Below are positions 1 to 64,000 of a stretch of DNA of 64,000 bases, in pieces (the first letter of the stretch is position 1; every line of letters starts with the position of its first letter). The position numbers and the translations under genes were made by a program. The notes below the pieces were generated by a model. It had not been told where the DNA came from. It saw only the letters and a list, made by a program, of their open reading frames with translations, and did no database searches. Location: contig NZ_LMOH01000001.1 in assembly GCF_001423245.1 (NCBI RefSeq), forward strand, positions 402,563-466,562, written 5' to 3'. This stretch comes from Aureimonas sp. Leaf324 (GTDB lineage: Bacteria; Pseudomonadota; Alphaproteobacteria; Rhizobiales; Rhizobiaceae).

Positions 1-673
1 GAGTCAAGGCACCGGACTGCGGGTTCCACGAGCCGTTGCCCGTCACCGTTCCTGCGAGCTGCTGATACCCGAGGTCGGCCATCACGGCCGGGCCACCTTC
101 TCCACCCGACGCCTGCGTATCGACGGTGAATCGCTGGACCCCGAACGTGCCGCTGTAGGCGGTGCCGTTGCCCCCGCCGGTGCGCAGTTCGACGCCGTCG
201 ATCCCGAGCACCTGACGGCCTTCATGCTCGGCCGTGACGTTCGCAACCGCCATGCGATCGAAGAACACCGGCGAGGCGGCGGCCGCGCCAGTCGCCGGGG
301 GAATCTGCATGCCCTCGATCACGATGCCGGACGCGCGCGTCCGAGTCGGTCCCTCCGTGCGGTCGACGTCCGAGGGCGTGACGCGCTCGACCCGCCAGCC
401 TTCGGGCGTCGAACCGGTGACGCCCTGGAAACGGAGATCGCCGAGCGGAAGCGGGCTGTCGCCGGGAGCGCCGCCGTGGACCTTCGCGCCCGACAGAACG
501 ACGTCGTTCCCATCGCTGGTGGCGCCCGTGTAATCCAGCACCACCTGCTGGCTGGCCATCACAGCCTTCAACCGATCCCCGAAAGCCTGAGCGTCCGCCG
601 CCAGCGACGACGTCGTGCCCGCAAGGACGAAAGCGAGGCCCGCGAGAACACGGCGGGACGGGAGGACGCGCAT
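1..673 (-). CDS. Secreted protein of unknown function, 3' part cut by window edge
   Basis: I read an open minus-strand frame that starts with ATG at 673 and runs off the left edge without a stop, giving 224 visible codons. The first residues (MRVLPSRRVLAGLAFVLAG then TTSSLAADAQ) look like a Sec signal peptide with an LAA-type cleavage site near residue 26, so the product is probably periplasmic or surface-exposed. The rest is rich in Gly, Val and Thr and has no Cys in the visible part, which suggests beta structure. I recognise no family. It is divergent from parC, with about 186 bp between the two starts. Plus-strand frames over the same stretch are Arg-rich and look like shadows. The function is unknown, but I am fairly sure that it is a coding region. 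Confidence 0.6.
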   Translation of the reverse strand, partial: MRVLPSRRVLAGLAFVLAGTTSSLAADAQAFGDRLKAVMASQQVVLDYTGATSDGNDVVLSGAKVHGGAPGDSPLPLGDLRFQGVTGSTPEGWRVERVTPSDVDRTEGPTRTRASGIVIEGMQIPPATGAAAASPVFFDRMAVANVTAEHEGRQVLGIDGVELRTGGGNGTAYSGTFGVQRFTVDTQASGGEGGPAVMADLGYQQLAGTVTGNGSWNPQSGALT

Positions 674-859
674 GAAGACACCTTTCTGACGGTTGCGATA
701 CCGGTGGCCGCGTTGGCCGCACCGGACGAACCCGCGGGGAACGCCGCTAATATGGCTGCTCCAACCGTTTAGGAAAGAGACCGGAGCGCGGCGACTGGGT
801 CACGATCGCGTTTTGTTCTTCTCTTGTTCCTTGTCATGCTTTCGGCTAAGGCCGGGATC

Positions 860-3109
860 ATGGGCAAGCCAGTGGATACTCCGCCGAACGGCGGCGACAT
901 CGAACCGATCGATCTGAAGGCGGCGCTGGAAGAGCGATACCTCGCCTATGCCCTGTCCACCATCATGGGGCGAGCGCTGCCGGACGTGCGCGACGGGCTG
1001 AAGCCGGTGCATCGACGCATCGTGCACGCGATGCGCGTGCTGCGGCTCGATCCGGGTCAGGGCTACAAGAAATGTGCGCGCATCGTCGGCGACGTGATGG
1101 GCAAGTTCCATCCGCATGGCGATGCCTCGATCTACGATGCCCTCGTGCGTCTCGCCCAGGATTTCTCGATTCGCTACCCGCTGATCGACGGTCAGGGCAA
1201 CTTCGGCAACGTCGACGGCGATAGCGCGGCGGCTATGCGCTACACCGAAGCGCGGATGACCGATGTCGCGACGCTGATCCTGCGCGGCATCGACGAGAAC
1301 GCCGTCGATTTTCGTCCGACCTACAACGAGGAGGACCAGGAGCCGGTCGTCCTGCCGGGGGCGTTCCCCAATCTCCTGGCCAACGGTTCCTCGGGGATCG
1401 CCGTCGGCATGGCGACCTCGATCCCGCCCCACAATGCGGCGGAGATCTGCGACGCGGCGCTGAAGCTGATCGAGCAGCCGGATGCCGACGTCGATACGCT
1501 CCTGAAATTCGTGCAGGGTCCCGATTTCCCGACCGGTGGCATAGTGGTCGACGGTCGCGAGACGATCCGCGAGGCCTACGCCACGGGGCGCGGATCGTTT
1601 CGCGTTCGCGCGCGCTGGGAGAGGGAGGAGCAGGGGCGCGGCGGCTATGTCGTGGTCGTGACCGAGATCCCCTACCAGGTTCAGAAGTCGCGGCTGATCG
1701 AGAAGATCGCGGACCTCCTGACCGCCAAACGCCTGCCGCTGCTCGCCGATATCCGCGACGAATCGGCCGAGGACGTGCGCATCGTCCTGGAGCCGAAGGC
1801 CCGGACCGTGGATCCGGTGCTCCTGATGGAGTCGCTGTTCCGCCTGACCGATCTCGAATCGCGCATCCCGCTGAACATGAACGTCCTGTCGGGCGGCAAG
1901 GTCCCGAAGGTCCTGTCGCTCCGCGAGGTGCTGGTCGAGTGGCTGGCGCATCAGCGCGAGGTGCTGATCCGGCGCTCGCAGTATCGGCTCGACCAGATCG
2001 AGCGGCGGCTCGAGATCCTCGGCGGTTACATCATCGCCTTCCTCAACCTCGACGAGGTGATCCGCATCATCCGCGAGGAGGACGAGCCGAAGGCCGTCCT
2101 GATGTCGACGTTCCAGCTGTCGGACGTTCAGGCTGAGGCGATCCTCAACATGCGGCTGCGCTCGCTGCGCAAGCTCGAGGAATTCGAGCTGAAGCGCGAG
2201 TTCGATTCGCTGAGCGAAGAGCGCGACGCCAAGCAGGCGCTGCTTGGCTCGACCGAGCAGCAATGGTCGACGGTCGCGGGCGAGGTTCGCGAGGTTCGCG
2301 AGGCTTTCTCGAAGAAGACGAAACTCGGCAAGCGCCGCACGACCTTTGCCGACGCGCCCGAGCATTCGTCGGACGATATCGCCGTCGCCCTGATCGAGAA
2401 GGAGCCGGTGACGATCGTCCTGTCGCAGAAGGGCTTCCTTCGCGCGATGCGGGGGCATCTGACCGATCTCTCCGGTCTGACGTTCCGCGAAGGCGACGGC
2501 CTGAAATTCGCCTTTCCCGCTCTCACCACCGATAAGCTGGTGTTCCTGTCGACCAACGGCCGGGCGTTCACGCTGGGTGCAGACAAACTGCCGGGCGGCC
2601 GGGGGCATGGCGACCCCATTCGGTTGGCGATCGAACTCGAGGACGATCAGGATATCGCGATGGGCTTCGTGCCCGATCCGACGGCCAAGCGCCTCGTCGC
2701 GTCGAGCGATGGCAACGGCTTCATCGTGTCGGAAGCCGAACTCCTGTCGTCGACCCGCAAGGGCAAGCAGATCCTGAACGTCGCGGGTGCGGTGCGCCTC
2801 CTTCGTGCCGAGCGGATCAACGGCGGCGATGCCGTGGCAGCGGTCGGCGACAATCGCAAGATGCTCGTCTTCCCGCTCGCGCAGGTGCCGGAGATGGTCC
2901 GCGGCAAGGGCGTCCGGCTGCAGCGCTTCAAGGACGGCGGGCTGCTCGACATCAAGGTCTTCAAGCTGGCCGAGGGGCTGACCTGGACTGATCCGGCCGG
3001 CCGCGTCTTCACGCGGTCGGACGCGGAACTGATGGAGTGGCGCGGCGATCGGGCGCAGGCCGGTCGGCTGGTGCCGAAGGGCTTCCCGAAGAGCGGGCGG
3101 TTCGGCTAG
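860..3109 (+). CDS. parC: DNA topoisomerase IV subunit A
   Basis: ParC is the DNA-cleaving and rejoining subunit of topoisomerase IV, which decatenates sister chromosomes with ParE. The 749-residue product shows the GyrA/ParC breakage-reunion domain at the N-terminus (LKPVHRRI near residue 48, HPHGD at 84-88, active-site Tyr128 in RYTEARM) followed by a C-terminal beta-pinwheel region. The tail lacks the GyrA box, and the length fits alphaproteobacterial ParC rather than GyrA. After HPHGD the residues are ASIYD, so the position equivalent to E. coli ParC Ser80 is Ala and that of Glu84 is Asp. I believe this is normal for the group and not a resistance mutation. I chose ATG 860 (MGKPVD, preceded by AAGG) over the in-frame ATG at 824, because family members begin about here. 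Confidence 0.95.
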
Positions 3110-3161
3110 GCGATCGTCGCACGGCTGGATCGAAAGGCGGCGAAGGGCCGCAAGACAAGTC

Positions 3162-3917
3162 TCATGCCTCGGTAGGGGCGTAGCGCTCCCAGCCCTTGGC
3201 CATCAGGTGTTCCTGGGGCTGGTAACGGATCTTGTATTGCATCTTTCGGGAACCTTCGACCCAGTAGCCCAAGTAGAGGTAGGGTAGGCCGAGTTCCTTG
3301 GTGCGGCGGATGTGATCGAGGATCATGAACGTGCCGAGGCTGCGGTCGACCTCGTCGGGCCGGTAGAACGAGTAGACCATCGACATGCCGTCGGCCATGA
3401 CGTCGCTCAATGCGACCGCCATGAGGCCCTCGTCCGAACGCCCCGTGATCCGGTAGTCCGGCCCCTTGCGACGATACTGGATCAGCCGCGTGTCGACCTG
3501 GCTGTCCTCGATCATCATCGCGTAGTCCATCGCACTCATCTCGGCCATGCCGCCACTGGCGTGGCGAGCCTCGAGATAGCGACGAAACAGGGCGAACTGC
3601 TCGGACGTCGGCTCCGCCGTGGCCATGTGGCCGAAGAGGTCGGCGTTCGTCTGAAGCACGCGGCGCATCGACCGCGTCGGCTCGAACTCGTCGACGAGGA
3701 TCCGGACCGAGATGCAGCCTCGGCACCGCTCGCAGGCCGGCCGGTAGGCGATGTTCTGGCTTCGACGGAACCCCCCTTGCGTCAGGAGGTCGAGAAGAGC
3801 GGGTGCCCGCGCGCCGGCGAGATGCGTGAACACCTTCCGCTCGAACTGCCCGTCGAGATAGGGGCAGGGTGACGGTGCCGTCAGGAAGAATTGCGGGCTC
3901 TGCGGATGAGCGGTCAT
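3162..3917 (-). CDS. bpt: Aspartate/glutamate leucyltransferase (N-end rule)
   Basis: Bpt transfers leucine from Leu-tRNA to proteins with N-terminal Asp or Glu, marking them for ClpS/ClpAP degradation in the cytoplasm. The 251-residue product has the features of the bacterial Ate1-like family: an N-terminal Cys motif ([11 protein letters not shown], residues 54-64) and a GNAT-like C-terminal half ending in the motifs YSFYRPD, YLGYWV and MQYKIRYQP. The start is taken at ATG 3917 ([11 protein letters not shown]), the usual family start. The open frame reaches 3959, but the extra residues are Arg-rich and not family-like. It converges on parC, with about 50 bp between the stops and no clear hairpin. 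It lies downstream of the RDD gene and hemB on the same strand, an order I associate with Rhizobiales. Confidence 0.9.
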
Positions 3918-4044
3918 GCGGTCGGCGCCTCGGGTTGCGCGCGAGCACCTTCCGCGCACACCAGTTCAATTTGATGGCCACGAGGCCGATTGGAAAGCTC
4001 TCCTGACGATCCCGGCCGAAAAAATCACGGTCGGTCGCTCTCGA

Positions 4045-4512
4045 TCAGCGGCGTCGCACCACCACTGTCCCGAGGAGAAGATCCTGCACCAGCTGCTTGC
4101 GCGCGGTGAACAGGCCGACGAGGACGATGAAGCCCGAGGTCAGCGCTCCGGCGACCCAGAACAGCACCGAATGCGCGACGCCGAGACCCGGGTCGGTCGG
4201 GCGCCCGTCGAGACGCTCCAGCCGGATGCCGAAGAGGCGCATTCCGGGCGTCGCCTGCGATCGTCCGCCCAGGGTGAACGCGACGTAGGGGAGCGCCACC
4301 AGCGGAAAGAGCGCGCCGTACAGCATCCAGCCAAGGCCGAAGGTCAGCACGCCGAGAACGCCGATGATCAGCATGACCGGGATGCAGAGCAGAAGGACGA
4401 TCGTATAGTCGACCAGAAAAGCCAGGATGCGGCGCGAACGCACGCCCTCGTAAGCGCGTGGCTCGTCGAGCCAGGTCGTCTGGGCGCCATTGAGAACCGT
4501 TGCATCGACCAT
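4045..4512 (-). CDS. RDD family membrane protein
   Basis: This is a small integral membrane protein of 155 residues with the RDD domain: an Arg/Asp-Tyr start to the first helix (SRRILAFLVDYTIVLLL, about residues 26-42), a second and third hydrophobic stretch (about 45-90) and a last helix near 115-135. The conserved GRSQATPGMRLFGIR stretch before helix 3 is typical. The function of RDD proteins is mostly unknown, and transport roles have been proposed for a few. It sits between hemB and bpt on the same strand, about 80 bp downstream of hemB and 127 bp upstream of bpt, so the three may be co-transcribed. Confidence 0.85.
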   Translation of the reverse strand: MVDATVLNGAQTTWLDEPRAYEGVRSRRILAFLVDYTIVLLLCIPVMLIIGVLGVLTFGLGWMLYGALFPLVALPYVAFTLGGRSQATPGMRLFGIRLERLDGRPTDPGLGVAHSVLFWVAGALTSGFIVLVGLFTARKQLVQDLLLGTVVVRRR

Positions 4513-4591
4513 CGCGTCGTCATCTCCTGTGCGGCCGGAAAACCCGGCTCGTCAGGACATGGTATCGCGGTCACGGCTCCGCAATCCCGGC

Positions 4592-5614
4592 TCAGCCCTT
4601 GTGGATCGCTTCCGCCACACGAGGCGCAAAGTAGGTGAGGATTCCGGAAGCCCCGGCGCGCTTGAACGAGCGCAGCGATTCGAACATCGCCTTGTCGCCG
4701 TCGATCCAGCCGTTCTGGGCCGCCGCCATGATCGTCGCGTACTCGCCGGACGTCTGATAGGCGAAGGTCGGCATGCGGAACTCGTCGACGAGACGGGCGA
4801 GGATGTCGAGATAGGGCAGGCCCGGCTTGACCATGATCATGTCCGCCCCTTCGGCGATGTCCTGCGCGGCCTCGCGAAGGGCTTCCAGCGCGTTGCCCAT
4901 GTCCATCTGGTACGTGCGCTTGTCGCCCCGCAGGGCGCCCGCCGAGCCGACGGCATCGCGGAAGGGCCCGTAGAAGGCGGAGGCGTATTTCGCGGCATAG
5001 GACATGATCATCGTGTCGCCGAAGCCGTCGGCGTCGAGCGCTTCGCGGATGCAGGCGACGCGGCCATCCATCATGTCGGAGGGGCCGATGATGTCGCATC
5101 CCGCGCGCGCCTGCACCAGCGCCTGCCGACAGAGAAGATCCACCGTCTCGTCGTTGACGATCACGCCGTCGCGCACGATCCCGTCGTGCCCGTGGCTGGT
5201 ATAGGGATCGAGCGCGACATCGCAGAGGATGCCGATCTCCGGCACGGCGTCCTTGATCGCTCGGGTGGCCCGGCACACGAGATTGCCCTCGTTCAGCGCT
5301 TCCGTGCCCATCTCGTCGCGCAGCGACGGGTCGGTGAAGGGGAACAGAGCGACGACCGGAATGCCGAGGTCGGCAGCCTGGCGCGCGGCCTCGACGCACC
5401 CGGCGACGGAGCGGCGTGACACGCCCGGCATCGAGGCCACGGGGTGAGCCTCGCCGTCGCCTTCCCGCACGAAGATCGGCCAGATCAGGTCGTCGACGCG
5501 CACGTCCGTCTCGCGGACGAGGCGCCGTGTCCAGTCGCTCTGGCGCAGGCGCCGCAGGCGCATGCCGCCGGTGGCCCGGTCGATCCGGTTGCTCGTCGCG
5601 GTGCGCTCGCCCAT
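4592..5614 (-). CDS. hemB: Delta-aminolevulinic acid dehydratase (porphobilinogen synthase)
   Basis: HemB condenses two 5-aminolevulinate molecules to porphobilinogen in haem synthesis. The 340-residue product carries the two catalytic lysines, Lys209 (SYAAKYAS) and Lys263 (MVKPGLPYLD), and the PSDMMDGRV motif (179-186). The metal site reads DVALDPYTSHGHDG (132-145): the three cysteines of the zinc enzyme are replaced by Ala134, Asp136 and Asp144. From family knowledge, this predicts a magnesium-dependent enzyme of the Bradyrhizobium/Pseudomonas type. Met1 is the ATG at 5614. No regulatory element could be recognised upstream. Confidence 0.95.
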   Translation of the reverse strand: MGERTATSNRIDRATGGMRLRRLRQSDWTRRLVRETDVRVDDLIWPIFVREGDGEAHPVASMPGVSRRSVAGCVEAARQAADLGIPVVALFPFTDPSLRDEMGTEALNEGNLVCRATRAIKDAVPEIGILCDVALDPYTSHGHDGIVRDGVIVNDETVDLLCRQALVQARAGCDIIGPSDMMDGRVACIREALDADGFGDTMIMSYAAKYASAFYGPFRDAVGSAGALRGDKRTYQMDMGNALEALREAAQDIAEGADMIMVKPGLPYLDILARLVDEFRMPTFAYQTSGEYATIMAAAQNGWIDGDKAMFESLRSFKRAGASGILTYFAPRVAEAIHKG

Positions 5615-5852
5615 GATACGGTTCCCTGGTCTCGAATTGCGCAGAGCTATGCCCCCGGCGCCGGCCCTTGTTCAACCCCCGTCCATGCCGGCGCGCGACG
5701 GGCGCGATTGACGGCGGGGAGCTAGGTGCATAGCCTTTGTCCCTCGCGCGGCATCCTTTGAAGGTCCTGCGCGAGCTTCAGTCAGGACCCCGCATGACCC
5801 CTTCGATTACCGCGTTCGCGCCTTGCCGCACCGGCGCCCCGTTGCGGCATTC

Positions 5853-6281
5853 ATGACGCTGGAGATTTTCGACCGGGACCGCGACGAGACAATCAACCGC
5901 ACGCTGATCGTCTGGCTCTGCCGGATCGCGGGTCTCGCCATGTTCGGCATGGGCCTTGTCTACTGGATCCGTCTGATCGGCGTCTTCGACGGGCCGCTTT
6001 GGCGGTTCGATCTCATGCCGGTCTGGTGGCGCATCGCCTGTCCGTCTCTGGCGGTGCTCTATCCCGTGGCTGGCACCGGGCTCTGGCTGGCGGCTTCGTG
6101 GGGCGGCGTGATCTGGATTCTCGTCGCCGCCTGCGAGGGCGTGATGCGGCTGGGGTTCCCGCACCTTTTCGGAACCGACCCGCTGCTGCTGGGCGGCCAC
6201 GCCTTCGGGCTGGCGCTCCTTGCGGCGCTTCGGATCGTCGGCGCGGTCGAGCGTCACCGGCGCCTGCGCGGCGACCGCTGA
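5853..6281 (+). CDS. DUF6163 family small membrane protein
   Basis: The 142-residue product is very hydrophobic, with about four predicted membrane segments (roughly residues 17-43, 60-80, 85-105 and 115-132) and many Trp, Arg and Gly residues at the membrane borders. I recognise it as the DUF6163 protein usually found just upstream of ldtR in Rhizobiales. No enzymatic motif is visible. The start is uncertain: ATG 5853 (MTLEIFDRDRDE) gives a sensible cytoplasmic N-terminus, but the frame is open back to a TTG at 5823. It precedes ldtR by about 177 bp, and that gap is AT-rich and contains palindromes. A link to the LdtR/LdtP envelope system rests on position only. Confidence 0.7.
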   Translation: MTLEIFDRDRDETINRTLIVWLCRIAGLAMFGMGLVYWIRLIGVFDGPLWRFDLMPVWWRIACPSLAVLYPVAGTGLWLAASWGGVIWILVAACEGVMRLGFPHLFGTDPLLLGGHAFGLALLAALRIVGAVERHRRLRGDR

Positions 6282-6346
6282 GACTGAAACGCGTTGCATT
6301 CGGTGCGCGATGTTCACCTCGCGTTCAGCACGAAAGCGCTCTGAAT

Positions 6347-6381
6347 GTTTAAACCTCGCGTTAAGCCTGCGTTTTAAAACG
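6347..6381. promoter_or_regulatory. Candidate LdtR operator/promoter region: two perfect palindromes
   Basis: This AT-rich island in otherwise GC-rich DNA holds two perfect palindromes, GTTTAAAC at 6347-6354 and CGTTTTAAAACG at 6370-6381. It lies 66-112 bp upstream of the ldtR start. MarR-family dimers bind palindromes close to their own promoters, so autoregulation by LdtR is a reasonable inference. It is not demonstrated here. Confidence 0.35.
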
Positions 6382-6458
6382 AATTTTAGACGCAGCCCCT
6401 AAGTTGCAGGACAAGACGAGGTCATGAAGAACCTCGGGAAGCAACAGTGGGATCGATC

Positions 6459-6971
6459 ATGAAGAATACGGTCGCCAAGCGCCCTGCAGAGCTTGTGAAG
6501 GAAGACAAGCCCGAGCTGAAGATGCTTTACCTGGAGACGCTGCAACTGGTGGAGCGTCTGCACCGCCGCCTGCTCGACGTCATCAAGGACGAATTCGACC
6601 GCGCCGGCCGGACCGACATCAACGCGGTTCAAGCGCTGCTCCTCTTTAACATCGGCGACTCGGTGCTGACGGCTGGCGAGCTGCGGACCCGCGGCTTCTA
6701 TCTCGGCTCCAACGTCTCCTACAACCTGAAGAAGCTTGTCGAGCTCGGCTTCATCGATCACCAGCGCTCCCGCGTCGACCGCCGCGCCGTTCGCGTGTCG
6801 CTGACGAAGTCGGGCATCGAGGTCGCCGAGATCGTCGCCGAACTCTACGACCGCCATATCGGATCGATCGACAAGGTCGGCGGGCTCGACGAGGGCGAGT
6901 TCCAGAAGCTCAACAAGTCTTTGCAGCGCCTCGACCGGTTCTGGAACGATTCGATCATGTATCGCCTCTAG
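6459..6971 (+). CDS. ldtR: MarR-family transcriptional regulator LdtR
   Basis: LdtR is a MarR-type winged-helix regulator described in Liberibacter and other Rhizobiales, where it controls the L,D-transpeptidase gene ldtP and stress tolerance. The product has about 170 residues (174 if GTG or an upstream start is used). It shows an N-terminal dimerisation helix, a recognition helix in LRTRGFYLGSNVSYNLKKL and the wing in RSRVDRRAVRVSLT. ATG 6459 (MKNTVAKRP) is preferred because GATCG precedes it and it matches the family start. An in-frame start at 6447 adds four residues. It is followed by a strong hairpin and then by ldtP. The upstream palindromes may be its own operator. Confidence 0.85.
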   Translation: MKNTVAKRPAELVKEDKPELKMLYLETLQLVERLHRRLLDVIKDEFDRAGRTDINAVQALLLFNIGDSVLTAGELRTRGFYLGSNVSYNLKKLVELGFIDHQRSRVDRRAVRVSLTKSGIEVAEIVAELYDRHIGSIDKVGGLDEGEFQKLNKSLQRLDRFWNDSIMYRL

Positions 6972-7020
6972 ACCCATCCTTATCGGCTGATCGCGCGTCC
7001 TCCAGTGCGCGGTCCTCCCA

Positions 7021-7055
7021 AGCCCCGCGAGCGTCGTTCCGCTCGTGGGGCTTTT
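7021..7055 (+). terminator. Rho-independent terminator after ldtR
   Basis: A 13-bp stem (AGCCCCGCGAGCG at 7021-7033 with CGCTCGTGGGGCT at 7040-7052, one G-U pair) with a 6-nt loop is followed by TTTTT. It separates ldtR from ldtP, so ldtP probably has its own promoter in 7056-7260. Confidence 0.8.
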
Positions 7056-7260
7056 TGCAACACAGCATCCGAAAGTCGCGACGCGACCGGAACTTGGGGG
7101 CGTCCAGTCCCCCTTTTCGCCGCATTCCGATGGCCTTTCGACCCCTCACGCGACGGGCGCACGCGTCCACTCGCTTCCGTGATTGCCCGTTACGCTTTGG
7201 TTTACCAAGCCGCCCCTATGTTGCGGCGCAAGTGGGCAAGACTTGCCAAGGGGTTCGAGA

Positions 7261-8589
7261 ATGACTGAGGGCGCAGACAACCGATCCATCCGCATGAGCC
7301 GCCGGCGTTTCGTGGCGGGTGCCGCGACCGTGCTGGGGGCAGGGGCCTTTGCCGGCGCCGCGCGCGCGCAATCGGCGCTGGAAGGCGTTCTGGCGGCACC
7401 GAACCGGGGCGGCTGGAACGATCAGTTCGACACGCGCCAGGCGAGCGTTCGCAACGTCGCGTCCAACCAGCCGGTCTTTTCGCAGAACACGCTGCAGGCG
7501 ATGCAGCAGGCCGTCGGCCAGTATCAGCAGATCGCCATGGCCGGCGGCTGGCAGCGGGTGCCCGACAGCAGCAAGCTGGAACTCGGCGTCCAGAACGCGG
7601 CCGTTCCCTACCTGCGCGAGCGTCTCGTCGCCTCGGGTGATCTCGACCGTTCGGCGGGGGCTTCGCAGGCCTTCGATACCTATGTCGATGCCGCGGTGAA
7701 GCGCTTCCAGGCCCGCCACGGTCTGCCTGCGGACGGGTCGGTCGGCGAATACACGTTCAAGGCGCTCAACGTGCCAGCGGACGTGCGCCATGCGCAGCTG
7801 AACACCAACATCCAGCGGCTTTCGGCCATTCAGCTCGATCCCGGTCGCTTCGTGATGGTCAACATCCCCGCGGCCTCGATCGAGGCGGTGGAGAACGGCC
7901 GTGTCGTGCAGCGCCACACGGCGGTGGTCGGCAAGATCGACCGTCAGACGCCGATCCTCGATTCGAAGATCACCAATCTCAACCTCAACCCGTACTGGCA
8001 CGCGCCGGCGTCGATCGTCCGCAAGGACATCATCCCGCTGATGCAGAAGGATCCGACCTATCTGCAGCGCAACGACATCATCATCTACGCGGCGGACGGC
8101 AGCGTCGTCCCGCCGGAGACGATCAACTGGCAGACGGACGAGGCGGTGAAGTACCTCTTTCGCCAGAACCCCGGCAAGATGAACGCGATGTCGTCGGTGA
8201 AGATCAACTTCCCGAACCCGTATTCGGTCTACATGCACGACACGCCGCAGCAGAGCGTCTTCTCGCAGCTGATGCGCTTCGAGTCGTCGGGCTGCGTGCG
8301 CGTTCAGAACGTCCGCGACCTGATCGTCTGGCTGGCTCGCGATACGCCCGGCTGGGACCGCGCCGCGATCGAGAAGACGATCGCCGCCCGCACGCGCCAG
8401 GACGTGAACTTCACGAACCCGGTGCCGCTGCACTTCACCTACCTGACGGCCTGGGCGACGGACCCGAACGTGGTTCAGTTCCGCGACGACATCTACGCCC
8501 GCGACGGAGCGGACCAGCTCGTCATGACCGACGCGCGTCCGACGGCCTATGCGCAGGGCGAGCAGGCCTACGCCGACCTGCCGTACTGA
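7261..8589 (+). CDS. ldtP: L,D-transpeptidase with peptidoglycan-binding domain (LdtP-like)
   Basis: This is a periplasmic enzyme that makes or edits 3-3 cross-links or lipoprotein links in peptidoglycan. The 442-residue product starts at ATG 7261, and its signal peptide has a twin-arginine-like SRRRF at 13-17 followed by a hydrophobic stretch and ARAQ. A peptidoglycan-binding repeat lies at about 110-172 (AAVKRFQARHGLPADG). The YkuD catalytic domain spans about 195-375, with His326 (YMHDTP) and the nucleophile Cys345 in SSGCVRV. The domain order matches YcbB-like L,D-transpeptidases. It is the gene LdtR is known to regulate in Liberibacter and lies directly downstream of ldtR. Longer in-frame starts back to 7183 are rejected because they add non-signal sequence. 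Confidence 0.88.
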   Translation: MTEGADNRSIRMSRRRFVAGAATVLGAGAFAGAARAQSALEGVLAAPNRGGWNDQFDTRQASVRNVASNQPVFSQNTLQAMQQAVGQYQQIAMAGGWQRVPDSSKLELGVQNAAVPYLRERLVASGDLDRSAGASQAFDTYVDAAVKRFQARHGLPADGSVGEYTFKALNVPADVRHAQLNTNIQRLSAIQLDPGRFVMVNIPAASIEAVENGRVVQRHTAVVGKIDRQTPILDSKITNLNLNPYWHAPASIVRKDIIPLMQKDPTYLQRNDIIIYAADGSVVPPETINWQTDEAVKYLFRQNPGKMNAMSSVKINFPNPYSVYMHDTPQQSVFSQLMRFESSGCVRVQNVRDLIVWLARDTPGWDRAAIEKTIAARTRQDVNFTNPVPLHFTYLTAWATDPNVVQFRDDIYARDGADQLVMTDARPTAYAQGEQAYADLPY

Positions 8590-8610
8590 TCGGCGCGAAG
8601 TGATGTCGAA

Positions 8611-8638
8611 AGGGCCCGGCGGCGACGCCGGGCCCTTT
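8611..8638 (+). terminator. Terminator after ldtP
   Basis: A perfect 11-bp stem (AGGGCCCGGCG, loop GCGA, CGCCGGGCCCT; 8611-8636) is followed by a short TTT run. It closes the ldtP unit before glyA. Confidence 0.75.
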
Positions 8639-8735
8639 CCCGTTTCGTTCCCTTCGGTGGCGCCCCGGGCGGGAACGTGTTAAGGCGCCGCCCAATCGCG
8701 GCCCCGAGCGCCGCCGACGCGAGGAGAAACCGGTC

Positions 8736-10055
8736 ATGTCGCATGCTCACGTTCTCGACACGACGACCGCTCACAGTGGCTTCTTCACCGATGGCATCGC
8801 CGCCGTCGACGCCGACCTCTTCGGCGCGATGCGCGACGAGCTGCACCGCCAGCAGCACGAGATCGAGCTGATCGCCTCCGAGAACATCGTCTCGCGCGCG
8901 GTTCTCGAAGCGCAGGGTTCGGTCCTCACCAACAAGTACGCCGAAGGCTATCCGGGCCGTCGCTACTACGGCGGCTGCGAGTTCGTGGACGTCGTCGAGC
9001 AGCTGGCGATCGACCGCGCCAAGGCGCTGTTCGGCTGCGGCTTCGCGAACGTCCAGCCCAACTCCGGCAGCCAGGCGAACCAGGGCGTTCTTCTCGCGCT
9101 GACGAAGCCCGGCGCGACGATCCTCGGCATGAGCCTCGATGCGGGCGGCCATCTGACGCATGGCGCCAAGCCCAACCTGTCGGGCCGCTGGTTCAACGCC
9201 GTGCAGTACGGCCTCGACCTGTCGACGGGCCTCATCGACTACGACGCCGTGGAGCGTCTGGCGCACGAGCACAAGCCGGAGATCATCGTCGCGGGCGGCT
9301 CGGCCTACTCGCGCATCATCGACTTCGCGCGCTTCCGTGCGATCGCCGATGCGGTCGGCGCCTATCTCTGGGTCGACATGGCGCACTTCGCCGGTCTCGT
9401 GGCCGGTGGTCAGCATCCGAGCCCGTTTCCGCACGCGCACGTCGCGACCTCGACGACGCACAAGACCCTGCGCGGCCCGCGCGGCGGCCTGATCCTCACC
9501 AACGACGAGGACATCGCCAAGAAGATCAACTCGGCGATCTTCCCGGGCCTGCAGGGCGGCCCGCTGATGCATGTCATCGCCGGCAAGGCCGTGGCCTTCG
9601 GCGAGGCGCTCCAGCCGGGCTACCGCTCCTACATCAAAGCGGTCGCCGACAACGCCAAGGTGCTGGCCGAGACGCTTCGCGAAGGCGGCCTCGACATCGT
9701 CTCGGATGGCACCGACACGCACCTGATGCTGGTGGACCTGCGCCCGAAGATGCTGACCGGCAAGGCGACGGAGATCGCACTCGGCCGCGCCGGCATCACC
9801 TGCAACAAGAACGGCGTGCCGAACGATCCGGAGAAGCCGGCGATCACCTCGGGCATCCGCGTCGGCACTCCGGCTGCGACGACCCGCGGTTTCGGCACGG
9901 AAGAGTTCCGTCAGGTCGGACGCCTGATCGTCGAAGTTCTCGACGGTCTGAAGTCCTCGAACTCCGACGAGGGCAACGCGGCCACCGAGGCGCGTGTCAA
10001 GGAGAAGGTGCTGGAACTCACCGGTCGCTTCCCGATCTACGCCAATCTCGGCTGA
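8736..10055 (+). CDS. glyA: Serine hydroxymethyltransferase
   Basis: GlyA is a cytoplasmic PLP enzyme that interconverts serine plus tetrahydrofolate with glycine plus 5,10-methylene-THF, the main source of one-carbon units. The 439-residue product has the PLP Schiff-base Lys243 in [14 protein letters not shown] and the N-terminal motif [10 protein letters not shown] (44-53). ATG 8736 is preceded by a good Shine-Dalgarno sequence (GAGGAG at 8721-8726). nrdR starts 9 bp after the stop, so glyA heads a co-directional run through nusB. Confidence 0.96.
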
Positions 10056-10064
10056 TCCAGCTGC

Positions 10065-10544
10065 ATGCGTTGCCCCTACTGCGGGTCGCCGGACAGCCAG
10101 GTGAAGGATTCGCGCCCCGCCGAGGACGGCGGGGCCATCCGCCGGCGCCGGATCTGCCCCGACTGCAGCGGGCGATTCACGACCTTCGAACGCGTGCAGC
10201 TTCGCGACCTCATGGTGGTCAAGAAGTCGGGACGCCGCGTTCCCTTCGAGCGCGACAAGCTCGCCCGATCCATCCACACCGCGCTGCGCAAGCGGCCGGT
10301 TGAGGAGGAGAGGGTGGAGCGGATGATCTCCGGCATCGTGCGCCAGCTGGAATCGACCGGCGAGTCCGACATTCCCTCCGAGGCCATCGGCCGTCTCGTG
10401 ATGGAAGCCCTGCGCGGCTTCGACGACGTCGCCTTCGTTCGCTTCGCCTCGGTGTATCGCGACTTCCGCGAAGCGCGCGATTTCGAGTCGATCATCAGCG
10501 AACTGACTGCCGCGCCGGGAACCCAGACGGAAGACCGTGGCTGA
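10065..10544 (+). CDS. nrdR: Ribonucleotide reductase regulator NrdR
   Basis: NrdR represses ribonucleotide reductase genes when its ATP-cone binds dATP/ATP. The 159-residue product has an N-terminal zinc ribbon with Cys3, Cys6, Cys31 and Cys34 (CPYC...CPDC), followed by an ATP-cone from about residue 49 ([16 protein letters not shown]). Its length is normal for the family. It lies between glyA and ribD, overlapping the GTG start of ribD by 8 bp, and this placement before the rib genes is common in alphaproteobacteria. I did not find NrdR boxes in the window, which is expected because no nrd genes are present. Confidence 0.95.
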
Positions 10545-11706
10545 TCGAACTGACCGGCAGAGGACCGACGACGAGCGCTTCATGGCCGCCGCTCGGCGGC
10601 TCTCGCTGCGCCACTTCGGGCTGACGGCCGAGAACCCGTCGGTCGGCGCTTTGCTCGTGCAAGGGCACGGTGCCGATGCCCGCATCGTCGGCCGCGGCGT
10701 CACCGCATGGGGCGGACGTCCGCATGCAGAGCGTATGGCGCTGGCCGACGCGGGAGCGGAGGCGCGCGGATCGACCGCTTACGTGACGCTGGAGCCCTGC
10801 GCTCATCACGGGCGCACGAGTCCCTGCGCCGACGCCTTGGTCGAAGCCGGTGTCGCCCGCGTCGTGATCGGGGCGCCCGATCCCGATCCGCGGGTGAACG
10901 GGCGCGGCGTCGAGATCCTGCGCGCGGCGGGCATCGAGGTGCGATGCCTGAGCGGCGCGGGGATCGTGACCCGTCCGTTCGAGGGTTTCCTCCAGCGCCT
11001 GCGCTTCGGCCGTCCGTTCGTGACGCTGAAGATGGCGGTCTCGCGCGATGGGTTCGTTGGTCGGCTGGGGGCCGAGCGGATCGGCATCAGCGGGCGGATC
11101 GCCAACCGTCAGGTTCACCTTCTGCGGGCGAGGTCCGACGCGATCATGGTCGGCGTCGGCACGGCCGTGGCCGACGATCCGCTCCTCACCTGTCGTCTGC
11201 CGGGCCTTTCCGGGCGATCGCCCATCCGGATCGTCGTCGATCCCCAGCTTCGTCTGCCGCTCGACGCCCGATTGGTGCAGACGGCCCGATCCGTCCCGAC
11301 GCTCATCGCGTCGACCCGAAACCCCGATGGTCCGGAAGCGGTGCCCTATCGTCGCGCCGGTTGCCGTCTGCTTCGTCTGTCCGGATACGATCGGGACGAC
11401 CTGCGTCGTCTTCTCCACGCTATGCCGTCTGCGGGCGTGCAGACGCTGATGGTCGAAGGCGGTCCGGTGCTGGCCGCGGCGTTCCTTGATGCCGAACTCG
11501 TGGACCGGATCGTCGTCATCCGCTCGCCGCTCGAGATCGGTGCCGGCGGGGTGGCGGCGCCGGACGGCGTCCTCGACCCGAAGAATTTCCGTCTTGCCCG
11601 CCGCGAGCGGTTCGGCGACGACGACTGGAGCGAATGGGAAAGGATCGAGCCATGTTCACCGGAATCGTCTCCGACGTCGGACGCGTCGCCAGCGTCCAAC
11701 CCTTGA
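10537..11706 (+). CDS. ribD: Bifunctional riboflavin biosynthesis deaminase/reductase
   Basis: RibD catalyses two steps of riboflavin synthesis: deamination of the diaminopyrimidine and reduction of the ribosyl side chain. The N-terminal deaminase domain shows the zinc motif HAERMAL (about residue 64) and [12 protein letters not shown] (about 87-98). The C-terminal reductase domain follows from about 150 ([12 protein letters not shown]). The start is GTG 10537, overlapping nrdR by 8 bp. ATG 10579 is a possible internal alternative. The 389-residue frame ends at 11706, 55 bp inside ribE, and its last 20 or so residues are low in complexity and probably a non-essential tail. Confidence 0.93.
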
Positions 11707-12266
11707 GCGCCGGTCGTCGGTTTCGGATCGAGACCGTCTACGATCCGGCGACGATCCTGATCGGCGCCTCCATCGCCTGTTCCGGCGTCTGCCTGACCGT
11801 GACGCGACTGCCGGAGCCGAGCGCCGACGCGGCGTGGTTCGAGGTCGAGGCCTGGGAGGAGGCGTTGCGCCTGACCACCGCCGGGCAGTGGACGGACGGA
11901 AGCCGCATCAATCTCGAGCGGGCGCTGAAGCTCGGCGACGAACTCGGCGGGCATCTCGTGTCCGGCCATGTCGACGGACAGGCGCGCATCGTGTCGCGCA
12001 AGGACGAGGGCGAGGCCGTCCGCTTCACCCTCGAAGCGCCGCCGGAACTGTCGCGCTACATCGCCCCGAAGGGGTCGGTCTGCCTCGACGGGACCTCGCT
12101 CACCGTGAACGGCGTTTCGGGTCACCGCTTCGACGTTCTCCTGATCCGCCACTCGCTGGAGGTGACGACATGGGGCGAAAAGGGCGAGGGGGACCATGTG
12201 AACCTTGAGGTCGATCAGATTGCACGCTATGCGGAGCGTCTGTTCGGGCCCGGACAGGCCGAGTAA
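11652..12266 (+). CDS. ribE: Riboflavin synthase, alpha chain
   Basis: This enzyme dismutates two molecules of 6,7-dimethyl-8-ribityllumazine to riboflavin. The 204-residue product consists of two lumazine-binding repeats, the first beginning [10 protein letters not shown] at residue 1 and the second around LVSGHVDGQ (about residue 101), each about 95 residues long. ATG 11652 is the family start. The open frame back to 11634 adds six residues that are not conserved. It overlaps the end of ribD by 55 bp in another frame, which suggests translational coupling. Confidence 0.95.
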   Translation: MFTGIVSDVGRVASVQPLSAGRRFRIETVYDPATILIGASIACSGVCLTVTRLPEPSADAAWFEVEAWEEALRLTTAGQWTDGSRINLERALKLGDELGGHLVSGHVDGQARIVSRKDEGEAVRFTLEAPPELSRYIAPKGSVCLDGTSLTVNGVSGHRFDVLLIRHSLEVTTWGEKGEGDHVNLEVDQIARYAERLFGPGQAE

Positions 12267-12370
12267 TTCGGAAGGCCGACCGCGCCCACTTGTTCCCGTT
12301 CGTTGGCTTCGCATGACCCGGCGCTTCGCGCGTCGTTGAATCGCGTGCCGTCCCGTTTTGGAAAGCTGCC

Positions 12371-12817
12371 ATGTCCGCTCCGCATCTGCTCATCATCGAG
12401 GCCCGGTTCTACGATCACATCGCGGACCATCAGCTGGCGGGGGCCAAGGCCCATCTCGATGCGGCAGGCGCCACCTACGACGTCGTCACCGTTCCCGGCG
12501 CGTTGGAAATCCCGGCGGTGGTGGGCTTCGCGCTGAGCGGCGCGGACGAGGGCGCGACCGAATACGACGGCTTCATCGCACTGGGTTGCGTGATCCGCGG
12601 CGAGACCTATCATTTCGACATCGTCGCCAACGAGTCCTGCCGGGCGCTGATGGACCTCTCGGTTCACGAAGGTCTGGCGATCGGCAACGGGATTCTGACG
12701 GTCGAGAACGAGGAACAGGCGCTGGAGCGGGCGATGCCGGATCGCAAGAACAAGGGCGGCGACGCCGCCGCGGCCGCGCTCGCCATGATCGCCATCCGCA
12801 AGCGTCTCGGAGCCTGA
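12371..12817 (+). CDS. ribH: 6,7-dimethyl-8-ribityllumazine synthase
   Basis: RibH joins the RibD product with dihydroxybutanone phosphate to form the lumazine precursor of riboflavin. The 148-residue product has the family motifs VPGALEIP (about 41-48), [12 protein letters not shown] (about 76-87, with the conserved His) and the terminal helix [10 protein letters not shown]. It follows ribE after 104 bp with no visible terminator, and nusB begins 1 bp after its stop. The ribBA gene needed for dihydroxybutanone phosphate is not in the window. Confidence 0.95.
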
Positions 12818-12818
12818 C

Positions 12819-13319
12819 ATGGCCGACGCAGCGCTCCGCAATTTCCGTCCCGCCAACAAGCGCGGTGCCGCCCGCCTCGCGGCTGTCCAGGCCCTCTATC
12901 AGATGGATGTCGGCGGGACCGGCCTTCTCGAGACGGTCGCCGAATACGAGGCGTTCCGGCTGGGCCAGGAGGTCGACGGCGACACCTATCGCGAGGCCGA
13001 CGCCGCGTGGTTCCGCGACATCGTCTCGGGCGTCGTGCGCGGACAGACGTTCATCGACCCGCTCATCCACTCGTCGCTTACGACGGACTGGCCGCTGGCG
13101 CGGCTCGACACCACGCTTCGGGCGATCCTGCGCGCCGGCACCTACGAGGTCACAGCCCGCAAGGACGTGCCGGTCGCGGTGATCGTGAGCGAGTATGTCG
13201 ATATCGCGAAGGCTTTCTACGAGGAAGACGAGTCGCGTCTCGTCAACGCGGTGCTCGATCGTGTCGCCCGGCGTTCGCGCGGCGAGGGCCGGGGACAGGA
13301 TCCGAAGGAAGGGGACTGA
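12819..13319 (+). CDS. nusB: Transcription antitermination factor NusB
   Basis: NusB binds NusE/S10 and boxA RNA to promote antitermination, mainly on rRNA operons. The 166-residue all-helical product shows the family pattern: [16 protein letters not shown] at the start, [15 protein letters not shown] in the middle and [25 protein letters not shown] near the end. It starts one base after the ribH stop, the usual ribH-nusB coupling. A bidirectional hairpin follows. Confidence 0.95.
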
Positions 13320-13351
13320 GGTCCCTGTCTTCGACGAAGCGACACGCAAAG

Positions 13352-13377
13352 AAAAGGCCGGCTTCGCCGGCCTTTTT
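13352..13377. terminator. Bidirectional terminator between nusB and bamE
   Basis: A perfect 11-bp stem (AAAAGGCCGGC, loop TTC, GCCGGCCTTTT) lies in the gap between the convergent genes nusB and bamE. T-runs follow on both strands, so it can stop transcription from either side. Confidence 0.8.
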
Positions 13378-13388
13378 CGTGAGATCGA

Positions 13389-13898
13389 TCAGCGTCCGGC
13401 CGAAACGCCGCCGGAGCGGCCCATCCCGCCCATCGTGTCGAGGATGTTGCCGGCGCCCGGACCGTCGTCGGACAGGATCGAGCCGAGGAAGCTGGAGTCG
13501 CGACCGCCGGTCGGCGTCGTGCGCGAGATGAAGTCGAACACCCTGCCGTCCTGCAGCCCGTAGTTCGCGATCTTACGCACGGTATTGTCGGGTCCGAAAT
13601 AGACCGCCAGGATGCGCTGCTCGACGAGGCGCGGCTTCATGAAGGCTACGGGGCGCACGCGCTTCTGCGAGATGTAGTAGAACACCTCGTTGTCGAACGT
13701 CGCGGTGGTGGAGGGGGAGCCCAGCGCCAGCAGGACCTGGTCGCGGCTCGAGCCGACGGGAACCTGCGCCAGCGCCTGCTCGTCGACGATGTAACCCTGA
13801 TTGTAGACTTCCGCCGTCTGGCAGCCTGCCAGAACGATCATGGCGCCGACGCTGGTCGCCAAGACCACGCGGCGCAACGGACGATGGATCTCGATCAC
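13389..13898 (-). CDS. bamE: Outer membrane assembly lipoprotein, BamE/OmlA (SmpA) family
   Basis: BamE is a lipoprotein subunit of the BAM complex that inserts beta-barrel proteins into the outer membrane. Starting from GTG 13898 the product is 169 residues, with a signal peptide ending in the lipobox LAGC (Cys about residue 26). The SmpA/OmlA domain follows (VPVGSSRDQVLLALGSPS, then FDNEVFYYIS). I chose this GTG because a strong Shine-Dalgarno sequence (GGGAGGAG) lies about 10 bp upstream and the signal peptide then has a normal length. The frame remains open to 14108. The C-terminal Gly-rich tail is typical of the alphaproteobacterial form. It is divergent from the bc1 chaperone gene. Confidence 0.85.
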   Translation of the reverse strand: MIEIHRPLRRVVLATSVGAMIVLAGCQTAEVYNQGYIVDEQALAQVPVGSSRDQVLLALGSPSTTATFDNEVFYYISQKRVRPVAFMKPRLVEQRILAVYFGPDNTVRKIANYGLQDGRVFDFISRTTPTGGRDSSFLGSILSDDGPGAGNILDTMGGMGRSGGVSAGR

Positions 13899-14070
13899 GC
13901 GGATGCTACTCCTCCCGAGGGAATCGGTTTTGCGTTCCGTAGGTGCGGATTGGTCGGAAAGTGAGGCACCGACGCCGCCCTGAAGGTTGCGACTTGGTAA
14001 AGCAACCTGCCAACCGTTGCAATCCAGCCGCATGCGTGCGAACCGGGCATCCGAAACAGGGGAAAACGAC

Positions 14071-14619
14071 GTGGGAATTCTGGCCCGTTTCCGACGGGAT
14101 CGCCTCAACCGGCGGATCGTCGATCAGCTATGGGAACAGGTCGTCGCCGCCGCGCGCGATCCCGTCCGCTTCACCGAGGGGGGGCTGCCCGATACGCTGG
14201 AAGGGCGGTTCGAAGCCTTGTCGCTGGAGATGATCGCCGTCCTCAACCGGATATCGATCGAGCCGGACCTGAAGGCCCTGTCGCAGGATCTGGTCGACCG
14301 GTTCATGACCGACATCGACCACTCCATGCGCGAGATCGGCATCAGCTACCTCGCCGTGCCGAAGCGCATGCGTAAGTTCGCGGCCCGCTTCTACACACGC
14401 GTGCGCGATTGCCAGCCGGCGATGGCCGAGGGCGACGCCGCAAGTCTCGCCGACGCGCTGGCGCGGACGGTCCTGTCGGAAGCCGTCGGCGGCCGCCCTG
14501 ATGCGGCCTCAGCCTTGGCGCACCATATGATCCAGCAACAGGCTCGCTACGCTGCTCTGACCAACGAGCAGATTCTGGCCGGGCGCCTCCTGGAACCGCC
14601 GAAGACGGAGACCGCATGA
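14071..14619 (+). CDS. Ubiquinol-cytochrome c chaperone family protein
   Basis: This is a homologue of the mitochondrial Cbp3/UQCC1 chaperone, which helps assemble cytochrome bc1. The 182-residue helical product contains the family core: a first helix with YGQ-like LWEQVVAAARDP, then DTLEGRFEALSLEMIAVLNRI and MREIGISYLAVPKRM. GTG 14071 (preceded by GGGGAAAA) gives the usual family start, MGILARFRRDRLN. The frame is open back to 13987, but that part overlaps the bamE promoter region. The stop overlaps the next gene as ATGA (14616-14619). Confidence 0.85.
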   Translation: MGILARFRRDRLNRRIVDQLWEQVVAAARDPVRFTEGGLPDTLEGRFEALSLEMIAVLNRISIEPDLKALSQDLVDRFMTDIDHSMREIGISYLAVPKRMRKFAARFYTRVRDCQPAMAEGDAASLADALARTVLSEAVGGRPDAASALAHHMIQQQARYAALTNEQILAGRLLEPPKTETA

Positions 14620-15176
14620 AGAAGGCCGATCCGAAGGCACCCTTGAGCCTCGTCGTCCATGTCGCCCGCCTCCCGCAGGCGGGAATGCCGCTGCACCTCG
14701 AACCGAACGCCGAGGAGCGTGCCGGGATCGCCGCGCGACTGGGCATTCTGGCTGTGAACGAGCTCGCGGCGGATCTTCTCGTTCGCCGGTGGAAGCGCGA
14801 TGGTGTGATCGTCGAAGGCCGAATCAAGGGCGCCCTGGAGCAGGCCTGCGTCGTGACGCTCGATCCCGTCCGCGAGATCGTCGACGAGGCGGTCGATCTC
14901 ATCTTCGTCCCGGAGACTTCGAAGCTCGCCCGCATCGAGCCGGAAAGCGACGGCGAGTTGCATCTCGACCCCGAGGGGGCCGACATCCCCGAAACCTTCC
15001 GCGGCGACACGATCGATCTCGGCCCCTTAATCGAAGAGCTTGTCGGCCTGTCGCTCGACCCCTATCCCAAGGCGCCCGGTGCCGAATTCTCCGAACTCGA
15101 TACGGACCCCGACCCGTCCGGCGGCAAGGTCTCGCCCTTCGCCGCGCTCGGACGCCTGAAGCCGGCAGACGGCTGA
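14616..15176 (+). CDS. DUF177 (YceD-like) family protein
   Basis: DUF177/YceD proteins are encoded beside rpmF-plsX in many bacteria, and some are linked to 23S rRNA processing. The 186-residue product has the family hallmarks, including the segment EGRIKGALEQACVVTLDPV and an acidic centre (PESDGELHLDPEGADIPE), then LGPLIEELVGLSLDPYPKAPG. It overlaps the chaperone gene by 4 bp (ATGA), which points to translational coupling. plsX follows after 60 bp. rpmF is not between them, as is usual in alphaproteobacteria. Confidence 0.88.
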   Translation: MKKADPKAPLSLVVHVARLPQAGMPLHLEPNAEERAGIAARLGILAVNELAADLLVRRWKRDGVIVEGRIKGALEQACVVTLDPVREIVDEAVDLIFVPETSKLARIEPESDGELHLDPEGADIPETFRGDTIDLGPLIEELVGLSLDPYPKAPGAEFSELDTDPDPSGGKVSPFAALGRLKPADG

Positions 15177-15236
15177 CGGCTGACGGCGTCGGCCAAGCCG
15201 ATACGGGCATCGCATACTTCTGAAGGCAGGTACTCT

Positions 15237-16322
15237 TTGTTGTCGAAAAGCACCATTACGATCGCCCTCGACGCGATGGGCGGCGACCACGGTCCCGCCG
15301 TCGTCCTGGCCGGAGCGCAGACGGCGCTGGAGCGCCACCCCGACATGCGCTTCGTGCTGTTCGGGCAGGAAGAGGTCGTGCGCCCGGTGCTCGACGGTTT
15401 GCCGAAGCTCCGCCAGCGGTCGACCTTCCATCACTGCGACGTCTCGATCCGCATGGATGACAAGCCGTCGCAGGCTCTCCGGCAGGGTCGCTACAAGTCT
15501 TCCATGTGGAAGGCGATCGAGGCGGTGAAGACCGGCGAAGCGGATGTCGCGGTGTCGGCCGGCAACACGGGCGCTCTCATGGCGATGGCGAAGTTCTGCC
15601 TGCGCACCATGGCCAACATCGAGCGTCCCGCGATCGCCGCCATCTGGCCGACGCTTCGGGGCGAAAGCATCGTTCTCGATGTCGGCGCCACGATCGGAGC
15701 CGACTCGCAGCAGCTGATCGACTTCTCGGTGATGGGCGCGGCCATGTCGCGCGCCCTGTTCCAGATCGACCGCCCGACTGTCGGCCTCCTCAACATCGGC
15801 GTCGAGGAGGTGAAGGGTCAGGAGGATATCCGCGAAGCCGGTCGCCTGATGAAGGAGACGCCGATCGACGGGCTCGACTATCGCGGCTTCGTGGAGGGCA
15901 CGGACCTCGGCAAGGGCACCGTCGACGTCGTGGTGACCGAAGGCTTCACCGGCAATATCGCGCTGAAGACCGCCGAGGGCACCGCTCGACAGATCGGCTC
16001 GTACCTTCGCGCCGCCATGACGCGGACCTGGATGGCCAAGCTCGGGTATCTCCTTGCCAAGAGTGCCTTCGACCGGCTGCGCGACAAGATGGACCCTCGC
16101 AAGGTCAACGGCGGCGTTTTCCTGGGGCTGAACGGCGTCGTCATCAAGAGCCACGGCGGCTCGGACGCTGAAGGCACGGCTGCGGCCATCGATGTCGCCT
16201 ACGCCATGGCCGCCAACGGCCTGCTCGCCAAGATCGAGAGCGATCTCGGCCGGGTCTATGCGAACGAGGTTTCGGTGCCGCTCGAACCCGAGGCGGCCGG
16301 TTCGGAAGAGGTCGCGCCATGA
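15237..16322 (+). CDS. plsX: Phosphate acyltransferase PlsX
   Basis: PlsX makes acyl-phosphate from acyl-ACP, the first step of phospholipid synthesis through PlsY. The 361-residue product begins near the motif [12 protein letters not shown] and contains AGNTGALMA and [12 protein letters not shown], the conserved PlsX signatures. The start appears to be TTG at 15237 or the adjacent TTG at 15240. The first is 6 bp after AAGGCAGG, a good Shine-Dalgarno sequence, and no ATG or GTG is available nearby. It overlaps fabH by 4 bp (ATGA at 16319), giving the common plsX-fabH coupling. Confidence 0.94.
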
Positions 16323-17290
16323 CCATGTTTCGCTCGGTCGTCCGCGGCACCGGCTCCGCGCTGCCCCGTCAGGTCGTGACCAACCAGGATCTCGAGGCGC
16401 GCGTCGAGACCAGCGACGAGTGGATCCAGCAGCGGACGGGCATCAAGCAGCGCTACATCGCGGGAGAGGGTGAGACCACGGTCTCGCTCGGCGAGGCAGC
16501 GGCGCGCAGGGCGCTCGAGGCGGCGGGCCTCGTGCCCGACGATATCGACCTCGTGATCCTGGCGACAGCCACCCCCGACAACACGTTCCCGGCGTCGTCG
16601 ACGCAGGTGCAGCGCCGGCTCGGCATTACCAAGGGGTTCGCGTTCGACATACAGGCCGTCTGCAGCGGCTTCGTCTACGCGATGACCACGGCCGACCTCT
16701 ATCTGAAGGCCGGCATGGCACGCCGGGCGCTCGTGATCGGGGCGGAAACGTTCAGCCGGATCGTCGACTGGTCGGATCGAACCACGTGCGTTCTCTTTGG
16801 CGACGGTGCGGGCGCGATCGTCCTCGAGCGTGAAGAGGGAGAGGTCAGCGACCCCGGCGTGCTGATCGCGCGCCTCCGGGCGGATGGGTCTCACGGCGAC
16901 AAGCTGTTCGTGGATGGGGGTCCGTCGTCCACGGGCACGATCGGCCATCTGCGGATGGAGGGTCGCGAGGTCTTCAAGCATGCGGTCGGCATGATCACCG
17001 ACGTCGTCGAGGATTCGCTTCAGGCACTGTCGCTTTCGGCGGCCGAGATCGACTGGTTCGTGCCGCATCAGGCGAACCGACGCATCATCGAGGCGTCGGC
17101 GAAAAAGCTCGGCATCCCCATCGAAAAGGTCGTGATCACGGTCGACCGACACGGCAACACGTCGGCGGCTTCGATTCCGCTGGCGATCGACGTCGCGGTG
17201 CGCGACGGGCGAATTTCGGCAGGCGACATCGTGCTTCTCGAGGCGATGGGCGGCGGCTTCACCTGGGGCGCCGTCGTCGTCCGCTGGTGA
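16319..17290 (+). CDS. fabH: Beta-ketoacyl-ACP synthase III
   Basis: FabH starts type II fatty acid synthesis by condensing acetyl-CoA with malonyl-ACP. The 323-residue product has the catalytic triad Cys115 (AVCSGF), His250 (PHQANRR) and Asn280 (HGNTSAAS), together with the N-terminal motif [13 protein letters not shown] (30-42). It is translationally coupled to plsX by the ATGA overlap. The length and motifs are fully normal. Confidence 0.96.
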
Positions 17291-17299
17291 CGGGCGCGC

Positions 17300-17327
17300 T
17301 TGATTCACCCTTCCTTTTCGGTATTTT
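17300..17327 (+). promoter_or_regulatory. Possible sigma-70-like promoter for ihfA
   Basis: TTGATT (17300-17305) and TATTTT (17322-17327) are separated by 16 bp in the 106-bp gap between fabH and ihfA. They match the consensus only partly. The spacing to the ihfA start would leave a leader of about 60 nt. Confidence 0.25.
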
Positions 17328-17396
17328 CCGAGGCCTAGCCGAAGCGCGTCGTCGCTCGGGGCGGGGGTTCCGGTTCGGTTTCAGCAGGGGTTTTGC

Positions 17397-17738
17397 ATGG
17401 GAGACAGGACGGTGACGCGGGCCGATCTCGCCGAGGCGGTTTTCCGCAAGATCGGTCTTTCCCGATCCGAGTCGGCCTATCTGGTCGAGTCGATCCTGGA
17501 GGAGATCTGCACCACGATCGCTCGCGGGGAGGCGGTCAAGATTTCCTCCTTCGGCTCGTTTCTGGTTCGAGCCAAGAACGAGCGGGTCGGACGCAATCCC
17601 AAGACCGGCGAAGAGGTGCCGATCTCGCCGCGCCGGGTCGCCGTCTTCAAGCCGTCGAACGTGATGAAGGACCGGATCCTCGAGGCGCACGAAGCGCGCG
17701 GTCCGAGCGAAGAGCCAGCTCTGAAGGCCGCGGAATGA
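17397..17738 (+). CDS. ihfA: Integration host factor alpha subunit
   Basis: IhfA pairs with IhfB to bend DNA at specific sites, affecting transcription, replication and recombination. The 113-residue product fits the HU/IHF fold: [20 protein letters not shown] (helices 1-2), [12 protein letters not shown] (strand motif) and the DNA-binding arm [12 protein letters not shown] with the conserved RNPKTG and its intercalating Pro region. ATG 17397 is the family start. A MerR-type gene follows after 13 bp, an arrangement common in alphaproteobacteria. Confidence 0.93.
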
Positions 17739-17751
17739 AGGCCGTCGGGCG

Positions 17752-18300
17752 TTGAGCGGCGAGAAGAGCGCGGACGCGTTCCGCACCATCAGCGAGGCGG
17801 CGGAGGAGCTCGATCTGCCGCCCCATGTCCTGCGTTTCTGGGAAACGCGGTTTCCGCAGATCAAGCCGATGAAGCGCGGTGGCGGGCGGCGATACTATCG
17901 TCCCGACGACGTCGAGTTGCTCAAAGGCATCCGGTATCTCCTGTATGTCCGCGGCTTCACGATCCGGGGCGTCCAGCGCATCCTGAAGGAAAGCGGGCAT
18001 CGCGCCGTGATGGCGATCGGCGCCGGTGACCTGTCGGGGCTCGAACGCCTTCAATCCGGCAAGGGCCAGCGGGTGGAACCCGAAGCTGAGATCGAGACGG
18101 TCGACGAGTTGCCGGACGACGACGCCGATCTGCCGGTTCCCGAGCAGCGGCGCGGGCCCTTGTCGAATCTTCTGCGGCGCGATCGGGACGGGGCGTCCCA
18201 ATCCGGCGGGAACGCCTTGTCCCGCGACGGTGTCGATCGTCTCAACGGCGTGATCCTCGAACTCCTGGAGCTGAAGCGGTTGCTCGATCAGGTTCGCTAA
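17752..18300 (+). CDS. MerR-family transcriptional regulator
   Basis: This is a MerR-type DNA-binding protein of 182 residues. The N-terminal winged-helix domain (about 9-78) includes [22 protein letters not shown], then [17 protein letters not shown]. The C-terminal part is acidic and variable and ends in a short helix ([13 protein letters not shown]). No metal-binding cysteines are seen, so it is not a metal sensor of the MerR/CueR type. It is the conserved regulator found after ihfA in Rhizobiales, whose targets I do not know. The start is TTG 17752, 13 bp after the ihfA stop. No better start is available. Confidence 0.85.
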
Positions 18301-18307
18301 GTAGCCG

Positions 18308-18327
18308 GCAAGCGCGTTGGCGCTTGC
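18308..18327 (+). terminator. Hairpin after the MerR gene, possible weak terminator
   Basis: A perfect 8-bp stem (GCAAGCGC, loop GTTG, GCGCTTGC) begins 7 bp after the MerR stop and lies just before tRNA-Pro. No T-run follows, so termination is uncertain. It could instead mark processing of a read-through transcript. Confidence 0.35.
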
Positions 18328-18361
18328 ATCCGCGTCGCGCATTGATTAGGGAAGCTCGTGT

Positions 18362-18438
18362 CGGAGCGTAGCGCAGCCTGGTAGCGCACCTGAATGGGGT
18401 TCAGGGGGTCGGAGGTTCGAATCCTCTCGCTCCGACCA
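18362..18438 (+). tRNA. tRNA-Pro (anticodon GGG)
   Basis: A full cloverleaf is visible. The acceptor stem CGGAGCG pairs with CGCTCCG. The D-loop contains AGCCTGGTAGC. The anticodon stem CCTGA/TCAGG encloses the loop ATGGGGT with anticodon GGG. The T-loop is GGTTCGAATCC, and the CCA end is encoded (18436-18438). Confidence 0.95.
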
Positions 18439-18477
18439 CTTCCCAAAAGATCGATCACTGCCCGAAGGTTCGTATCG

Positions 18478-19569
18478 TCAAGCGACTCGGACCTGGTTCC
18501 GTCCGCTTGTCTTGGCAAGATAGAGCGCCTTGTCCGCGCGATCCACGGCGGCCGCGATATCAGCACCGCCCAGCGCGACCGCCACGCCGGCGCTGACCGA
18601 AATTCCGATCTGGATGCCGTTCCAGTCGATCGGCCTGACGCCGATCGATCGTCGCAGTCGCTCGGCGAACACGGCGGTCTCTGCGCGTTCCGCGCCGGGA
18701 AGGACCATCACGAACTCCTCGCCACCCACGCGCGCGATATGGGCACCGGTCGGAAGGAGGACTTCCGTTCGCCGAACGAAGCTTTCGAGGACGTGGTCAC
18801 CTGCCGTATGACCGTGTCCGTCGTTGACCCGCTTGAAGTGGTCGAGATCCACGACGATGACGCCGGCAGACCCGATGATCTGCTGCGTCTGCGCGACGAG
18901 GCCCGCGCGGTTCAGAACCTGGGTGAGCGGGTCCCGCAGGGCCTGCCGTGCCAGGGCGACGATCGCCCGGTCCGCTTCCAGCGCGAGGATCGCGGTCGTG
19001 AGCAGAATCGACGACACATGATCGACGACGAAGATGAGGACGATCGGCACCTCCTGCGGCAGGATCGTCTGCGGCACGAGCGGCAGGCACAGGGCGGCCG
19101 AAATGGCGAGGAGGGACAGGCCGATGACCTTGCGGATCGGTGACCGTCCGCGCGACGTCGACAGGACGTAGATGGCCATCGCGGCCTCGTGGGCCGCGTA
19201 GGCGATGGTGCTGCCGGTGTTGACGCTTTCCTCGTCGAAGCCGACCAGACCGAGGAGCACGTGGGTTGCGACGGGCACGATGGCGATCACCATCATGAAC
19301 GTCGTCAACGCGCTGCGCTGATCGAAGAGGCGCAGGCCCACCCAGAAAAGCATGCCTGCGGCGGACCATCCGAGCGGTGACCAGACGCTGCCGTAGCGCC
19401 CGAAATCGACGAAGCCGATCGACATGCCGGCGCAGATCAGAAAGCTGCTGCCGAAGAGAAGATGATGGGTCCGCTCGCGATGCAGGAGCCAGCAGCTGAC
19501 GAACACAACGCCGCATGTCAGGAAGACGACGAAGTCCGTGAACTGCAGGGTCGGGATCGAGAGGCTCAT
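18478..19569 (-). CDS. Membrane-bound diguanylate cyclase (GGDEF domain)
   Basis: The product is predicted to make cyclic di-GMP at the inner membrane. In the 363-residue protein, the first 190 or so residues form about six or seven hydrophobic segments, a membrane sensor region I cannot assign to a known family. The GGDEF domain follows (about 200-360): DPLTQVLNRAG, VDLDHFKRVND and the active-site loop RVGGEEF. An intact GGEEF predicts activity. The usual inhibitory RxxD site five residues upstream is missing (the sequence there is PTGAHIA). It stands alone between tRNA-Pro and the UxaA-family gene and is divergent from the latter. Confidence 0.88.
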   Translation of the reverse strand: MSLSIPTLQFTDFVVFLTCGVVFVSCWLLHRERTHHLLFGSSFLICAGMSIGFVDFGRYGSVWSPLGWSAAGMLFWVGLRLFDQRSALTTFMMVIAIVPVATHVLLGLVGFDEESVNTGSTIAYAAHEAAMAIYVLSTSRGRSPIRKVIGLSLLAISAALCLPLVPQTILPQEVPIVLIFVVDHVSSILLTTAILALEADRAIVALARQALRDPLTQVLNRAGLVAQTQQIIGSAGVIVVDLDHFKRVNDGHGHTAGDHVLESFVRRTEVLLPTGAHIARVGGEEFVMVLPGAERAETAVFAERLRRSIGVRPIDWNGIQIGISVSAGVAVALGGADIAAAVDRADKALYLAKTSGRNQVRVA

Positions 19570-19754
19570 GGATGTCGGCCCGTTGCGGTTTGCCTACACT
19601 GAACGTGCGGGAATGAAGGGTTCCCTCCCGACGACGGTCTATTCGCCGACAGCGTCAACCAGAGCTTCCAATCACCGCGCGCGAGCTAATCGCCCTCATG
19701 AGCATCGGCGCGAAAGCGAAGCACGAACGCATTGACTTCGCGCCCCCGGCCCGA

Positions 19755-19764
19755 AATGATCATT
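19755..19764. promoter_or_regulatory. Perfect palindrome upstream of the UxaA-family gene
   Basis: AATGATCATT lies 37 bp before the chosen start of the dehydratase gene. A GntR-type regulator is encoded immediately downstream of that gene, so this could be its operator. The link is an inference from position. Confidence 0.25.
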
Positions 19765-19800
19765 GCCGACAATATCCATTCCAGATCCCGGAAGATTGCC

Positions 19801-21339
19801 ATGTCGGACGTGCTCGACGTCTCGCCCACCATCCGTCTCAATGCGGACGACAACGTCGTCGTGGCCCGTCGGACCATCGCACCGGGCGAGCGAGTGGGCG
19901 TCGGAAACGTCGTCGCCCGCGCGGAAATCCCGAGCGGGCACAAGGTCGCCGTCCAGGCGGTCGAACAGGGCGGCCGGGTCCTGAAGTATGGGCAAGTGAT
20001 CGGCTACGCGACCGCCCCGATCGTGCCGGGCGACCACGTGCACCTCCAGAACCTCGGGATGCTGGACAGTGAGGTGCATCACGAGTTTGCCGCCGATGCG
20101 CGGCCGACGCCGCTCCTGCCTGAAGGCGAACGACGGACGTTCATGGGATATGCCCGTGCCGATGGTCAGGCGGGCACCCGCAACTACATCGGCATCGTGT
20201 CCTCGGTGAACTGCTCGGCGACGGTGTCGCGCGCCATCGCCGACCACTTCAACCGCAAGGGCGGCCTCGACGGCTTCCCGAACGTCGATGGCGTCGTGGC
20301 GCTGACGCATGGGCAGGGCTGCGCGCTAAACCTGAAGACCGAGGGATACACGTATCTCGCGCGCACCTTGAGCGGCTATGCGCGCAATCCGAACTTCGGC
20401 GGCATCCTGATGATCGGTCTCGGCTGCGAGACCAACCAGATCTCCTTCATCACCGAGAAGTACGGGCTGGAGGAGGGGCCGCTGATGCGGACCATGACGA
20501 TCCAGCAGCTGGGCGGCACGCGCAAGACGGTCGAGGAAGCGAGCGCGATCATCAACGAGATGCTGCCGGTCATCAACGCCCCCGAACGCACCGAGCAGCC
20601 CATGTACAAGCTGAAGCTCGCGCTGGAATGCGGCGGGTCCGACGGTTATTCCGGCATTTCGGCCAACCCCGCCCTCGGCTACGCGTCAGACCTTCTGGTC
20701 CGGCACGGCGGGACGGCTTGCCTTGCCGAGACGCCCGAAATCTATGGCGCCGAGCATCTTCTGACGCGCCGCGCGGCGACGCCGGCCGTGGCGCAGAAGC
20801 TGATGGATCGCATCGCATGGTGGCGCGAATACACCGCGCGGCACGGCGCCGAACTCAACAACAACCCCTCGCACGGCAACAAGGCGGGTGGCCTTACGAC
20901 GATCCTCGAGAAGTCGCTGGGCGCCGTGGCGAAGGGCGGCTCGATGCCGCTGGAGGCGGTCTACGAATACGCCGAGCCGATCGACCGGACGGGTTTCGTC
21001 TTCATGGATACGCCGGGATACGATCCCGTCGCGGTGACCGGGCAGATCGCAGGCGGCTGCAACATGCTCGTCTTCACCACGGGCCGCGGCTCGGTCTCGG
21101 GCTGGAAACCGGTTCCGACCATCAAGGTGGCCACGAACAACGCCATGTACGAGCACATGAGCGACGACATGGACATCAACTGCGGCGGCATCGTCACCGG
21201 CGAGGAGACGATCGAGGAATCGGGCACGCGCATGTTCGAGACCATCCTCGCCGTGGCATCCGGCAAGCGGACGCAGAGCGAAATCTACGACTACGGTGAC
21301 AACGAGTTCGTGCCCTGGCAGCTCGGCGCGATCACCTGA
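19801..21339 (+). CDS. UxaA-family hydrolyase (altronate or galactarate dehydratase type)
   Basis: This family removes water from sugar acids such as D-altronate or D-galactarate, giving 2-keto-3-deoxy acids. The 512-residue product has an N-terminal SAF-like domain (about 10-85, TIAPGERVGVGNVVARAEIPSG region) and the catalytic region with GTRNY (about 121), THGQGC, GLGCETNQ, LECGGSDGYSGISANPALG and a C-terminal NCGG. The conserved Cys residues probably bind iron. Sequence alone does not distinguish altronate from galactarate or another acid. ATG 19801 (MSDVLDVSP, after GGAAG) is preferred over the open frame to 19732. A GntR regulator follows after 5 bp and probably controls it. No transporter or KDG aldolase is nearby. 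Confidence 0.85.
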   Translation: MSDVLDVSPTIRLNADDNVVVARRTIAPGERVGVGNVVARAEIPSGHKVAVQAVEQGGRVLKYGQVIGYATAPIVPGDHVHLQNLGMLDSEVHHEFAADARPTPLLPEGERRTFMGYARADGQAGTRNYIGIVSSVNCSATVSRAIADHFNRKGGLDGFPNVDGVVALTHGQGCALNLKTEGYTYLARTLSGYARNPNFGGILMIGLGCETNQISFITEKYGLEEGPLMRTMTIQQLGGTRKTVEEASAIINEMLPVINAPERTEQPMYKLKLALECGGSDGYSGISANPALGYASDLLVRHGGTACLAETPEIYGAEHLLTRRAATPAVAQKLMDRIAWWREYTARHGAELNNNPSHGNKAGGLTTILEKSLGAVAKGGSMPLEAVYEYAEPIDRTGFVFMDTPGYDPVAVTGQIAGGCNMLVFTTGRGSVSGWKPVPTIKVATNNAMYEHMSDDMDINCGGIVTGEETIEESGTRMFETILAVASGKRTQSEIYDYGDNEFVPWQLGAIT

Positions 21340-21344
21340 CGCCC

Positions 21345-22331
21345 GTGAAGCCGGGCGAAACGGGCGCCCGGCGCCCGACCTACGAACGGATCGCCGAGAT
21401 TCTTCGCGCGGCGCTGGAGGCGGATCGCGTCCCGCCGGGCACGGTTCTGTCCGAGGTGCCGCTGGCGCGCCTGTTCGGCGCCGGGCGTTCGCCGGTGCGT
21501 CAGGCTCTCGGTCGACTGGAGGCGGACGGGCTCGTCAGCCGATTCGACGGCCGCGGCTTTCTCGTTGGGCATGAGACGCCGAGCCGCGCCGAGGTCACCC
21601 CGGCCATGCTCGGGTTGTGCGCGGGAACTCTCGACCTCGTTCACGCACGCCCTGCCGACGCCCTCTATTACGGCGTCGAGCGCGAACTGATTCTCCGCTC
21701 GCTTCGCGGCGCTGCGCGCGTCAACGAGCTGGCTCTCTCCCGCCATCTTCGAATGGGGCGCACGGTTGCTCACGACATTCTGGTGCGCGCACAAGCGTCG
21801 GGCATCCTGGAAAAGGGCGAGAACTCTCGCTGGGTGATCCGCGCCCTGGGAGCCGAGAGGATCGAGCAGTTCTACGAGTTGCGGCTGATCCTGGAACCTG
21901 TCGCCATCGCCCAGGCCGCCGGGCGCATACCCGACGCAATGCTGGCGGAGGTCGAGGCGCGACACCGCGATGCGGCGAACGCATGGACCGCATCGGAAGC
22001 GGCTGTCCTCGATCAGCTCGAGACCGATCTACATGTGACGTGCCTCGGCTTTGCCGCCAACACGGAAATCACCGAGGCGTTGCGGCGAAGCCGCACGGTG
22101 CTTTTGTCCGGCAAGCACGTCCAGCGGGCCCTTGGGCCGGCAGCGACGGTCGATCGCTTCGTCGACGAGCATCTGTCGGTCATCGAATGTCTGCGCCGGG
22201 GCGATGGGGCCGCGGCCGCAATCGAGATGCGCCGCCATCTCGTCTTGGCGCGGGATAAGGCGCTCGATCGTCTTCGCGCTTATCAGACGATGCCGGAAGC
22301 CGCCGGTCAGGCCAGCTACTTCGAAGGTTGA
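21345..22331 (+). CDS. GntR-family transcriptional regulator (FCD type) with a possible second winged helix
   Basis: The 328-residue product begins with a GntR winged-helix (about 12-77, YERIAEILRAALEADRVPPG then SRSPVRQALGRLEADGL-like). The C-terminal part looks like an FCD ligand-binding domain (about 175-310, LRLILEPVAIAQAAG, VDEHLSVIECLRRGD). Between them, residues 105-170 contain a second stretch resembling a winged helix (ELILRSLRGAARVNELALS, RTVAHDILVRAQASGIL). This makes it longer than the usual 230-residue FCD regulator. GTG 21345 is 5 bp after the dehydratase stop. It probably senses a sugar acid and controls the dehydratase. The last 16 bp overlap the convergent isochorismatase gene. 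Confidence 0.82.
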   Translation: MKPGETGARRPTYERIAEILRAALEADRVPPGTVLSEVPLARLFGAGRSPVRQALGRLEADGLVSRFDGRGFLVGHETPSRAEVTPAMLGLCAGTLDLVHARPADALYYGVERELILRSLRGAARVNELALSRHLRMGRTVAHDILVRAQASGILEKGENSRWVIRALGAERIEQFYELRLILEPVAIAQAAGRIPDAMLAEVEARHRDAANAWTASEAAVLDQLETDLHVTCLGFAANTEITEALRRSRTVLLSGKHVQRALGPAATVDRFVDEHLSVIECLRRGDGAAAAIEMRRHLVLARDKALDRLRAYQTMPEAAGQASYFEG

Positions 22332-22945
22332 TCGCCGGTCCATTCGGCGATGACCGTCTCGGTCAGGACCGTCTCGATCTGCTGCCCATAGCGCCGACGA
22401 TAGACCGCGAGCATGGCGTCGTGCATTTCATCCGACGAGGAGCAGAGGGCATCGATGACCACGATCACACGGTAACCCCGGTCTACGCCGCCCAGCACCG
22501 TGCCAAGCACGCAGACATCGGTCTCGCCGCCCGTGACGATCAACGTGTCGATACCCCGCTCGCGAAGCCGCCGATCGAGATCCGGCTCGCACCAAGGTGA
22601 ATAGGCAGACTTGTCGACGATTTCCGCCGGCGGCTGGAACCGCGCGAGCGCAGGAAGAAGGTCGACCATGTCGGCGCCCATCCGCTCCAGCGTCATGGAT
22701 TGCCAACTCTCATAATATCGTCGCCAAGTGCCTTCTCCCTGTCCCGGCCTCTCCGCCGGTATGAAGCGGGTGAAGATGGTCCGGTCCGGCGCCGCCTCGC
22801 AGAGCGCCACGACCCGCGGCAGGACACGTTCCATCCACGGCGTGCGCCAGTCCGTGTCCTCCGCGAACATGCGCTGCATGTCGACGCAAAGGTGCACGCA
22901 GTTCCGCCCCAGCGGGCCGTGGCGAAGCGTGAGATCGTCGGTCAT
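22316..22945 (-). CDS. Isochorismatase-like cysteine hydrolase
   Basis: This is a member of the cysteine hydrolase family that includes nicotinamidases, ureidoacrylate hydrolases and isochorismatases. The 209-residue product shows the Asp-Lys-Cys triad: Asp22 (CVDMQRMF), Lys112 (DKSAYSPW) and Cys145 (GGETDVCVLGT). The substrate cannot be read from the sequence. It is divergent from the NAD synthetase gene (169 bp apart), which makes a nicotinamide-related substrate tempting, but the pattern after Lys112 does not clearly mark a nicotinamidase. Its 3' end overlaps the GntR gene by 16 bp, tail to tail. Confidence 0.85.
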   Translation of the reverse strand: MTDDLTLRHGPLGRNCVHLCVDMQRMFAEDTDWRTPWMERVLPRVVALCEAAPDRTIFTRFIPAERPGQGEGTWRRYYESWQSMTLERMGADMVDLLPALARFQPPAEIVDKSAYSPWCEPDLDRRLRERGIDTLIVTGGETDVCVLGTVLGGVDRGYRVIVVIDALCSSSDEMHDAMLAVYRRRYGQQIETVLTETVIAEWTGDQPSK

Positions 22946-23114
22946 GGTTCGGTCCCCTCTCCGGAGAAGGACGCAAGCCGCAACCCTGCAGTTCCCTGCG
23001 AAACCGGGAGGTGGCTAAGGGGCGACGGCCTCTGGAACGCGGCCGGCGAATCGGACTTAACCTCTGTGCCAAGGCCGACACGCATTGGTCGCACCTGAAT
23101 ATCGGAGCTAACCC

Positions 23115-25211
23115 GTGGCCCTGTCGCTGACCCCACCCGAAGAGCGCGCCCGGCGCTTCGCGTCGCTCCACACGCATGGCTTCGTCCGCGTCGCGGTCTC
23201 GACGCCGCGCGTTCATGTTGCGGATCCGACGGCGAATGCCGAGGCGATCCTCGCGCAGGCTCGAAGAGCAGCCGGGGAGGGCGTCGACCTTCTCGTCTAT
23301 CCCGAGCTTTCCCTCTCCGCTTACGCGATCGACGACCTTCATCTGCAGGACGCCTTGCTCGATCGCGTCGAGGAGGCGCTGGCACGCATCCGCGATGAGA
23401 GCACGGACCTGCCGTGCGTCCTCTTGGTCGGAGCGCCGATCCGCCGGAACGGGCGGCTCTACAACTGCGCGATCGCCATCTCAAGGGGGCGCATTCTCGG
23501 CGTCGTGCCGAAGATCTTTCTGCCGAATTATCGCGAGTACTACGAGAAGCGTTGGTTCGCGTCCGGTCACGGCATCGTCGGCGAGGACCTCCTGATCGCA
23601 GGCGACGTGGTGCCGTTCGGAACGGATCTCCTGTTCGAAGCCGAAGATCTCCGCGACTTCGTTTTCCACATCGAGATCTGCGAGGACTACTGGGCTCCGA
23701 ACCCGCCCTCGATCCGGGGCGCGCTGGCGGGAGCGCTGCTCCTCTGCAATCTCTCGGCGTCACCGATCGTGGTGGGCAAATCAGCCGATCGGCACGTGCT
23801 GACGGCCGCGCACGCCATGCGCTGCATGGCGGCCTACATGTATTCGGCGGCTGGCGCAGGGGAGAGCACCAACGACCTGTCCTGGGACGGTCAGGCCGTG
23901 ATCTACGAAATGGGCGACCTTCTCGTCGAATCGGAGCGTTTCGCCCGCGAGCCGCAACTGACGGTCGCGGACGTCGATCTTCAGCGCTTGCGGCTCGAGC
24001 GCATGCGCACGCCGACGTTCAACGATGCGGCGGCGTTCGAAGGGCATCCCGAACAGGAATTTCGACGCATCCGCTTCGAGCACCGGCCGAGCTTCCAAGA
24101 CCTCGGCCTTCGACGTGCGCTGCGCCGCTTCCCCTATGTGCCGAACGCGCAGGATCGGCTCGACGCGGACTGCTACGAGGCGTTCAACATTCAGGTTCAC
24201 GGGCTGGTAAAGCGCTTCGAGTCCACGCCCGGTGACCGGATGGTGATCGGCGTGTCTGGCGGCCTCGATTCGACCCATGCGCTGATCGTGGCCGCCAAGG
24301 CCTGCGACTGGCTCGGGCTGCCGCGCACGACAATTCTCGGCTTCACCATGCCGGGGTTTGCGACGGGCGACGACACGAAAGCCAACGCATGGACGCTGAT
24401 GCGTGCGCTCGGCATCGAAGCCGCTGAAATCGACATCAAGCCGACCGCCCGGCAAATGCTCGGCGACATGGGTCATGCGTTCTCGAAAGGCGAGCCGGTT
24501 TACGACATCACCTTCGAGAACGTGCAGGCGGGCCTTCGCACCGATTTCCTGTTTCGTCTCGCCAATCAGCGCAACGGCTTCGTGATCGGGACGGGCGACC
24601 TGTCGGAGCTCGCACTCGGCTGGTGCACCTACGGTGTCGGCGACCAGATGAGCCACTACAACGTCAATTCCGGGGTGCCGAAGACGCTGATCCAGTACCT
24701 GATCCGCTGGACGGTCGCGACCGGGCAGTTCGACGAGGCGACGGGCCGGGTGCTGACGGCGATCCTCTCGACCGAGATTTCGCCCGAACTCGTGCCGGCC
24801 GATGCGTCCGGCGCGATCCAGAGCACGCAGGCCAAGATCGGCCCCTACGAGCTCAACGACTTCTTCCTCTTCCACACCATGCGCTACGGCCAGCCGCCCG
24901 CCAAGGTCGCATTCCTGGCCTGGCATGCGTGGCGCGACGCGGCCGCCGGGCGCTGGCCGGCGAATTTTCCAGCAGGCGCGCGGAATCACTACGATCTCGC
25001 CACGATCCGGCATTGGTTGGAGCGGTTCCTCGTCCGATTCTTCCAGACCGCCCAGTTCAAGCGGACGGCGATGCCCAACGGCCCGAAGGTCTCGGCCGGC
25101 GGCAGCCTTTCGCCCCGCGGCGACTGGCGCGCGCCGTCCGATGCGGTGCCGCATGCCTGGACGGCGGATCTTGCGGCGATTCCGACCGAGGAGCCCGTCT
25201 GGAAGCCTTGA
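23115..25211 (+). CDS. nadE: Glutamine-dependent NAD+ synthetase
   Basis: NadE amidates nicotinic acid adenine dinucleotide to NAD+, using ammonia released from glutamine by its own N-terminal domain. The 698-residue product combines a nitrilase-type glutaminase domain (about 20-310) with its Glu (YPELSLSAY), Lys (VPKIFLPNYREYYEKRWF region) and Cys (EICEDYW), and an NAD synthetase domain (about 340-640) with the ATP-binding P-loop GVSGGLDST. The length matches the large, Mycobacterium-like form. The start is GTG 23115. No near neighbour is in the same pathway, except possibly the divergent cysteine hydrolase. Confidence 0.94.
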   Translation: MALSLTPPEERARRFASLHTHGFVRVAVSTPRVHVADPTANAEAILAQARRAAGEGVDLLVYPELSLSAYAIDDLHLQDALLDRVEEALARIRDESTDLPCVLLVGAPIRRNGRLYNCAIAISRGRILGVVPKIFLPNYREYYEKRWFASGHGIVGEDLLIAGDVVPFGTDLLFEAEDLRDFVFHIEICEDYWAPNPPSIRGALAGALLLCNLSASPIVVGKSADRHVLTAAHAMRCMAAYMYSAAGAGESTNDLSWDGQAVIYEMGDLLVESERFAREPQLTVADVDLQRLRLERMRTPTFNDAAAFEGHPEQEFRRIRFEHRPSFQDLGLRRALRRFPYVPNAQDRLDADCYEAFNIQVHGLVKRFESTPGDRMVIGVSGGLDSTHALIVAAKACDWLGLPRTTILGFTMPGFATGDDTKANAWTLMRALGIEAAEIDIKPTARQMLGDMGHAFSKGEPVYDITFENVQAGLRTDFLFRLANQRNGFVIGTGDLSELALGWCTYGVGDQMSHYNVNSGVPKTLIQYLIRWTVATGQFDEATGRVLTAILSTEISPELVPADASGAIQSTQAKIGPYELNDFFLFHTMRYGQPPAKVAFLAWHAWRDAAAGRWPANFPAGARNHYDLATIRHWLERFLVRFFQTAQFKRTAMPNGPKVSAGGSLSPRGDWRAPSDAVPHAWTADLAAIPTEEPVWKP

Positions 25212-25275
25212 ACGTGGAAAGGGCCGGTTCGAACCCGGCCCGTCGTGTCGTCGGCGCGTCATGGTCGTTTGGAAA

Positions 25276-25350
25276 TGGTGGGCGATACTGGGATTGAACC
25301 AGTGACCCCTGCAGTGTGAATGCAGTGCTCTCCCGCTGAGCTAATCGCCC
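25276..25350 (-). tRNA. tRNA-Val (anticodon CAC)
   Basis: Read on the minus strand, the acceptor stem GGGCGAT pairs with ATCGCCC. The D-arm contains AGCTCAGCGGGAGAGC. The anticodon stem CTGCA/TGCAG encloses TTCACAC with anticodon CAC. The T-loop is GGTTCAATCCC, and the CCA end is encoded (25276-25278). Confidence 0.95.
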
Positions 25351-25432
25351 GTCGCGCCGGGCGTTGCCGGCTGCGAACGAGACTGCCTATAGTCGCCCGC
25401 ACCGGGCTCGTCAATCCGCTAGCGACGAGACG

Positions 25433-26188
25433 TCAGCGGATCAGCCGTTCGACCAGTGCGACGTCGATCTCGTCGAAATGCGAGACCACCGCCGTCGCCT
25501 TCTCGCGCGCCGTCCGGTCGGCGTCGTAGCCGAAACCGAGGAGGATGGACGGAAGGCCGAGGCGCTTGGCGGCTTCGATGTCGGTGTCCGTGTCGCCGAT
25601 CATCACCGCACGGTCGACCCGTCCGCCCGCCAGGGCGATCGTGCCGGACAGGTGGACCGGGTCGGGCTTGCGGCCGATGAACGTATCGGCGCCGCAGATC
25701 GCGGCGAACCGATCGGCAAGACCGAGTTCGCGCAGGAGCCTGATCGCGAGCGCCTCGGTCTTGTTGGTGCAGACCGCCAGCGTCGCGCCAACATCGGCCA
25801 TGCGCTGCAGTGTATCGCGAGCGCCGGGATAGAGGGTCGACGCGACGGCGATGTGATCGCCGTAGTAGGCGAGGAAGCGCGCGGTCTGTTCGACGAGTTC
25901 GAGATCGCCGAGGCGGCGCTCGGCGCGTCGGTAGGCGGCCGTCAGCATCGCCTTGGCCCCATGGCCCGCATCCGGTCGCACGCTGTCGAGCGAGGTTTCC
26001 GGGAGACCGACGGACACGAGGCAATGGTTGAGCGCACCGGCGAGGTCGGGCGCCGTGTCGACCAGCGTTCCGTCGAGATCGAACACGACGGTCGCCCCCT
26101 GAAGTGGCCGCTCGCGCAGCGCCGGGCACCGGTCTGGCAGGGAAACGACAGCCGGGCGGGCGAGGGGAACGGAATGGGCGACACTCAT
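25433..26188 (-). CDS. gph: Phosphoglycolate phosphatase-type HAD hydrolase
   Basis: Gph removes phosphate from 2-phosphoglycolate, a by-product of DNA repair or of oxygenase side reactions. The 251-residue product is a HAD-superfamily enzyme with motif I VFDLDGTLVDT (about 35-45), motif II VCTNK, motif III Lys in GRKPDP and motif IV GDTDTDIEAA. ATG 26188 (MSVAHSVPL) leaves about 30 non-conserved residues before motif I, so translation might begin later. The frame is open to 26299. It is divergent from rpiA, as in other Rhizobiales. Other small-molecule phosphates remain possible substrates. Confidence 0.85.
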   Translation of the reverse strand: MSVAHSVPLARPAVVSLPDRCPALRERPLQGATVVFDLDGTLVDTAPDLAGALNHCLVSVGLPETSLDSVRPDAGHGAKAMLTAAYRRAERRLGDLELVEQTARFLAYYGDHIAVASTLYPGARDTLQRMADVGATLAVCTNKTEALAIRLLRELGLADRFAAICGADTFIGRKPDPVHLSGTIALAGGRVDRAVMIGDTDTDIEAAKRLGLPSILLGFGYDADRTAREKATAVVSHFDEIDVALVERLIR

Positions 26189-26412
26189 CGGTGCGGACTT
26201 TGGGGACCTTCGGTTTCGGGTCAAGCAAGGCGAGGGTGCAGAACGGCATTGAGGCCGCGAAAGCGCCGGTTTGCCGCCCCGCTGGAACATTCGGGTCACA
26301 GATTAAGCCGCCATTCACCAACAAAGAGTTGCACATGCCGGGTCGGGTTCGGCTTTGCCATGCCGGTCTGATCGGCTAAGGCCGACCGAAACATTTCATG
26401 CGAGAGGCAGCC

Positions 26413-27108
26413 ATGGACGCGGCATCGTTGAAGGAAAGGGTCGGGCAGGCGGCGGCGGCCGAAGTCGAGACCGGCATGCGCCTCGGCATCGGCACGGGCT
26501 CGACGGCAGAAGCCTTCGTGCGCGCGCTTGCGGTTCGCGTGAGTGAAGGCGTCCGGATCGTCGGCGTGCCCACCTCCGAGCGGACCGCGGCCTTGTGCCG
26601 CGACCTCGGCGTGCCGCTGGCGACGCTGGAGGAGGTGCCCGAACTCGACCTCACTATCGACGGCGCCGACGAAATGGACGGCCAGCTTCGCCTCGTGAAA
26701 GGCGGCGGTGGTGCGCTCCTTCGCGAGAAGATCGTCGCGGCCGCCTCCGCGCGCATGCTGGTGATCGCCGACGCCTCGAAGAGGGTGGAGACGCTCGGCG
26801 CCTTCCCGTTGCCGATCGAAGTCAACGGCTTCGGCATCGTCGCCTCGCTGATCGCCATCGAGAAGGCAGGCCATCTCCTGGGACTGAGCGGCGACCTGTC
26901 CTTGCGCAAGATCGGCGAGAGCCCCTTCGTCACCGACGGCGGACACCTGATCGTGGACGCATCTTTTGGCCGTATTCCCGATCCAGAAGCGCTTTCGGCC
27001 GCCCTTCATGCGATTCCGGGCGTGGTTGAGCATGGGCTGTTCCTGGGGCTGGCAAGCGCGGCACTCCTGGCGGGACCGGACGGGATCGAACACGTCGCGC
27101 CGCGCTGA
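26413..27108 (+). CDS. rpiA: Ribose-5-phosphate isomerase A
   Basis: RpiA interconverts ribose 5-phosphate and ribulose 5-phosphate in the pentose phosphate pathway. The 231-residue product has the family motifs [11 protein letters not shown] (about 22-32), DGADEMD (about 82-88) and [14 protein letters not shown] (about 96-109, with the catalytic Glu and Lys). ATG 26413 is preferred over the in-frame ATG 26398 because GAGAGG precedes it at good distance. It is followed by the DUF2059 gene and gor on the same strand, a conserved rhizobial order. Confidence 0.94.
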
Positions 27109-27202
27109 CGAGCCTTCGCGAACGCTCGCCGGGGCTTGCGGCGCAATTCAGAGTTTGGCACTTGGGCCGCAATAGCCCCATCGAGATCAATGGAGTGGGA
27201 AC

Positions 27203-27730
27203 TTGAAGCTTCCTAGCGAAACACTGCGTCGCGGACTGTGCGTGTCCGTCGCGCTGCTCGGCCTGTCCGTGGCTCCGGCCTTCGCGCAGGACGCCAGCCC
27301 GTCGCACATCGCGGCGGCGCGTCAGGCCGTGGACGCTCTCGACACCACCGAGCAGTTCGACCAGATCCTCCTGAACGCGGCGACGCAGATCAAGGCGGAG
27401 CTGATCGTCAACAATCCGAACCTCCAGTCCGAGATCTCGAACATGGTCGACGACGAGGCGCTAAAGCTCGCCCCGCGTCGCGGCGACCTGGAGAACGAGA
27501 TCGCCCGCATCTACGCCAAGCTCTTCACCGAGCAGGAGCTGCGCGAGATCGCGGAGTTCTACCAGGGCGAAGCCGGCAAAAAGCTCCTGGCGCAGGGTCC
27601 CACCGCCTCGCGCGAGATGATGTCGGCAGCCGACGTCTGGGCGAGCGGCATCGTGCGCGATCTGCGCAACGCCTCCATCAACGGTGCGGCCAAGCTCGCC
27701 CCGCCGGCGCAGGCCACCTCGACGCAGTGA
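27203..27730 (+). CDS. DUF2059 family secreted protein
   Basis: This is a predicted periplasmic protein of 175 residues with a clear Sec signal peptide (cleavage after APAFAQ, about residue 29). It is followed by the mostly helical DUF2059 domain, including the typical stretch ARIYAKLFTEQELREIAEFYQGEAGKK, given here in part. The biochemical function is unknown. The start is TTG 27203, preceded by GGAG. No ATG gives a full signal peptide. It lies between rpiA and gor and is closed by a hairpin at 27765-27787. Confidence 0.85.
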   Translation: MKLPSETLRRGLCVSVALLGLSVAPAFAQDASPSHIAAARQAVDALDTTEQFDQILLNAATQIKAELIVNNPNLQSEISNMVDDEALKLAPRRGDLENEIARIYAKLFTEQELREIAEFYQGEAGKKLLAQGPTASREMMSAADVWASGIVRDLRNASINGAAKLAPPAQATSTQ

Positions 27731-27764
27731 CGGCTCCGATCGAGGCTCTATAATCGAATGCAAG

Positions 27765-27787
27765 GGGCGGCCTCGAGCCGCCCTTTT
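27765..27787 (+). terminator. Terminator-like hairpin before gor
   Basis: A 7-bp stem (GGGCGGC, loop CTCGA, GCCGCCC) is followed by TTTT, 21 bp before the gor start. It probably ends the rpiA-DUF2059 transcript. Confidence 0.65.
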
Positions 27788-27807
27788 CCATGAAGGCAGG
27801 AGTGGTC

Positions 27808-29208
27808 ATGGCATCGGGCGCTTACGATTTCGATCTCTTCGTGATCGGTGGGGGGTCGGGCGGCGTCCGGGCCGCGCGCAAGACCGCGGCGCTCGGCCAC
27901 AAGGTGGCGATCGCCGAGGAATACCGCTTTGGCGGCACCTGCGTCATCCGTGGCTGCGTTCCCAAGAAGCTGATGGTCTACGCCTCGCACTTCGCTGAGG
28001 ATTTCGAGGACGCCAAGGGCTTTGGCTGGACTGTCGGCGAGCCGAGCTTCGACTGGGCCGAACTCATCGCCGCCAAGGACCGCGAGATCGAGCGTCTCGA
28101 GGCCATCTATGCCCGCAATGTCGAGAACGCCGGCGCCGAAATTCTGAAGTCCCGCGCGGTGCTCGAAGGTCCGCATGAAATTCGGCTTCTGGCGACCGAC
28201 AAGGTCGTCACCGCCGAACGCATCGTGCTGGCTGCAGGTGGTCGCGCCAACCCGTTCACCGATCTGCCCGGCGCCGAGCACTGCATCACGTCGAACGAGG
28301 CGTTCCACCTCAAGCGCCTGCCGCAGAAGATCGTGATTCTCGGCGGTGGCTACATCGCGATCGAATTCGCCCACATCTTCAACGGGCTCGGCTCCGAGGT
28401 CACGCTCATCTACCGCGGCAAGAAGATCCTGCAGGGATTCGACGAGGACCTGCGCGACGCGCTGCAGGCGTCGATGGTGGCCAAGGGCATCCGCGTCCTG
28501 ACCGAGGACACGATCGTCCAGGTCGACCAGAAGGCGGACGGCCGCTTCCAGGCGCACCTGAAGGGCGGCGCGCTGCTCGATGCGGACGAGGTGATGCTGG
28601 CGGTGGGGCGTATGCCGAACACGCTCGATCTCGGCTGCGAGAAGGCAGGCGTCGAGCTCGACGAGAAGGGTGCGGTCAGGGTCGACGACTATTCGAAGAC
28701 GACGGCAGACAACATCTGGGCGCTCGGCGACATCACCAACCGCGTCCAGCTGACGCCCGTGGCGATCCATGAGGCCATGTGCTTCGTGGATACGGTCTAT
28801 CGCGACCGGCCGACCAAGCCCGACCTCGACGACATTCCGACTGCTGTCTTCTCGCAGCCCGAGATCGGTACCGTCGGCTTGACCGAAGCGGAAGCCGCCA
28901 AGGCGTTCGACGAGGTAGAAGTCTACCGTACGACGTTCCGCCCAATGCGCAACACGGTGTCGGGTCGGCAGGATCGGACGCTCATGAAACTCCTCGTGGA
29001 TGCAGCGTCGCGCCGGGTCGTCGGGGCGCATCTCTTCGGTCCGGATTCGGCAGAGACGGTGCAGATCCTCGGCGTCTGCGTGAAAGGGCGTCTGACCAAG
29101 GATGTCTTCGATCGGACGATGGCTCTGCATCCGAGCGCCGCCGAGGAACTGGTAACGCTCTACGAGCCGAGCTATCGGCTTCGCAACGGGCAGCGTGTCG
29201 ATGGCTGA
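27808..29208 (+). CDS. gor: Glutathione-disulfide reductase
   Basis: Gor reduces oxidised glutathione with NADPH. The 466-residue flavoprotein has the FAD motif GGGSGG (about 13-18), the redox pair in GGTCVIRGCVPKK (about 42-54), the NADPH-binding motif GGGYIAIEF and the C-terminal catalytic His-Glu in HPSAAEE. The CVIRGC form is that of the plant/bacterial type found in Rhizobiales. ATG 27808 follows GGCAGGAG at good distance. The in-frame upstream Met at 27790 lies within the terminator region and is unlikely. The end overlaps the next gene by 8 bp. Confidence 0.93.
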   Translation: MASGAYDFDLFVIGGGSGGVRAARKTAALGHKVAIAEEYRFGGTCVIRGCVPKKLMVYASHFAEDFEDAKGFGWTVGEPSFDWAELIAAKDREIERLEAIYARNVENAGAEILKSRAVLEGPHEIRLLATDKVVTAERIVLAAGGRANPFTDLPGAEHCITSNEAFHLKRLPQKIVILGGGYIAIEFAHIFNGLGSEVTLIYRGKKILQGFDEDLRDALQASMVAKGIRVLTEDTIVQVDQKADGRFQAHLKGGALLDADEVMLAVGRMPNTLDLGCEKAGVELDEKGAVRVDDYSKTTADNIWALGDITNRVQLTPVAIHEAMCFVDTVYRDRPTKPDLDDIPTAVFSQPEIGTVGLTEAEAAKAFDEVEVYRTTFRPMRNTVSGRQDRTLMKLLVDAASRRVVGAHLFGPDSAETVQILGVCVKGRLTKDVFDRTMALHPSAAEELVTLYEPSYRLRNGQRVDG

Positions 29209-29854
29209 GTTGCCGCTCGGCGGCTCCGTGCATCCTGACGATCCGGACCTCGCGGCGCTGGCCGCGGAGGGGCGGATCGTCGCCTACTTCGGTTACGGCT
29301 CGCTGGTGAACCGGGCGACCCTACGCACGAAATTTCTCGGCATCCGCCGGGCCAGCGTAATGGGCTGGCGGCGCTTCTGGATGCCGCGTCAGGTGCCCGA
29401 CGCGGCGCTTCTGTCCGTTCGTCCCGCCGACGGCTTCGAGACGCAGGGCGTCGTCGTCTACGATCTCGCCGACCACCTGCCGGCCGTCGACGAGCGCGAG
29501 GCCGGTTATATCAGACGGGTCGTGATGCCCGGCCACGTCACGATCGAGAGCGCCCCGGCGACCGACGTTCCGCTTTTCATCTACGAGGCTTCGCCCGCCA
29601 TGCCGGGTGCGGCCGACGTCGGCGCCTTCATCCTGCAGTCCTATCTCGACGCCGTGCTGCAAGGGTTTCTGTCGCTATACGGCGAAGCAGGCGTCCGGCG
29701 TTTCGTTGCCGAGACGGACGGATTCGAAACCACGGTTCTCGGCGATCGCGCCGCGCCGCGCTATCCGCGCTCGGTCGATCTCGCGCGCCGGGAAGCCGAG
29801 CTCTTCGACCGTTTGGTGATCGAGCGCGGTGCACGGATCGTCGGCCCCGGTTGA
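29201..29854 (+). CDS. Gamma-glutamylcyclotransferase-like protein
   Basis: The 217-residue product shows the start of a gamma-glutamylcyclotransferase fold, with the substrate-binding motif YFGYGSLVN (about 30-38) and a likely catalytic Glu in VDEREAGYIRR. Relatives cleave gamma-glutamyl peptides or glutathione to 5-oxoproline, and the direct link to gor (8-bp overlap) fits a role in glutathione turnover. It is longer than ChaC-type enzymes, and activity is not certain. ATG 29201 was chosen. GTG 29195 is also possible. Confidence 0.72.
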   Translation: MAELPLGGSVHPDDPDLAALAAEGRIVAYFGYGSLVNRATLRTKFLGIRRASVMGWRRFWMPRQVPDAALLSVRPADGFETQGVVVYDLADHLPAVDEREAGYIRRVVMPGHVTIESAPATDVPLFIYEASPAMPGAADVGAFILQSYLDAVLQGFLSLYGEAGVRRFVAETDGFETTVLGDRAAPRYPRSVDLARREAELFDRLVIERGARIVGPG

Positions 29855-29999
29855 ACGCTCGGCGTCAACCCTTTGGTGACAAACGGCCGGGTTCGTGTCA
29901 GTAAGCCGCCACCGATCGCTCCGGGCACCCCCGTGTCTGTGAGCCATTCTGCCCGAACGAGAAACAGGAACCGGGCGCACGATCGGCTGAGGAGATGTC

Positions 30000-31379
30000 A
30001 TGGCCAAGGATTGGACCCCGTCGAGCTGGCGCGCAAAGCCCATCGAGCAGGTGCCGGCGTATCCCGACCTCGCGGCGCTAACCGAGACCGAGAAGCGTCT
30101 GGCCTCCTTTCCGCCGCTCGTCTTTGCAGGTGAGGCCCGCAAGCTGAAGAAGGCGCTGGCCGAGGTCGCCGAAGGGCGCTCCTTCCTGCTGCAGGGCGGC
30201 GACTGCGCCGAAAGCTTTGCCGAGCACGGCGCGGACAACATCCGCGACTTCTTCCGCGCGTTCCTCCAGATGGCGGTCGTCCTGACGTTTGCGGCGTCCT
30301 CGCCTGTGGTGAAGGTCGGCCGCATCGCCGGCCAGTTCGCCAAGCCCCGCTCGTCCGGCAACGAGACGAAGAACGGCGTGACGCTGCCGTCCTACCGGGG
30401 CGACATCATCAACGGCATCGAGTTCGAGGAAGGCCAGCGCATCCCCGCGCCGGAGCGCCAGGAGATGGCGTACCGCCAGTCGGCGGCGACGCTCAACCTC
30501 CTGCGCGCCTTCGCGCAGGGCGGCTACGCCAACCTCGACAATGTCCATCAGTGGATGCTCGGCTTCGTGTCCGGCAGCCCGCAGGCGGAGCGCTACGGCC
30601 AGCTTGCGGACCGCATCTCCGAGACCATGAACTTCATGCGGGCGATCGGCATCAATTCCGAGAGCCATCCGTCGCTGCGCGAGACCGACTTCTTCACCAG
30701 CCACGAAGCGCTGCTTCTCGGCTACGAGGAGGCGCTGACGCGCGTCGATTCGACGAGCGGCGAGTGGTACGCGACCTCGGGGCACATGATCTGGATCGGC
30801 GACCGCACGCGCCAGCCGGGCAACGCCCATGTCGAGTACTGCCGCGGCATCAAGAATCCAATCGGCCTGAAGTGCGGCCCGTCGCTCTCGGCGGACGAAC
30901 TCATCCGCCTGATCGACATCCTGAACCCGCAGAACGAGGCCGGGCGCCTGACGCTGATCACGCGCTTCGGCCATGACAAGGTCGGCGAGCATCTGCCGCG
31001 CCTGATCCGTGCCGTGCAGAAGGAGGGCCGCAAGGTCGTCTGGTCGTGCGATCCGATGCACGGCAACACGATCACGGTGAACGACTACAAGACGCGGCCG
31101 TTCGATCGCATCCTGTCGGAGGTCGAGGCCTTCTTCGACGTGCACCGCGCCGAAGGAACGCATGCCGGCGGCATCCATATCGAGATGACCGGCAAGGACG
31201 TGACCGAATGCACCGGCGGCGCGCGGCCGGTTCTCGCCGAGGATCTGTCGGATCGCTATCACACGCACTGCGATCCTCGCCTGAACGCCAACCAGGCGCT
31301 CGAGCTCGCCTTCCTGACCGCCGAACGGATCAAGAAGGAGCAGGAGGCCTACAGGCCGCCGCAGGTTGTCGGCTTCTGA
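30000..31379 (+). CDS. aroG: Class II 3-deoxy-7-phosphoheptulonate (DAHP) synthase
   Basis: This enzyme condenses phosphoenolpyruvate and erythrose 4-phosphate in the first step of aromatic amino acid synthesis. The 459-residue product is of the class II (plant/Mycobacterium) type, with [14 protein letters not shown] (about 62-75), the metal-binding and substrate motifs around [16 protein letters not shown] (about 350) and [11 protein letters not shown] 30000 has a strong Shine-Dalgarno sequence (GAGGAG). It stands alone with its own terminator. No leader peptide or attenuator could be recognised upstream. Confidence 0.95.
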
Positions 31380-31408
31380 AGCGACACCGAAAGCTAAAAC
31401 TACGCAAT

Positions 31409-31437
31409 AGGCCGGGCGCGAGAGCGTCCGGCCTTTT
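31409..31437 (+). terminator. Terminator after aroG
   Basis: An 11-bp stem (AGGCCGGGCGC with GCGTCCGGCCT, one G-U pair, loop GAGA) is followed by TTT. It lies between aroG and the convergent DedA gene. Confidence 0.75.
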
Positions 31438-31460
31438 GCGTTCCAGGCGAAGCGTCCGGG

Positions 31461-32129
31461 TCAGTCCTTCGACTTGCGGTCCCTGCGCGCGGACACATGC
31501 GAGGCGACCGGCTTCAGGCCGTCGCCATCCTCGTCGTCTCGGCCGCGCGACAGGATCCTGTCCCGGATCACGGAGCCGCCCTGTTGCCAGGCGAAGAAGA
31601 GCGCCAAGAGGGCGAAGAGCACGGCCAGCCCGATCATGACACCGTGTTCCATCTGCTCCAGCCACTGAAACACCGACGTGATGGAGTAGCCGAAGACGTA
31701 GCCGATCGTCGTGAACAGGCCGGCCCAGATGCCGGCGCCGATGAAGTTCAGCAGGAGAAAGCGGGGAACCGTGATCGACGACAGCCCGAGGGCGATCAAC
31801 CCGGGCATCCGCAGCCCGTAGACGTACCGGTTGACGATCACGAAGTAGGCCTGGAAGCGATCCACGAGACGGAGCGCCTTGGCGAACTTCGGCTTCTTCT
31901 TCCAGCGCACGACCCAGCGGCTGTCCGAGAAGTAGCGCGAGAACAGGAACACAGCGAGGTCGCCGCAGAACGATCCGACGAAGGCGAGGGCGGCCATCAG
32001 TTCGATCGGGTATGACCCGCGATAGGCGAGGAAACCGCCGATGATGGCGAAGACCTCACCTTCGAAGAACGTCCCGGCGAAGACGATGCCGGGACCGAAC
32101 CGGTCGATCAGAGAGAGGATTTCGTACAC
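31461..32129 (-). CDS. DedA family (SNARE-associated type) inner membrane protein
   Basis: DedA proteins are inner-membrane proteins linked to undecaprenyl-phosphate or phospholipid recycling and envelope integrity. The 222-residue product has the family features: a re-entrant loop near the start (GTFFEGEVFAIIGGFLA), RYVYGLRMPGLIALG in the middle (the conserved Arg-Gly-Pro-like segment) and two or three C-terminal helices (FIGAGIWAGLFTTIGYVFGY, MIGLAVLFALLALFFA). The start is uncertain. I chose GTG 32129, 5 bp after GGAG, and the frame is open to 32231. The charged tail (residues about 195-222) is cytoplasmic. Confidence 0.8.
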   Translation of the reverse strand: MYEILSLIDRFGPGIVFAGTFFEGEVFAIIGGFLAYRGSYPIELMAALAFVGSFCGDLAVFLFSRYFSDSRWVVRWKKKPKFAKALRLVDRFQAYFVIVNRYVYGLRMPGLIALGLSSITVPRFLLLNFIGAGIWAGLFTTIGYVFGYSITSVFQWLEQMEHGVMIGLAVLFALLALFFAWQQGGSVIRDRILSRGRDDEDGDGLKPVASHVSARRDRKSKD

Positions 32130-32345
32130 ACGGTCTCCGCAGGCGTCATCGTCGTGCGAGGCTTCTCCCTCGCGTCCTATGTCGGGCGGAATGCGCGATT
32201 TGCAATTGCGAGGCAAGCGTCGGAGGCGCATCTCTCCGTTGCGTGAGGCGTTGTGACGTGCTGTCGCTGGCGTCCGTTGCCCGTCTTCGACACCTCGTAG
32301 GCATCATTCTGGGTTATGGGCTGACAAGGACGAGGAAGCGCCGCG

Positions 32346-32654
32346 ATGGAAACACCAGCTCCCACCGATCTCCTGGCGGCCGCCTTTGCGGTCGGCGTCC
32401 TGTTTCTCGCCCGATTCGCGCTGGCGCTGCGTCGCATCCGAAGCGAACTCGGCGATCGCTGGCCGCGCGAGCCGCAGGCCTGGCGGGGCGTGACGCGTCC
32501 GCAGGCGTTCGGCGAAGCGATGGAGCCCAACCGGCGTCATGCCGTGCGGCAACTCGGCGTCGGGCTGTTCTGCCTGGCGCTCGCAGCGATTCTCGGGCTT
32601 TGGCTCGCGGGCGCCGCGCTCTTCGGGTGGCCGGTTCCGTTCGCGTCCGCATGA
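32346..32654 (+). CDS. Small two-helix membrane protein, unknown function
   Basis: The product is a 102-residue protein with two hydrophobic helices (about 9-28 and 70-95) joined by a basic loop. I recognise no family. Good coding character, a start after GCCGCG and its place just before gltX on the same strand (36 bp gap) support a real gene. A role cannot be assigned. Confidence 0.6.
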   Translation: METPAPTDLLAAAFAVGVLFLARFALALRRIRSELGDRWPREPQAWRGVTRPQAFGEAMEPNRRHAVRQLGVGLFCLALAAILGLWLAGAALFGWPVPFASA

Positions 32655-32690
32655 TTGCAACGGGAGCGCCCGCCGTCTATCGCGGAGGGC

Positions 32691-34064
32691 ATGACCGTCT
32701 TCGTCCGTTTCGCCCCGTCGCCTACCGGCTATCTTCACATCGGCAATCTGCGTCCGGCGCTGTTCAATTGGCTGTTCGCCCAGCGTCACGGCGGCCGCTT
32801 CCTCCTGCGCTATGACGACACCGACCGCGATCGCTCGAAGGCGGGATACGCCGAGGCCATCGCCGAGGATCTGGCTTGGATCGGCATTCGGCCGGATGCG
32901 GTGGCGCGGCAGTCCGACCGGATTTCGCACTACGACGCGGCCGCCGATCTCCTGCGCGACAGCGGCGTGCTCTACCCCTGCTACGAGACGGCCGACGAAC
33001 TGGAACGGATGCGCAAGCGCCGCATGGGGCGCGGCCAGCCACCGGTCTACGGTCGCGAGGCCATGCGGCTGAGCGCCGAGGACCGAGCACGCCTGGAAGC
33101 CGACGGGGCCAGGCCCCACTGGCGCTTCCGGCTGCCGAATTTCGTCGACGACCCGCTCCAGCCCGTGCGGACCGAGGTGCACTGGGACGACGTCGTGCGC
33201 GGCCGACAGACCGTCGACCTCGCGTCGTTGTCCGATCCGGTGCTGATCCGCGAGGACGGCACCTACCTCTATACGTTCTGCTCCGTCGTGGACGACGGCG
33301 AGATGGGGATCACCCATGTCCTGCGCGGGGACGACCACGTGACCAACACGGGCGTTCAGATCGCGATTCTCGAGGCGCTGGGGCACGCGATCCCGGCCTT
33401 CGGGCACTTCAATCTCCTGACGACGATCGACGGGGAGGGCCTCTCCAAGCGCACGGGCGCGCTATCGCTCCGCTCGCTGAGGGAGGATGGGCTGGAGCCG
33501 ATGGCCGTCGCATCGCTTGCGGTGCTGACCGGCCTGTCGGGCTCGATCGAGGCGATGCCCGATCTCAAGGCACTCGAAGCGCGTCTCGACTTCGACCATG
33601 TTTCGGCATCGAGCTCGAAGTTCGACCCGGCCGAACTCGAGCGCCTGAATGCCGAACTCGTCCACGCCATGCCTTACGAGGTGGCCGCCGACCGGCTCCG
33701 TGCACTCGGCGTCTCGGATGACGCTGCCGAAGCGTTCTGGGCAGCCGTTCGCCGCAACTGCGGCCGGGTGCGCGACGCCCCAACGTGGCGAGACATCGTG
33801 TTCGGGAGGTCCGTGGAAGCGCCGACGTGGTCAGAGGACGATCTCGCGTTCGTGCGGCAGGCCTTCGATCTCCTGCCCGACGGTCCATGGGATTCCGGGA
33901 CGTGGAGGATGTGGACGGAGCGCGTGAAGGCGGCGACCGGCCGCAAGGGTCGCGCCCTGTTCATGCCGCTGCGCCTGGCACTGACCGGGCTGGAACACGG
34001 GCCAGAGCTGGCCGACCTCCTGCCGTTGATCGGCGCTGAGCGGGCAGTCAGCCGACGCCCCTGA
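32691..34064 (+). CDS. gltX: Glutamyl-tRNA synthetase
   Basis: GltX charges tRNA-Glu (and in many alphaproteobacteria also tRNA-Gln, later amidated). The 457-residue class I synthetase has the HIGN signature ([13 protein letters not shown], about 7-19), [12 protein letters not shown], and the KMSKS-equivalent GLSKRTG (about 259). The anticodon-binding helical domain follows. Alphaproteobacteria often carry two GltX copies, and I cannot tell from one copy which specificity this has. ATG 32691 follows GGAGG and is the family start. The frame is open back to 32655 inside the preceding gene. Confidence 0.92.
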
Positions 34065-34086
34065 CGGGCACCGGCTGACGAAAGCT

Positions 34087-36405
34087 TCAGCCCTTCGCTT
34101 CCTCGTCGCGCTGCAGCGCTTCCGCGACGGCGATCGCTGCCATGTTGACGACGCCCCGCGATGTGACGGACGGCGTCAGGATGTGGGCCGGCTTGGCGGT
34201 GCCGAGGAGGATCGGCCCGACATGAAGCGCGTCGGTCATGGTCTTCACGACGTTCATCGTGATGTTGGCCGCGTCAAGCGTCGGGAACAGCAGGAGATTG
34301 GCGTCCTCGGTCAGGGTCGAGTTCGGCATCACGCGCTGACGCAACTCGCGCGAGAGCGCCGTGTCGCCGTGCATCTCGCCGTCGATCTCGAGTTCCGGCA
34401 TCTGCTCGCGAACGAGAGCCAGTGCGGCCCGCAGCTTCCGGGCGTCGGCCGTGTCGGCGGTCCCGAAGTTCGAGTGCGACAGGAGCGCCGCTCGCGGCTT
34501 GATGCGGAAGTGCTCGATCATCCGCGCCGAAAGCTGCGCGATCTCGGCAAGGTTTTCGGCCGTCGGGCTGTCCTGCACGTAGGTGTCGGCGAAGAAGGTC
34601 GTCGCGTTCTGCGAGATCAGGAGGCTCAGCCCCGACAGGCGGCCGACGCCCGGTGCCACGCCGATGATCTGCCGGATATCGCGGATCTGCCGCGAGAAGC
34701 GACCGGCAAGACCGCAGATCAGGATGTCGGCGTCGCCGCGCGAGACCGAGACCGCGCCGATCACCGTCGTGTTGGTGCGCACCAGCGCGCGCGCCGTGTC
34801 CGGGTTCACGCCCCGGCGGCCGACCTTCGAGAAGTAGTGATCGACATAGTCGCGGTAGCGTGGATCGTCCTCGGGGTTCACGACCTCGAAGTCCTGGTGC
34901 GGCCGGATGCGCAGTCCGAACCGCTGGAGCCGCGTTTCGATGACGCTCGGGCGCCCGATCAGGATCGGCCGGCAGACCTTGTCCTCGAGCAGCACCTGCG
35001 CCGCGCGCAGCACGCGCTCGTCCTCGCCGTCGGAGAAGATCACCCGCTTTTCGGAATTGCGGGCGAAGGCGAAGATCGGCTTCATCACGAGGCCGGAGCG
35101 GTAGACGAAGCGGTTGAGGCGATCGAGATAGGCGTCCCAGTCGGCGATCGGACGCAGCGCGACGCCGGTCGTCTCGGCCGCGCGAGCCACGGCCGGGGCG
35201 ATTTTCAGGATCAGGCGGGGGTCGAAGGGCGAGGGGATCAGGTATTCCGGGCCGAAGACCGGGGTCTCGGAGCCGTACGCCTTGGCCGCCACCTCCGACA
35301 CTTCCTCGCGCGCCAGCGCCGCGATCGCGTCGACCGCGGCGATCTTCATCTCCTCGTTGATCGAGGTCGCGCCGCAGTCCAGCGCACCGCGGAAGATGTA
35401 GGGGAAGCAGAGGACGTTGTTGACCTGGTTCGGAAAGTCCGAACGCCCGGTGCAGATCATCGCGTCCTTGCGGACGGCCCGCGCGAGGTCGGGCATGATT
35501 TCCGGCGTCGGATTGGCCAGCGCCATGATCAGCGGCTTCTCGGCCATCGATTCGAGAAGCTCCGGCTTGAGGACGCCGCCCGCCGACAGGCCAAGGAAGA
35601 TGTCGGCACCCGCGATGACGTCGGCGAGCGTCCGCGCCTCGGTGTTCTTCGCATAGACCGCCATCCAGCGATCCATGCCCTTTTCGCGGCCTTCGTAGAC
35701 GACGCCTTCCTTGTCCGTGCAGGTGATGTTCTCGACCTTCGCGCCGAGCGAGACGAGGAGGTTGAGGCAGGCGAGCGCGGCCGCTCCCGCGCCGGATGTG
35801 ACGATGCGCACGTCCTCAATTCGCTTGCCCGCCAGAAGCAGCGCATTGCGCACCGCCGCCGAGACGATGATCGCCGTGCCGTGCTGGTCGTCGTGGAAGA
35901 CGGGGATGCCCATCTTGGCACGAAGCTGCTCCTCGACCTCGAAGCACTCCGGTGCCTTGATGTCCTCGAGGTTGATGCCGCCGAAGGTCGGCTCCAGCGC
36001 CGAGACCACGTCGACCATGCGATCGATGCTGGTCGCGTCGATCTCGATGTCGAAGACGTCGATGTCGGCGAACTTCTTGAAGAGGACGGCCTTGCCCTCC
36101 ATCACCGGCTTGGAGGCGAGGGGGCCGATATTGCCGAGGCCCAGAACCGCCGAACCGTTGGACACCACAGCCACGAGATTGGAACGGCTGGTGTAGTCCG
36201 CCGCCACCGACGGATCGTCCGCGATCGCGAGACACGGCGCCGCCACGCCGGGCGAGTAGGCCAGCGCCAGATCGCGCTGGTTGCCGAGCGGCTTGGTGGC
36301 GTGGACGCCGAGCTTACCGGGCTTGGGATGGCGGTGGTAGAAGAGCGCCTGCTCGTCCAGATCCCGCTTGGCGGATGTGTTTCTGGTTTCGTCGGCGCTC
36401 GACAT
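34087..36405 (-). CDS. maeB: NADP-dependent malic enzyme with phosphotransacetylase-like domain
   Basis: MaeB decarboxylates malate to pyruvate with NADP. The 772-residue product has an N-terminal malic enzyme part (about 1-430), with [15 protein letters not shown], the metal-binding region [10 protein letters not shown] and the NADP region [10 protein letters not shown], and a C-terminal phosphate acetyltransferase-like domain (about 440-772) that is regulatory and not catalytic in known members. The length is exactly that of the family. ATG 36405 (MSSADETRN) follows GGAGAG. The frame open to 36591 overlaps the divergent phosphoesterase gene and is not used. Confidence 0.94.
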
Positions 36406-36589
36406 GCTTGGCTCTCCGGTCGTTCGAATCGCGCCGACGCGCTGAGGCATGTCGGCAACGATGGGCTTCGATCGACTAATGCCAGCCGGACAGGTGGTAA
36501 ACAACCTTCGACCCGACGCCGCGCCGTCACATGGATGCAATGCAAACCGGCGATTTTGATCGTACTGGCAATCGAAGGGGCCGAAGCCC

Positions 36590-37426
36590 ATGACGCCGAC
36601 GAGTCAGCTGGGAACGCACCGGCACTTCCGCACCCTCTTCATCTCCGACGTCCACCTCGGATCTAAAGCGGCGCAGGCCGAGCAGCTTCTCGCCTTCCTC
36701 GCGGTCCACGACGCGGAGAAGATCTATCTCGTCGGTGACATCGTCGACGGCTGGCGGTTGAAGCGCGCGTGGCACTGGCCGCAATCGCACAACGACGTCG
36801 TGCAGGCGTTCCTGCGCAAGGCGCGCAAGGGCACGCAGATCGTCTACATCCCAGGCAACCACGACGAGTTCCTGCGCGGCTTTCCCGGCCAGCACTTCGG
36901 CGGCATCGAGGTGCGCCTCACCGACGTCCACGAGACGGCGGACGGTCGCAAGCTCCTCGTCATGCATGGCGATGAGTTCGATGTCGTGGTCCGCAACGCG
37001 CGGCTCATCGCCTATCTCGGCGACTGGGCCTACGATGCGGCGATCGCGACCAACCTCGTGTTCAACCGGTTCCGCCGCCGCTTCGGATTCGGCTACTGGT
37101 CGTTCTCCTCGTGGGCCAAGCTGAAAGTGAAGAACGCCGTGTCCTTCATCGGCGCCTTCGAGACGCTCCTTGCGGCGGAAGCCGATCGCATGGGCTGCGA
37201 GGGCGTCGTCTGCGGGCACATCCATCACCCGCAGATCGCCGAGCGTTCGGGCATCCTCTACGTCAACAGCGGCGACTGGGTCGAAAGCTGCTCGGCGATC
37301 GCCGAGCGGAACGACGGAACGCTGGAACTCCTGACCTGGACCGGCGCGCAGGTGCCGGCACCCCAGATCGTGGAGACGCCCCTGTTGGAAGATGCCCGCG
37401 CGCTCGAGCCCGCGCGCGCCGCCTGA
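36590..37426 (+). CDS. Calcineurin-type metallophosphoesterase, UDP-2,3-diacylglucosamine diphosphatase-like
   Basis: The 278-residue product has all five metallophosphoesterase motifs: DVHLGS (about 20-25), GDIVDGW (about 50), GNHDE (about 90), HGDEFD (about 124) and GHIHHP (about 206). It resembles LpxH, which cleaves UDP-2,3-diacylglucosamine in lipid A synthesis. Alphaproteobacteria usually use LpxI for that step, however, so this paralogue may act on another diphosphate lipid or nucleotide. It has no signal peptide and is probably cytoplasmic or membrane-associated. It is divergent from maeB and convergent with the epimerase gene (7 bp gap). Confidence 0.82.
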   Translation: MTPTSQLGTHRHFRTLFISDVHLGSKAAQAEQLLAFLAVHDAEKIYLVGDIVDGWRLKRAWHWPQSHNDVVQAFLRKARKGTQIVYIPGNHDEFLRGFPGQHFGGIEVRLTDVHETADGRKLLVMHGDEFDVVVRNARLIAYLGDWAYDAAIATNLVFNRFRRRFGFGYWSFSSWAKLKVKNAVSFIGAFETLLAAEADRMGCEGVVCGHIHHPQIAERSGILYVNSGDWVESCSAIAERNDGTLELLTWTGAQVPAPQIVETPLLEDARALEPARAA

Positions 37427-37433
37427 CGCGCGC

Positions 37434-38423
37434 CTAGCCCCAGAGCGCGGCTCCCGGAACGCCGACGGTCGAGCCCTCGTAAGTGAGGCCATGCGGCCGG
37501 TCCTCGGCCAGAAGCAGCGGCCCGTCGAGATCGCAGAGTTCGGCGTCCTGCGCGAGGAGGACGGCAGGCGCCATGCCGAGCGACGAGCCGACCATGCAGC
37601 CGGCCATCACGCCGAACCCGAGCCGCCGCGCCTCCGCGAGGAACCGCAGCCCCTCGGTCAGGCCTCCGGTCTTGTCGAGCTTCAGGTTGACGTAGTCGTA
37701 GCGCCCGACGAGCGCGGCGAGATCGTCGCTTCCGTGCACCGACTCGTCGGCGCACACCGGCACGGGACGCGGCATCCGCCCGAGCATCTCGTCCTGACCG
37801 GCCGGCAGCGGCTGCTCCACGACGAACGCTCCGATCGAGGCGGCGACGAGCATCTGGTCGCGGATCGTTTCGGGGCGCCATCCTTCGTTCGCATCGATGA
37901 TGAGTCGCGCCGCCGGCGCCGCCGCGCGGACGGCGCGCATACGCTCGGCGTCGCCCTCCGGCCCGCCGACCTTCACCTTCAGGACCGTCCGGCCTGCGAC
38001 GGCGGCCGCGGCCTTGTGCATCTCCTCCGCCGTGTCGAGCGAGATGGTGAACGCCGTGTCGATCGCGTGCGGCGACTCGATCCCCAGGAGGCGGGCGACG
38101 CTGGATCCGGCAAACTTGGCCTCGAGGTCCCAAAGCGCACAGTCCACCGCGTTGCGAGCCGCGCCCGCGGGCAGGAGCGACGGAAGCGCCCCGCGATCCG
38201 ACCCCGCTTCCAGTTCCTCGCGCACGCCCTCGATCGCGGCGCATACGGTTTCGACGCTTTCACCGTAGCGCGCATAGGGAACGCACTCGCCGCGGCCGCG
38301 AATGCCGCCGGCCTCGATCGTGCAGGTGACCACCACGGCCTCCGTCTTGGAGCCTCGAGCGATGGTGAAACGCCGCGCCAGCGGGAAGCGGTCCACTGTG
38401 ACCGAAAGACGACGCATCGGCAT
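37434..38423 (-). CDS. dgcA: Enolase-superfamily dipeptide epimerase / N-acetyl-D-glutamate racemase-like
   Basis: This is a muconate-lactonising-type enolase superfamily member. The 329-residue product has the catalytic Lys pair in LKVKVGG and LKLDKTGGL and the metal ligands in IIDANEGW, VVEQPL and CADES, as in L-Ala-D/L-Glu epimerases. In Rhizobiales the closest function is DgcA, an N-acetyl-D-glutamate racemase of D-glutamate catabolism, usually next to dgcN. I see no dgcN here, so the exact substrate is uncertain. ATG 38423 follows AAGGA. It is divergent from the Mla operon. Confidence 0.8.
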   Translation of the reverse strand: MPMRRLSVTVDRFPLARRFTIARGSKTEAVVVTCTIEAGGIRGRGECVPYARYGESVETVCAAIEGVREELEAGSDRGALPSLLPAGAARNAVDCALWDLEAKFAGSSVARLLGIESPHAIDTAFTISLDTAEEMHKAAAAVAGRTVLKVKVGGPEGDAERMRAVRAAAPAARLIIDANEGWRPETIRDQMLVAASIGAFVVEQPLPAGQDEMLGRMPRPVPVCADESVHGSDDLAALVGRYDYVNLKLDKTGGLTEGLRFLAEARRLGFGVMAGCMVGSSLGMAPAVLLAQDAELCDLDGPLLLAEDRPHGLTYEGSTVGVPGAALWG

Positions 38424-38555
38424 ATTTCCTTCGCAAAACTTAACGGGCATTGCATCGCACACGACGCAAGCTAACTCTGGCTGCACGACCTTGAGCCGGC
38501 CCGAGCGGTGTTCCGGCCTTTCCCTATACCGTCATCCCACGACCTGAGCGATTGC

Positions 38556-39746
38556 ATGCTGGATACTCCGCACCCCGAAGGGGCACCGAAGAAGGAAGGT
38601 CGCCCCGACGGCGCCTCGCCTTCGCTCGAGGCGGAGAAGGGCAAGGGCGGCGTGGTGCTGCATTTCGCCGGCGACTGGCTGGCCCGCACGATCGGGCACG
38701 TCGAGAGCGTCGTCGACGAGACGCGCAAGGCCGACCTCGGCAAGTCCGTTACCTTCGACCTCTCGGCGGTCGGTCGCCTCGACACATCGGGTGCGCTCCT
38801 GATGGAGCGGCTGCAGCGGGCCCTCGCCGAAAAAGGCGCGGAGGTTCGCTCCGAAGGACTTGGAGACGCCGAGACGAAGCTGTTCGGCGCCGTTCGCAAG
38901 GCCATGGATACGCCGCGCCCGGAGACCAAGGCCAAACAGACCTCGGCCGTCGCGGACTTCTTCGCGGCGATCGGCGCCAATGTCTTCGCCGTCGGCCGCG
39001 AGACGATGATGGGTCTCAACATCGTCGGCGCGTCGCTCTACGGCGCCGGTCGACGCATCACCGGCAAACAGAGCTGGCGGCCCGCCGCCATCGTCAGCCA
39101 GATGGACCGCATGGGCGTTCGCGCCGTGCCCATCATCGCGCTGATGAGCTTCCTGATCGGCGCCGTGATCGCGCAGCAGGGCGCCTTCCAGCTTCGCAAC
39201 TTCGGCGCCGAAATCTTCGTCGTCGACCTGGTCGGCATCCTGCAGCTGCGCGAGATCGGTGTGCTTCTGACCGCAATCATGATTGCCGGTCGCTCGGGCA
39301 GCGCCATCACCGCCGAGATCGGCTCGATGCGCATGCGCGAAGAGGTCGACGCGTTGCAGGTCATCGGCCTGAACCCGATCGGCGTCCTCGTTTTTCCGCG
39401 ACTCGTGGCGCTGACGATCGTCCTGCCGCTGCTCGCCTTCATCGCCGATATCGCCGGCCTCCTCGGCGCCATCGTCGTCACCTGGATCTATTCCGGCATC
39501 ACGCCCGATGCCTTCATCACGCGCATGCGCAGCGCGATCGACATCGGCACCGTCTTCGCCGGCCTGATCAAGGCGCCGTTCATGGCGATCGTGATCGGCG
39601 TCGTCGCTTCGCTCGAAGGTCTCAAGGTCGGCGGCAGCGCCGAAAGCCTCGGCCGTCACGTCACGGCTTCGGTCGTGAAATCCATCTTCCTGGTCATCCT
39701 CCTGGATGCCGTATTCGCGATATTCTATGCCGCCATCGGATACTGA
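38556..39746 (+). CDS. mlaE: MlaE-type ABC permease with N-terminal STAS domain
   Basis: This is the inner-membrane permease of an Mla/MCE lipid transporter that moves phospholipids between the outer and inner membranes. The 396-residue product carries an N-terminal STAS-like domain (about 30-130, VTFDLSAVGRLDTSGALLMERL), equivalent to MlaB fused in one chain, and the MlaE permease domain (about 150-396) with five or six helices and the conserved EIGSMRMREEVDALQVIGLNP-like cytoplasmic helix, shown here in part. The fused form is usual in Rhizobiales. Its end overlaps mlaF by 20 bp, so the genes are translationally coupled. Confidence 0.93.
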   Translation: MLDTPHPEGAPKKEGRPDGASPSLEAEKGKGGVVLHFAGDWLARTIGHVESVVDETRKADLGKSVTFDLSAVGRLDTSGALLMERLQRALAEKGAEVRSEGLGDAETKLFGAVRKAMDTPRPETKAKQTSAVADFFAAIGANVFAVGRETMMGLNIVGASLYGAGRRITGKQSWRPAAIVSQMDRMGVRAVPIIALMSFLIGAVIAQQGAFQLRNFGAEIFVVDLVGILQLREIGVLLTAIMIAGRSGSAITAEIGSMRMREEVDALQVIGLNPIGVLVFPRLVALTIVLPLLAFIADIAGLLGAIVVTWIYSGITPDAFITRMRSAIDIGTVFAGLIKAPFMAIVIGVVASLEGLKVGGSAESLGRHVTASVVKSIFLVILLDAVFAIFYAAIGY

Positions 39747-40557
39747 CACCACGCCTCGCAACCGGGACGACGACGTCATCATCCGCGCCAAGGATGTGAC
39801 GGTCCGCTTCGGATCGAAGACGATCCTCGACGGCCTGTCGCTCGACGTCCGCCGTGGCGAGATTCTGGGCTTCGTGGGCGCATCGGGCACCGGCAAGTCC
39901 GTGCTCCTGCGCACCATTCTCGGTCTCAACGCCAAGCAGTCGGGCACGATCGAGGTGTTCGGCGTCGACTACGAGCGCGCCGACGAAGCCGCGCGCCTGA
40001 GTGTCGAGCAGCGCTGGGGTGTTCTGTTCCAGCAGGGTGCCCTGTTCTCGTCGCTAACGGTGCTGGAGAATATCCAGGTCCCGATGCGCGAGTATCTCGA
40101 TATCTCGCCCAAGCTCATGGACGAGCTGGCACGGCTGAAGATCGATCTCGTCGGCCTCGCGGCCGATGCCGCCGACAAATATCCGTCCGAGCTTTCCGGC
40201 GGCATGATCAAGCGTGCGGCTCTGGCCCGCGCTCTCGCGCTCGACCCCGACATCGTCTTTCTCGACGAGCCGACGTCGGGCCTCGATCCGATCGGTGCCG
40301 CCGATTTCGACGAGCTCATCATGACCTTGCGCGACACGCTCGGGCTGACGGTCTACATGGTGACGCACGACCTCGACAGCCTGTTCCAGGCCTGCGATCG
40401 CATCGCGGTGCTCGGCAAGAAGAAGGTCCTCGTGGAAGGGCCGCTCCAGACCATGCTGGATTTCGACGACGACTGGGTGAAGTCGTACTTCCACGGAAAG
40501 CGGGCACGATACGTCGTGCCCAAGGACGAGAATCCGTACTTCAGCGGGAACGAGTGA
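39727..40557 (+). CDS. mlaF: Mla-type ABC transporter ATPase
   Basis: MlaF powers the lipid transporter by ATP hydrolysis. The 276-residue product has Walker A GASGTGKS (about 48-55), the Q-loop in VLFQQGALFSSLTV, the signature LSGGM, Walker B DIVFLDEP and the switch His in VTHDL. ATG 39727 (MPPSDTD) lies inside the end of mlaE. An in-frame ATG at 39706 is possible but would add only seven residues. It overlaps the next gene by 1 bp (TGATG). Confidence 0.93.
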   Translation: MPPSDTDTTPRNRDDDVIIRAKDVTVRFGSKTILDGLSLDVRRGEILGFVGASGTGKSVLLRTILGLNAKQSGTIEVFGVDYERADEAARLSVEQRWGVLFQQGALFSSLTVLENIQVPMREYLDISPKLMDELARLKIDLVGLAADAADKYPSELSGGMIKRAALARALALDPDIVFLDEPTSGLDPIGAADFDELIMTLRDTLGLTVYMVTHDLDSLFQACDRIAVLGKKKVLVEGPLQTMLDFDDDWVKSYFHGKRARYVVPKDENPYFSGNE

Positions 40558-42224
40558 TGGAAACCAGAGCCAACTACATCCTCGTCGGTGTGTTCACCGT
40601 CGCGGTGCTCCTGGCAAGCTTCGGCTTCGTCTACTGGTCCGCGAACGTCTCCGACCGGGATTCGCGCGTTCCGCTGCTTGTGCGCATCGAGGGCTCCGTG
40701 TCCGGTCTCAGCCAGGGCAGCCAGGTCCTGTTCAACGGCCTGGCCGTCGGTTCGGTCACGAACCTGCGCATCGATCCGAACAATCCGCGCGTCGTGATCG
40801 CAACCACGCAGATCGACCGCGAAACCCCGGTGACCACTTCGACCACCGCCACGATCGGCTTTCAGGGCCTGACCGGCATCGGGTTCATCGGCCTGACGGG
40901 CGGCAACGTCAACGACCGCAACATCATCCAGTCGGCGCTGGAGCAGGGGGCGACACCCGTCATCACGGCCAATCCGTCCGACGTCACCGACATTCTTGCC
41001 ACCGCCCGCGACATCGCCGACCGCGCCAACAGCATTCTCGGCCAATTCGAGGAGATCGTGCAGGCGATCGGCCCGGCGGTGCGCACGACGGCCGACAACG
41101 TGGCGCAGACCTCGACCAACGTCCGCACGTTCACCGACAGCCTCGCCGCCAACGCCGACCAGATCGACGACTTCCTCGCGAGCCTCGCCGACCTGTCGCG
41201 CAGCGCCAACAACGTCGCCGTTCAGCTCCCCGACCTCATGAACCGCGCGAGCACCTTCATCGGCGCTCTCGACGTCGCAGCCGTGAACCAGTCGATCCAG
41301 AACGTCGCGGCCATCTCGCAATCGCTGCGCGACCAGACCGGCAACGTCACGCGCGCGATCGAGTCCGTGTCCTCGGCTGTCGCCGGCTTCGGCTCCGTGG
41401 GCGACACGATCACCCAGAATCTGCCGAGCGTTCAGACCTTCCTGCAGCGGCTCGGCCCGATCTCCGAAACCGCCACGAGCGTAGCGACGCGCCTCGACTC
41501 CACGCTCGCCGACGTCTCCCAGATCACCGCCGCCGTGAACCCGGATCAGGTCCGCTCGACCATCAACAGCGTGTCCGGCTTCACCGACGCACTGAACGCA
41601 CAGTCCGGCCGCGTCGGCTCCGTCGTCGCCGGCGCCGACACGATGCTTCAGACGCTGAACGGCGCGCTGGAGGGCCTGAACGGAACACGTGCGCGGATCG
41701 ATACGCTCCTCTCGGCGGTCAGCGCATCGACCATCAACCAGGCCGTCAACGACGTCTCGTCCGCGACCAACAACATCGCGGCGGCGGCCGACTCCGTGCG
41801 CGGCGTTGCCGACAACATCAACTCGCGTCGCCAGGACATCAACGACATCATCACGAATGTCGAAGATACGAGCGCGTCGTTGAAGGTGGCGTCCACGCAG
41901 GTCCAGACGTTGATCAACTCGGTGAACGGCCTCGTCAACAGCCCGGACGGCAAGGGGCTGACGGCTGAGGCGCGCGCGACGCTTCAGAGCATCCGGACGA
42001 CGGCGGAGACGATCCAGCGGTCGGTCGGCCCGATCGCGGCGAACCTCCAGAACTTCACCGGCCAAGGGCTGCAGGACGCCCGAAACCTCATCCGCGAGAC
42101 GACGCAAGCCGTTTCGCGCATCGAGCGGGCGATCCTCGACCTCGCGAACAACCCGAGCCGCGTCATCTATGGTGGCGACGGCGCCGGCGAGGTTCGCCAG
42201 TTCGACGGTCGCGTCCGCCGCTAG
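40557..42224 (+). CDS. mlaD: MlaD-family MCE protein with long C-terminal helical tail
   Basis: MlaD binds lipids in the periplasm as a ring anchored to the permease. The 555-residue product has an N-terminal membrane anchor (about 6-25), a single MCE domain (about 35-115, with the typical ISGSVSGLSQGSQVLFNGLAVG pattern given here in part) and a very long, Asn/Ala/Ser/Thr-rich helical tail of about 420 residues with regular hydrophobic spacing. E. coli MlaD has only about 183 residues, so the tail could form a long tube or needle like those of PqiB/YebT-type proteins. ATG 40557 overlaps the mlaF stop. Confidence 0.9.
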   Translation: METRANYILVGVFTVAVLLASFGFVYWSANVSDRDSRVPLLVRIEGSVSGLSQGSQVLFNGLAVGSVTNLRIDPNNPRVVIATTQIDRETPVTTSTTATIGFQGLTGIGFIGLTGGNVNDRNIIQSALEQGATPVITANPSDVTDILATARDIADRANSILGQFEEIVQAIGPAVRTTADNVAQTSTNVRTFTDSLAANADQIDDFLASLADLSRSANNVAVQLPDLMNRASTFIGALDVAAVNQSIQNVAAISQSLRDQTGNVTRAIESVSSAVAGFGSVGDTITQNLPSVQTFLQRLGPISETATSVATRLDSTLADVSQITAAVNPDQVRSTINSVSGFTDALNAQSGRVGSVVAGADTMLQTLNGALEGLNGTRARIDTLLSAVSASTINQAVNDVSSATNNIAAAADSVRGVADNINSRRQDINDIITNVEDTSASLKVASTQVQTLINSVNGLVNSPDGKGLTAEARATLQSIRTTAETIQRSVGPIAANLQNFTGQGLQDARNLIRETTQAVSRIERAILDLANNPSRVIYGGDGAGEVRQFDGRVRR

Positions 42225-42361
42225 GAACAAGGTGCCGGCAGGCCGCGCGGCTTGTCGGCTAACATGCTGCGCGAGGCGTCCGACCGGTACGCATCGCCTC
42301 TTTCAAACCCGCGGGAAGCGAGCCAGCTTCGGCTTTCCGCCTGTACGCGTCGAGGATGAAC

Positions 42362-42958
42362 ATGGCACGATCCGCAACGGCAAGATGGTCCGGCCTCATG
42401 GTGGCAGCGGTCGCGCTTTCGGCCTGTGCGTCCCTGAAGACGCCGCCGGCGACCTTCGAGCTTTCGCCGCCGGGGCCGGCATCGGTCGGGTCGGCGTCGA
42501 CCCGCTCGCAGATCCTCCTGCCCGAACCCACCGCGACGCAGACGCTCGATAGCCAGCGCATCGTCGTCAAGCCGACGCCGCAGACCATCGAGAATCTGGC
42601 GGACAGTCAGTGGAGCGACAGGCTTCCGCGCCTCGTCCAGTTGCGTCTCCTCCAGGCTTTCCAGAACACGGGTCGCATCGGAGCGGCGGGTGTGCCGGGG
42701 CAGGGCCTTGCGATCGACTATCAGGTCGTGACCGAACTGCGCCGCTTCGAGATCGCCTTCGAACCCGGCGCCACGGCCGTGGTCGAAATTTCCGTCAAGG
42801 CGCTGAACGATCGCACGGGCGTCGTGCGCGGCACCCGCATCTTCCGGGCCAACGTGCCGGTCGCCAACGGCCAGCCTTCGGGCTACGTCACAGCGCTCGA
42901 TCAGGCGTTCGGACAGGTCGCGGATGAGATCGTCACCTGGATGATCCGCCTCGTCTGA
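42362..42958 (+). CDS. ABC-type transport auxiliary lipoprotein (PqiC-like)
   Basis: The product is a 198-residue lipoprotein: a signal peptide followed by the lipobox LSAC (Cys about residue 22). The rest resembles the ABC_trans_aux domain seen in PqiC and in MCE operons (TLDSQRIVVKPT, LPRLVQLRLLQAFQNTGR, VVEISVKALND). It probably sits in the outer membrane as the receiving partner of the MCE protein, replacing MlaA/MlaC in this operon. ATG 42362 follows GAGG. ATG 42356 is also possible. A strong terminator follows and closes the operon. Confidence 0.85.
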   Translation: MARSATARWSGLMVAAVALSACASLKTPPATFELSPPGPASVGSASTRSQILLPEPTATQTLDSQRIVVKPTPQTIENLADSQWSDRLPRLVQLRLLQAFQNTGRIGAAGVPGQGLAIDYQVVTELRRFEIAFEPGATAVVEISVKALNDRTGVVRGTRIFRANVPVANGQPSGYVTALDQAFGQVADEIVTWMIRLV

Positions 42959-42987
42959 ACGAGACCGGTCAGCGATCGAAGGCAAAG

Positions 42988-43008
42988 ACCCGCTTCGGCG
43001 GGTTTTTT
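42988..43008 (+). terminator. Terminator of the Mla operon
   Basis: A stem ACCCGC, loop TTCG, GCGGGT (42988-43003) is followed by TTTTT. It ends the mlaE-mlaF-mlaD-lipoprotein unit. Confidence 0.75.
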
Positions 43009-43534
43009 GTTGCCGCCAAACAACGTAGGCCGCGGTCGGGACGGAGGGGTGTCAAGGCGATCGAGAACCGAGGCTTACCGTTCGCCGACGTCGATCCTTG
43101 TATCGCGACTGCCAGTCGCCTTCTGGCGAAACCCGCCGGCAACCAGGGCCCGACGCGGGTCAGGAGGCCGATGCCAGCCAGCCCAACGTTTGCGCACCAA
43201 AACCGCCGTTCACTTTCCTCGGGGCTGGGACAGTGTCGACCAACCGTCAGGCCACCGGAAACGGCGGGTTTTGCAACGGTTGTAGGGTGCGAAGGCGACA
43301 TACCCGATGCCGAACCAGCGCGGCTCGCTGTGCCTGGCATTCAGGAAAATCAGAGCACCCGCGTCACGCTTATGAGGCCGGAGTTCCATTCAGACGCCGT
43401 GGCTCGGGACAAGGGGAAAGCGACATCTCGGGAGCCTGACTTCGTCTAGCTTGGGCCAGGATCGAAAGCGACGTGCACCCCGGCAATCCATCCCGAAGCA
43501 TCCGCACACGTCGGTTCAGACGACCGCGCTCATA
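43009..43534. other. Gene-free stretch of about 525 bp between the Mla operon and the giant coiled-coil gene
   Basis: No convincing gene lies here. The short frames have the wrong composition (Arg/Pro/Ser/Cys-rich), no good ribosome-binding site and no family resemblance. One imperfect inverted repeat is visible: AAAACCGCCGTT (43199-43210) matches AACGGC-G-GGTTTT (43259-43271) with one extra base, separated by about 50 bp. I see no tRNA, rRNA or clear small RNA. With the 3' end of the giant gene, the total gap is about 585 bp (43009-43594). Confidence 0.5.
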
Positions 43535-43535
43535 G

Positions 43536-43566
43536 CAAAAGGGCGGGGCCTGACGGCCCCGCCCTT
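43536..43566 (-). terminator. Terminator of the giant coiled-coil gene
   Basis: A perfect 12-bp stem (AAGGGCGGGGCC, loop TGAC, GGCCCCGCCCTT; 43539-43566 on the plus strand) lies 29 bp after the stop codon. Read on the minus strand it ends with TTTT. Confidence 0.8.
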
Positions 43567-43594
43567 CCAAAACTCGACTTGAGCCGCGAACCTC

Positions 43595-46500
43595 TCAGTC
43601 GAAGCGTCCCGAAGCGTGCGCGAGCATCGTGTAGACCTTGCCCGTGTCCGACGTCAGGTACGACTTGCTGCGCGTGTTGTCGGGATCGCGCCGCGAAGCG
43701 TCCTGGAGCAGCGACTCGAAGTCCGCGATGTAGCGATCCACGGCATGCCGGAAGTCGGCGTCCCGCTGATACTTGCGGCGGATTTCGTCGAACGTCTGCT
43801 GACCCTTCATCGTGTAGAGACGACGGGTGAAGACGTTGCGCTCGCCGTTGCGATAGCGATCCCACAGCTCCACCGACACGTTGTGATCGATGGCGCGGGC
43901 GATATCGACCGAGAGCGAGTTCAGCGAGTCCACGACGTGAGCCTGGCTGCGCTCCGTGCGCGTGGCTTCGGGCGAAGCCGCCGATGCCGGAGACTCTACG
44001 GTCTCGGCGGCATCGTCCTCGTCCTGCGAGGCGCGACGCAGGAGGTCGGACACCCATCCGCCGTCACCGTCACTCGTCGTCTGGCGAGCAGCCGGGACCA
44101 CGGACGCCGCTGCGACCGGCGCCTGTGCGGGAGCCGCCGGTCGCAGCGGCGAGAACTCGCCGGTCCGGGCAGGCTGAACGGGCGTGACGGGGGCCTGCGG
44201 CGCCAGCATCCGCGACGCGTCGGCATGGCCACGCACGTCGTAGGCAAGGTTTCCGCCAACCGCGGGCGGGGCGGCCCGGCGTTCCAGCTCGGCACCGGAG
44301 GTGGCGCGGGTCCCGCGATCCTCGGTGGAGGGCTTGCGAACGTCGAGGGCGCGGCCGGATGTCGAGACGATGTCGCTCAGTTCGCGCAGGGCGCGGATCT
44401 GGTCGGAGACGGCCCGCCGCATGGCACGCGTGCTCTCACGGGTCTCTTCCGGCAGTTCGAACACACCGCGGCGGATTTCCGTCCGTGCCGTCTCCAACTC
44501 GCGGCGCATGTCCCCGGCAGCCCGGCGCATTTCAGTCGTCGCGCCCGCGAACTTCTCGGACGCCTCTTCGATCACCGAACGCATAGCCTCGCGGATCTGC
44601 TCGGCGGCCGCCTGCGAACGACGCTCGGTCTCCTCCAACTGCTGCTCGGCCTCGCCGAGGCTCGAGCCGAGCTCGCCGTTGACGGTCGCCGCCACGGCGC
44701 GAGCCCGCGCCTCGGCATCGGAGAACAGGCGATCCACGACACCCTCGAACGAGTTGAGGGTGGTCGAGATGTCGCGCGAGCGGTCCGCCAGCGTGCCGGC
44801 GAGAAGGGTGAGGCCCTCGTGCCGCTCTTCCAGCGTCGCCTGCAGGTTGGTCTGCGTCTCATCGAGAAGGCGCGCGGCATCGGACAGCAGGCGTCCGTGC
44901 TCGGCGAACTTCTCGGTCATGCCGCCGATCTGCATGAAGGCGGTCGATGTGACGCCGTCCATGCGGGCGATCGACTGTTCGAGGCGGTCCGACGACGAGG
45001 TGATCTCGTCCTCGACGCGTAGCGCCTCGGTGCGAAAGCGATCCCGCGTGTCGATGAGCGAAGTCTCCACACGACCGATCGAGCCGCTGGCATCCTCCAG
45101 CATCGTGCGCAACGTCTCGTTGCTGTTGTCCAGCCGGTCGAGAAGCTGAGTGATATCCTGACCGAGCTGACCCTGGATGCCCGACACGCGGGTTGCCGCT
45201 TCCTCGGACCGAAGGTCGAGGGCCGAGATCAGCTCCGACGACGAATGGCTGAGACGCTGGACGCGCTCCTCCGTACGCTGGATGAAGTCCGCCACGACGG
45301 CGGCATTCTCGGCGCGCAGACGCTTCGCGACCTGATCCGAAGTTCCTTCCAGCGCTTCGATCGCCGCGGTTCCGGTCTGCGACAAGGCGTCGACGATGGG
45401 CTGCGTCCGGGTCTCGATGAGGGTCGCGAGTTCCGCGTTCCGATCAGCCAGAAGCTGCGACAGCGCGCGCGTGCGCTCTGCCATCCGCTCCGCGACGCGA
45501 TCCGAGCTGTCCGACAGGTCGCGCTCGGAGGAGGCGACGCGATCGGCGATCTCGGCACCGAAGCCGGTGGTGACCTCGGCGATCTGGTCGCGAGCCCGTT
45601 CAGCTTCCAACCGCAGCGCGGTCGCGGCGGCCGAAAGGCCGAGCACGACCTGTGATCCTTCGGCGCTGAGCGCCGTGCGGGCCTGCTCGGCCTCGCGCAG
45701 GATCTCGCTGGAGACGTGAGCCGTCTCGTCGCGGATGTTGGCGGCGACCGCCAGGATGTCGCTGCGGATACTCTCCGACGTGCCATCGATCTCGGCGCGC
45801 AGGTCCATGATCGAACGCGACAGGCTCTCGTTGAGACCGCCGGACGTGTTGGACAGAAGCGTCGCGAGGCGATCGGACAGGGTCGCCAACTCTCCGACGA
45901 AGCCATCCGTCCGCTCGCCGAGCATCGTCACGCTGCGACCGGTTTCGTCGCGGATCAGCGTCGAAGCGCCGCGAACGCGCTCGGCGAAGCTCTCGGCATC
46001 CGACAGGAAGCGTTGGCGGGCGCTTTCGGCCTGCTCGGACATCGACGACGCGACGGCGTCGATCTCGCCGACCACGCGGGCAGCGTCGGCCGCGAACCGT
46101 TCGCGGACATCGCCGGAACTGGCTTCGAAGCGATCGGTCGCGCCGGTGAGTTCGGCAACGATCTGCCCGGCCGTCTCGCCGATCCGCTCGCGGACGCGGT
46201 CCGTCTCGCCGCGCATCGCCTCGACGACGCGTGCGACCTCGCCGGTGATGCGACCCGCATCGTCCAGAAGGTTGCGGCGCGACTGCTCGCCCGCTTCACG
46301 GAGATGACCGCTGGCATCGGTGAACTCGGCGCCGATGGCGGCGGTCTGTTCCGCAACCTCGCGACGGAGCGAGTCGGACTGCTCGCGCACCTGAAGGGCG
46401 GCCGCAGCGACCTCCTCGCGGATCTGCGCCGCGTCGGTCGCGAACTGCTCGCGCGTCCGGTCGCCGATGAGGCGAAGCCGGTCCGACGCATCGGTGATGT

Positions 46501-49500
46501 CGCCGGAGAGGGACTGCGCCTGGTCCTGAACGATCTGGCGAGCCGCTTCGGCGTCGTGACGCAGGCGATCCGCCATGGCTTCCAGGCCGCCGGCAAACTC
46601 GTTGGCGACTTCCGAGAGGCGCTCGCGCGCCGCTTCGGCCTCGCTGCGCATGGCGAGCGAAGCACCGCCGATCTGCGTGGTGAAGGCGTCGCCTTCGAGA
46701 GCCAGCGCCTCGCGAAGCTCCTCGGCGTCGGCGCGCATCCGCCCGGCGACGTCGGTGACCTGCCGGCCCAGCTGCTGGGCTTCGGTCGCGAAGCGCTCCT
46801 GCGCTTCCTGACCGATGCGGCGGATCGACTCCGCCGAAAGGACGATGCCCTCGGCGATCTGCGCGCTCTGACCCGTCAGTTCGTCCCGGGCCGTCCGGCT
46901 CGTCTCCTGAACAGACTGGACGACCGCCTTGATGCGCTCCTCGAAACGGCCGGCCTCGGCCACGAACTCGGCCTGGGCCTCGGCAGACGAGGACCGGAAC
47001 GTGGAACCGAGTTCGCCGATGATGATGGCGATCTTCTGGGTTTCGGTCTCGAGCCCGGACCGAGCGCGGTCGGCTTCCTCGCCCATCCTCGCGGAGGCCG
47101 CCACGATCGACTCGCGCAGCGTGTCGGCGATCAGCGCCGTGCGGCCGGAGAGCGTGCGCTCGACGTTGCCGAGACCGCGCTCGAGGCTGGCCGTGATGGC
47201 GTTGGTCCGCTCGTCAACAGCAGCCGCGAGGCTGACCGTTCCGGCGGCGAGCGCCGCGACGATTTCCTCGCGCTTGGTCTCCAAAGCCGTCGTGACGTTG
47301 CCGGCGCTCTGCTCCAGCACGCGGCGAACGTCGTCAGCGCGATCGCCCAGGGTCGCGGCCAGCGAGCCGGCGACGTCCTCGATCGCTGAGGTGAGATTGT
47401 CGCGACGCTCGTCCATGGCGGTCGCCAGCAGGCCGTCGGATTCGACCAGCGCCTGGCGCAGCGCGGTGATCCGGGTCTCGAGCGTCAAGAGAATCGTCGC
47501 GTTGCCGCCGTCGAGAGTGGCGGCGAGGCGGGTCGTGCGCTCGTCGAGATCGGAGATCAGCGAGCTTTCCGACGCATCGACCATCTGGCGCATCGACAGG
47601 ACGCGCTCGTCGAGGCCGTCGAGGATGGCGCCGCGCGCGTTCTCCACCGCATCGCGCAGCGACGTGCCGCGGCTGTCGAGGCCCTGGATCAGAAGCGAAA
47701 GCGCGTTCTCGACCGCAGACAAGACGGTGCCGGCGTTGTGGTCGATGTCACGGGCGAAGCGAGCGGTGCGCTCATCAAGGCTTGCGGTCAGACCCTGATG
47801 CGACGTGTCGACCGTGTCCGACAGTTCGCGGACGCGCACGGCAAGATCGTTGACCACACGTTCCACGGACTGTTCGAAGCTCGCCTCGATCCCGGCCGTA
47901 CGCGTCTCGAGGTTGGCGAGGAATTCCTGGCGACGATCGTCGCCCATCATCAGAGCCGCCTCGAGCCGCCCGATCACGTCGTCGCCGACGCGGGTTGTGT
48001 AGAGATCGAGCGAGGTGGACAAACGCTCGCCGCTGTCGCGCATGAACGCTTCGCTGGCGGCGATCCGGTCCGAAAGGCCTATCGTCAGCGTTTCGTTGCG
48101 CTCGTCTAAGTCGGCCACGAACCGCTCCGTTCGGCTGGCCAGCATGCGGTCGAGCGAAACCAGGCGGGTCTCGAACTCGTTCGACAGAACTTCCGTGCGC
48201 TGGTCGATCGCCACCTCGATGGCCGATCCGCGTTCGGCGAGAAGCGCGTTCATCCGGTCGAGGCGAGTCTGGAACCGATCGTCGGCCTGGGTATCGGCCG
48301 CTGCGAGCGCCGCCTCGAGCTTCTCGGCGCGCTCCGCGACGCCCGACACCATCCGGCCTTCCGCACCGTCGATGATCGCCTCCATGCGAGCGACATTGCT
48401 TTCGATCGACTGGGTGAGGGCGCTTCCGCGTTCCTCGAACTGCGAAAGTAGCGTCTGCTGGGCGAAGGCGAGCGACGTGTCGATGTCGGCGGCGCGATCG
48501 CTGAGAACGGCGCCGAGCGAACCGATCTGGGCGTCGAAGGTCGATCGGACGTGATCGGAATGGTTCGTGAAGCTGGCGTCGATCCCCTGGCGGGCACTCT
48601 CGGCGGCCGCAGTCAAACCGTCGCGACCGCTGTCGATGGCCTGACGGATTTCTTCGGCGCGCTCGGCGACGGTGCGTGCGAAACTGCCCGAGCTTTCGGA
48701 AAGGGTAATTGTCAGTCGCTCGGCCGTGCGATCGATGGCCTGCGCCTGCCCCTCGATCGTCTGGACCAACTGGGCGCCCTTGCCGGACAGCGCCGCTTCC
48801 AACTGAGCCAGCCGGTCGTCGAAGCGGCCGAGGACGTCGTCGTTGCGCGAGCCGAGGAGGGCGGCCGCGTTCTGGATGCGGCTGTCGAAGGCCTCGTCGA
48901 GACGGCCGAGAAGGCGCTCGGTCTCGGTGGCCAGATGCGAAAGGCGCTGATCGAGGCCCGCGGCGAGCGAAGCGATCAGGGCCTCGTTCTCACCGATCAT
49001 GCGCGCGGAGCGCTCGTCGAGCGTCTCGGTCAGGCGACGATCGAAGGTCTCCGAGCCGGTCGCGAGGTTCTCGGTTCGCTCGGCCAACTGGCGCAGGACC
49101 ACCTCGTTGGACTGGCGCAGGCGCTCGCCGGCATCCTCGCTGATCGAAGAGACGCGCTGGACCAGTTCGTCGGAACGCGCCTGCAGCTCTTCGGCCTGGG
49201 CGCGCAGCGAACGCGCGAGGTCTTCGCCGGTCTGAGCCAGACGCCGCGTGGTTTCCTCGGCCGTCTCGCCGATCCGCTGAATGACCGTTGCGCTGCTACC
49301 GGTGAGTTCGCTCTCGATCTCGCGGCTGCGCGCATCGAACATCGCCGTCAGCGCCTGGCTGCGATCCTCGTAGGCCTGCGAAAGAGCGGCACCGCGTTCG
49401 TCGAGCAAGGCATGGAAGCGCTGTGTCGCTTCCTCGACCTGCCGGATGATGCGGGTGGAGGCGGTGTCGACGTCGCCGATCAGTCGGTCGTGCGAGCCCA

Positions 49501-50623
49501 CCACGGAAGACCGCAGGTTCTCCGCGTGGCTCAGCATGGCCTCGCGCTCGGACGAGAGATCCGTCACGAGCGAGCGGATCTTGACCTCGTTGTCGGCGTA
49601 GGCCCGCTCGAGCGACGACACCTCGTTGTGCACGATGCCCTCGAGCTCGCCCATGCGCGAGAGGGCCCGCTCGACGCCTTCGCCGAGCGCCGCGACTTCG
49701 CGGCGGATCGCGTTGCCGACGCTGGCGACCTTCTCGGAGGCGATGTTCTCGGGTTCCGCTAGCCGCAGGGCGACTTCGGCGAGAGACCGGCTCATCAGGC
49801 GAAGGTCCTGAGAGCGGCGAACCATCACGGCGAACGCCATGATCAGGAGAGCCGGCAGGACCACGGCCGACGCGGCCAGCGCGAGCGTCAGTCCTTCGGG
49901 AACCGGCGAACTGCCGGAGCTGATGAAGGCGTAGGAGGCAGCGCCTGCCAGAAGCGCCCATGCCGCGGCGACGATGCCGCCAATCACGAGCGTTCGGCGG
50001 GAGGAACGACGGGTCAACAGCGCGTCGGCACGGACGGCTGCGGATCGCTGCTCATCGTTGGCGACGGCCGATTTGAAATCTCGGGTCCGAGAGGGGCGGA
50101 CGGGTTCCGGCGCTACGCTGGGCTCGGAACGCTTCACGGCCGGTTCCGAACGAGCGGCGCGGGGAGGCGGAGCGTCGTGGGCGGCGGTGCTGGCCGTTCC
50201 AGCCGCGATGGCGGCGGCTACCGGCGGCACGGCGCTGCCGAGGCGATCGGAGGCAGCGGGCGGATCGACGCGCTCGATCTCGCCGAGCGAGGCGATGAGT
50301 TCCTCTTCCGCGATCTGGAAGTCGGGCTCGGGCGGAACCTCGTTCTCGGCGGCAAGCGGCTCGGCCGACGCAGCAGGCTGAACGGCGCTTTCCTCTCGCA
50401 AGGCGCTGGTCGCCTCCTCCACGGAGCGGTCGAACTCGTTCAGGGCGAACTCAATGTTGATCTCGGACGCGGCGAGCGTGTCGTTCTCGACATGCCCCTC
50501 GGCCGTGCCGCTGACCTGCGGTTGCTCGGGGTCGGATCCCAAGAAATCCGTATCCTGAAGCGCCGCCTCCAGCTCGGTGACTGCTTCGTCCGATAGCTGT
50601 TCAGCCGTCTTGATCTTCGACAT
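43595..50623 (-). CDS. Giant membrane-anchored coiled-coil/apolipoprotein-like protein, probable growth pole ring protein (GPR/RgsE) homologue
   Basis: I read 2342 residues. The N-terminus is acidic and Pro/Ala-rich (1-200), followed by two membrane helices (about 211-235 and 244-268) and then about 1800 residues of helix with exact 11/22-residue periodicity. From Leu982 to Leu1158, eight units begin with [LVM]-x-x-[RK] every 22 residues (LDSR, LDER, LDER, LETR, MDER, LGDR, LETK, VDER). A Pro-rich linker (about 2060-2220) and a distinct C-terminal domain (about 2222-2342) complete the chain. Size, anchor and apolipoprotein-like repeats match GPR of Agrobacterium and RgsE of Sinorhizobium, which form a ring at the growing pole. 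This assignment rests on architecture, not on an alignment. The gene has its own terminator and long gaps on both sides. Confidence 0.85.
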   Translation of the reverse strand: MSKIKTAEQLSDEAVTELEAALQDTDFLGSDPEQPQVSGTAEGHVENDTLAASEINIEFALNEFDRSVEEATSALREESAVQPAASAEPLAAENEVPPEPDFQIAEEELIASLGEIERVDPPAASDRLGSAVPPVAAAIAAGTASTAAHDAPPPRAARSEPAVKRSEPSVAPEPVRPSRTRDFKSAVANDEQRSAAVRADALLTRRSSRRTLVIGGIVAAAWALLAGAASYAFISSGSSPVPEGLTLALAASAVVLPALLIMAFAVMVRRSQDLRLMSRSLAEVALRLAEPENIASEKVASVGNAIRREVAALGEGVERALSRMGELEGIVHNEVSSLERAYADNEVKIRSLVTDLSSEREAMLSHAENLRSSVVGSHDRLIGDVDTASTRIIRQVEEATQRFHALLDERGAALSQAYEDRSQALTAMFDARSREIESELTGSSATVIQRIGETAEETTRRLAQTGEDLARSLRAQAEELQARSDELVQRVSSISEDAGERLRQSNEVVLRQLAERTENLATGSETFDRRLTETLDERSARMIGENEALIASLAAGLDQRLSHLATETERLLGRLDEAFDSRIQNAAALLGSRNDDVLGRFDDRLAQLEAALSGKGAQLVQTIEGQAQAIDRTAERLTITLSESSGSFARTVAERAEEIRQAIDSGRDGLTAAAESARQGIDASFTNHSDHVRSTFDAQIGSLGAVLSDRAADIDTSLAFAQQTLLSQFEERGSALTQSIESNVARMEAIIDGAEGRMVSGVAERAEKLEAALAAADTQADDRFQTRLDRMNALLAERGSAIEVAIDQRTEVLSNEFETRLVSLDRMLASRTERFVADLDERNETLTIGLSDRIAASEAFMRDSGERLSTSLDLYTTRVGDDVIGRLEAALMMGDDRRQEFLANLETRTAGIEASFEQSVERVVNDLAVRVRELSDTVDTSHQGLTASLDERTARFARDIDHNAGTVLSAVENALSLLIQGLDSRGTSLRDAVENARGAILDGLDERVLSMRQMVDASESSLISDLDERTTRLAATLDGGNATILLTLETRITALRQALVESDGLLATAMDERRDNLTSAIEDVAGSLAATLGDRADDVRRVLEQSAGNVTTALETKREEIVAALAAGTVSLAAAVDERTNAITASLERGLGNVERTLSGRTALIADTLRESIVAASARMGEEADRARSGLETETQKIAIIIGELGSTFRSSSAEAQAEFVAEAGRFEERIKAVVQSVQETSRTARDELTGQSAQIAEGIVLSAESIRRIGQEAQERFATEAQQLGRQVTDVAGRMRADAEELREALALEGDAFTTQIGGASLAMRSEAEAARERLSEVANEFAGGLEAMADRLRHDAEAARQIVQDQAQSLSGDITDASDRLRLIGDRTREQFATDAAQIREEVAAAALQVREQSDSLRREVAEQTAAIGAEFTDASGHLREAGEQSRRNLLDDAGRITGEVARVVEAMRGETDRVRERIGETAGQIVAELTGATDRFEASSGDVRERFAADAARVVGEIDAVASSMSEQAESARQRFLSDAESFAERVRGASTLIRDETGRSVTMLGERTDGFVGELATLSDRLATLLSNTSGGLNESLSRSIMDLRAEIDGTSESIRSDILAVAANIRDETAHVSSEILREAEQARTALSAEGSQVVLGLSAAATALRLEAERARDQIAEVTTGFGAEIADRVASSERDLSDSSDRVAERMAERTRALSQLLADRNAELATLIETRTQPIVDALSQTGTAAIEALEGTSDQVAKRLRAENAAVVADFIQRTEERVQRLSHSSSELISALDLRSEEAATRVSGIQGQLGQDITQLLDRLDNSNETLRTMLEDASGSIGRVETSLIDTRDRFRTEALRVEDEITSSSDRLEQSIARMDGVTSTAFMQIGGMTEKFAEHGRLLSDAARLLDETQTNLQATLEERHEGLTLLAGTLADRSRDISTTLNSFEGVVDRLFSDAEARARAVAATVNGELGSSLGEAEQQLEETERRSQAAAEQIREAMRSVIEEASEKFAGATTEMRRAAGDMRRELETARTEIRRGVFELPEETRESTRAMRRAVSDQIRALRELSDIVSTSGRALDVRKPSTEDRGTRATSGAELERRAAPPAVGGNLAYDVRGHADASRMLAPQAPVTPVQPARTGEFSPLRPAAPAQAPVAAASVVPAARQTTSDGDGGWVSDLLRRASQDEDDAAETVESPASAASPEATRTERSQAHVVDSLNSLSVDIARAIDHNVSVELWDRYRNGERNVFTRRLYTMKGQQTFDEIRRKYQRDADFRHAVDRYIADFESLLQDASRRDPDNTRSKSYLTSDTGKVYTMLAHASGRFD

Positions 50624-51117
50624 GACCCGCCGCCCCGTACTCGTTTACTCGCAGGATGATCGGTGGCCCGCCGCCCTGTCGCGCGCCAACAAACATCCGG
50701 CCATTAACGGCTCACCCTCGAATACACGGAGGGCGGGCCTTTTACATGCCATCAAATTAGAGGCCCGCGCGGCGGAAGGAAACCCGCAATTCCGGGCTTT
50801 GATACAAGTTTAAACATTTGGTTAACGCCGATTTGGAAATGCCGGTTTCGCCGATAGCCTTCTCTTGACTACCATCGGAGGAACGGACGCCGGGTCCGCC
50901 TTCCACATGACGTCGCGTCGTCCTGCGTTTGCGGGGGCGAATCGAAACGAACGCTCCGCTGGGGCCAACGTCGCGTCGACCGCCTCTGTCGCATTCGATC
51001 GATCTTGGCCGGCGAGGCGGCAGTCCCAAGCGCTTGTTGATAACCATCGGACGTCGCTGCGGATCGACGGGATACGAGACGGTTGACCCGGAACCGGCGT
51101 CGTTCTACCGGCGGAGC
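50624..51117. other. Gene-free stretch of about 494 bp between two divergent starts
   Basis: The region separates the giant gene (minus) from the ferredoxin gene (plus) and should hold both promoters. The part from 50740 to 50830 is clearly richer in A and T than the surroundings. Two TTAA half-sites (50810-50813 and 50822-50825, the second followed by C) are 8 bp apart, close to but not the same as the CtrA pattern with 7 bp. Plus-strand frames here are open into the ferredoxin gene but look non-coding. Confidence 0.45.
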
Positions 51118-51438
51118 ATGACCGCGATCAGCTTCATCACCTCCGACGGGACCCGCTACGACCTTGACGCCCCCGACGGAGGGAGCGTGATGCAGGCTGC
51201 GATCCGCAACGACGTCCCCGGCATCGATGCCGACTGCGGCGGCGCATGCGCCTGCGCGACCTGTCATGTTTATGTCGACGAGGCCCGGCTTGCCGAACTC
51301 CCGCCAATGGAGGCGATGGAGGAGGACATGCTGGATTTCGCGCTCGATGTTCGGCCGAATTCGCGACTGTCCTGTCAGATCCGCGTCAGACCCGAACTGG
51401 CGGGACTGACGTTGACGGTTCCTGCCCGACAGGCTTGA
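51118..51438 (+). CDS. [2Fe-2S] ferredoxin, adrenodoxin type
   Basis: This is a small cytoplasmic electron carrier of 106 residues. The four cluster ligands are arranged as in adrenodoxin-type ferredoxins: Cys residues in DCGGACACATCHVYV (spaced C-x5-C-x2-C) and a fourth Cys in LSCQI. Relatives serve cytochrome P450 systems, iron-sulfur cluster assembly or haem A synthesis. The partner is not encoded in the window. ATG 51118 gives the usual length. The upstream open frame (to 50929) is not family-like. The GGAG just before the ATG is closer than ideal. Confidence 0.9.
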   Translation: MTAISFITSDGTRYDLDAPDGGSVMQAAIRNDVPGIDADCGGACACATCHVYVDEARLAELPPMEAMEEDMLDFALDVRPNSRLSCQIRVRPELAGLTLTVPARQA

Positions 51439-51455
51439 TCGGTCGCCTCGCGGTG

Positions 51456-52052
51456 CTAGCGCACGGATTTGATGGCCGCGCTCAGCTTGGCGTTCAACCG
51501 GGAATCGACGACACGCGTCTCCGCTCGGTCGAAGCCGTTCTGCTCTTTCGCGTGGGCGAGCTGCATTTCCTGCGAGCGTCGCCCGGCTGTCATTTCCATG
51601 CGGGCGCATGTGGCTTCGGCGGGAAGCGCCAGAAGCTCGCGGTTCATCCGGTCGAGCCAAGTCTTGGCGATGGCCGTGTGCTTCGCCTCGTGATCGGCGA
51701 TGTCGCGCTGCAGCACCTTCCACATCGTTCGCGTATGGGCGTCCACCCCTCGCGGCGCGTTCCAGCGCGGCAGCGTCGTGACGAGGTCGAGACGAAGGTT
51801 CGTGCGCGAAACACGGCAGCCCGTCTTGTCGGTCTTGAACTCGAGGTCGCGGCTGAAGGTCACCTTGGTCGATCCCGCGTGCCGCTCGCCGCCTCCCAGA
51901 AGCGGGCCGTTCGACCCCAGCGCCTTGTCGAGTTCGGCAAAGGTCGCACCGCGCACCATGAAATAGGTGGTTCGCTCGGTGATCTCGGCCGCGTGGGCCA
52001 AGCCGGTGGACATGCATCCAGCCGCGAGGCTGCAGATCAGAAGTCGCCGCAT
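51456..52052 (-). CDS. DUF922 family secreted protein, possible zinc protease
   Basis: The 198-residue product has a signal peptide (cleavage about AHAA, residue 22) and the DUF922 domain, with the possible metal motif HEAKH (in IADHEAKHTAIAKTW) after the segment THTRTMWKVLQRD. DUF922 members are annotated as predicted secreted zinc-dependent proteases without firm biochemical proof. Two Cys residues (about 87 and 149) could form a disulfide. It is convergent with the ferredoxin gene and divergent from folP. ATG 52052 gives the best signal peptide. Confidence 0.78.
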   Translation of the reverse strand: MRRLLICSLAAGCMSTGLAHAAEITERTTYFMVRGATFAELDKALGSNGPLLGGGERHAGSTKVTFSRDLEFKTDKTGCRVSRTNLRLDLVTTLPRWNAPRGVDAHTRTMWKVLQRDIADHEAKHTAIAKTWLDRMNRELLALPAEATCARMEMTAGRRSQEMQLAHAKEQNGFDRAETRVVDSRLNAKLSAAIKSVR

Positions 52053-52168
52053 CGTCGCTGGCCTCGACCCTTGAAACACCTGACCCCTACGCTACGCAGG
52101 TTCCCAAGAGATACAAGATACGATTGCGGAAATATTGCGGTCGTCAGTAACGGGCGGGGGAACTACGG

Positions 52169-53029
52169 ATGATGTCGCCCACGGCCGTGACAACCGACCG
52201 CATGTGGCGCCTTGCGCACAGTCGTACGCTGCAACTCGGCACCAAATCGACGATCATGGGCATCCTGAACGTCACGCCGGACAGTTTTTCCGACGGCGGA
52301 CGCTTCGATGGAAAAGTCGAACGGGCGGTCGAGGCTGCCTTGGCGATGGTGGCGGATGGCGCCGGGATCATCGACGTGGGCGGCGAATCCACGCGGCCGG
52401 GCGCCGAGCCTGTCGGGCCAGCGGAGGAGCAACGACGGGTCCTGCCGGTGATCGCGGCGCTGCGCGCCCGCTCCGACGTCGCCATCTCGATCGACACCTA
52501 TCGCGCCGAGACGGCGTCGCTGGCTGTCGAGGCCGGTGCGTCGATCGTCAACGACGTGTGGGGTGCCCAGCGCGAGCCTGATATCGCACGCGTGGCCGCG
52601 CGAAGTGGCGCGGGGCTCTGCCTGATGCATACGGGCCGCGAGCGGCGGAAGCTGCCGGATGTGATCGAGGATCAGATCGCCTTCCTCACCCGTTCGATCG
52701 CAATCGCGCGGGCGGCAGGCGTCGCCGACGAGCAGATCGTCGTCGATCCCGGTTTCGGGTTCGCGAAGGATGCGGGCGAGAATCTCGAGCTGATGGTGCG
52801 CCTTCAGGAACTCGCATCGCTCGGACTCCCGATCCTGGTCGGTACGTCGCGCAAGCGCTTCGTTCGCGGCGTCCTCGATCGCGATGCCGGCGACATCGAC
52901 GTGGCGACCGCCGCGACGAGCGTGCTCCTGCGCGAGCGCGGCGCTTCGATCTTCCGGGTGCACGCGGTCGCACCGACACGCGACGCGCTCGCGGTCGTGG
53001 ACGCGGCGCTGGCGAGGGGGACGCGATGA
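52169..53029 (+). CDS. folP: Dihydropteroate synthase
   Basis: FolP joins p-aminobenzoate to the pterin diphosphate in folate synthesis and is the target of sulfonamides. The 286-residue TIM-barrel protein has the signatures GILNVTPDSFSDGG (about 31-44), DVGGESTRPGA (about 70-80) and GTSRKRF (about 228-234). ATG 52169 or the adjacent ATG 52172 can start it. folK follows with an ATGA overlap. folB, commonly between them, is absent. Confidence 0.95.
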   Translation: MMSPTAVTTDRMWRLAHSRTLQLGTKSTIMGILNVTPDSFSDGGRFDGKVERAVEAALAMVADGAGIIDVGGESTRPGAEPVGPAEEQRRVLPVIAALRARSDVAISIDTYRAETASLAVEAGASIVNDVWGAQREPDIARVAARSGAGLCLMHTGRERRKLPDVIEDQIAFLTRSIAIARAAGVADEQIVVDPGFGFAKDAGENLELMVRLQELASLGLPILVGTSRKRFVRGVLDRDAGDIDVATAATSVLLRERGASIFRVHAVAPTRDALAVVDAALARGTR

Positions 53030-53529
53030 CCGCGGCGTATCTCGGGCTCGGCGGGAATATCGGCGATCCCGTCCACACGATGGCCGAAGCCCTGCGCGCG
53101 CTCGACCGGGAGAGCGGCACGCGCGTCGTGGCCGTCTCGCCTGTCTACCGCACGCCTCCGTGGGGGCCGATCGAACAACCGCCCTTCCTCAATGCCTGTG
53201 CATGCGTTGAAACCAGCCTCGAAGCGGAGACTCTGCTGGCGCTTTGCCTCTCGGTGGAGGCGGCCCTGCATCGCGACCGAAGCGTGCGCTGGGGACCGCG
53301 AACCGTCGATCTCGACCTTCTCGATTTCGGCGGCATGAGCTTGCGGAGCGACAGCTTGACCCTGCCTCACCCGCGGATGGCGGACCGGGCCTTCGTCCTC
53401 GTGCCCCTGGCCGACATTGCTCCGCAGCTGTCGGTCGACGGCGTTTCGATCGCCGAGCGCCTTCGCTCGCTCGATACCACGGGCATCGAGCGGCGCGATC
53501 TGGCGCCCGATTGGTGGCGAACGGCCTGA
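53026..53529 (+). CDS. folK: 6-hydroxymethyl-7,8-dihydropterin pyrophosphokinase
   Basis: FolK transfers pyrophosphate to the pterin, supplying FolP with its substrate. The 167-residue product has the family motifs YLGLGGNIGDP at the start, FLNACACVET (about 55), RWGPRTVDLDLLDFGG (about 88-103) and LPHPRMADRAFVLVPLADI. It overlaps folP by 4 bp. Confidence 0.95.
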   Translation: MTAAYLGLGGNIGDPVHTMAEALRALDRESGTRVVAVSPVYRTPPWGPIEQPPFLNACACVETSLEAETLLALCLSVEAALHRDRSVRWGPRTVDLDLLDFGGMSLRSDSLTLPHPRMADRAFVLVPLADIAPQLSVDGVSIAERLRSLDTTGIERRDLAPDWWRTA

Positions 53530-53533
53530 CCGG

Positions 53534-54067
53534 TTAGTCGGCGAGCGCGGCGCGCTTGACGCTCTCGTCGCGCTTCAGCGTCATTCCGATGACCGGGACG
53601 AGCTCGCCCGCGACCTGCACCGAGATGGTGATCATCAGCTTGTTTTTGTCCTCGAGCCGGGCGACCATCGCGCCCTTGAGCTGCTTGCGATCGAGGCCGA
53701 CGACCACCTTATTGCCGGACACGTCGCCCGACACGATATCGAGACCCTTGCCGCCCGATCCGTCCAGGAAGGTGCCCTTGTAGGAGGAGCCGCCCTTGGT
53801 GAACGTGGCGTTCATCGGCTGCGAGAACATGCCGACGCGGCAGGCGCCGTCCAGCGACATGCCGACCGCCTTCTCGGTCTGGAGCCCGGACAGGTCGCAG
53901 ACGAACTTCGTGCCCTTGTACTTGCCGGCGACGATCTCGCCCGGTCCCGACCAACGCCCGAACACGGAGTTGAAGAAGGCTTGGTCGACATCAGCCGCGC
54001 GTGCCGGCAGGGAGCCGACGCAGGCGAGCGACAGAAGCGACAATCCGGCGACGACGGGACGGAACAT
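53534..54067 (-). CDS. Secreted protein of unknown function (Rhizobiales-type)
   Basis: The product is a 177-residue protein with a Sec signal peptide (cleavage about ARAA, residue 24), and the mature part is rich in Gly, Val and Lys (SVFGRWSGPGEIVAGKYKG, then DLSGLQTEKAVGMSLDG). The pattern suggests a beta-barrel or lipocalin-like fold, with a conserved FGRWSGPGEI start. I recognise no characterised family. It is convergent with folK (4 bp between stops) and sits downstream of the YcjF/YcjX genes on the same strand. Confidence 0.7.
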   Translation of the reverse strand: MFRPVVAGLSLLSLACVGSLPARAADVDQAFFNSVFGRWSGPGEIVAGKYKGTKFVCDLSGLQTEKAVGMSLDGACRVGMFSQPMNATFTKGGSSYKGTFLDGSGGKGLDIVSGDVSGNKVVVGLDRKQLKGAMVARLEDKNKLMITISVQVAGELVPVIGMTLKRDESVKRAALAD

Positions 54068-54161
54068 GGCGGGCCTTCGGAGCGGCAAGGACATGGGCCT
54101 ATCTATCGCGCGGAACGGTTAACCGAACCTTTCGCACGCCGCCCTCTCGTCTTGGCAACGC

Positions 54162-55202
54162 TCAGGGCTTCTCGCCACCCATCGGCTTGAGTTCGTTGAG
54201 GAAGTCTCCGATCCGGGGACGCTGGACCCCAAGAAAAGGCAGGGGGCGGCAGAGGTCCATCGCGGCAATGCCGATGCGGGCGGTCAGCAGGCCGTTGACG
54301 AGACCCTCGCCGAGTTTGGCCGAAAGCCGGGCCGCGAGGCCATGTCCCACGACCTGCCCGACGATGCCGTCGCCGATGGCGATGGAGCCCGTGACGGCCA
54401 GATGCGCCAGAACGTCGCGCACCAGCCGAACGAGGCCGAGGGCCCCTGGCCGGGCGCCGTAGAGCGACGACACCGCGCGGATCAGCCTGACCGTTTCGAA
54501 CAGGACGAAGGCGAGATCCATGAAGGCCCGAGGGCTGACGGCCGTCACCACCGACACACGCTTCGACGAAGCGAGGACGAGCGCGCGCGCCCGCGCGTCG
54601 AGCGGCAGGAGGAGTTCGCGTTCGGCGAGGGTGATGAGGTCGCGCCCGTCGATGACGTCGTCGCGTGAGGCATGCAGCCTCTCGCGGCCGGCCGCAGTCT
54701 CGGGACGCGACGCCACGATCTTCGAGAGCCGAGCCACCACGGCCTCCGCCTCGGCGGCGGAGTCGGTCTCGAAGGCGCGGCGACCATCCCGCCGTTCGCG
54801 CTCCACGTCGTTCAGCCGCATGATTCCGATCGCCTCGCGGCCGACGACGCCGATGAGACCGACAATCAGAAGTCCGGCAAGGCCGAGGGCCGCCCAGCCC
54901 AGCCAGTCCGAGCGCTGGAAGAGGTCGCGCACGAAGCTGTCGAGGGCCAGACCGAAGGCGAGCGAGGCGAGGGCGCCGAGCGCGCCCATGGCCAGTTTTC
55001 CGAAGGAGAAACCACGTCGGCGGCGGGTGGCGGGATCCGCGTCCAGTCGCGCGGCGGCTTCCGCCTCCAACGTATCGTCCGGCTCGATCTTAACGCGCGC
55101 CAGATCGGAGATGCTGCGTGGCTCCCGGGCTGCCTGGATCGGCGGCAGCGAAGCGGGCGGATCGATCGGGAAGGCGGACGGGCGGCGGGGCGTTTCGCTC
55201 AT
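54162..55202 (-). CDS. YcjF/TIGR01620-type inner membrane protein (DUF697)
   Basis: The 346-residue product has a charged N-terminus (about 1-65), two membrane helices (about 70-115, FGKLAMGALGALASLAFGLALD and WLGWAALGLAGLLIVGLIGVVG, each cited in part) and a C-terminal DUF697 domain with more hydrophobic helices (VTAVSPRAFMDLAFVLFETVRLI). It overlaps the YcjX-like gene by 4 bp (start in ATGA). YcjX and YcjF are co-encoded in many proteobacteria and linked to phage-shock or envelope stress, though no molecular role is proven. Confidence 0.82.
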   Translation of the reverse strand: MSETPRRPSAFPIDPPASLPPIQAAREPRSISDLARVKIEPDDTLEAEAAARLDADPATRRRRGFSFGKLAMGALGALASLAFGLALDSFVRDLFQRSDWLGWAALGLAGLLIVGLIGVVGREAIGIMRLNDVERERRDGRRAFETDSAAEAEAVVARLSKIVASRPETAAGRERLHASRDDVIDGRDLITLAERELLLPLDARARALVLASSKRVSVVTAVSPRAFMDLAFVLFETVRLIRAVSSLYGARPGALGLVRLVRDVLAHLAVTGSIAIGDGIVGQVVGHGLAARLSAKLGEGLVNGLLTARIGIAAMDLCRPLPFLGVQRPRIGDFLNELKPMGGEKP

Positions 55203-56656
55203 GCCAGACGATCCCCCACCAGAAACTGAAGCGCGCGGTCGAGACGGATCTGCGGCAGCGACAGCGTCGCGCCCTCCGTGGTTCGCTCCAGCCGAGGCGG
55301 GCGGAACCTGACGAACGTCAACGGATCGAGCGCCCCCGTGCCGTCCGGGCGTGTTCGCAGAATGCGGGATGCATCGTCCGGCAGGTCGCCGGGGAACACC
55401 GCCGTCTCGATGCGACCGTCGAAGCGTTGTCCTCCGATCTCTTCGCCTTCGATCGGCGTGCCGACGATCACGGGCAGCGTCTCGCCCCGGTCGGTGACGG
55501 TCGCTTCATGGGTTGCGCGGACCGCGGCCATGGCGGCGACTTCGGTCTGCGCGCCCGAAAGCCGGGCGCGATCCACTGCGCCGTCGACAAGCCTGCGAAC
55601 GATATTTTCGAGGCGCTGGTGGCTGGTGCGGTGAAGGTGATCGGCCTTGGTCGCCGCGACGAGAATGCGGTCGATGCGGGGCGTCAGGAGCGAGCCGAGC
55701 CAGGATGCCCGGCCCGGGCGGAAGCATGCCAGAATGTCGCTCAAGGCCGTTTCGAGGTCCTGGACAGCCTCGGGGCCGGCGTTGATCGCTTGGAGCGCGT
55801 CGATCAGGATGATCTGCCGGTCGAGGCGGGCGAAGTGGTCGCGGAAGAATGGACGAACGACCACGGTCTTGTAGGCCTCGTAGCGCCGCGCGTGGACGGC
55901 GCCGTAGCTGCCCTTCGGGTAGCTGCGGCCGGCCTCGACGGGCAGCGGGGCGAAGGTTAGGGCAGGCGAGCCTTCCAGATCTCCCGGCATCAGAAAACGG
56001 CCCGGCGGAAGGGTCGAAAGCGCCGTCCGGTCTTCGCGGCAGGCGCGCAGATAGTTGGCGAAGGTCGAACTCAGCCGTTGGCTCGTCGTCTCATCGGCCG
56101 CTGCGGCGGGATCGATCGCCGCGAGCGCCTCGAGAAAGGGGCGCGCCATCCGATCGCGGGACGGCAAACGCGCGCGCTCCAGCGATTCCGCCGAAAAGGT
56201 CGCGAAGTCCTTCTCGAGAAGCGGCAGGTCGAGGAGCCACTCGCCGGGATAATCGACGATGTCGATCGACAGCTTGCCCGGCGATAGGAACCGCATCCAG
56301 CCGGAAGCCGTCTCGTATTCGACCGTCAGGCGAAGCTGCGAGATCGCGCGGGTCGACTGCGGCCACACCCGATCCTCGAGCATCGCCCGCAGATGCTCCT
56401 CGTACTGGAAGCGCGGCACCGCATCGTCGGGCTGCTCCTCGAGGTAGGTCCGCGAAATGCGCCCGGAACTTTGCGCCTCGAACATCGGCAGCCGCCCGCC
56501 ATGCAGGAGATTATGCACGAGCGCGGTGATGAAGACCGTCTTGCCGGCCCGAGACAGTCCCGCCACGCCGAGACGGAGCGTTGGATGAAACAGCCCGGAC
56601 CCTCGATCCGAGAGATTGTCGAAGACGATCCGCGCTTCGTCGGCAATGGAGGGCAT
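55199..56656 (-). CDS. YcjX-like P-loop NTPase (DUF463)
   Basis: The 485-residue product is the YcjX GTPase/ATPase-like protein. Walker A is GLSRAGKT (33-40), followed by FITALVHNLLHGG, the DIVDYPGEW motif (about 140) and VAATKADHLH, a possible G4-like NKxD equivalent. It is encoded just upstream of, and overlapping with, the YcjF-like membrane protein, its usual partner. A role in envelope stress is likely but unproven. ATG 56656 is chosen. A TTG at 56662 would add two residues. Confidence 0.85.
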   Translation of the reverse strand: MPSIADEARIVFDNLSDRGSGLFHPTLRLGVAGLSRAGKTVFITALVHNLLHGGRLPMFEAQSSGRISRTYLEEQPDDAVPRFQYEEHLRAMLEDRVWPQSTRAISQLRLTVEYETASGWMRFLSPGKLSIDIVDYPGEWLLDLPLLEKDFATFSAESLERARLPSRDRMARPFLEALAAIDPAAAADETTSQRLSSTFANYLRACREDRTALSTLPPGRFLMPGDLEGSPALTFAPLPVEAGRSYPKGSYGAVHARRYEAYKTVVVRPFFRDHFARLDRQIILIDALQAINAGPEAVQDLETALSDILACFRPGRASWLGSLLTPRIDRILVAATKADHLHRTSHQRLENIVRRLVDGAVDRARLSGAQTEVAAMAAVRATHEATVTDRGETLPVIVGTPIEGEEIGGQRFDGRIETAVFPGDLPDDASRILRTRPDGTGALDPLTFVRFRPPRLERTTEGATLSLPQIRLDRALQFLVGDRLA

Positions 56657-56737
56657 GGGCAACCGATCGGGTCTGGAAGAGGCAGTCTGGTCGCCCTGAT
56701 ATAGTCGGCCCTCGGCCCTCCCGACAGACCGGGACGC

Positions 56738-57229
56738 TCAAGGCTTGATGATGTCGCGCAGCACACCGGCAAGGTCTCCACCGTCGGCCAGGTCGACGAT
56801 CAGCCAATTCGCCGTGCCGACGCCGCCTGTCAGCCGCTCCTGCGACGCTACATCCGTTTCGCAGAGGGTCATGGCAAGGTCCTCAATCGTTGGATTGTGA
56901 CCGACCAGCAGCAGTTCGCCTGGTCCGTCGAAACCCTCGATTTCGGCCCTATAGGCTTCCACTCCGAGTGCGTAGAGATCGTCGCTGAACCGCACCGGCA
57001 CATCGACGGGCAGCGCGCTGCGGACGAGATCGAGCGTCTGCCTCGCCCGCACGGCGGTCGAGCACACGACCGATCCCACACGAACATCTAGGTCTCGAAG
57101 TTTCGTGGCGAGCCGTGACGCGTCGGCGCGCCCCCGATCGTCGAGGATACGCTGATGGTCTCGCTGGCCGGGGACCGCCCATGAGGAATGGGCGTGGCGG
57201 AGGATGTGGATCGTTCGTTCACCCGTCAT
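56738..57229 (-). CDS. SixA-like phosphohistidine phosphatase
   Basis: The 163-residue product belongs to the histidine phosphatase superfamily. The catalytic RHG-type motif is LRHAHSSW (about 10-17), a second Arg lies in VRARQTLD, and the second conserved His is in VGHNP (about 110). It resembles SixA, which dephosphorylates histidine phosphotransfer proteins, and other small members of this family. Its target is unknown. It is about 81 bp upstream of the YcjX-like gene on the same strand, with no visible terminator. Confidence 0.82.
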   Translation of the reverse strand: MTGERTIHILRHAHSSWAVPGQRDHQRILDDRGRADASRLATKLRDLDVRVGSVVCSTAVRARQTLDLVRSALPVDVPVRFSDDLYALGVEAYRAEIEGFDGPGELLLVGHNPTIEDLAMTLCETDVASQERLTGGVGTANWLIVDLADGGDLAGVLRDIIKP

Positions 57230-57452
57230 GCCTCATCGTTAGGACATGCCGGGCCGAAGGTCGAGAATCGGGGCACGACCGGGCGAAGCGACGCGCAACC
57301 GCAGCGCGAAGTCGACATGCGCCTTTTCGCTGTCGCCGGAGCTGATCCGGAGCGGACGGCGCAAAGCGCATGGCATCGAGCTGTCACAAATTCGCTGCGA
57401 TTTTCGCAGTTTAGGCCTGTCGAATGCAAAAGCCACAGCGTCCTTGGGGCAA

Positions 57453-57481
57453 CTTGTTAGGTTCTGCAACGGTCGCTATAA
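57453..57481 (+). promoter_or_regulatory. Probable sigma-70-type promoter of dksA
   Basis: TTGTTA (57453-57458) and TATAAG (57476-57481) are 17 bp apart and lie 31 bp upstream of the dksA start. Spacing and sequence agree well with a housekeeping promoter. Confidence 0.45.
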
Positions 57482-57511
57482 GCCCGCGCAAGGTGCAGAT
57501 GGAGGATCCGC

Positions 57512-57928
57512 ATGAGTGAAACCCTTCCGTTGGGAACCGGCTTGCCGGAAGACGGGCCCTTCATGAACGACCGCCAGAAGGAGTACTTCCGCAAGAAGCT
57601 GCTTGGATGGAAGGCGGACATTCTGCGCGAATCCCGCGAGACGCTGGAGGCGCTCGCCAGCGAGAACGCCAATCAGGCGGATGCGGCCGACCGGGCCTCG
57701 TCCGAGACGGACCGGGCCATCGAACTTCGGGCCCGCGACCGGCAGCGCAAGTTGATCGCCAAGATCGACGCGGCCATCGAGCGCATCGACGATGGGACGT
57801 ACGGCTATTGCGAAGAGACCGGAGAGCCCATCAGCCTGCGTCGGCTCGATGCTCGGCCGATCGCCACCCTTTCGCTGGAAGCGCAGGAACGCCACGAACG
57901 CCGCGAGAAGGTTTACCGCGACGAGTGA
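57512..57928 (+). CDS. dksA: RNA polymerase-binding transcription factor DksA (degenerate zinc finger)
   Basis: DksA enters the secondary channel of RNA polymerase and, with ppGpp, controls the stringent response. The 138-residue product has a long coiled coil (about 22-95) tipped by DAADRAS (the active acidic loop), then the globular segment GTYGYCEETGEPISLRRLDARPIATLSLEAQE, shown here in parts. Only one of the four zinc-finger cysteines remains (YCEETG). The others are replaced by Thr, Ser and Ala. This is known for alphaproteobacterial DksA and predicts a zinc-independent form. A strong bidirectional terminator follows. Confidence 0.93.
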   Translation: MSETLPLGTGLPEDGPFMNDRQKEYFRKKLLGWKADILRESRETLEALASENANQADAADRASSETDRAIELRARDRQRKLIAKIDAAIERIDDGTYGYCEETGEPISLRRLDARPIATLSLEAQERHERREKVYRDE

Positions 57929-57952
57929 TGCGGTCGACACGATGATCCGACC

Positions 57953-57983
57953 AAAAAAGGGCCGCTCGCGCGGCCCTTTTTCG
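57953..57983. terminator. Bidirectional terminator between dksA and the FliO-like gene
   Basis: The stem AAAAAGGGCCGC, loop TCGC, GCGGCCCTTTTT sits between these convergent genes, with A/T runs on both sides. It can terminate transcription from both strands. Confidence 0.8.
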
Positions 57984-57993
57984 TTCGTCTCGC

Positions 57994-59742
57994 CTAGCGT
58001 CGTTCGGAAACGTCGATCGTGAAATCGTGGAGAAGGCGCTCCATCTCTTCCTCGAGCGTCAACGCTCGTTCCGTTTCCTCGTGCGGCGGTGTCCGCGGAT
58101 CGTCCGCCTGCGTCTCCGATGCAGCAGCAACCGGCGGGGCTGCGGTGATCGGAGCGGCCGCATAGACCGGCGGCGCGGCGACCGGTGGCAAAGGCGCCGT
58201 GCGCGTCGGCGCGGTTACGGCAGGCGCGGTCTCCACCGCGGGCGAGGTGCGACGATCCTGGATGGTCGATGCGAAGCTGCGCACCGATAGCGGAGCGGGA
58301 CCGGCCGTATCGGCGTCCGCTTTCGGACCGGCAAAGCCCACTTCCGCATCGGCATTGGAATCAGCGCGCGGGGCAACCGGCGCGGACGGCCAGCGCACCG
58401 GGATGCGGTCCGGCAGCGGTGGAACGATCGGCGCAGCGCCGCGCCCGTCCTCGGGCTCGGAACGGGGAGCATCCGCGTCGCGTCCGGACTGTGTCGGAGC
58501 GTCGGTCGGAACGGCAGGCGTCGTTGACCAGAAGGAGCGCGCCGGGGTCGCCTCGATGTCGTTGCGAACCGGCGGTGCGACCGGAGTGGCGCGCGACGGC
58601 TGGGGCAGGGTGGGGGTCGCCATCGAGCGGGGGGGCGCTGACACGGGCGGTGAAGCGGGAGGCTGCGTCGGCTGCGCCACCGGAGGACGCTCGGCATTCG
58701 GCTGCGGCTGCGGCGCTGGCGGCATCTGCGCGGGGGGTGGTGCAGCCACCACCGGCGCGACCGGCGCAACGGGTTGGCGATGGATCGGTGCCGGCGGAAT
58801 GATCGCCTGGCGCGGCGGCTCGTAGGTCTGCGCGCTGGTGGGAGGGACAGCGGGGGTGGCTTCGGAGCGGCGCGCTGCCGGCTCCAGGAAGGTCGTCGTC
58901 GGCAGGCCGCGTGACGACAGCGGAGGCACCGGCGCCGACGCCTCTACGGTACGGCGCGACGGCATGACGGGTTCTGTCGGACCATGGGGCTCGGGGCGCC
59001 GAGCGGGTGTCGGCTCTTCCGCGACCCGTACGGGCGGCGCGGCGGCAACGATCGGTGGCTGGACAGCGGGAACGGGCGGGACAACGACGGGGGCCGGCAC
59101 GACATCGGGCTCGACACGGGGCACCGCAGCCTGCGGATGCACCGAGGTTGTGGGCGTGGAAACGCGCGGCTCGACCTGCGGGGCCCTATTCGGCACCGGC
59201 ACCGGCGCCTGTGCTCGCACATCGGGCTGTTGCCGGAACTCCTGAACCGGAGCGACCGGCGTCTCGGCAACCGGCGCCATCGGCGGATGTTCCCCCGGCT
59301 GCTGCGCATCGCTCGGAACCGGCTGGACGCTCGGTCGCGGCGTGCGGCGATGGGGAAGGGCTTGTTGGGGCTGGGGCTGGGGCTGCGCGGCGACGCGCTG
59401 ATCGGGTTCCGCGAAACCCGGCTCTTGACGGGCCTTGCGCGGCTGGCCCCGAACGATGCCGGGCTCCACGACGAGATCGTTCTGTCCTCCGATCAGAATC
59501 AGATGTTCGACATCGTCGCGGCGAACCAGCACGAGCTTGCGCTTGGGATCGACGGGCGCCATGTCGAGCACCGCGAGGCGCGGAGCGCGGGAACGGCCAC
59601 CGATGCCTCCGCTGCCGGCGAACACGCGCTTCGCCAGTCCGATGAGGACGAGCGCCAGGAGCACCACCAGCGCGGCTGCCAGAATCACCGTCATGATCGG
59701 GGCCAGGCTTTCGCCGACGATGCTCGCGAGCCACTCACGCAT
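57994..59742 (-). CDS. FliO-like domain membrane protein with long proline-rich tail
   Basis: The 582-residue product starts with a membrane helix (about 14-38), followed by a compact domain (about 50-100) with the FliO pattern APRLAVLDMAPVDPKRKLVLVRRD and VEHLILIGGQNDLVVE, cited in part. FliO belongs to the flagellar export gate. No flagellar gene is near, and the remaining 460 or so residues are a Pro/Ala/Val-rich, low-complexity stretch ending in a charged helix (LTLEEEMERLLHDF). It therefore probably works elsewhere in the envelope. It is divergent from cckA and convergent with dksA. Confidence 0.78.
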   Translation of the reverse strand: MREWLASIVGESLAPIMTVILAAALVVLLALVLIGLAKRVFAGSGGIGGRSRAPRLAVLDMAPVDPKRKLVLVRRDDVEHLILIGGQNDLVVEPGIVRGQPRKARQEPGFAEPDQRVAAQPQPQPQQALPHRRTPRPSVQPVPSDAQQPGEHPPMAPVAETPVAPVQEFRQQPDVRAQAPVPVPNRAPQVEPRVSTPTTSVHPQAAVPRVEPDVVPAPVVVPPVPAVQPPIVAAAPPVRVAEEPTPARRPEPHGPTEPVMPSRRTVEASAPVPPLSSRGLPTTTFLEPAARRSEATPAVPPTSAQTYEPPRQAIIPPAPIHRQPVAPVAPVVAAPPPAQMPPAPQPQPNAERPPVAQPTQPPASPPVSAPPRSMATPTLPQPSRATPVAPPVRNDIEATPARSFWSTTPAVPTDAPTQSGRDADAPRSEPEDGRGAAPIVPPLPDRIPVRWPSAPVAPRADSNADAEVGFAGPKADADTAGPAPLSVRSFASTIQDRRTSPAVETAPAVTAPTRTAPLPPVAAPPVYAAAPITAAPPVAAASETQADDPRTPPHEETERALTLEEEMERLLHDFTIDVSERR

Positions 59743-60024
59743 TTACCATATCCTCCTGGGCCTTCGTATGCGATGGAACCGCGACGGTTCCGTCGGACGA
59801 CGCCTTGTCTGCCATCTAGGGTTCCACCGACCAGGCTCCAGCGCCGCGTCAGCTTCGGAACATAGTGCCGTGCCATCATGTCGAGAGATTGCGGATGGCG
59901 CAAATTCGACAGATTCTCATGCCCGTGCCGTCCCGCATTAATCTGTTCGGCTTTGCCTCGGAAGGGTCGATCGTTCGCATATGGAACATCTGCTGTGGAC
60001 CAGACGCCCGCTTCCGCCACGCAC

Positions 60025-62541
60025 ATGAGCGATAAGCCGCTGATCGACGGACGGTCCGATTCGAGCGGCGTCCGCCGTCTTCTGTTCCTTGCGGGCTTCG
60101 TCTTCGTCTTCGCGGCGACCCTGGCGCTTCTGGGACATTCCTATGGCGCGCTGGCGCTTCTGGTCATGTTCGCCATCCTGGCGATGTGCGGAATTGCGGC
60201 CGTGTTCGGCCTGGCGCTCGGTTTCCTGCACATCGGCCCGCGCGTCGCCGATGCCGACATCGCCCGCGAGGCGCTCAATTCGCTGCCGGTTGGCATGCTG
60301 GTCACCGACCGCAAGGGGCGAATCATCTACGCCAACAAGGCCTACGGCGAGGAAACGGGCGCCGCGGGCGCCTCGTCCGTCCGCACGCTGGAGCGTCTTC
60401 TGTCGCGCGAGGCGGAGGCGTCCGAAGCGATCTATCGGTTGGCGAACCTCGCGCGAGAGAACAAGCCGGGCCAGGAGGAGTTTCGCCTGACCCGCCGTCT
60501 CGGAAGCGTCGGACCGTCGTCGCCTCACTGGTATCGCGCCTCGGTCGGTCCCTTCGGCGAGGCGGCGGCCGGGCTTCAACTCTGGCAGATCGCCGACATC
60601 ACGCCCGAGCGCGAAGAGCAGGAGTCGTTCTTCAAGAACCTCCAGCACGCGATCGACTATCTCGACCATGCTCCGGCTGGGTTTTTCGCCGCCGACGAGC
60701 AAGGGCGCATCGCCTACATCAACGCGACGCTGGCGGACTGGCTGTCGCTCGATCTCGCGACCTTCAAACCCTACTCGCGTTCCATCCAGGACTACCTCGG
60801 TGAGGGTGCTTCGAGCTTCCTGCGACGCTCCGGCGATCAGCGCGTCGCCGGCGCGGTCGAAAGCTTCGACCTCGATCTCGTCACCTCGGCGGGCCAGCGC
60901 CTGCCGGTCCGTCTCTTGCGCAACGCGACACGGACGGCCGACGGCGCGCCGGGGCTGACACGCACCCTCGTGCTCGATCGCGCGCCGCGCGGCGACGACG
61001 AGAACGCGCTGCGAGCGGCGGAAATCCGTTTCATGCGCTTCTTCAACTCCTCGCCCATGGCGATCGCCGCGATGGACGCCAACGGTCGCGTCAGCCGCGC
61101 GAACGCCGCCTTCACGAGCCTTTTCGGCGACGAGGCGGCAATGGGGCGCGCCGCGGTCTCGGACTGTCTGCGCGAGGAACATCGCGAAGCGCTGCGCCAG
61201 GCGGTGTCGGCCGCGATGCGTGGACAGGCGGGCATCCCGTCGCTCGACGTCGACCTGACCAGCGAGCCGACCCGCTCGGCGCGCCTCTATCTCAGCGCCA
61301 ATGCCGATGTCAGCGACGGCTCGGGCGAGGTCGCGATCCTCTACGGCGTCGACATCACGCAGCAGCGGACCTTGGAGGACCAGTTCGCCAAATCGCAGCG
61401 CATGCAGGCGATCGGCAATCTGGCCGGGGGCATCGCGCACGACTTCAACAACGTGCTGACGATCATCACCGCGTCGGTCGACTTCCTGCTCCTGAACCAC
61501 CGGACGGGCGATCCCTCGTTCCAGGATCTCCTGCTGATCAAGCAGAGCGCCAACCGCGCCGCTTCGCTGGTGCGTCAGCTTCTCGCCTATTCCCGTCGCC
61601 AGACGATGCGTCCCAAGATGCTCAACCTGACCGACGTGATCGCCGATATGCACCTTCTCCTGAAGCGCATTTCGGGCGACCTCGTGAAGCTGGAACGGCA
61701 GCACGCGCGCGACCTGTGGCCCGTGATGGCCGACATCGGCCAGTTCGAGCAGGTCGTGACCAACCTCGTTCAAAACGCGCGCGACGCCATGTCGACGAAC
61801 GGCCGCGTCATCATCTCGACGCGGAACGTGCCGGCCGAGGAGGCCGCCCAGTTCGGCTACAGCGAGCTCGGCGAGGGCGATTATGTCCTCATGGAAGTGT
61901 CGGACACCGGCTCGGGCATGCCGGCGGATGTCGCCGAGCGCATCTTCGAGCCGTTCTTCACCACCAAGGAGATCGGCAAGGGCACCGGTCTCGGCCTCTC
62001 GATGGTCTACGGCATCGTCAAGCAGTCGGGCGGGTCGATCTTTGTTGAGACGAAGCCGGGCGAAGGCACGACCTTCCGCATCTTCCTGCCGCGGCACATC
62101 CCGGTCGATGTTCCCGCCGCCAAGGGTGAACTGCCGTCCCCAGCCGCCTCCAACGCCAAGCAGGACCTGTCCGGCACCGCGTCGATCCTCCTCGTCGAGG
62201 ACGAGGACAATGTGCGCGCGGGCAACGTGCGCGCCCTCAAGATGCGGGGCTACGAGGTCCATGAGGCGTCGAGCGGCCTCGAGGCGCTGGACGTGATGGA
62301 GGAGATCGGCGGCAAGGTCGACCTCGTCGTCTCCGACGTGGTGATGCCTGAAATGGATGGCCCGACCCTTCTGCGCGAGATGCGCAAGCAGCGGCCGGAC
62401 CTCAAGTTCATCTTCGTCTCGGGCTATGCCGAAGACGCCTTTGCCAAGAATCTCCCCGATGGCGAGAAGTTCGGTTTCCTGCCGAAGCCGTTTTCGCTCC
62501 GCGAGTTGGCCGTGGCGGTGAAAGAAGCGCTCGAAGAGTAG
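60025..62541 (+). CDS. cckA: Cell-cycle hybrid histidine kinase CckA
   Basis: CckA starts the phosphorelay through ChpT to the master regulator CtrA. The 838-residue product has two membrane helices (about 18-66), PAS-like domains (about 80-190, 200-320 and 325-450), a HisKA domain with phospho-acceptor His472 ([10 protein letters not shown]), an ATPase domain with [16 protein letters not shown] and GLGLSM, and a C-terminal receiver with Asp771 (VVSDVVMP). This domain order and the GGIAHDFNN sequence are typical of CckA. ATG 60025 is used. GTG 59995, 30 bp upstream in frame, is an alternative, since neither has a strong ribosome-binding site. Confidence 0.93.
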
Positions 62542-62545
62542 CCGA

Positions 62546-63457
62546 TCAGCTCCGGGCCGTGGCGACGGCGATCTGCGCCGCGAGCCGCGCGTTCGAGCGG
62601 ACGAGTTCGATGTTCGCCTCCAGCGAACGACCGCCGCTCAACTCGAAGATGCGCTTTAGCAGGAACGGCGTCACCGACTTGCCCCGCACGCCCTCCGTCT
62701 CGGCGTCGGCGAGGGCGGCTTCGATCCAGGCCGCGACCGTCTCGCGGTCGATCTCGAGTTCGGGCGCGAGCGGGTTGGCGATCAGCATCCCGCCCTCCAG
62801 CCCGATCGCTTCGCGCGAACGCTGGAACGCCGCGATCGCCTGCGGGCTGTCCAGGCGCAGGGGCGCTGGAATGCCGGAACCGCGCGACCAGAAGGACGGC
62901 AGTTCGTCCGTTCCGAAGCCGACGACCGGAACGCCTTTGGTTTCGAGCACTTCGAACGTCTTATGAAGATCGAGGATCGCCTTCGCACCGGCGCACACCA
63001 CGATCACCGGCGTTCGTGCCAGCTCTTCAAGATCGGCCGACACGTCGAAGCTGGATTCCGCGCCGCGATGCACACCGCCGATACCGCCGGTGGCGAACGT
63101 GCCGATGCCGGCGAGCGCCGCGGCGATCATGGTTGCCGCAACGGTCGTGGACCCGGTGCGTCCCATCGCCGTCGCGAAGGCCAGATCGGCGCGCGACAGT
63201 TTCATCGCGTCCGTCGTCTGGGCCAGCGCGACGAGGTCTCCATCGGAAAGGCCGATGCGCAATTCACCGCCCAGCACGGCGATCGTCGCAGGTTCGGCGC
63301 CTTCGGCGCGGATCAGGGCTTCGACACCTCGCGCCATCTCGACATTCTGCGGCCATGGCATGCCATGGGTGATGATGGTCGATTCAAGGGCGACGACCGG
63401 GCGCCCGACGTCGAGGGCGGCGCGGACGGATTCGGAACACTGATAGGGCTGGGGCAC
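62546..63457 (-). CDS. psuG: Pseudouridine-5'-phosphate glycosidase
   Basis: PsuG splits pseudouridine 5'-phosphate into uracil and ribose 5-phosphate, salvaging the modified base from RNA turnover. The 303-residue product has the family signatures ALESTIITHGMPWPQN (about 24-39), KLSRADLA (about 84), the TGGIGGVHRGAE motif (about 121-132) and VVCAGAKAILD (about 154). It is convergent with cckA with only 4 bp between the stops. psuK lies 11 bp upstream on the same strand, so the two form an operon. Confidence 0.93.
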   Translation of the reverse strand: MPQPYQCSESVRAALDVGRPVVALESTIITHGMPWPQNVEMARGVEALIRAEGAEPATIAVLGGELRIGLSDGDLVALAQTTDAMKLSRADLAFATAMGRTGSTTVAATMIAAALAGIGTFATGGIGGVHRGAESSFDVSADLEELARTPVIVVCAGAKAILDLHKTFEVLETKGVPVVGFGTDELPSFWSRGSGIPAPLRLDSPQAIAAFQRSREAIGLEGGMLIANPLAPELEIDRETVAAWIEAALADAETEGVRGKSVTPFLLKRIFELSGGRSLEANIELVRSNARLAAQIAVATARS

Positions 63458-63468
63458 GGGGCGCTCCG

Positions 63469-64000
63469 TCAGACTGGGATGATGTCGGGTTCGGGAAGAG
63501 CGGCGGCGATCACGTGGGCTTTCCCCGCCGAGCCGTCGTCGAGACCGTGCCCGATCCGCAGCGATGCCGCGGCCAGACCGAGACGCACGGCATCCGCGAA
63601 AGCCAGGCCGAGGAGCCAGGCGCCGAACGTGGCGCCAGCCAGCGTATCGCCGGCGCCGACGACGTCACCGACAACGTCGACAATCGGCGGCGCTTGGCGC
63701 CAGACCGCATCGGGTTCGACGACGAGGACGGGTCGGGCCCCGTCCGTGACAACCGCCCGCGCCAGACCGGCCCGCCGCACGGCCAAGGCGAGGTCGGCGT
63801 CGCTCGTCGCATCGGGAAGCTCGAGAAGCGTGGCGATCTCGGCGCGCGAGGCGAAAAGGACCGAAAGGCGTTCCAGGATCGGCGCGAGGCGGCCGGTCTT
63901 GGCGGGCGAGACCGCGATGGCGCCAAGGCGGGGCGGCCCGAGGCCGGCAAGGTGACCAAGCGCTGCTGACGAGAGGTTGGCGTCGACGAGGACACCATCG
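63469..64000 (-). CDS. psuK: PfkB-family carbohydrate kinase, probable pseudouridine kinase, 5' part cut by window edge
   Basis: Only the C-terminal 176 codons are in the window; the frame stays open to the right edge (GAT codon at 63997-63999). The visible part contains DANLSSAALG, VTDGARP and the PfkB catalytic signature VGAGDTLAGA with its base Asp, so it is a ribokinase-like enzyme. Its position just upstream of psuG, with an 11-bp gap, makes pseudouridine kinase the best reading. Pseudouridine kinase phosphorylates pseudouridine for PsuG. Related sugar kinases cannot be excluded without the N-terminal half. Confidence 0.82.
   Translation of the reverse strand, partial: DGVLVDANLSSAALGHLAGLGPPRLGAIAVSPAKTGRLAPILERLSVLFASRAEIATLLELPDATSDADLALAVRRAGLARAVVTDGARPVLVVEPDAVWRQAPPIVDVVGDVVGAGDTLAGATFGAWLLGLAFADAVRLGLAAASLRIGHGLDDGSAGKAHVIAAALPEPDIIPV

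Follow-up and report, generated by a model that had tools for sequence, protein, structure and literature searches.

A register-keeping helical rod of 11- and 29-residue repeats in the GPR/RgsE orthologue of an Aureimonas genome

The stretch of Aureimonas sp. Leaf324 DNA analysed here (64,000 nucleotides of contig NZ_LMOH01000001.1, assembly GCF_001423245.1; hereafter the window) contains one very long open reading frame whose protein consists largely of short repeats. What family does this protein belong to, and what does its repeated helix do? The original prediction, made from the sequence, was a homologue of the growth pole ring protein of Rhizobiales (GPR, or RgsE), built of exact 22-residue repeats that form an apolipoprotein-type 11-mer helix. 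We find that the family assignment stands, that the repeat description needs extending, and that the helix is probably of another kind.

BLASTP against RgsE of Sinorhizobium meliloti aligned the membrane part and rod (E = 8e-73, 25% identity over 1146 columns) and the C terminus (E = 6e-63, 61% over 185 columns), the latter being the region on which the prediction had been made to depend. The S. meliloti sequence was obtained by tblastn of a plasmid collection (record L237, CP090106.1) and has 2089 amino acids, the length printed in the available part of PMC7327166. That 3.7-Mb record is titled plasmid pSymB and has rgsE, folP and cytochrome genes; it is probably a mislabelled chromosome. Beside S. 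meliloti rgsE lie folP, a DUF922 protease gene, a 2Fe-2S protein gene and an Hpt gene, and the window keeps the order PF00809, PF06037, PF00111, gpr, with the Hpt gene missing. Because the two proteins have in common two membrane helices, a C terminus with 61% identity and neighbouring genes, the sequence identifies the frame at 43595-50623 as the orthologue of RgsE and a member of the GPR/RgsE family. A search for MreB (PF06723, E 1e-20) matched 354 of 385 genomes of the class, but neither that of the window nor the four others sampled from its order. Within its own genome, the protein matched only itself.

The predicted anatomy (Table 1) begins with two N-terminal transmembrane helices, seen as hydropathy peaks at residues 210-235 and 241-271. 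The rod that follows has prolines only at residues 291 and 1742 and no tryptophan. On the other side of the gene, at window positions 39706-42958, consecutive genes for an ABC ATPase (PF00005), an MlaD protein with a long helical tail (PF02470) and an ABC auxiliary lipoprotein (PF03886) form an Mla-type lipid-transport set that is convergent with gpr. Directly downstream of gpr in one genome of the same genus lies an incomplete copy of the GPR domain, comprising its final 21 residues (G008:C23:230414-230476).

Table 1. Features of gpr and its neighbours, in window coordinates
Feature	Position	Strand	Basis or remark
gpr/rgsE orthologue, 2342 aa	43595..50623	-	open frame; BLASTP to RgsE
two transmembrane helices, residues about 210-271	49811..49996	-	hydropathy, 19-residue mean >1.6
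helical rod, residues 272-2057, 1786 aa	44453..49810	-	2 prolines; period 3.66
main 11/22-residue tract, residues about 590-1180	47084..48856	-	autocorrelation, local spectra; 11/3 = 3.667 residues/turn
nine successive exact 22-residue units starting [LVM]xx[RK], residues 982-1179	47087..47680	-	
29-residue tract, residues about 1210-1600	45824..46996	-	lags 29, 58, 87, 116 lead; 29/8 = 3.625 residues/turn
six successive 29-residue units (REQF, RREV, RRNL, RERI, RERF, RQRF), residues 1391-1564	45932..46453	-	
proline-rich linker, residues 2058-2224	43952..44452	-	
conserved C-terminal domain, residues 2225-2342 (118 aa), predicted all-helical	43598..43951	-	
2Fe-2S ferredoxin-type gene (PF00111)	50929..51438	+	synteny with S. 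meliloti
DUF922 gene (PF06037)	51456..52079	-	synteny with S. meliloti
pterin-binding enzyme gene (PF00809, folP-like)	52169..53029	+	synteny with S. meliloti

The repeats are real and extend beyond the prediction. All eight units that it had counted are exactly 22 residues apart (LDSR982, LDER1004, LDER1026, LETR1048, MDER1070, LGDR1092, LETK1114 and VDER1136), and a ninth, LSGR1158, follows them. Also as described, LETR905, LAVR927 and LDER949 stand at steps of 22 and 22 before the main run, a 33-residue step leads from LDER949 to LDSR982, and LDER535, LDQR557, FDSR579 and FDDR601, nearer the N terminus, are spaced by 22 each. This chain of nine [LVM]xx[RK] motifs is the longest at spacing 22, against a maximum of three in 2000 shuffles of the rod; 14 other spacings of the motif in the real protein gave chains of at most five (spacing 44). 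Spectral analysis, which had been proposed as a check, found a period of 3.66 for LIVMF at positions 276-2060, with a power of 15.4 (maximum of 30 shuffles, 2.1). TRF detected no DNA-level tandem array, and the units have therefore diverged.

To call the whole protein ‘built of exact 22-residue repeats’ is nevertheless an overstatement. Self-comparison shows multiples of 11 leading at residues about 590-1170, where the local period is 3.663-3.666, with smaller 11/22 patches near residues 480-520, 1660-1720 and 1790-1800, but at residues about 1210-1590 the leading lags are 29, 58, 87 and 116 and the local period is 3.62-3.63 (3.623-3.628). This second tract, of 29-residue repeats, was missed in the original prediction and is new here. 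Across residues 701-1170, two of the 11 register positions are 98% and 93% LIVMF and the next are 28% and 26%, and one flank of this hydrophobic stripe is rich in arginine.

How repeat number varies between strains had been posed as an open question, and comparison of related proteins answers it in part: the rod varies strongly in length, mostly by whole units. A first set comprised 100 full proteins including that of the window (61, then 39 more; G198, which is cut, was dropped), and a second comprised 75 of 80 loci, chiefly from Mesorhizobium and Aminobacter (five were dropped because the upstream stop is absent), of which 73 were used for rod lengths (L203 and L209, in which no membrane helix is visible, were left out). 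Rods range from 317 to 2455 residues in the first set and from 1022 to 2485 in the second, and have at most two prolines in 80 of the 100 (maximum 11) and in all 73, respectively. In the window's genus (n = 21), lengths cluster at 1616-1617 (five proteins), 1785-1786 (seven) and 1796-1799 (four), the other five lying within 1672-1915.

We counted indels between blocks of 24 ungapped columns with at least 60% identity on both sides. For the first set, pairs were taken within 14 groups, 13 of them by genus (one of these also takes in G086, from a neighbouring genus) and the last one mixed, giving 1509 pair events, with 175 that span regions set aside. Of the 104 distinct group-and-length values from the rod, 74 equal 0, 7 or 3 mod 11 (that is, 11n, 11n+7 or 11n+14), compared with 24 of 93 in the N-terminal region and 26 of 99 in the linker. 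Lengths also follow the local repeat: among 53 values from 11-residue tracts, 35 are multiples of 11 and two of 29; among 38 from 29-residue tracts, none is a multiple of 11 and 21 are multiples of 29; and mixed tracts (23 values) gave nine and three. The 17 values from 29-residue tracts that are not multiples of 29 mostly keep phase even so, 14 of them lying within an eighth-turn of whole turns at 3.625 residues per turn (p = 1e-6), whereas the same lengths at three other periods tried gave 7 to 11 in phase.

The second set (72 proteins, L218 being left out as well for its Ns; 2556 pairs, 18425 events, 152 set aside) follows the same rule between close relatives. At identity of at least 0.9 there are 25 distinct rod indel lengths, and the nine below 60 (7, 11, 18, 22, 29, 36, 40, 51 and 58) can each be written as 7a+11b. 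Of the numbers 1-59, 30 cannot, and every number above 59 can. In the two flanks, 4 of 17 and 1 of 8 lengths have this form. Phase concentration at 3.625 is 0.89 for the rod and 0.07 and 0.10 for the flanks (17 and 8 lengths); 18 of the 25 rod lengths lie within an eighth-turn, and 12 equal 0, 7 or 3 mod 11. Events shorter than seven residues make up 0 of 610 in the rod, 419 of 489 (86%) in the N-terminal region and 576 of 584 (99%) in the linker, counts in which pair events are not independent (the 610 rod events stem from 323 pairs); at identity of at least 0.8 the corresponding figures are 0 of 3014, 1633 of 2212 and 2671 of 2930.

Some counts run against the rule. When pairs of any identity are admitted, 349 of the 9531 rod events in the second set are shorter than seven residues, and just 60 of 215 distinct rod lengths equal 0, 7 or 3 mod 11. 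Tract specificity is not absolute: 2880 events in second-set 29-residue tracts (identity at least 0.8) include 448 multiples of 11 and 1151 of 29, and the 71 events labelled as 11-residue tract are all of four residues, in pairs at 0.52-0.59 identity. A count with strict flanks was too sparse to use (two rod inserts). To judge from the aligned sequences, in-register change of rod length between close relatives is a new property of this family.

Relatives outside the order broaden this picture. The C-terminal domain occurs in every one of 61 genomes that were sampled from the order and include that of the window, in 294 of 297 genomes of its GTDB family, to which Mesorhizobium and Aminobacter also belong (G100, G132 and G282 gave no match, through loss or assembly gaps) and, by profile search, in 147 of 385 genomes of the class; the available text of PMC7327166 places RgsE homologues in all families of Rhizobiales and distant ones in two other orders. 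Outside the order 142 genomes match, and from these we examined 20, most of them with high scores. Their proteins have two membrane segments in 11 cases, one in eight and none in one, and the period of the rod is 3.554-3.598 in 18 and 3.622-3.626 in two. Rods near 3.57 residues per turn in such relatives are a new observation, and they fall to the left-handed side of 3.63 (PMC4786415). Lags of 25, 50, 75 and 100 are among the leaders in 6 of the 10 examined for lags. Mesorhizobium-type rods of the second set have a median period of 3.6245 (range 3.598-3.644; 73 proteins), and first-sample rods from the order have periods of 3.64-3.69 in 52 of 61, the rest lying at 3.57-3.64. Because 25 (7+7+11), 29 (7+11+11) and 11 form one series, we take the pitch to have shifted inside one family. 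A plasmid record of Sphingomonas parapaucimobilis (L238, 7018-9342) has a 774-residue protein with the GPR C-terminal domain. The idea that GPR replaces MreB is unsupported, since four relatives of 1977-2416 residues outside the order occur in genomes with MreB (G617, G599, G442 and G464).

The C-terminal domain itself resembles nothing that we could name. An AlphaFold model made with an alignment of 35 close sequences has seven helices (mean pLDDT 78.5); a fold search with this model against the PDB returned nothing under E = 0.6, its profile matched no PDB sequence under E = 0.14, and no Pfam family gave a useful match.

We consider that the rod is probably a register-locked, membrane-anchored coiled coil within a polar scaffold. 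The two membrane helices would anchor GPR, followed by the nearly proline-free rod, the proline-rich linker and the helical C-terminal domain. The rod may form a hendecad-based coiled coil in which helix packs on helix, whether with itself or with further copies, and this packing could space or multimerise a scaffold that collects the growth machinery at the cell pole, a role suggested by published work on GPR and RgsE. Changes in its length would come mainly from whole units being duplicated in tandem or lost, with register-breaking changes presumably removed by selection. The narrow stripe, the register rule and relatives with rods near 25/7 together favour helix packing. Hendecad cores are described in the accessible text of PMC9858780 as having 11/3 periodicity with hydrophobic a, d and h, one position often being small; at residues 701-1170 the rod has two strong core positions and a weak third, where LIVMF make up 26% and T, A or G are frequent (19 of 42). 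Predicted by AlphaFold from a single sequence, 438 residues of the rod are helical at low confidence (pLDDT 66) and break into five helices.

A straight helix rises 0.15 nm per residue. The 1786-residue rod would measure about 270 nm if it were one straight helix, and 1700 residues would measure about 255 nm rather than the 600 nm that the available text of PMC8262873 gives for the extended 1700-residue helical domain, which changes the packing argument. This 2021 paper asks whether GPR interacts with lipids and whether protein contacts are made through its helices. It also reports that deleting apolipoprotein-like parts harms GPR, a result that fits both a coiled coil and a lipid-binding helix.

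The second of these, a true apolipoprotein-type amphipathic helix that is folded back and, at the growing pole, sorts lipid or rests on it, is the nearest competitor, although we think it unlikely. Such a helix was part of the original prediction and had already been put forward for GPR in PMC8262873, as its accessible part states. The profile matches behind it are genuine: PF01442 scores 171 bits on the whole protein against a cut-off of 90 (E = 2.5e-50), ApoLp-III scores 39.6 bits against 36.3, and at E = 1e-3 the rod matches no PDB sequences other than those of apoA-IV (4e-6). However, 7 of 14 control genomes, including those of Bacillus subtilis and Thermotoga, also gave PF01442 matches under the cut-off; in that search no single match of any genome passed it. 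A 216-residue piece of the rod matches apoA-IV at E = 5.8e-9 (39.4 bits). In three shuffles that keep only the composition of each register position, apoA-IV remained the top match (E = 2.3e-5, 0.0073 and 0.025; best matches of 17.8-27.8 bits), whereas a full shuffle of the piece gave no apoA-IV match even at E = 10. Periodicity thus makes up most, but not all, of the likeness, since the real piece exceeds its shuffled versions. Apolipoprotein 22-mers are punctuated by proline, and 2 prolines in 1786 residues do not follow that pattern; the narrow stripe and the near-25/7 rods of class relatives also speak against a lipid-bound helix. Away from gpr, the window's genome has a further match to the apolipoprotein profile, in a 681-residue open frame (G000:C12:619512-619886).

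The whole-unit indels could instead reflect a mutation process only, recombination between repeats, and be silent on helix packing. Inserts do look mostly like tandem copies of neighbouring units when the sequences are compared: of those up to 150 residues long, 136 of 167 in the second set (identity at least 0.9) and 36 of 46 in the first (identity at least 0.8) are at least 50% like their neighbour, and the best reach 94-100%, whereas random places in the rods yield medians of 18-27%, with 95th percentiles at 41-66%. Recombination of this kind would not by itself account for the rarity of short indels, which dominate both flanks and are absent from the rod at identity of at least 0.9, nor for the in-phase lengths in 29-residue tracts that are not multiples of 29. 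We therefore regard mutation as the sole explanation as improbable. Least credible is that the protein is a structural coiled coil of a generic kind found in the class, without a tie to polar growth in this species: the spread of the C-terminal domain through the class and the four long relatives in genomes with MreB are compatible with it, but the domain is in every genome sampled from the order, and GPR and RgsE mutants have polar-growth defects (PMC8262873 and PMC7327166, in their available parts).

The gene neighbourhood adds a second theme. A divergent Hpt gene lies upstream of gpr in 46 of 60 first-set loci (one of the misses has only 388 bases upstream) and beside gpr in 158 of 181 loci scanned, of which two were seeds and 79 are Mesorhizobium-type close relatives, several of the misses being cut loci. 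Of 20 loci outside the order, taken with about 1.5 kb of upstream sequence, eight have it. The S. meliloti protein passes the Hpt cut-off of Pfam, and the phosphorylatable histidine is retained in 150 of 159 copies. In the Sphingomonas record, an adjoining divergent gene is annotated as Hpt; its histidine is replaced and it matches no Pfam family. In the window, no Hpt gene is present upstream of gpr (50624-50928), and a genome-wide search recognised no copy in the window's genome or in eight others of its genus, while recovering both positives (one of them the query's own genome). Among the copies remaining in the genus, 5 of 12 lack the histidine, and five members of another genus (g17) also have no Hpt gene beside gpr. 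The divergent Hpt neighbour, and its absence in the window, is a new observation; we found no literature that joins an Hpt gene with gpr, and the accessible text of PMC9022086 mentions both and does not place an Hpt gene beside gpr.

Taken together, these observations allow a broader, tentative reading, which we hold to be possible rather than likely: GPR would be a class-wide alphaproteobacterial family with a rod written in words of 7 and 11, the length and pitch of which are tuned, and with a tie to an Hpt phosphorelay that was lost in the window's clade. According to theory given in the available parts of PMC4786415 and PMC9858780, 3.63 residues per turn is straight, lower values being left-handed and higher ones right-handed. 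Exact 25-residue repeats outside the order (25/7) would then fall on the left-handed side, and within the order those of 29 (29/8) would be nearly straight and those of 11/22 (11/3) slightly right-handed; rod length and pitch would perhaps set the size or spacing of the polar scaffold. One candidate partner for the Hpt protein is the orphan hybrid kinase RdsA of Rhizobium etli, near which no Hpt was found (PMC9022086, in the part available). Through the in-register rule and the 25/29/11 series, the coiled-coil reading can be tested directly and natural variants of length and pitch are available for comparison, and the conserved Hpt neighbour and the C-terminal domain without a Pfam family are new handles on polar growth.

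Several known systems invite comparison. The ZorA family (NF033914) gives a weak match (E = 0.0012) to profile positions 325-616, which we take to be its tail, far under the cut-off (17 of 190 bits). Apolipoproteins A-I, A-IV and E (PF01442) are like the rod in their 11/22-residue amphipathic periodicity, with the profile over its cut-off, but the rod differs in having hardly any proline, a narrow stripe, a far greater length and a membrane anchor, and homology is not established. Caulobacter TipN, with 882 residues, is called analogous to GPR in the available text of PMC13170164, a likeness by description only. The Streptomyces proteins Scy and FilP, as presented in the accessible part of PMC9858780, are hendecad coiled coils tied to cell poles and division, with lengths that vary among members; they have a DivIVA-like N terminus, whereas the window's protein has a membrane anchor and another C-terminal domain, and the parallel is one of analogy only. 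Our search, outside which most subscription papers lay, found no literature joining hendecads with the growth pole ring. Closest are RgsE (SMc00190) and Agrobacterium GPR (Atu1348), the latter compared through the literature alone. The window's protein is longer than either (2342 residues versus 2089 and 2115), has just 25% identity to RgsE in the rod and lacks the adjacent Hpt gene, but it is like both in its two N-terminal membrane helices and a helical rod of about 1700 residues, and like RgsE in its gene neighbourhood and in a C-terminal region that is 61% identical over 185 columns.
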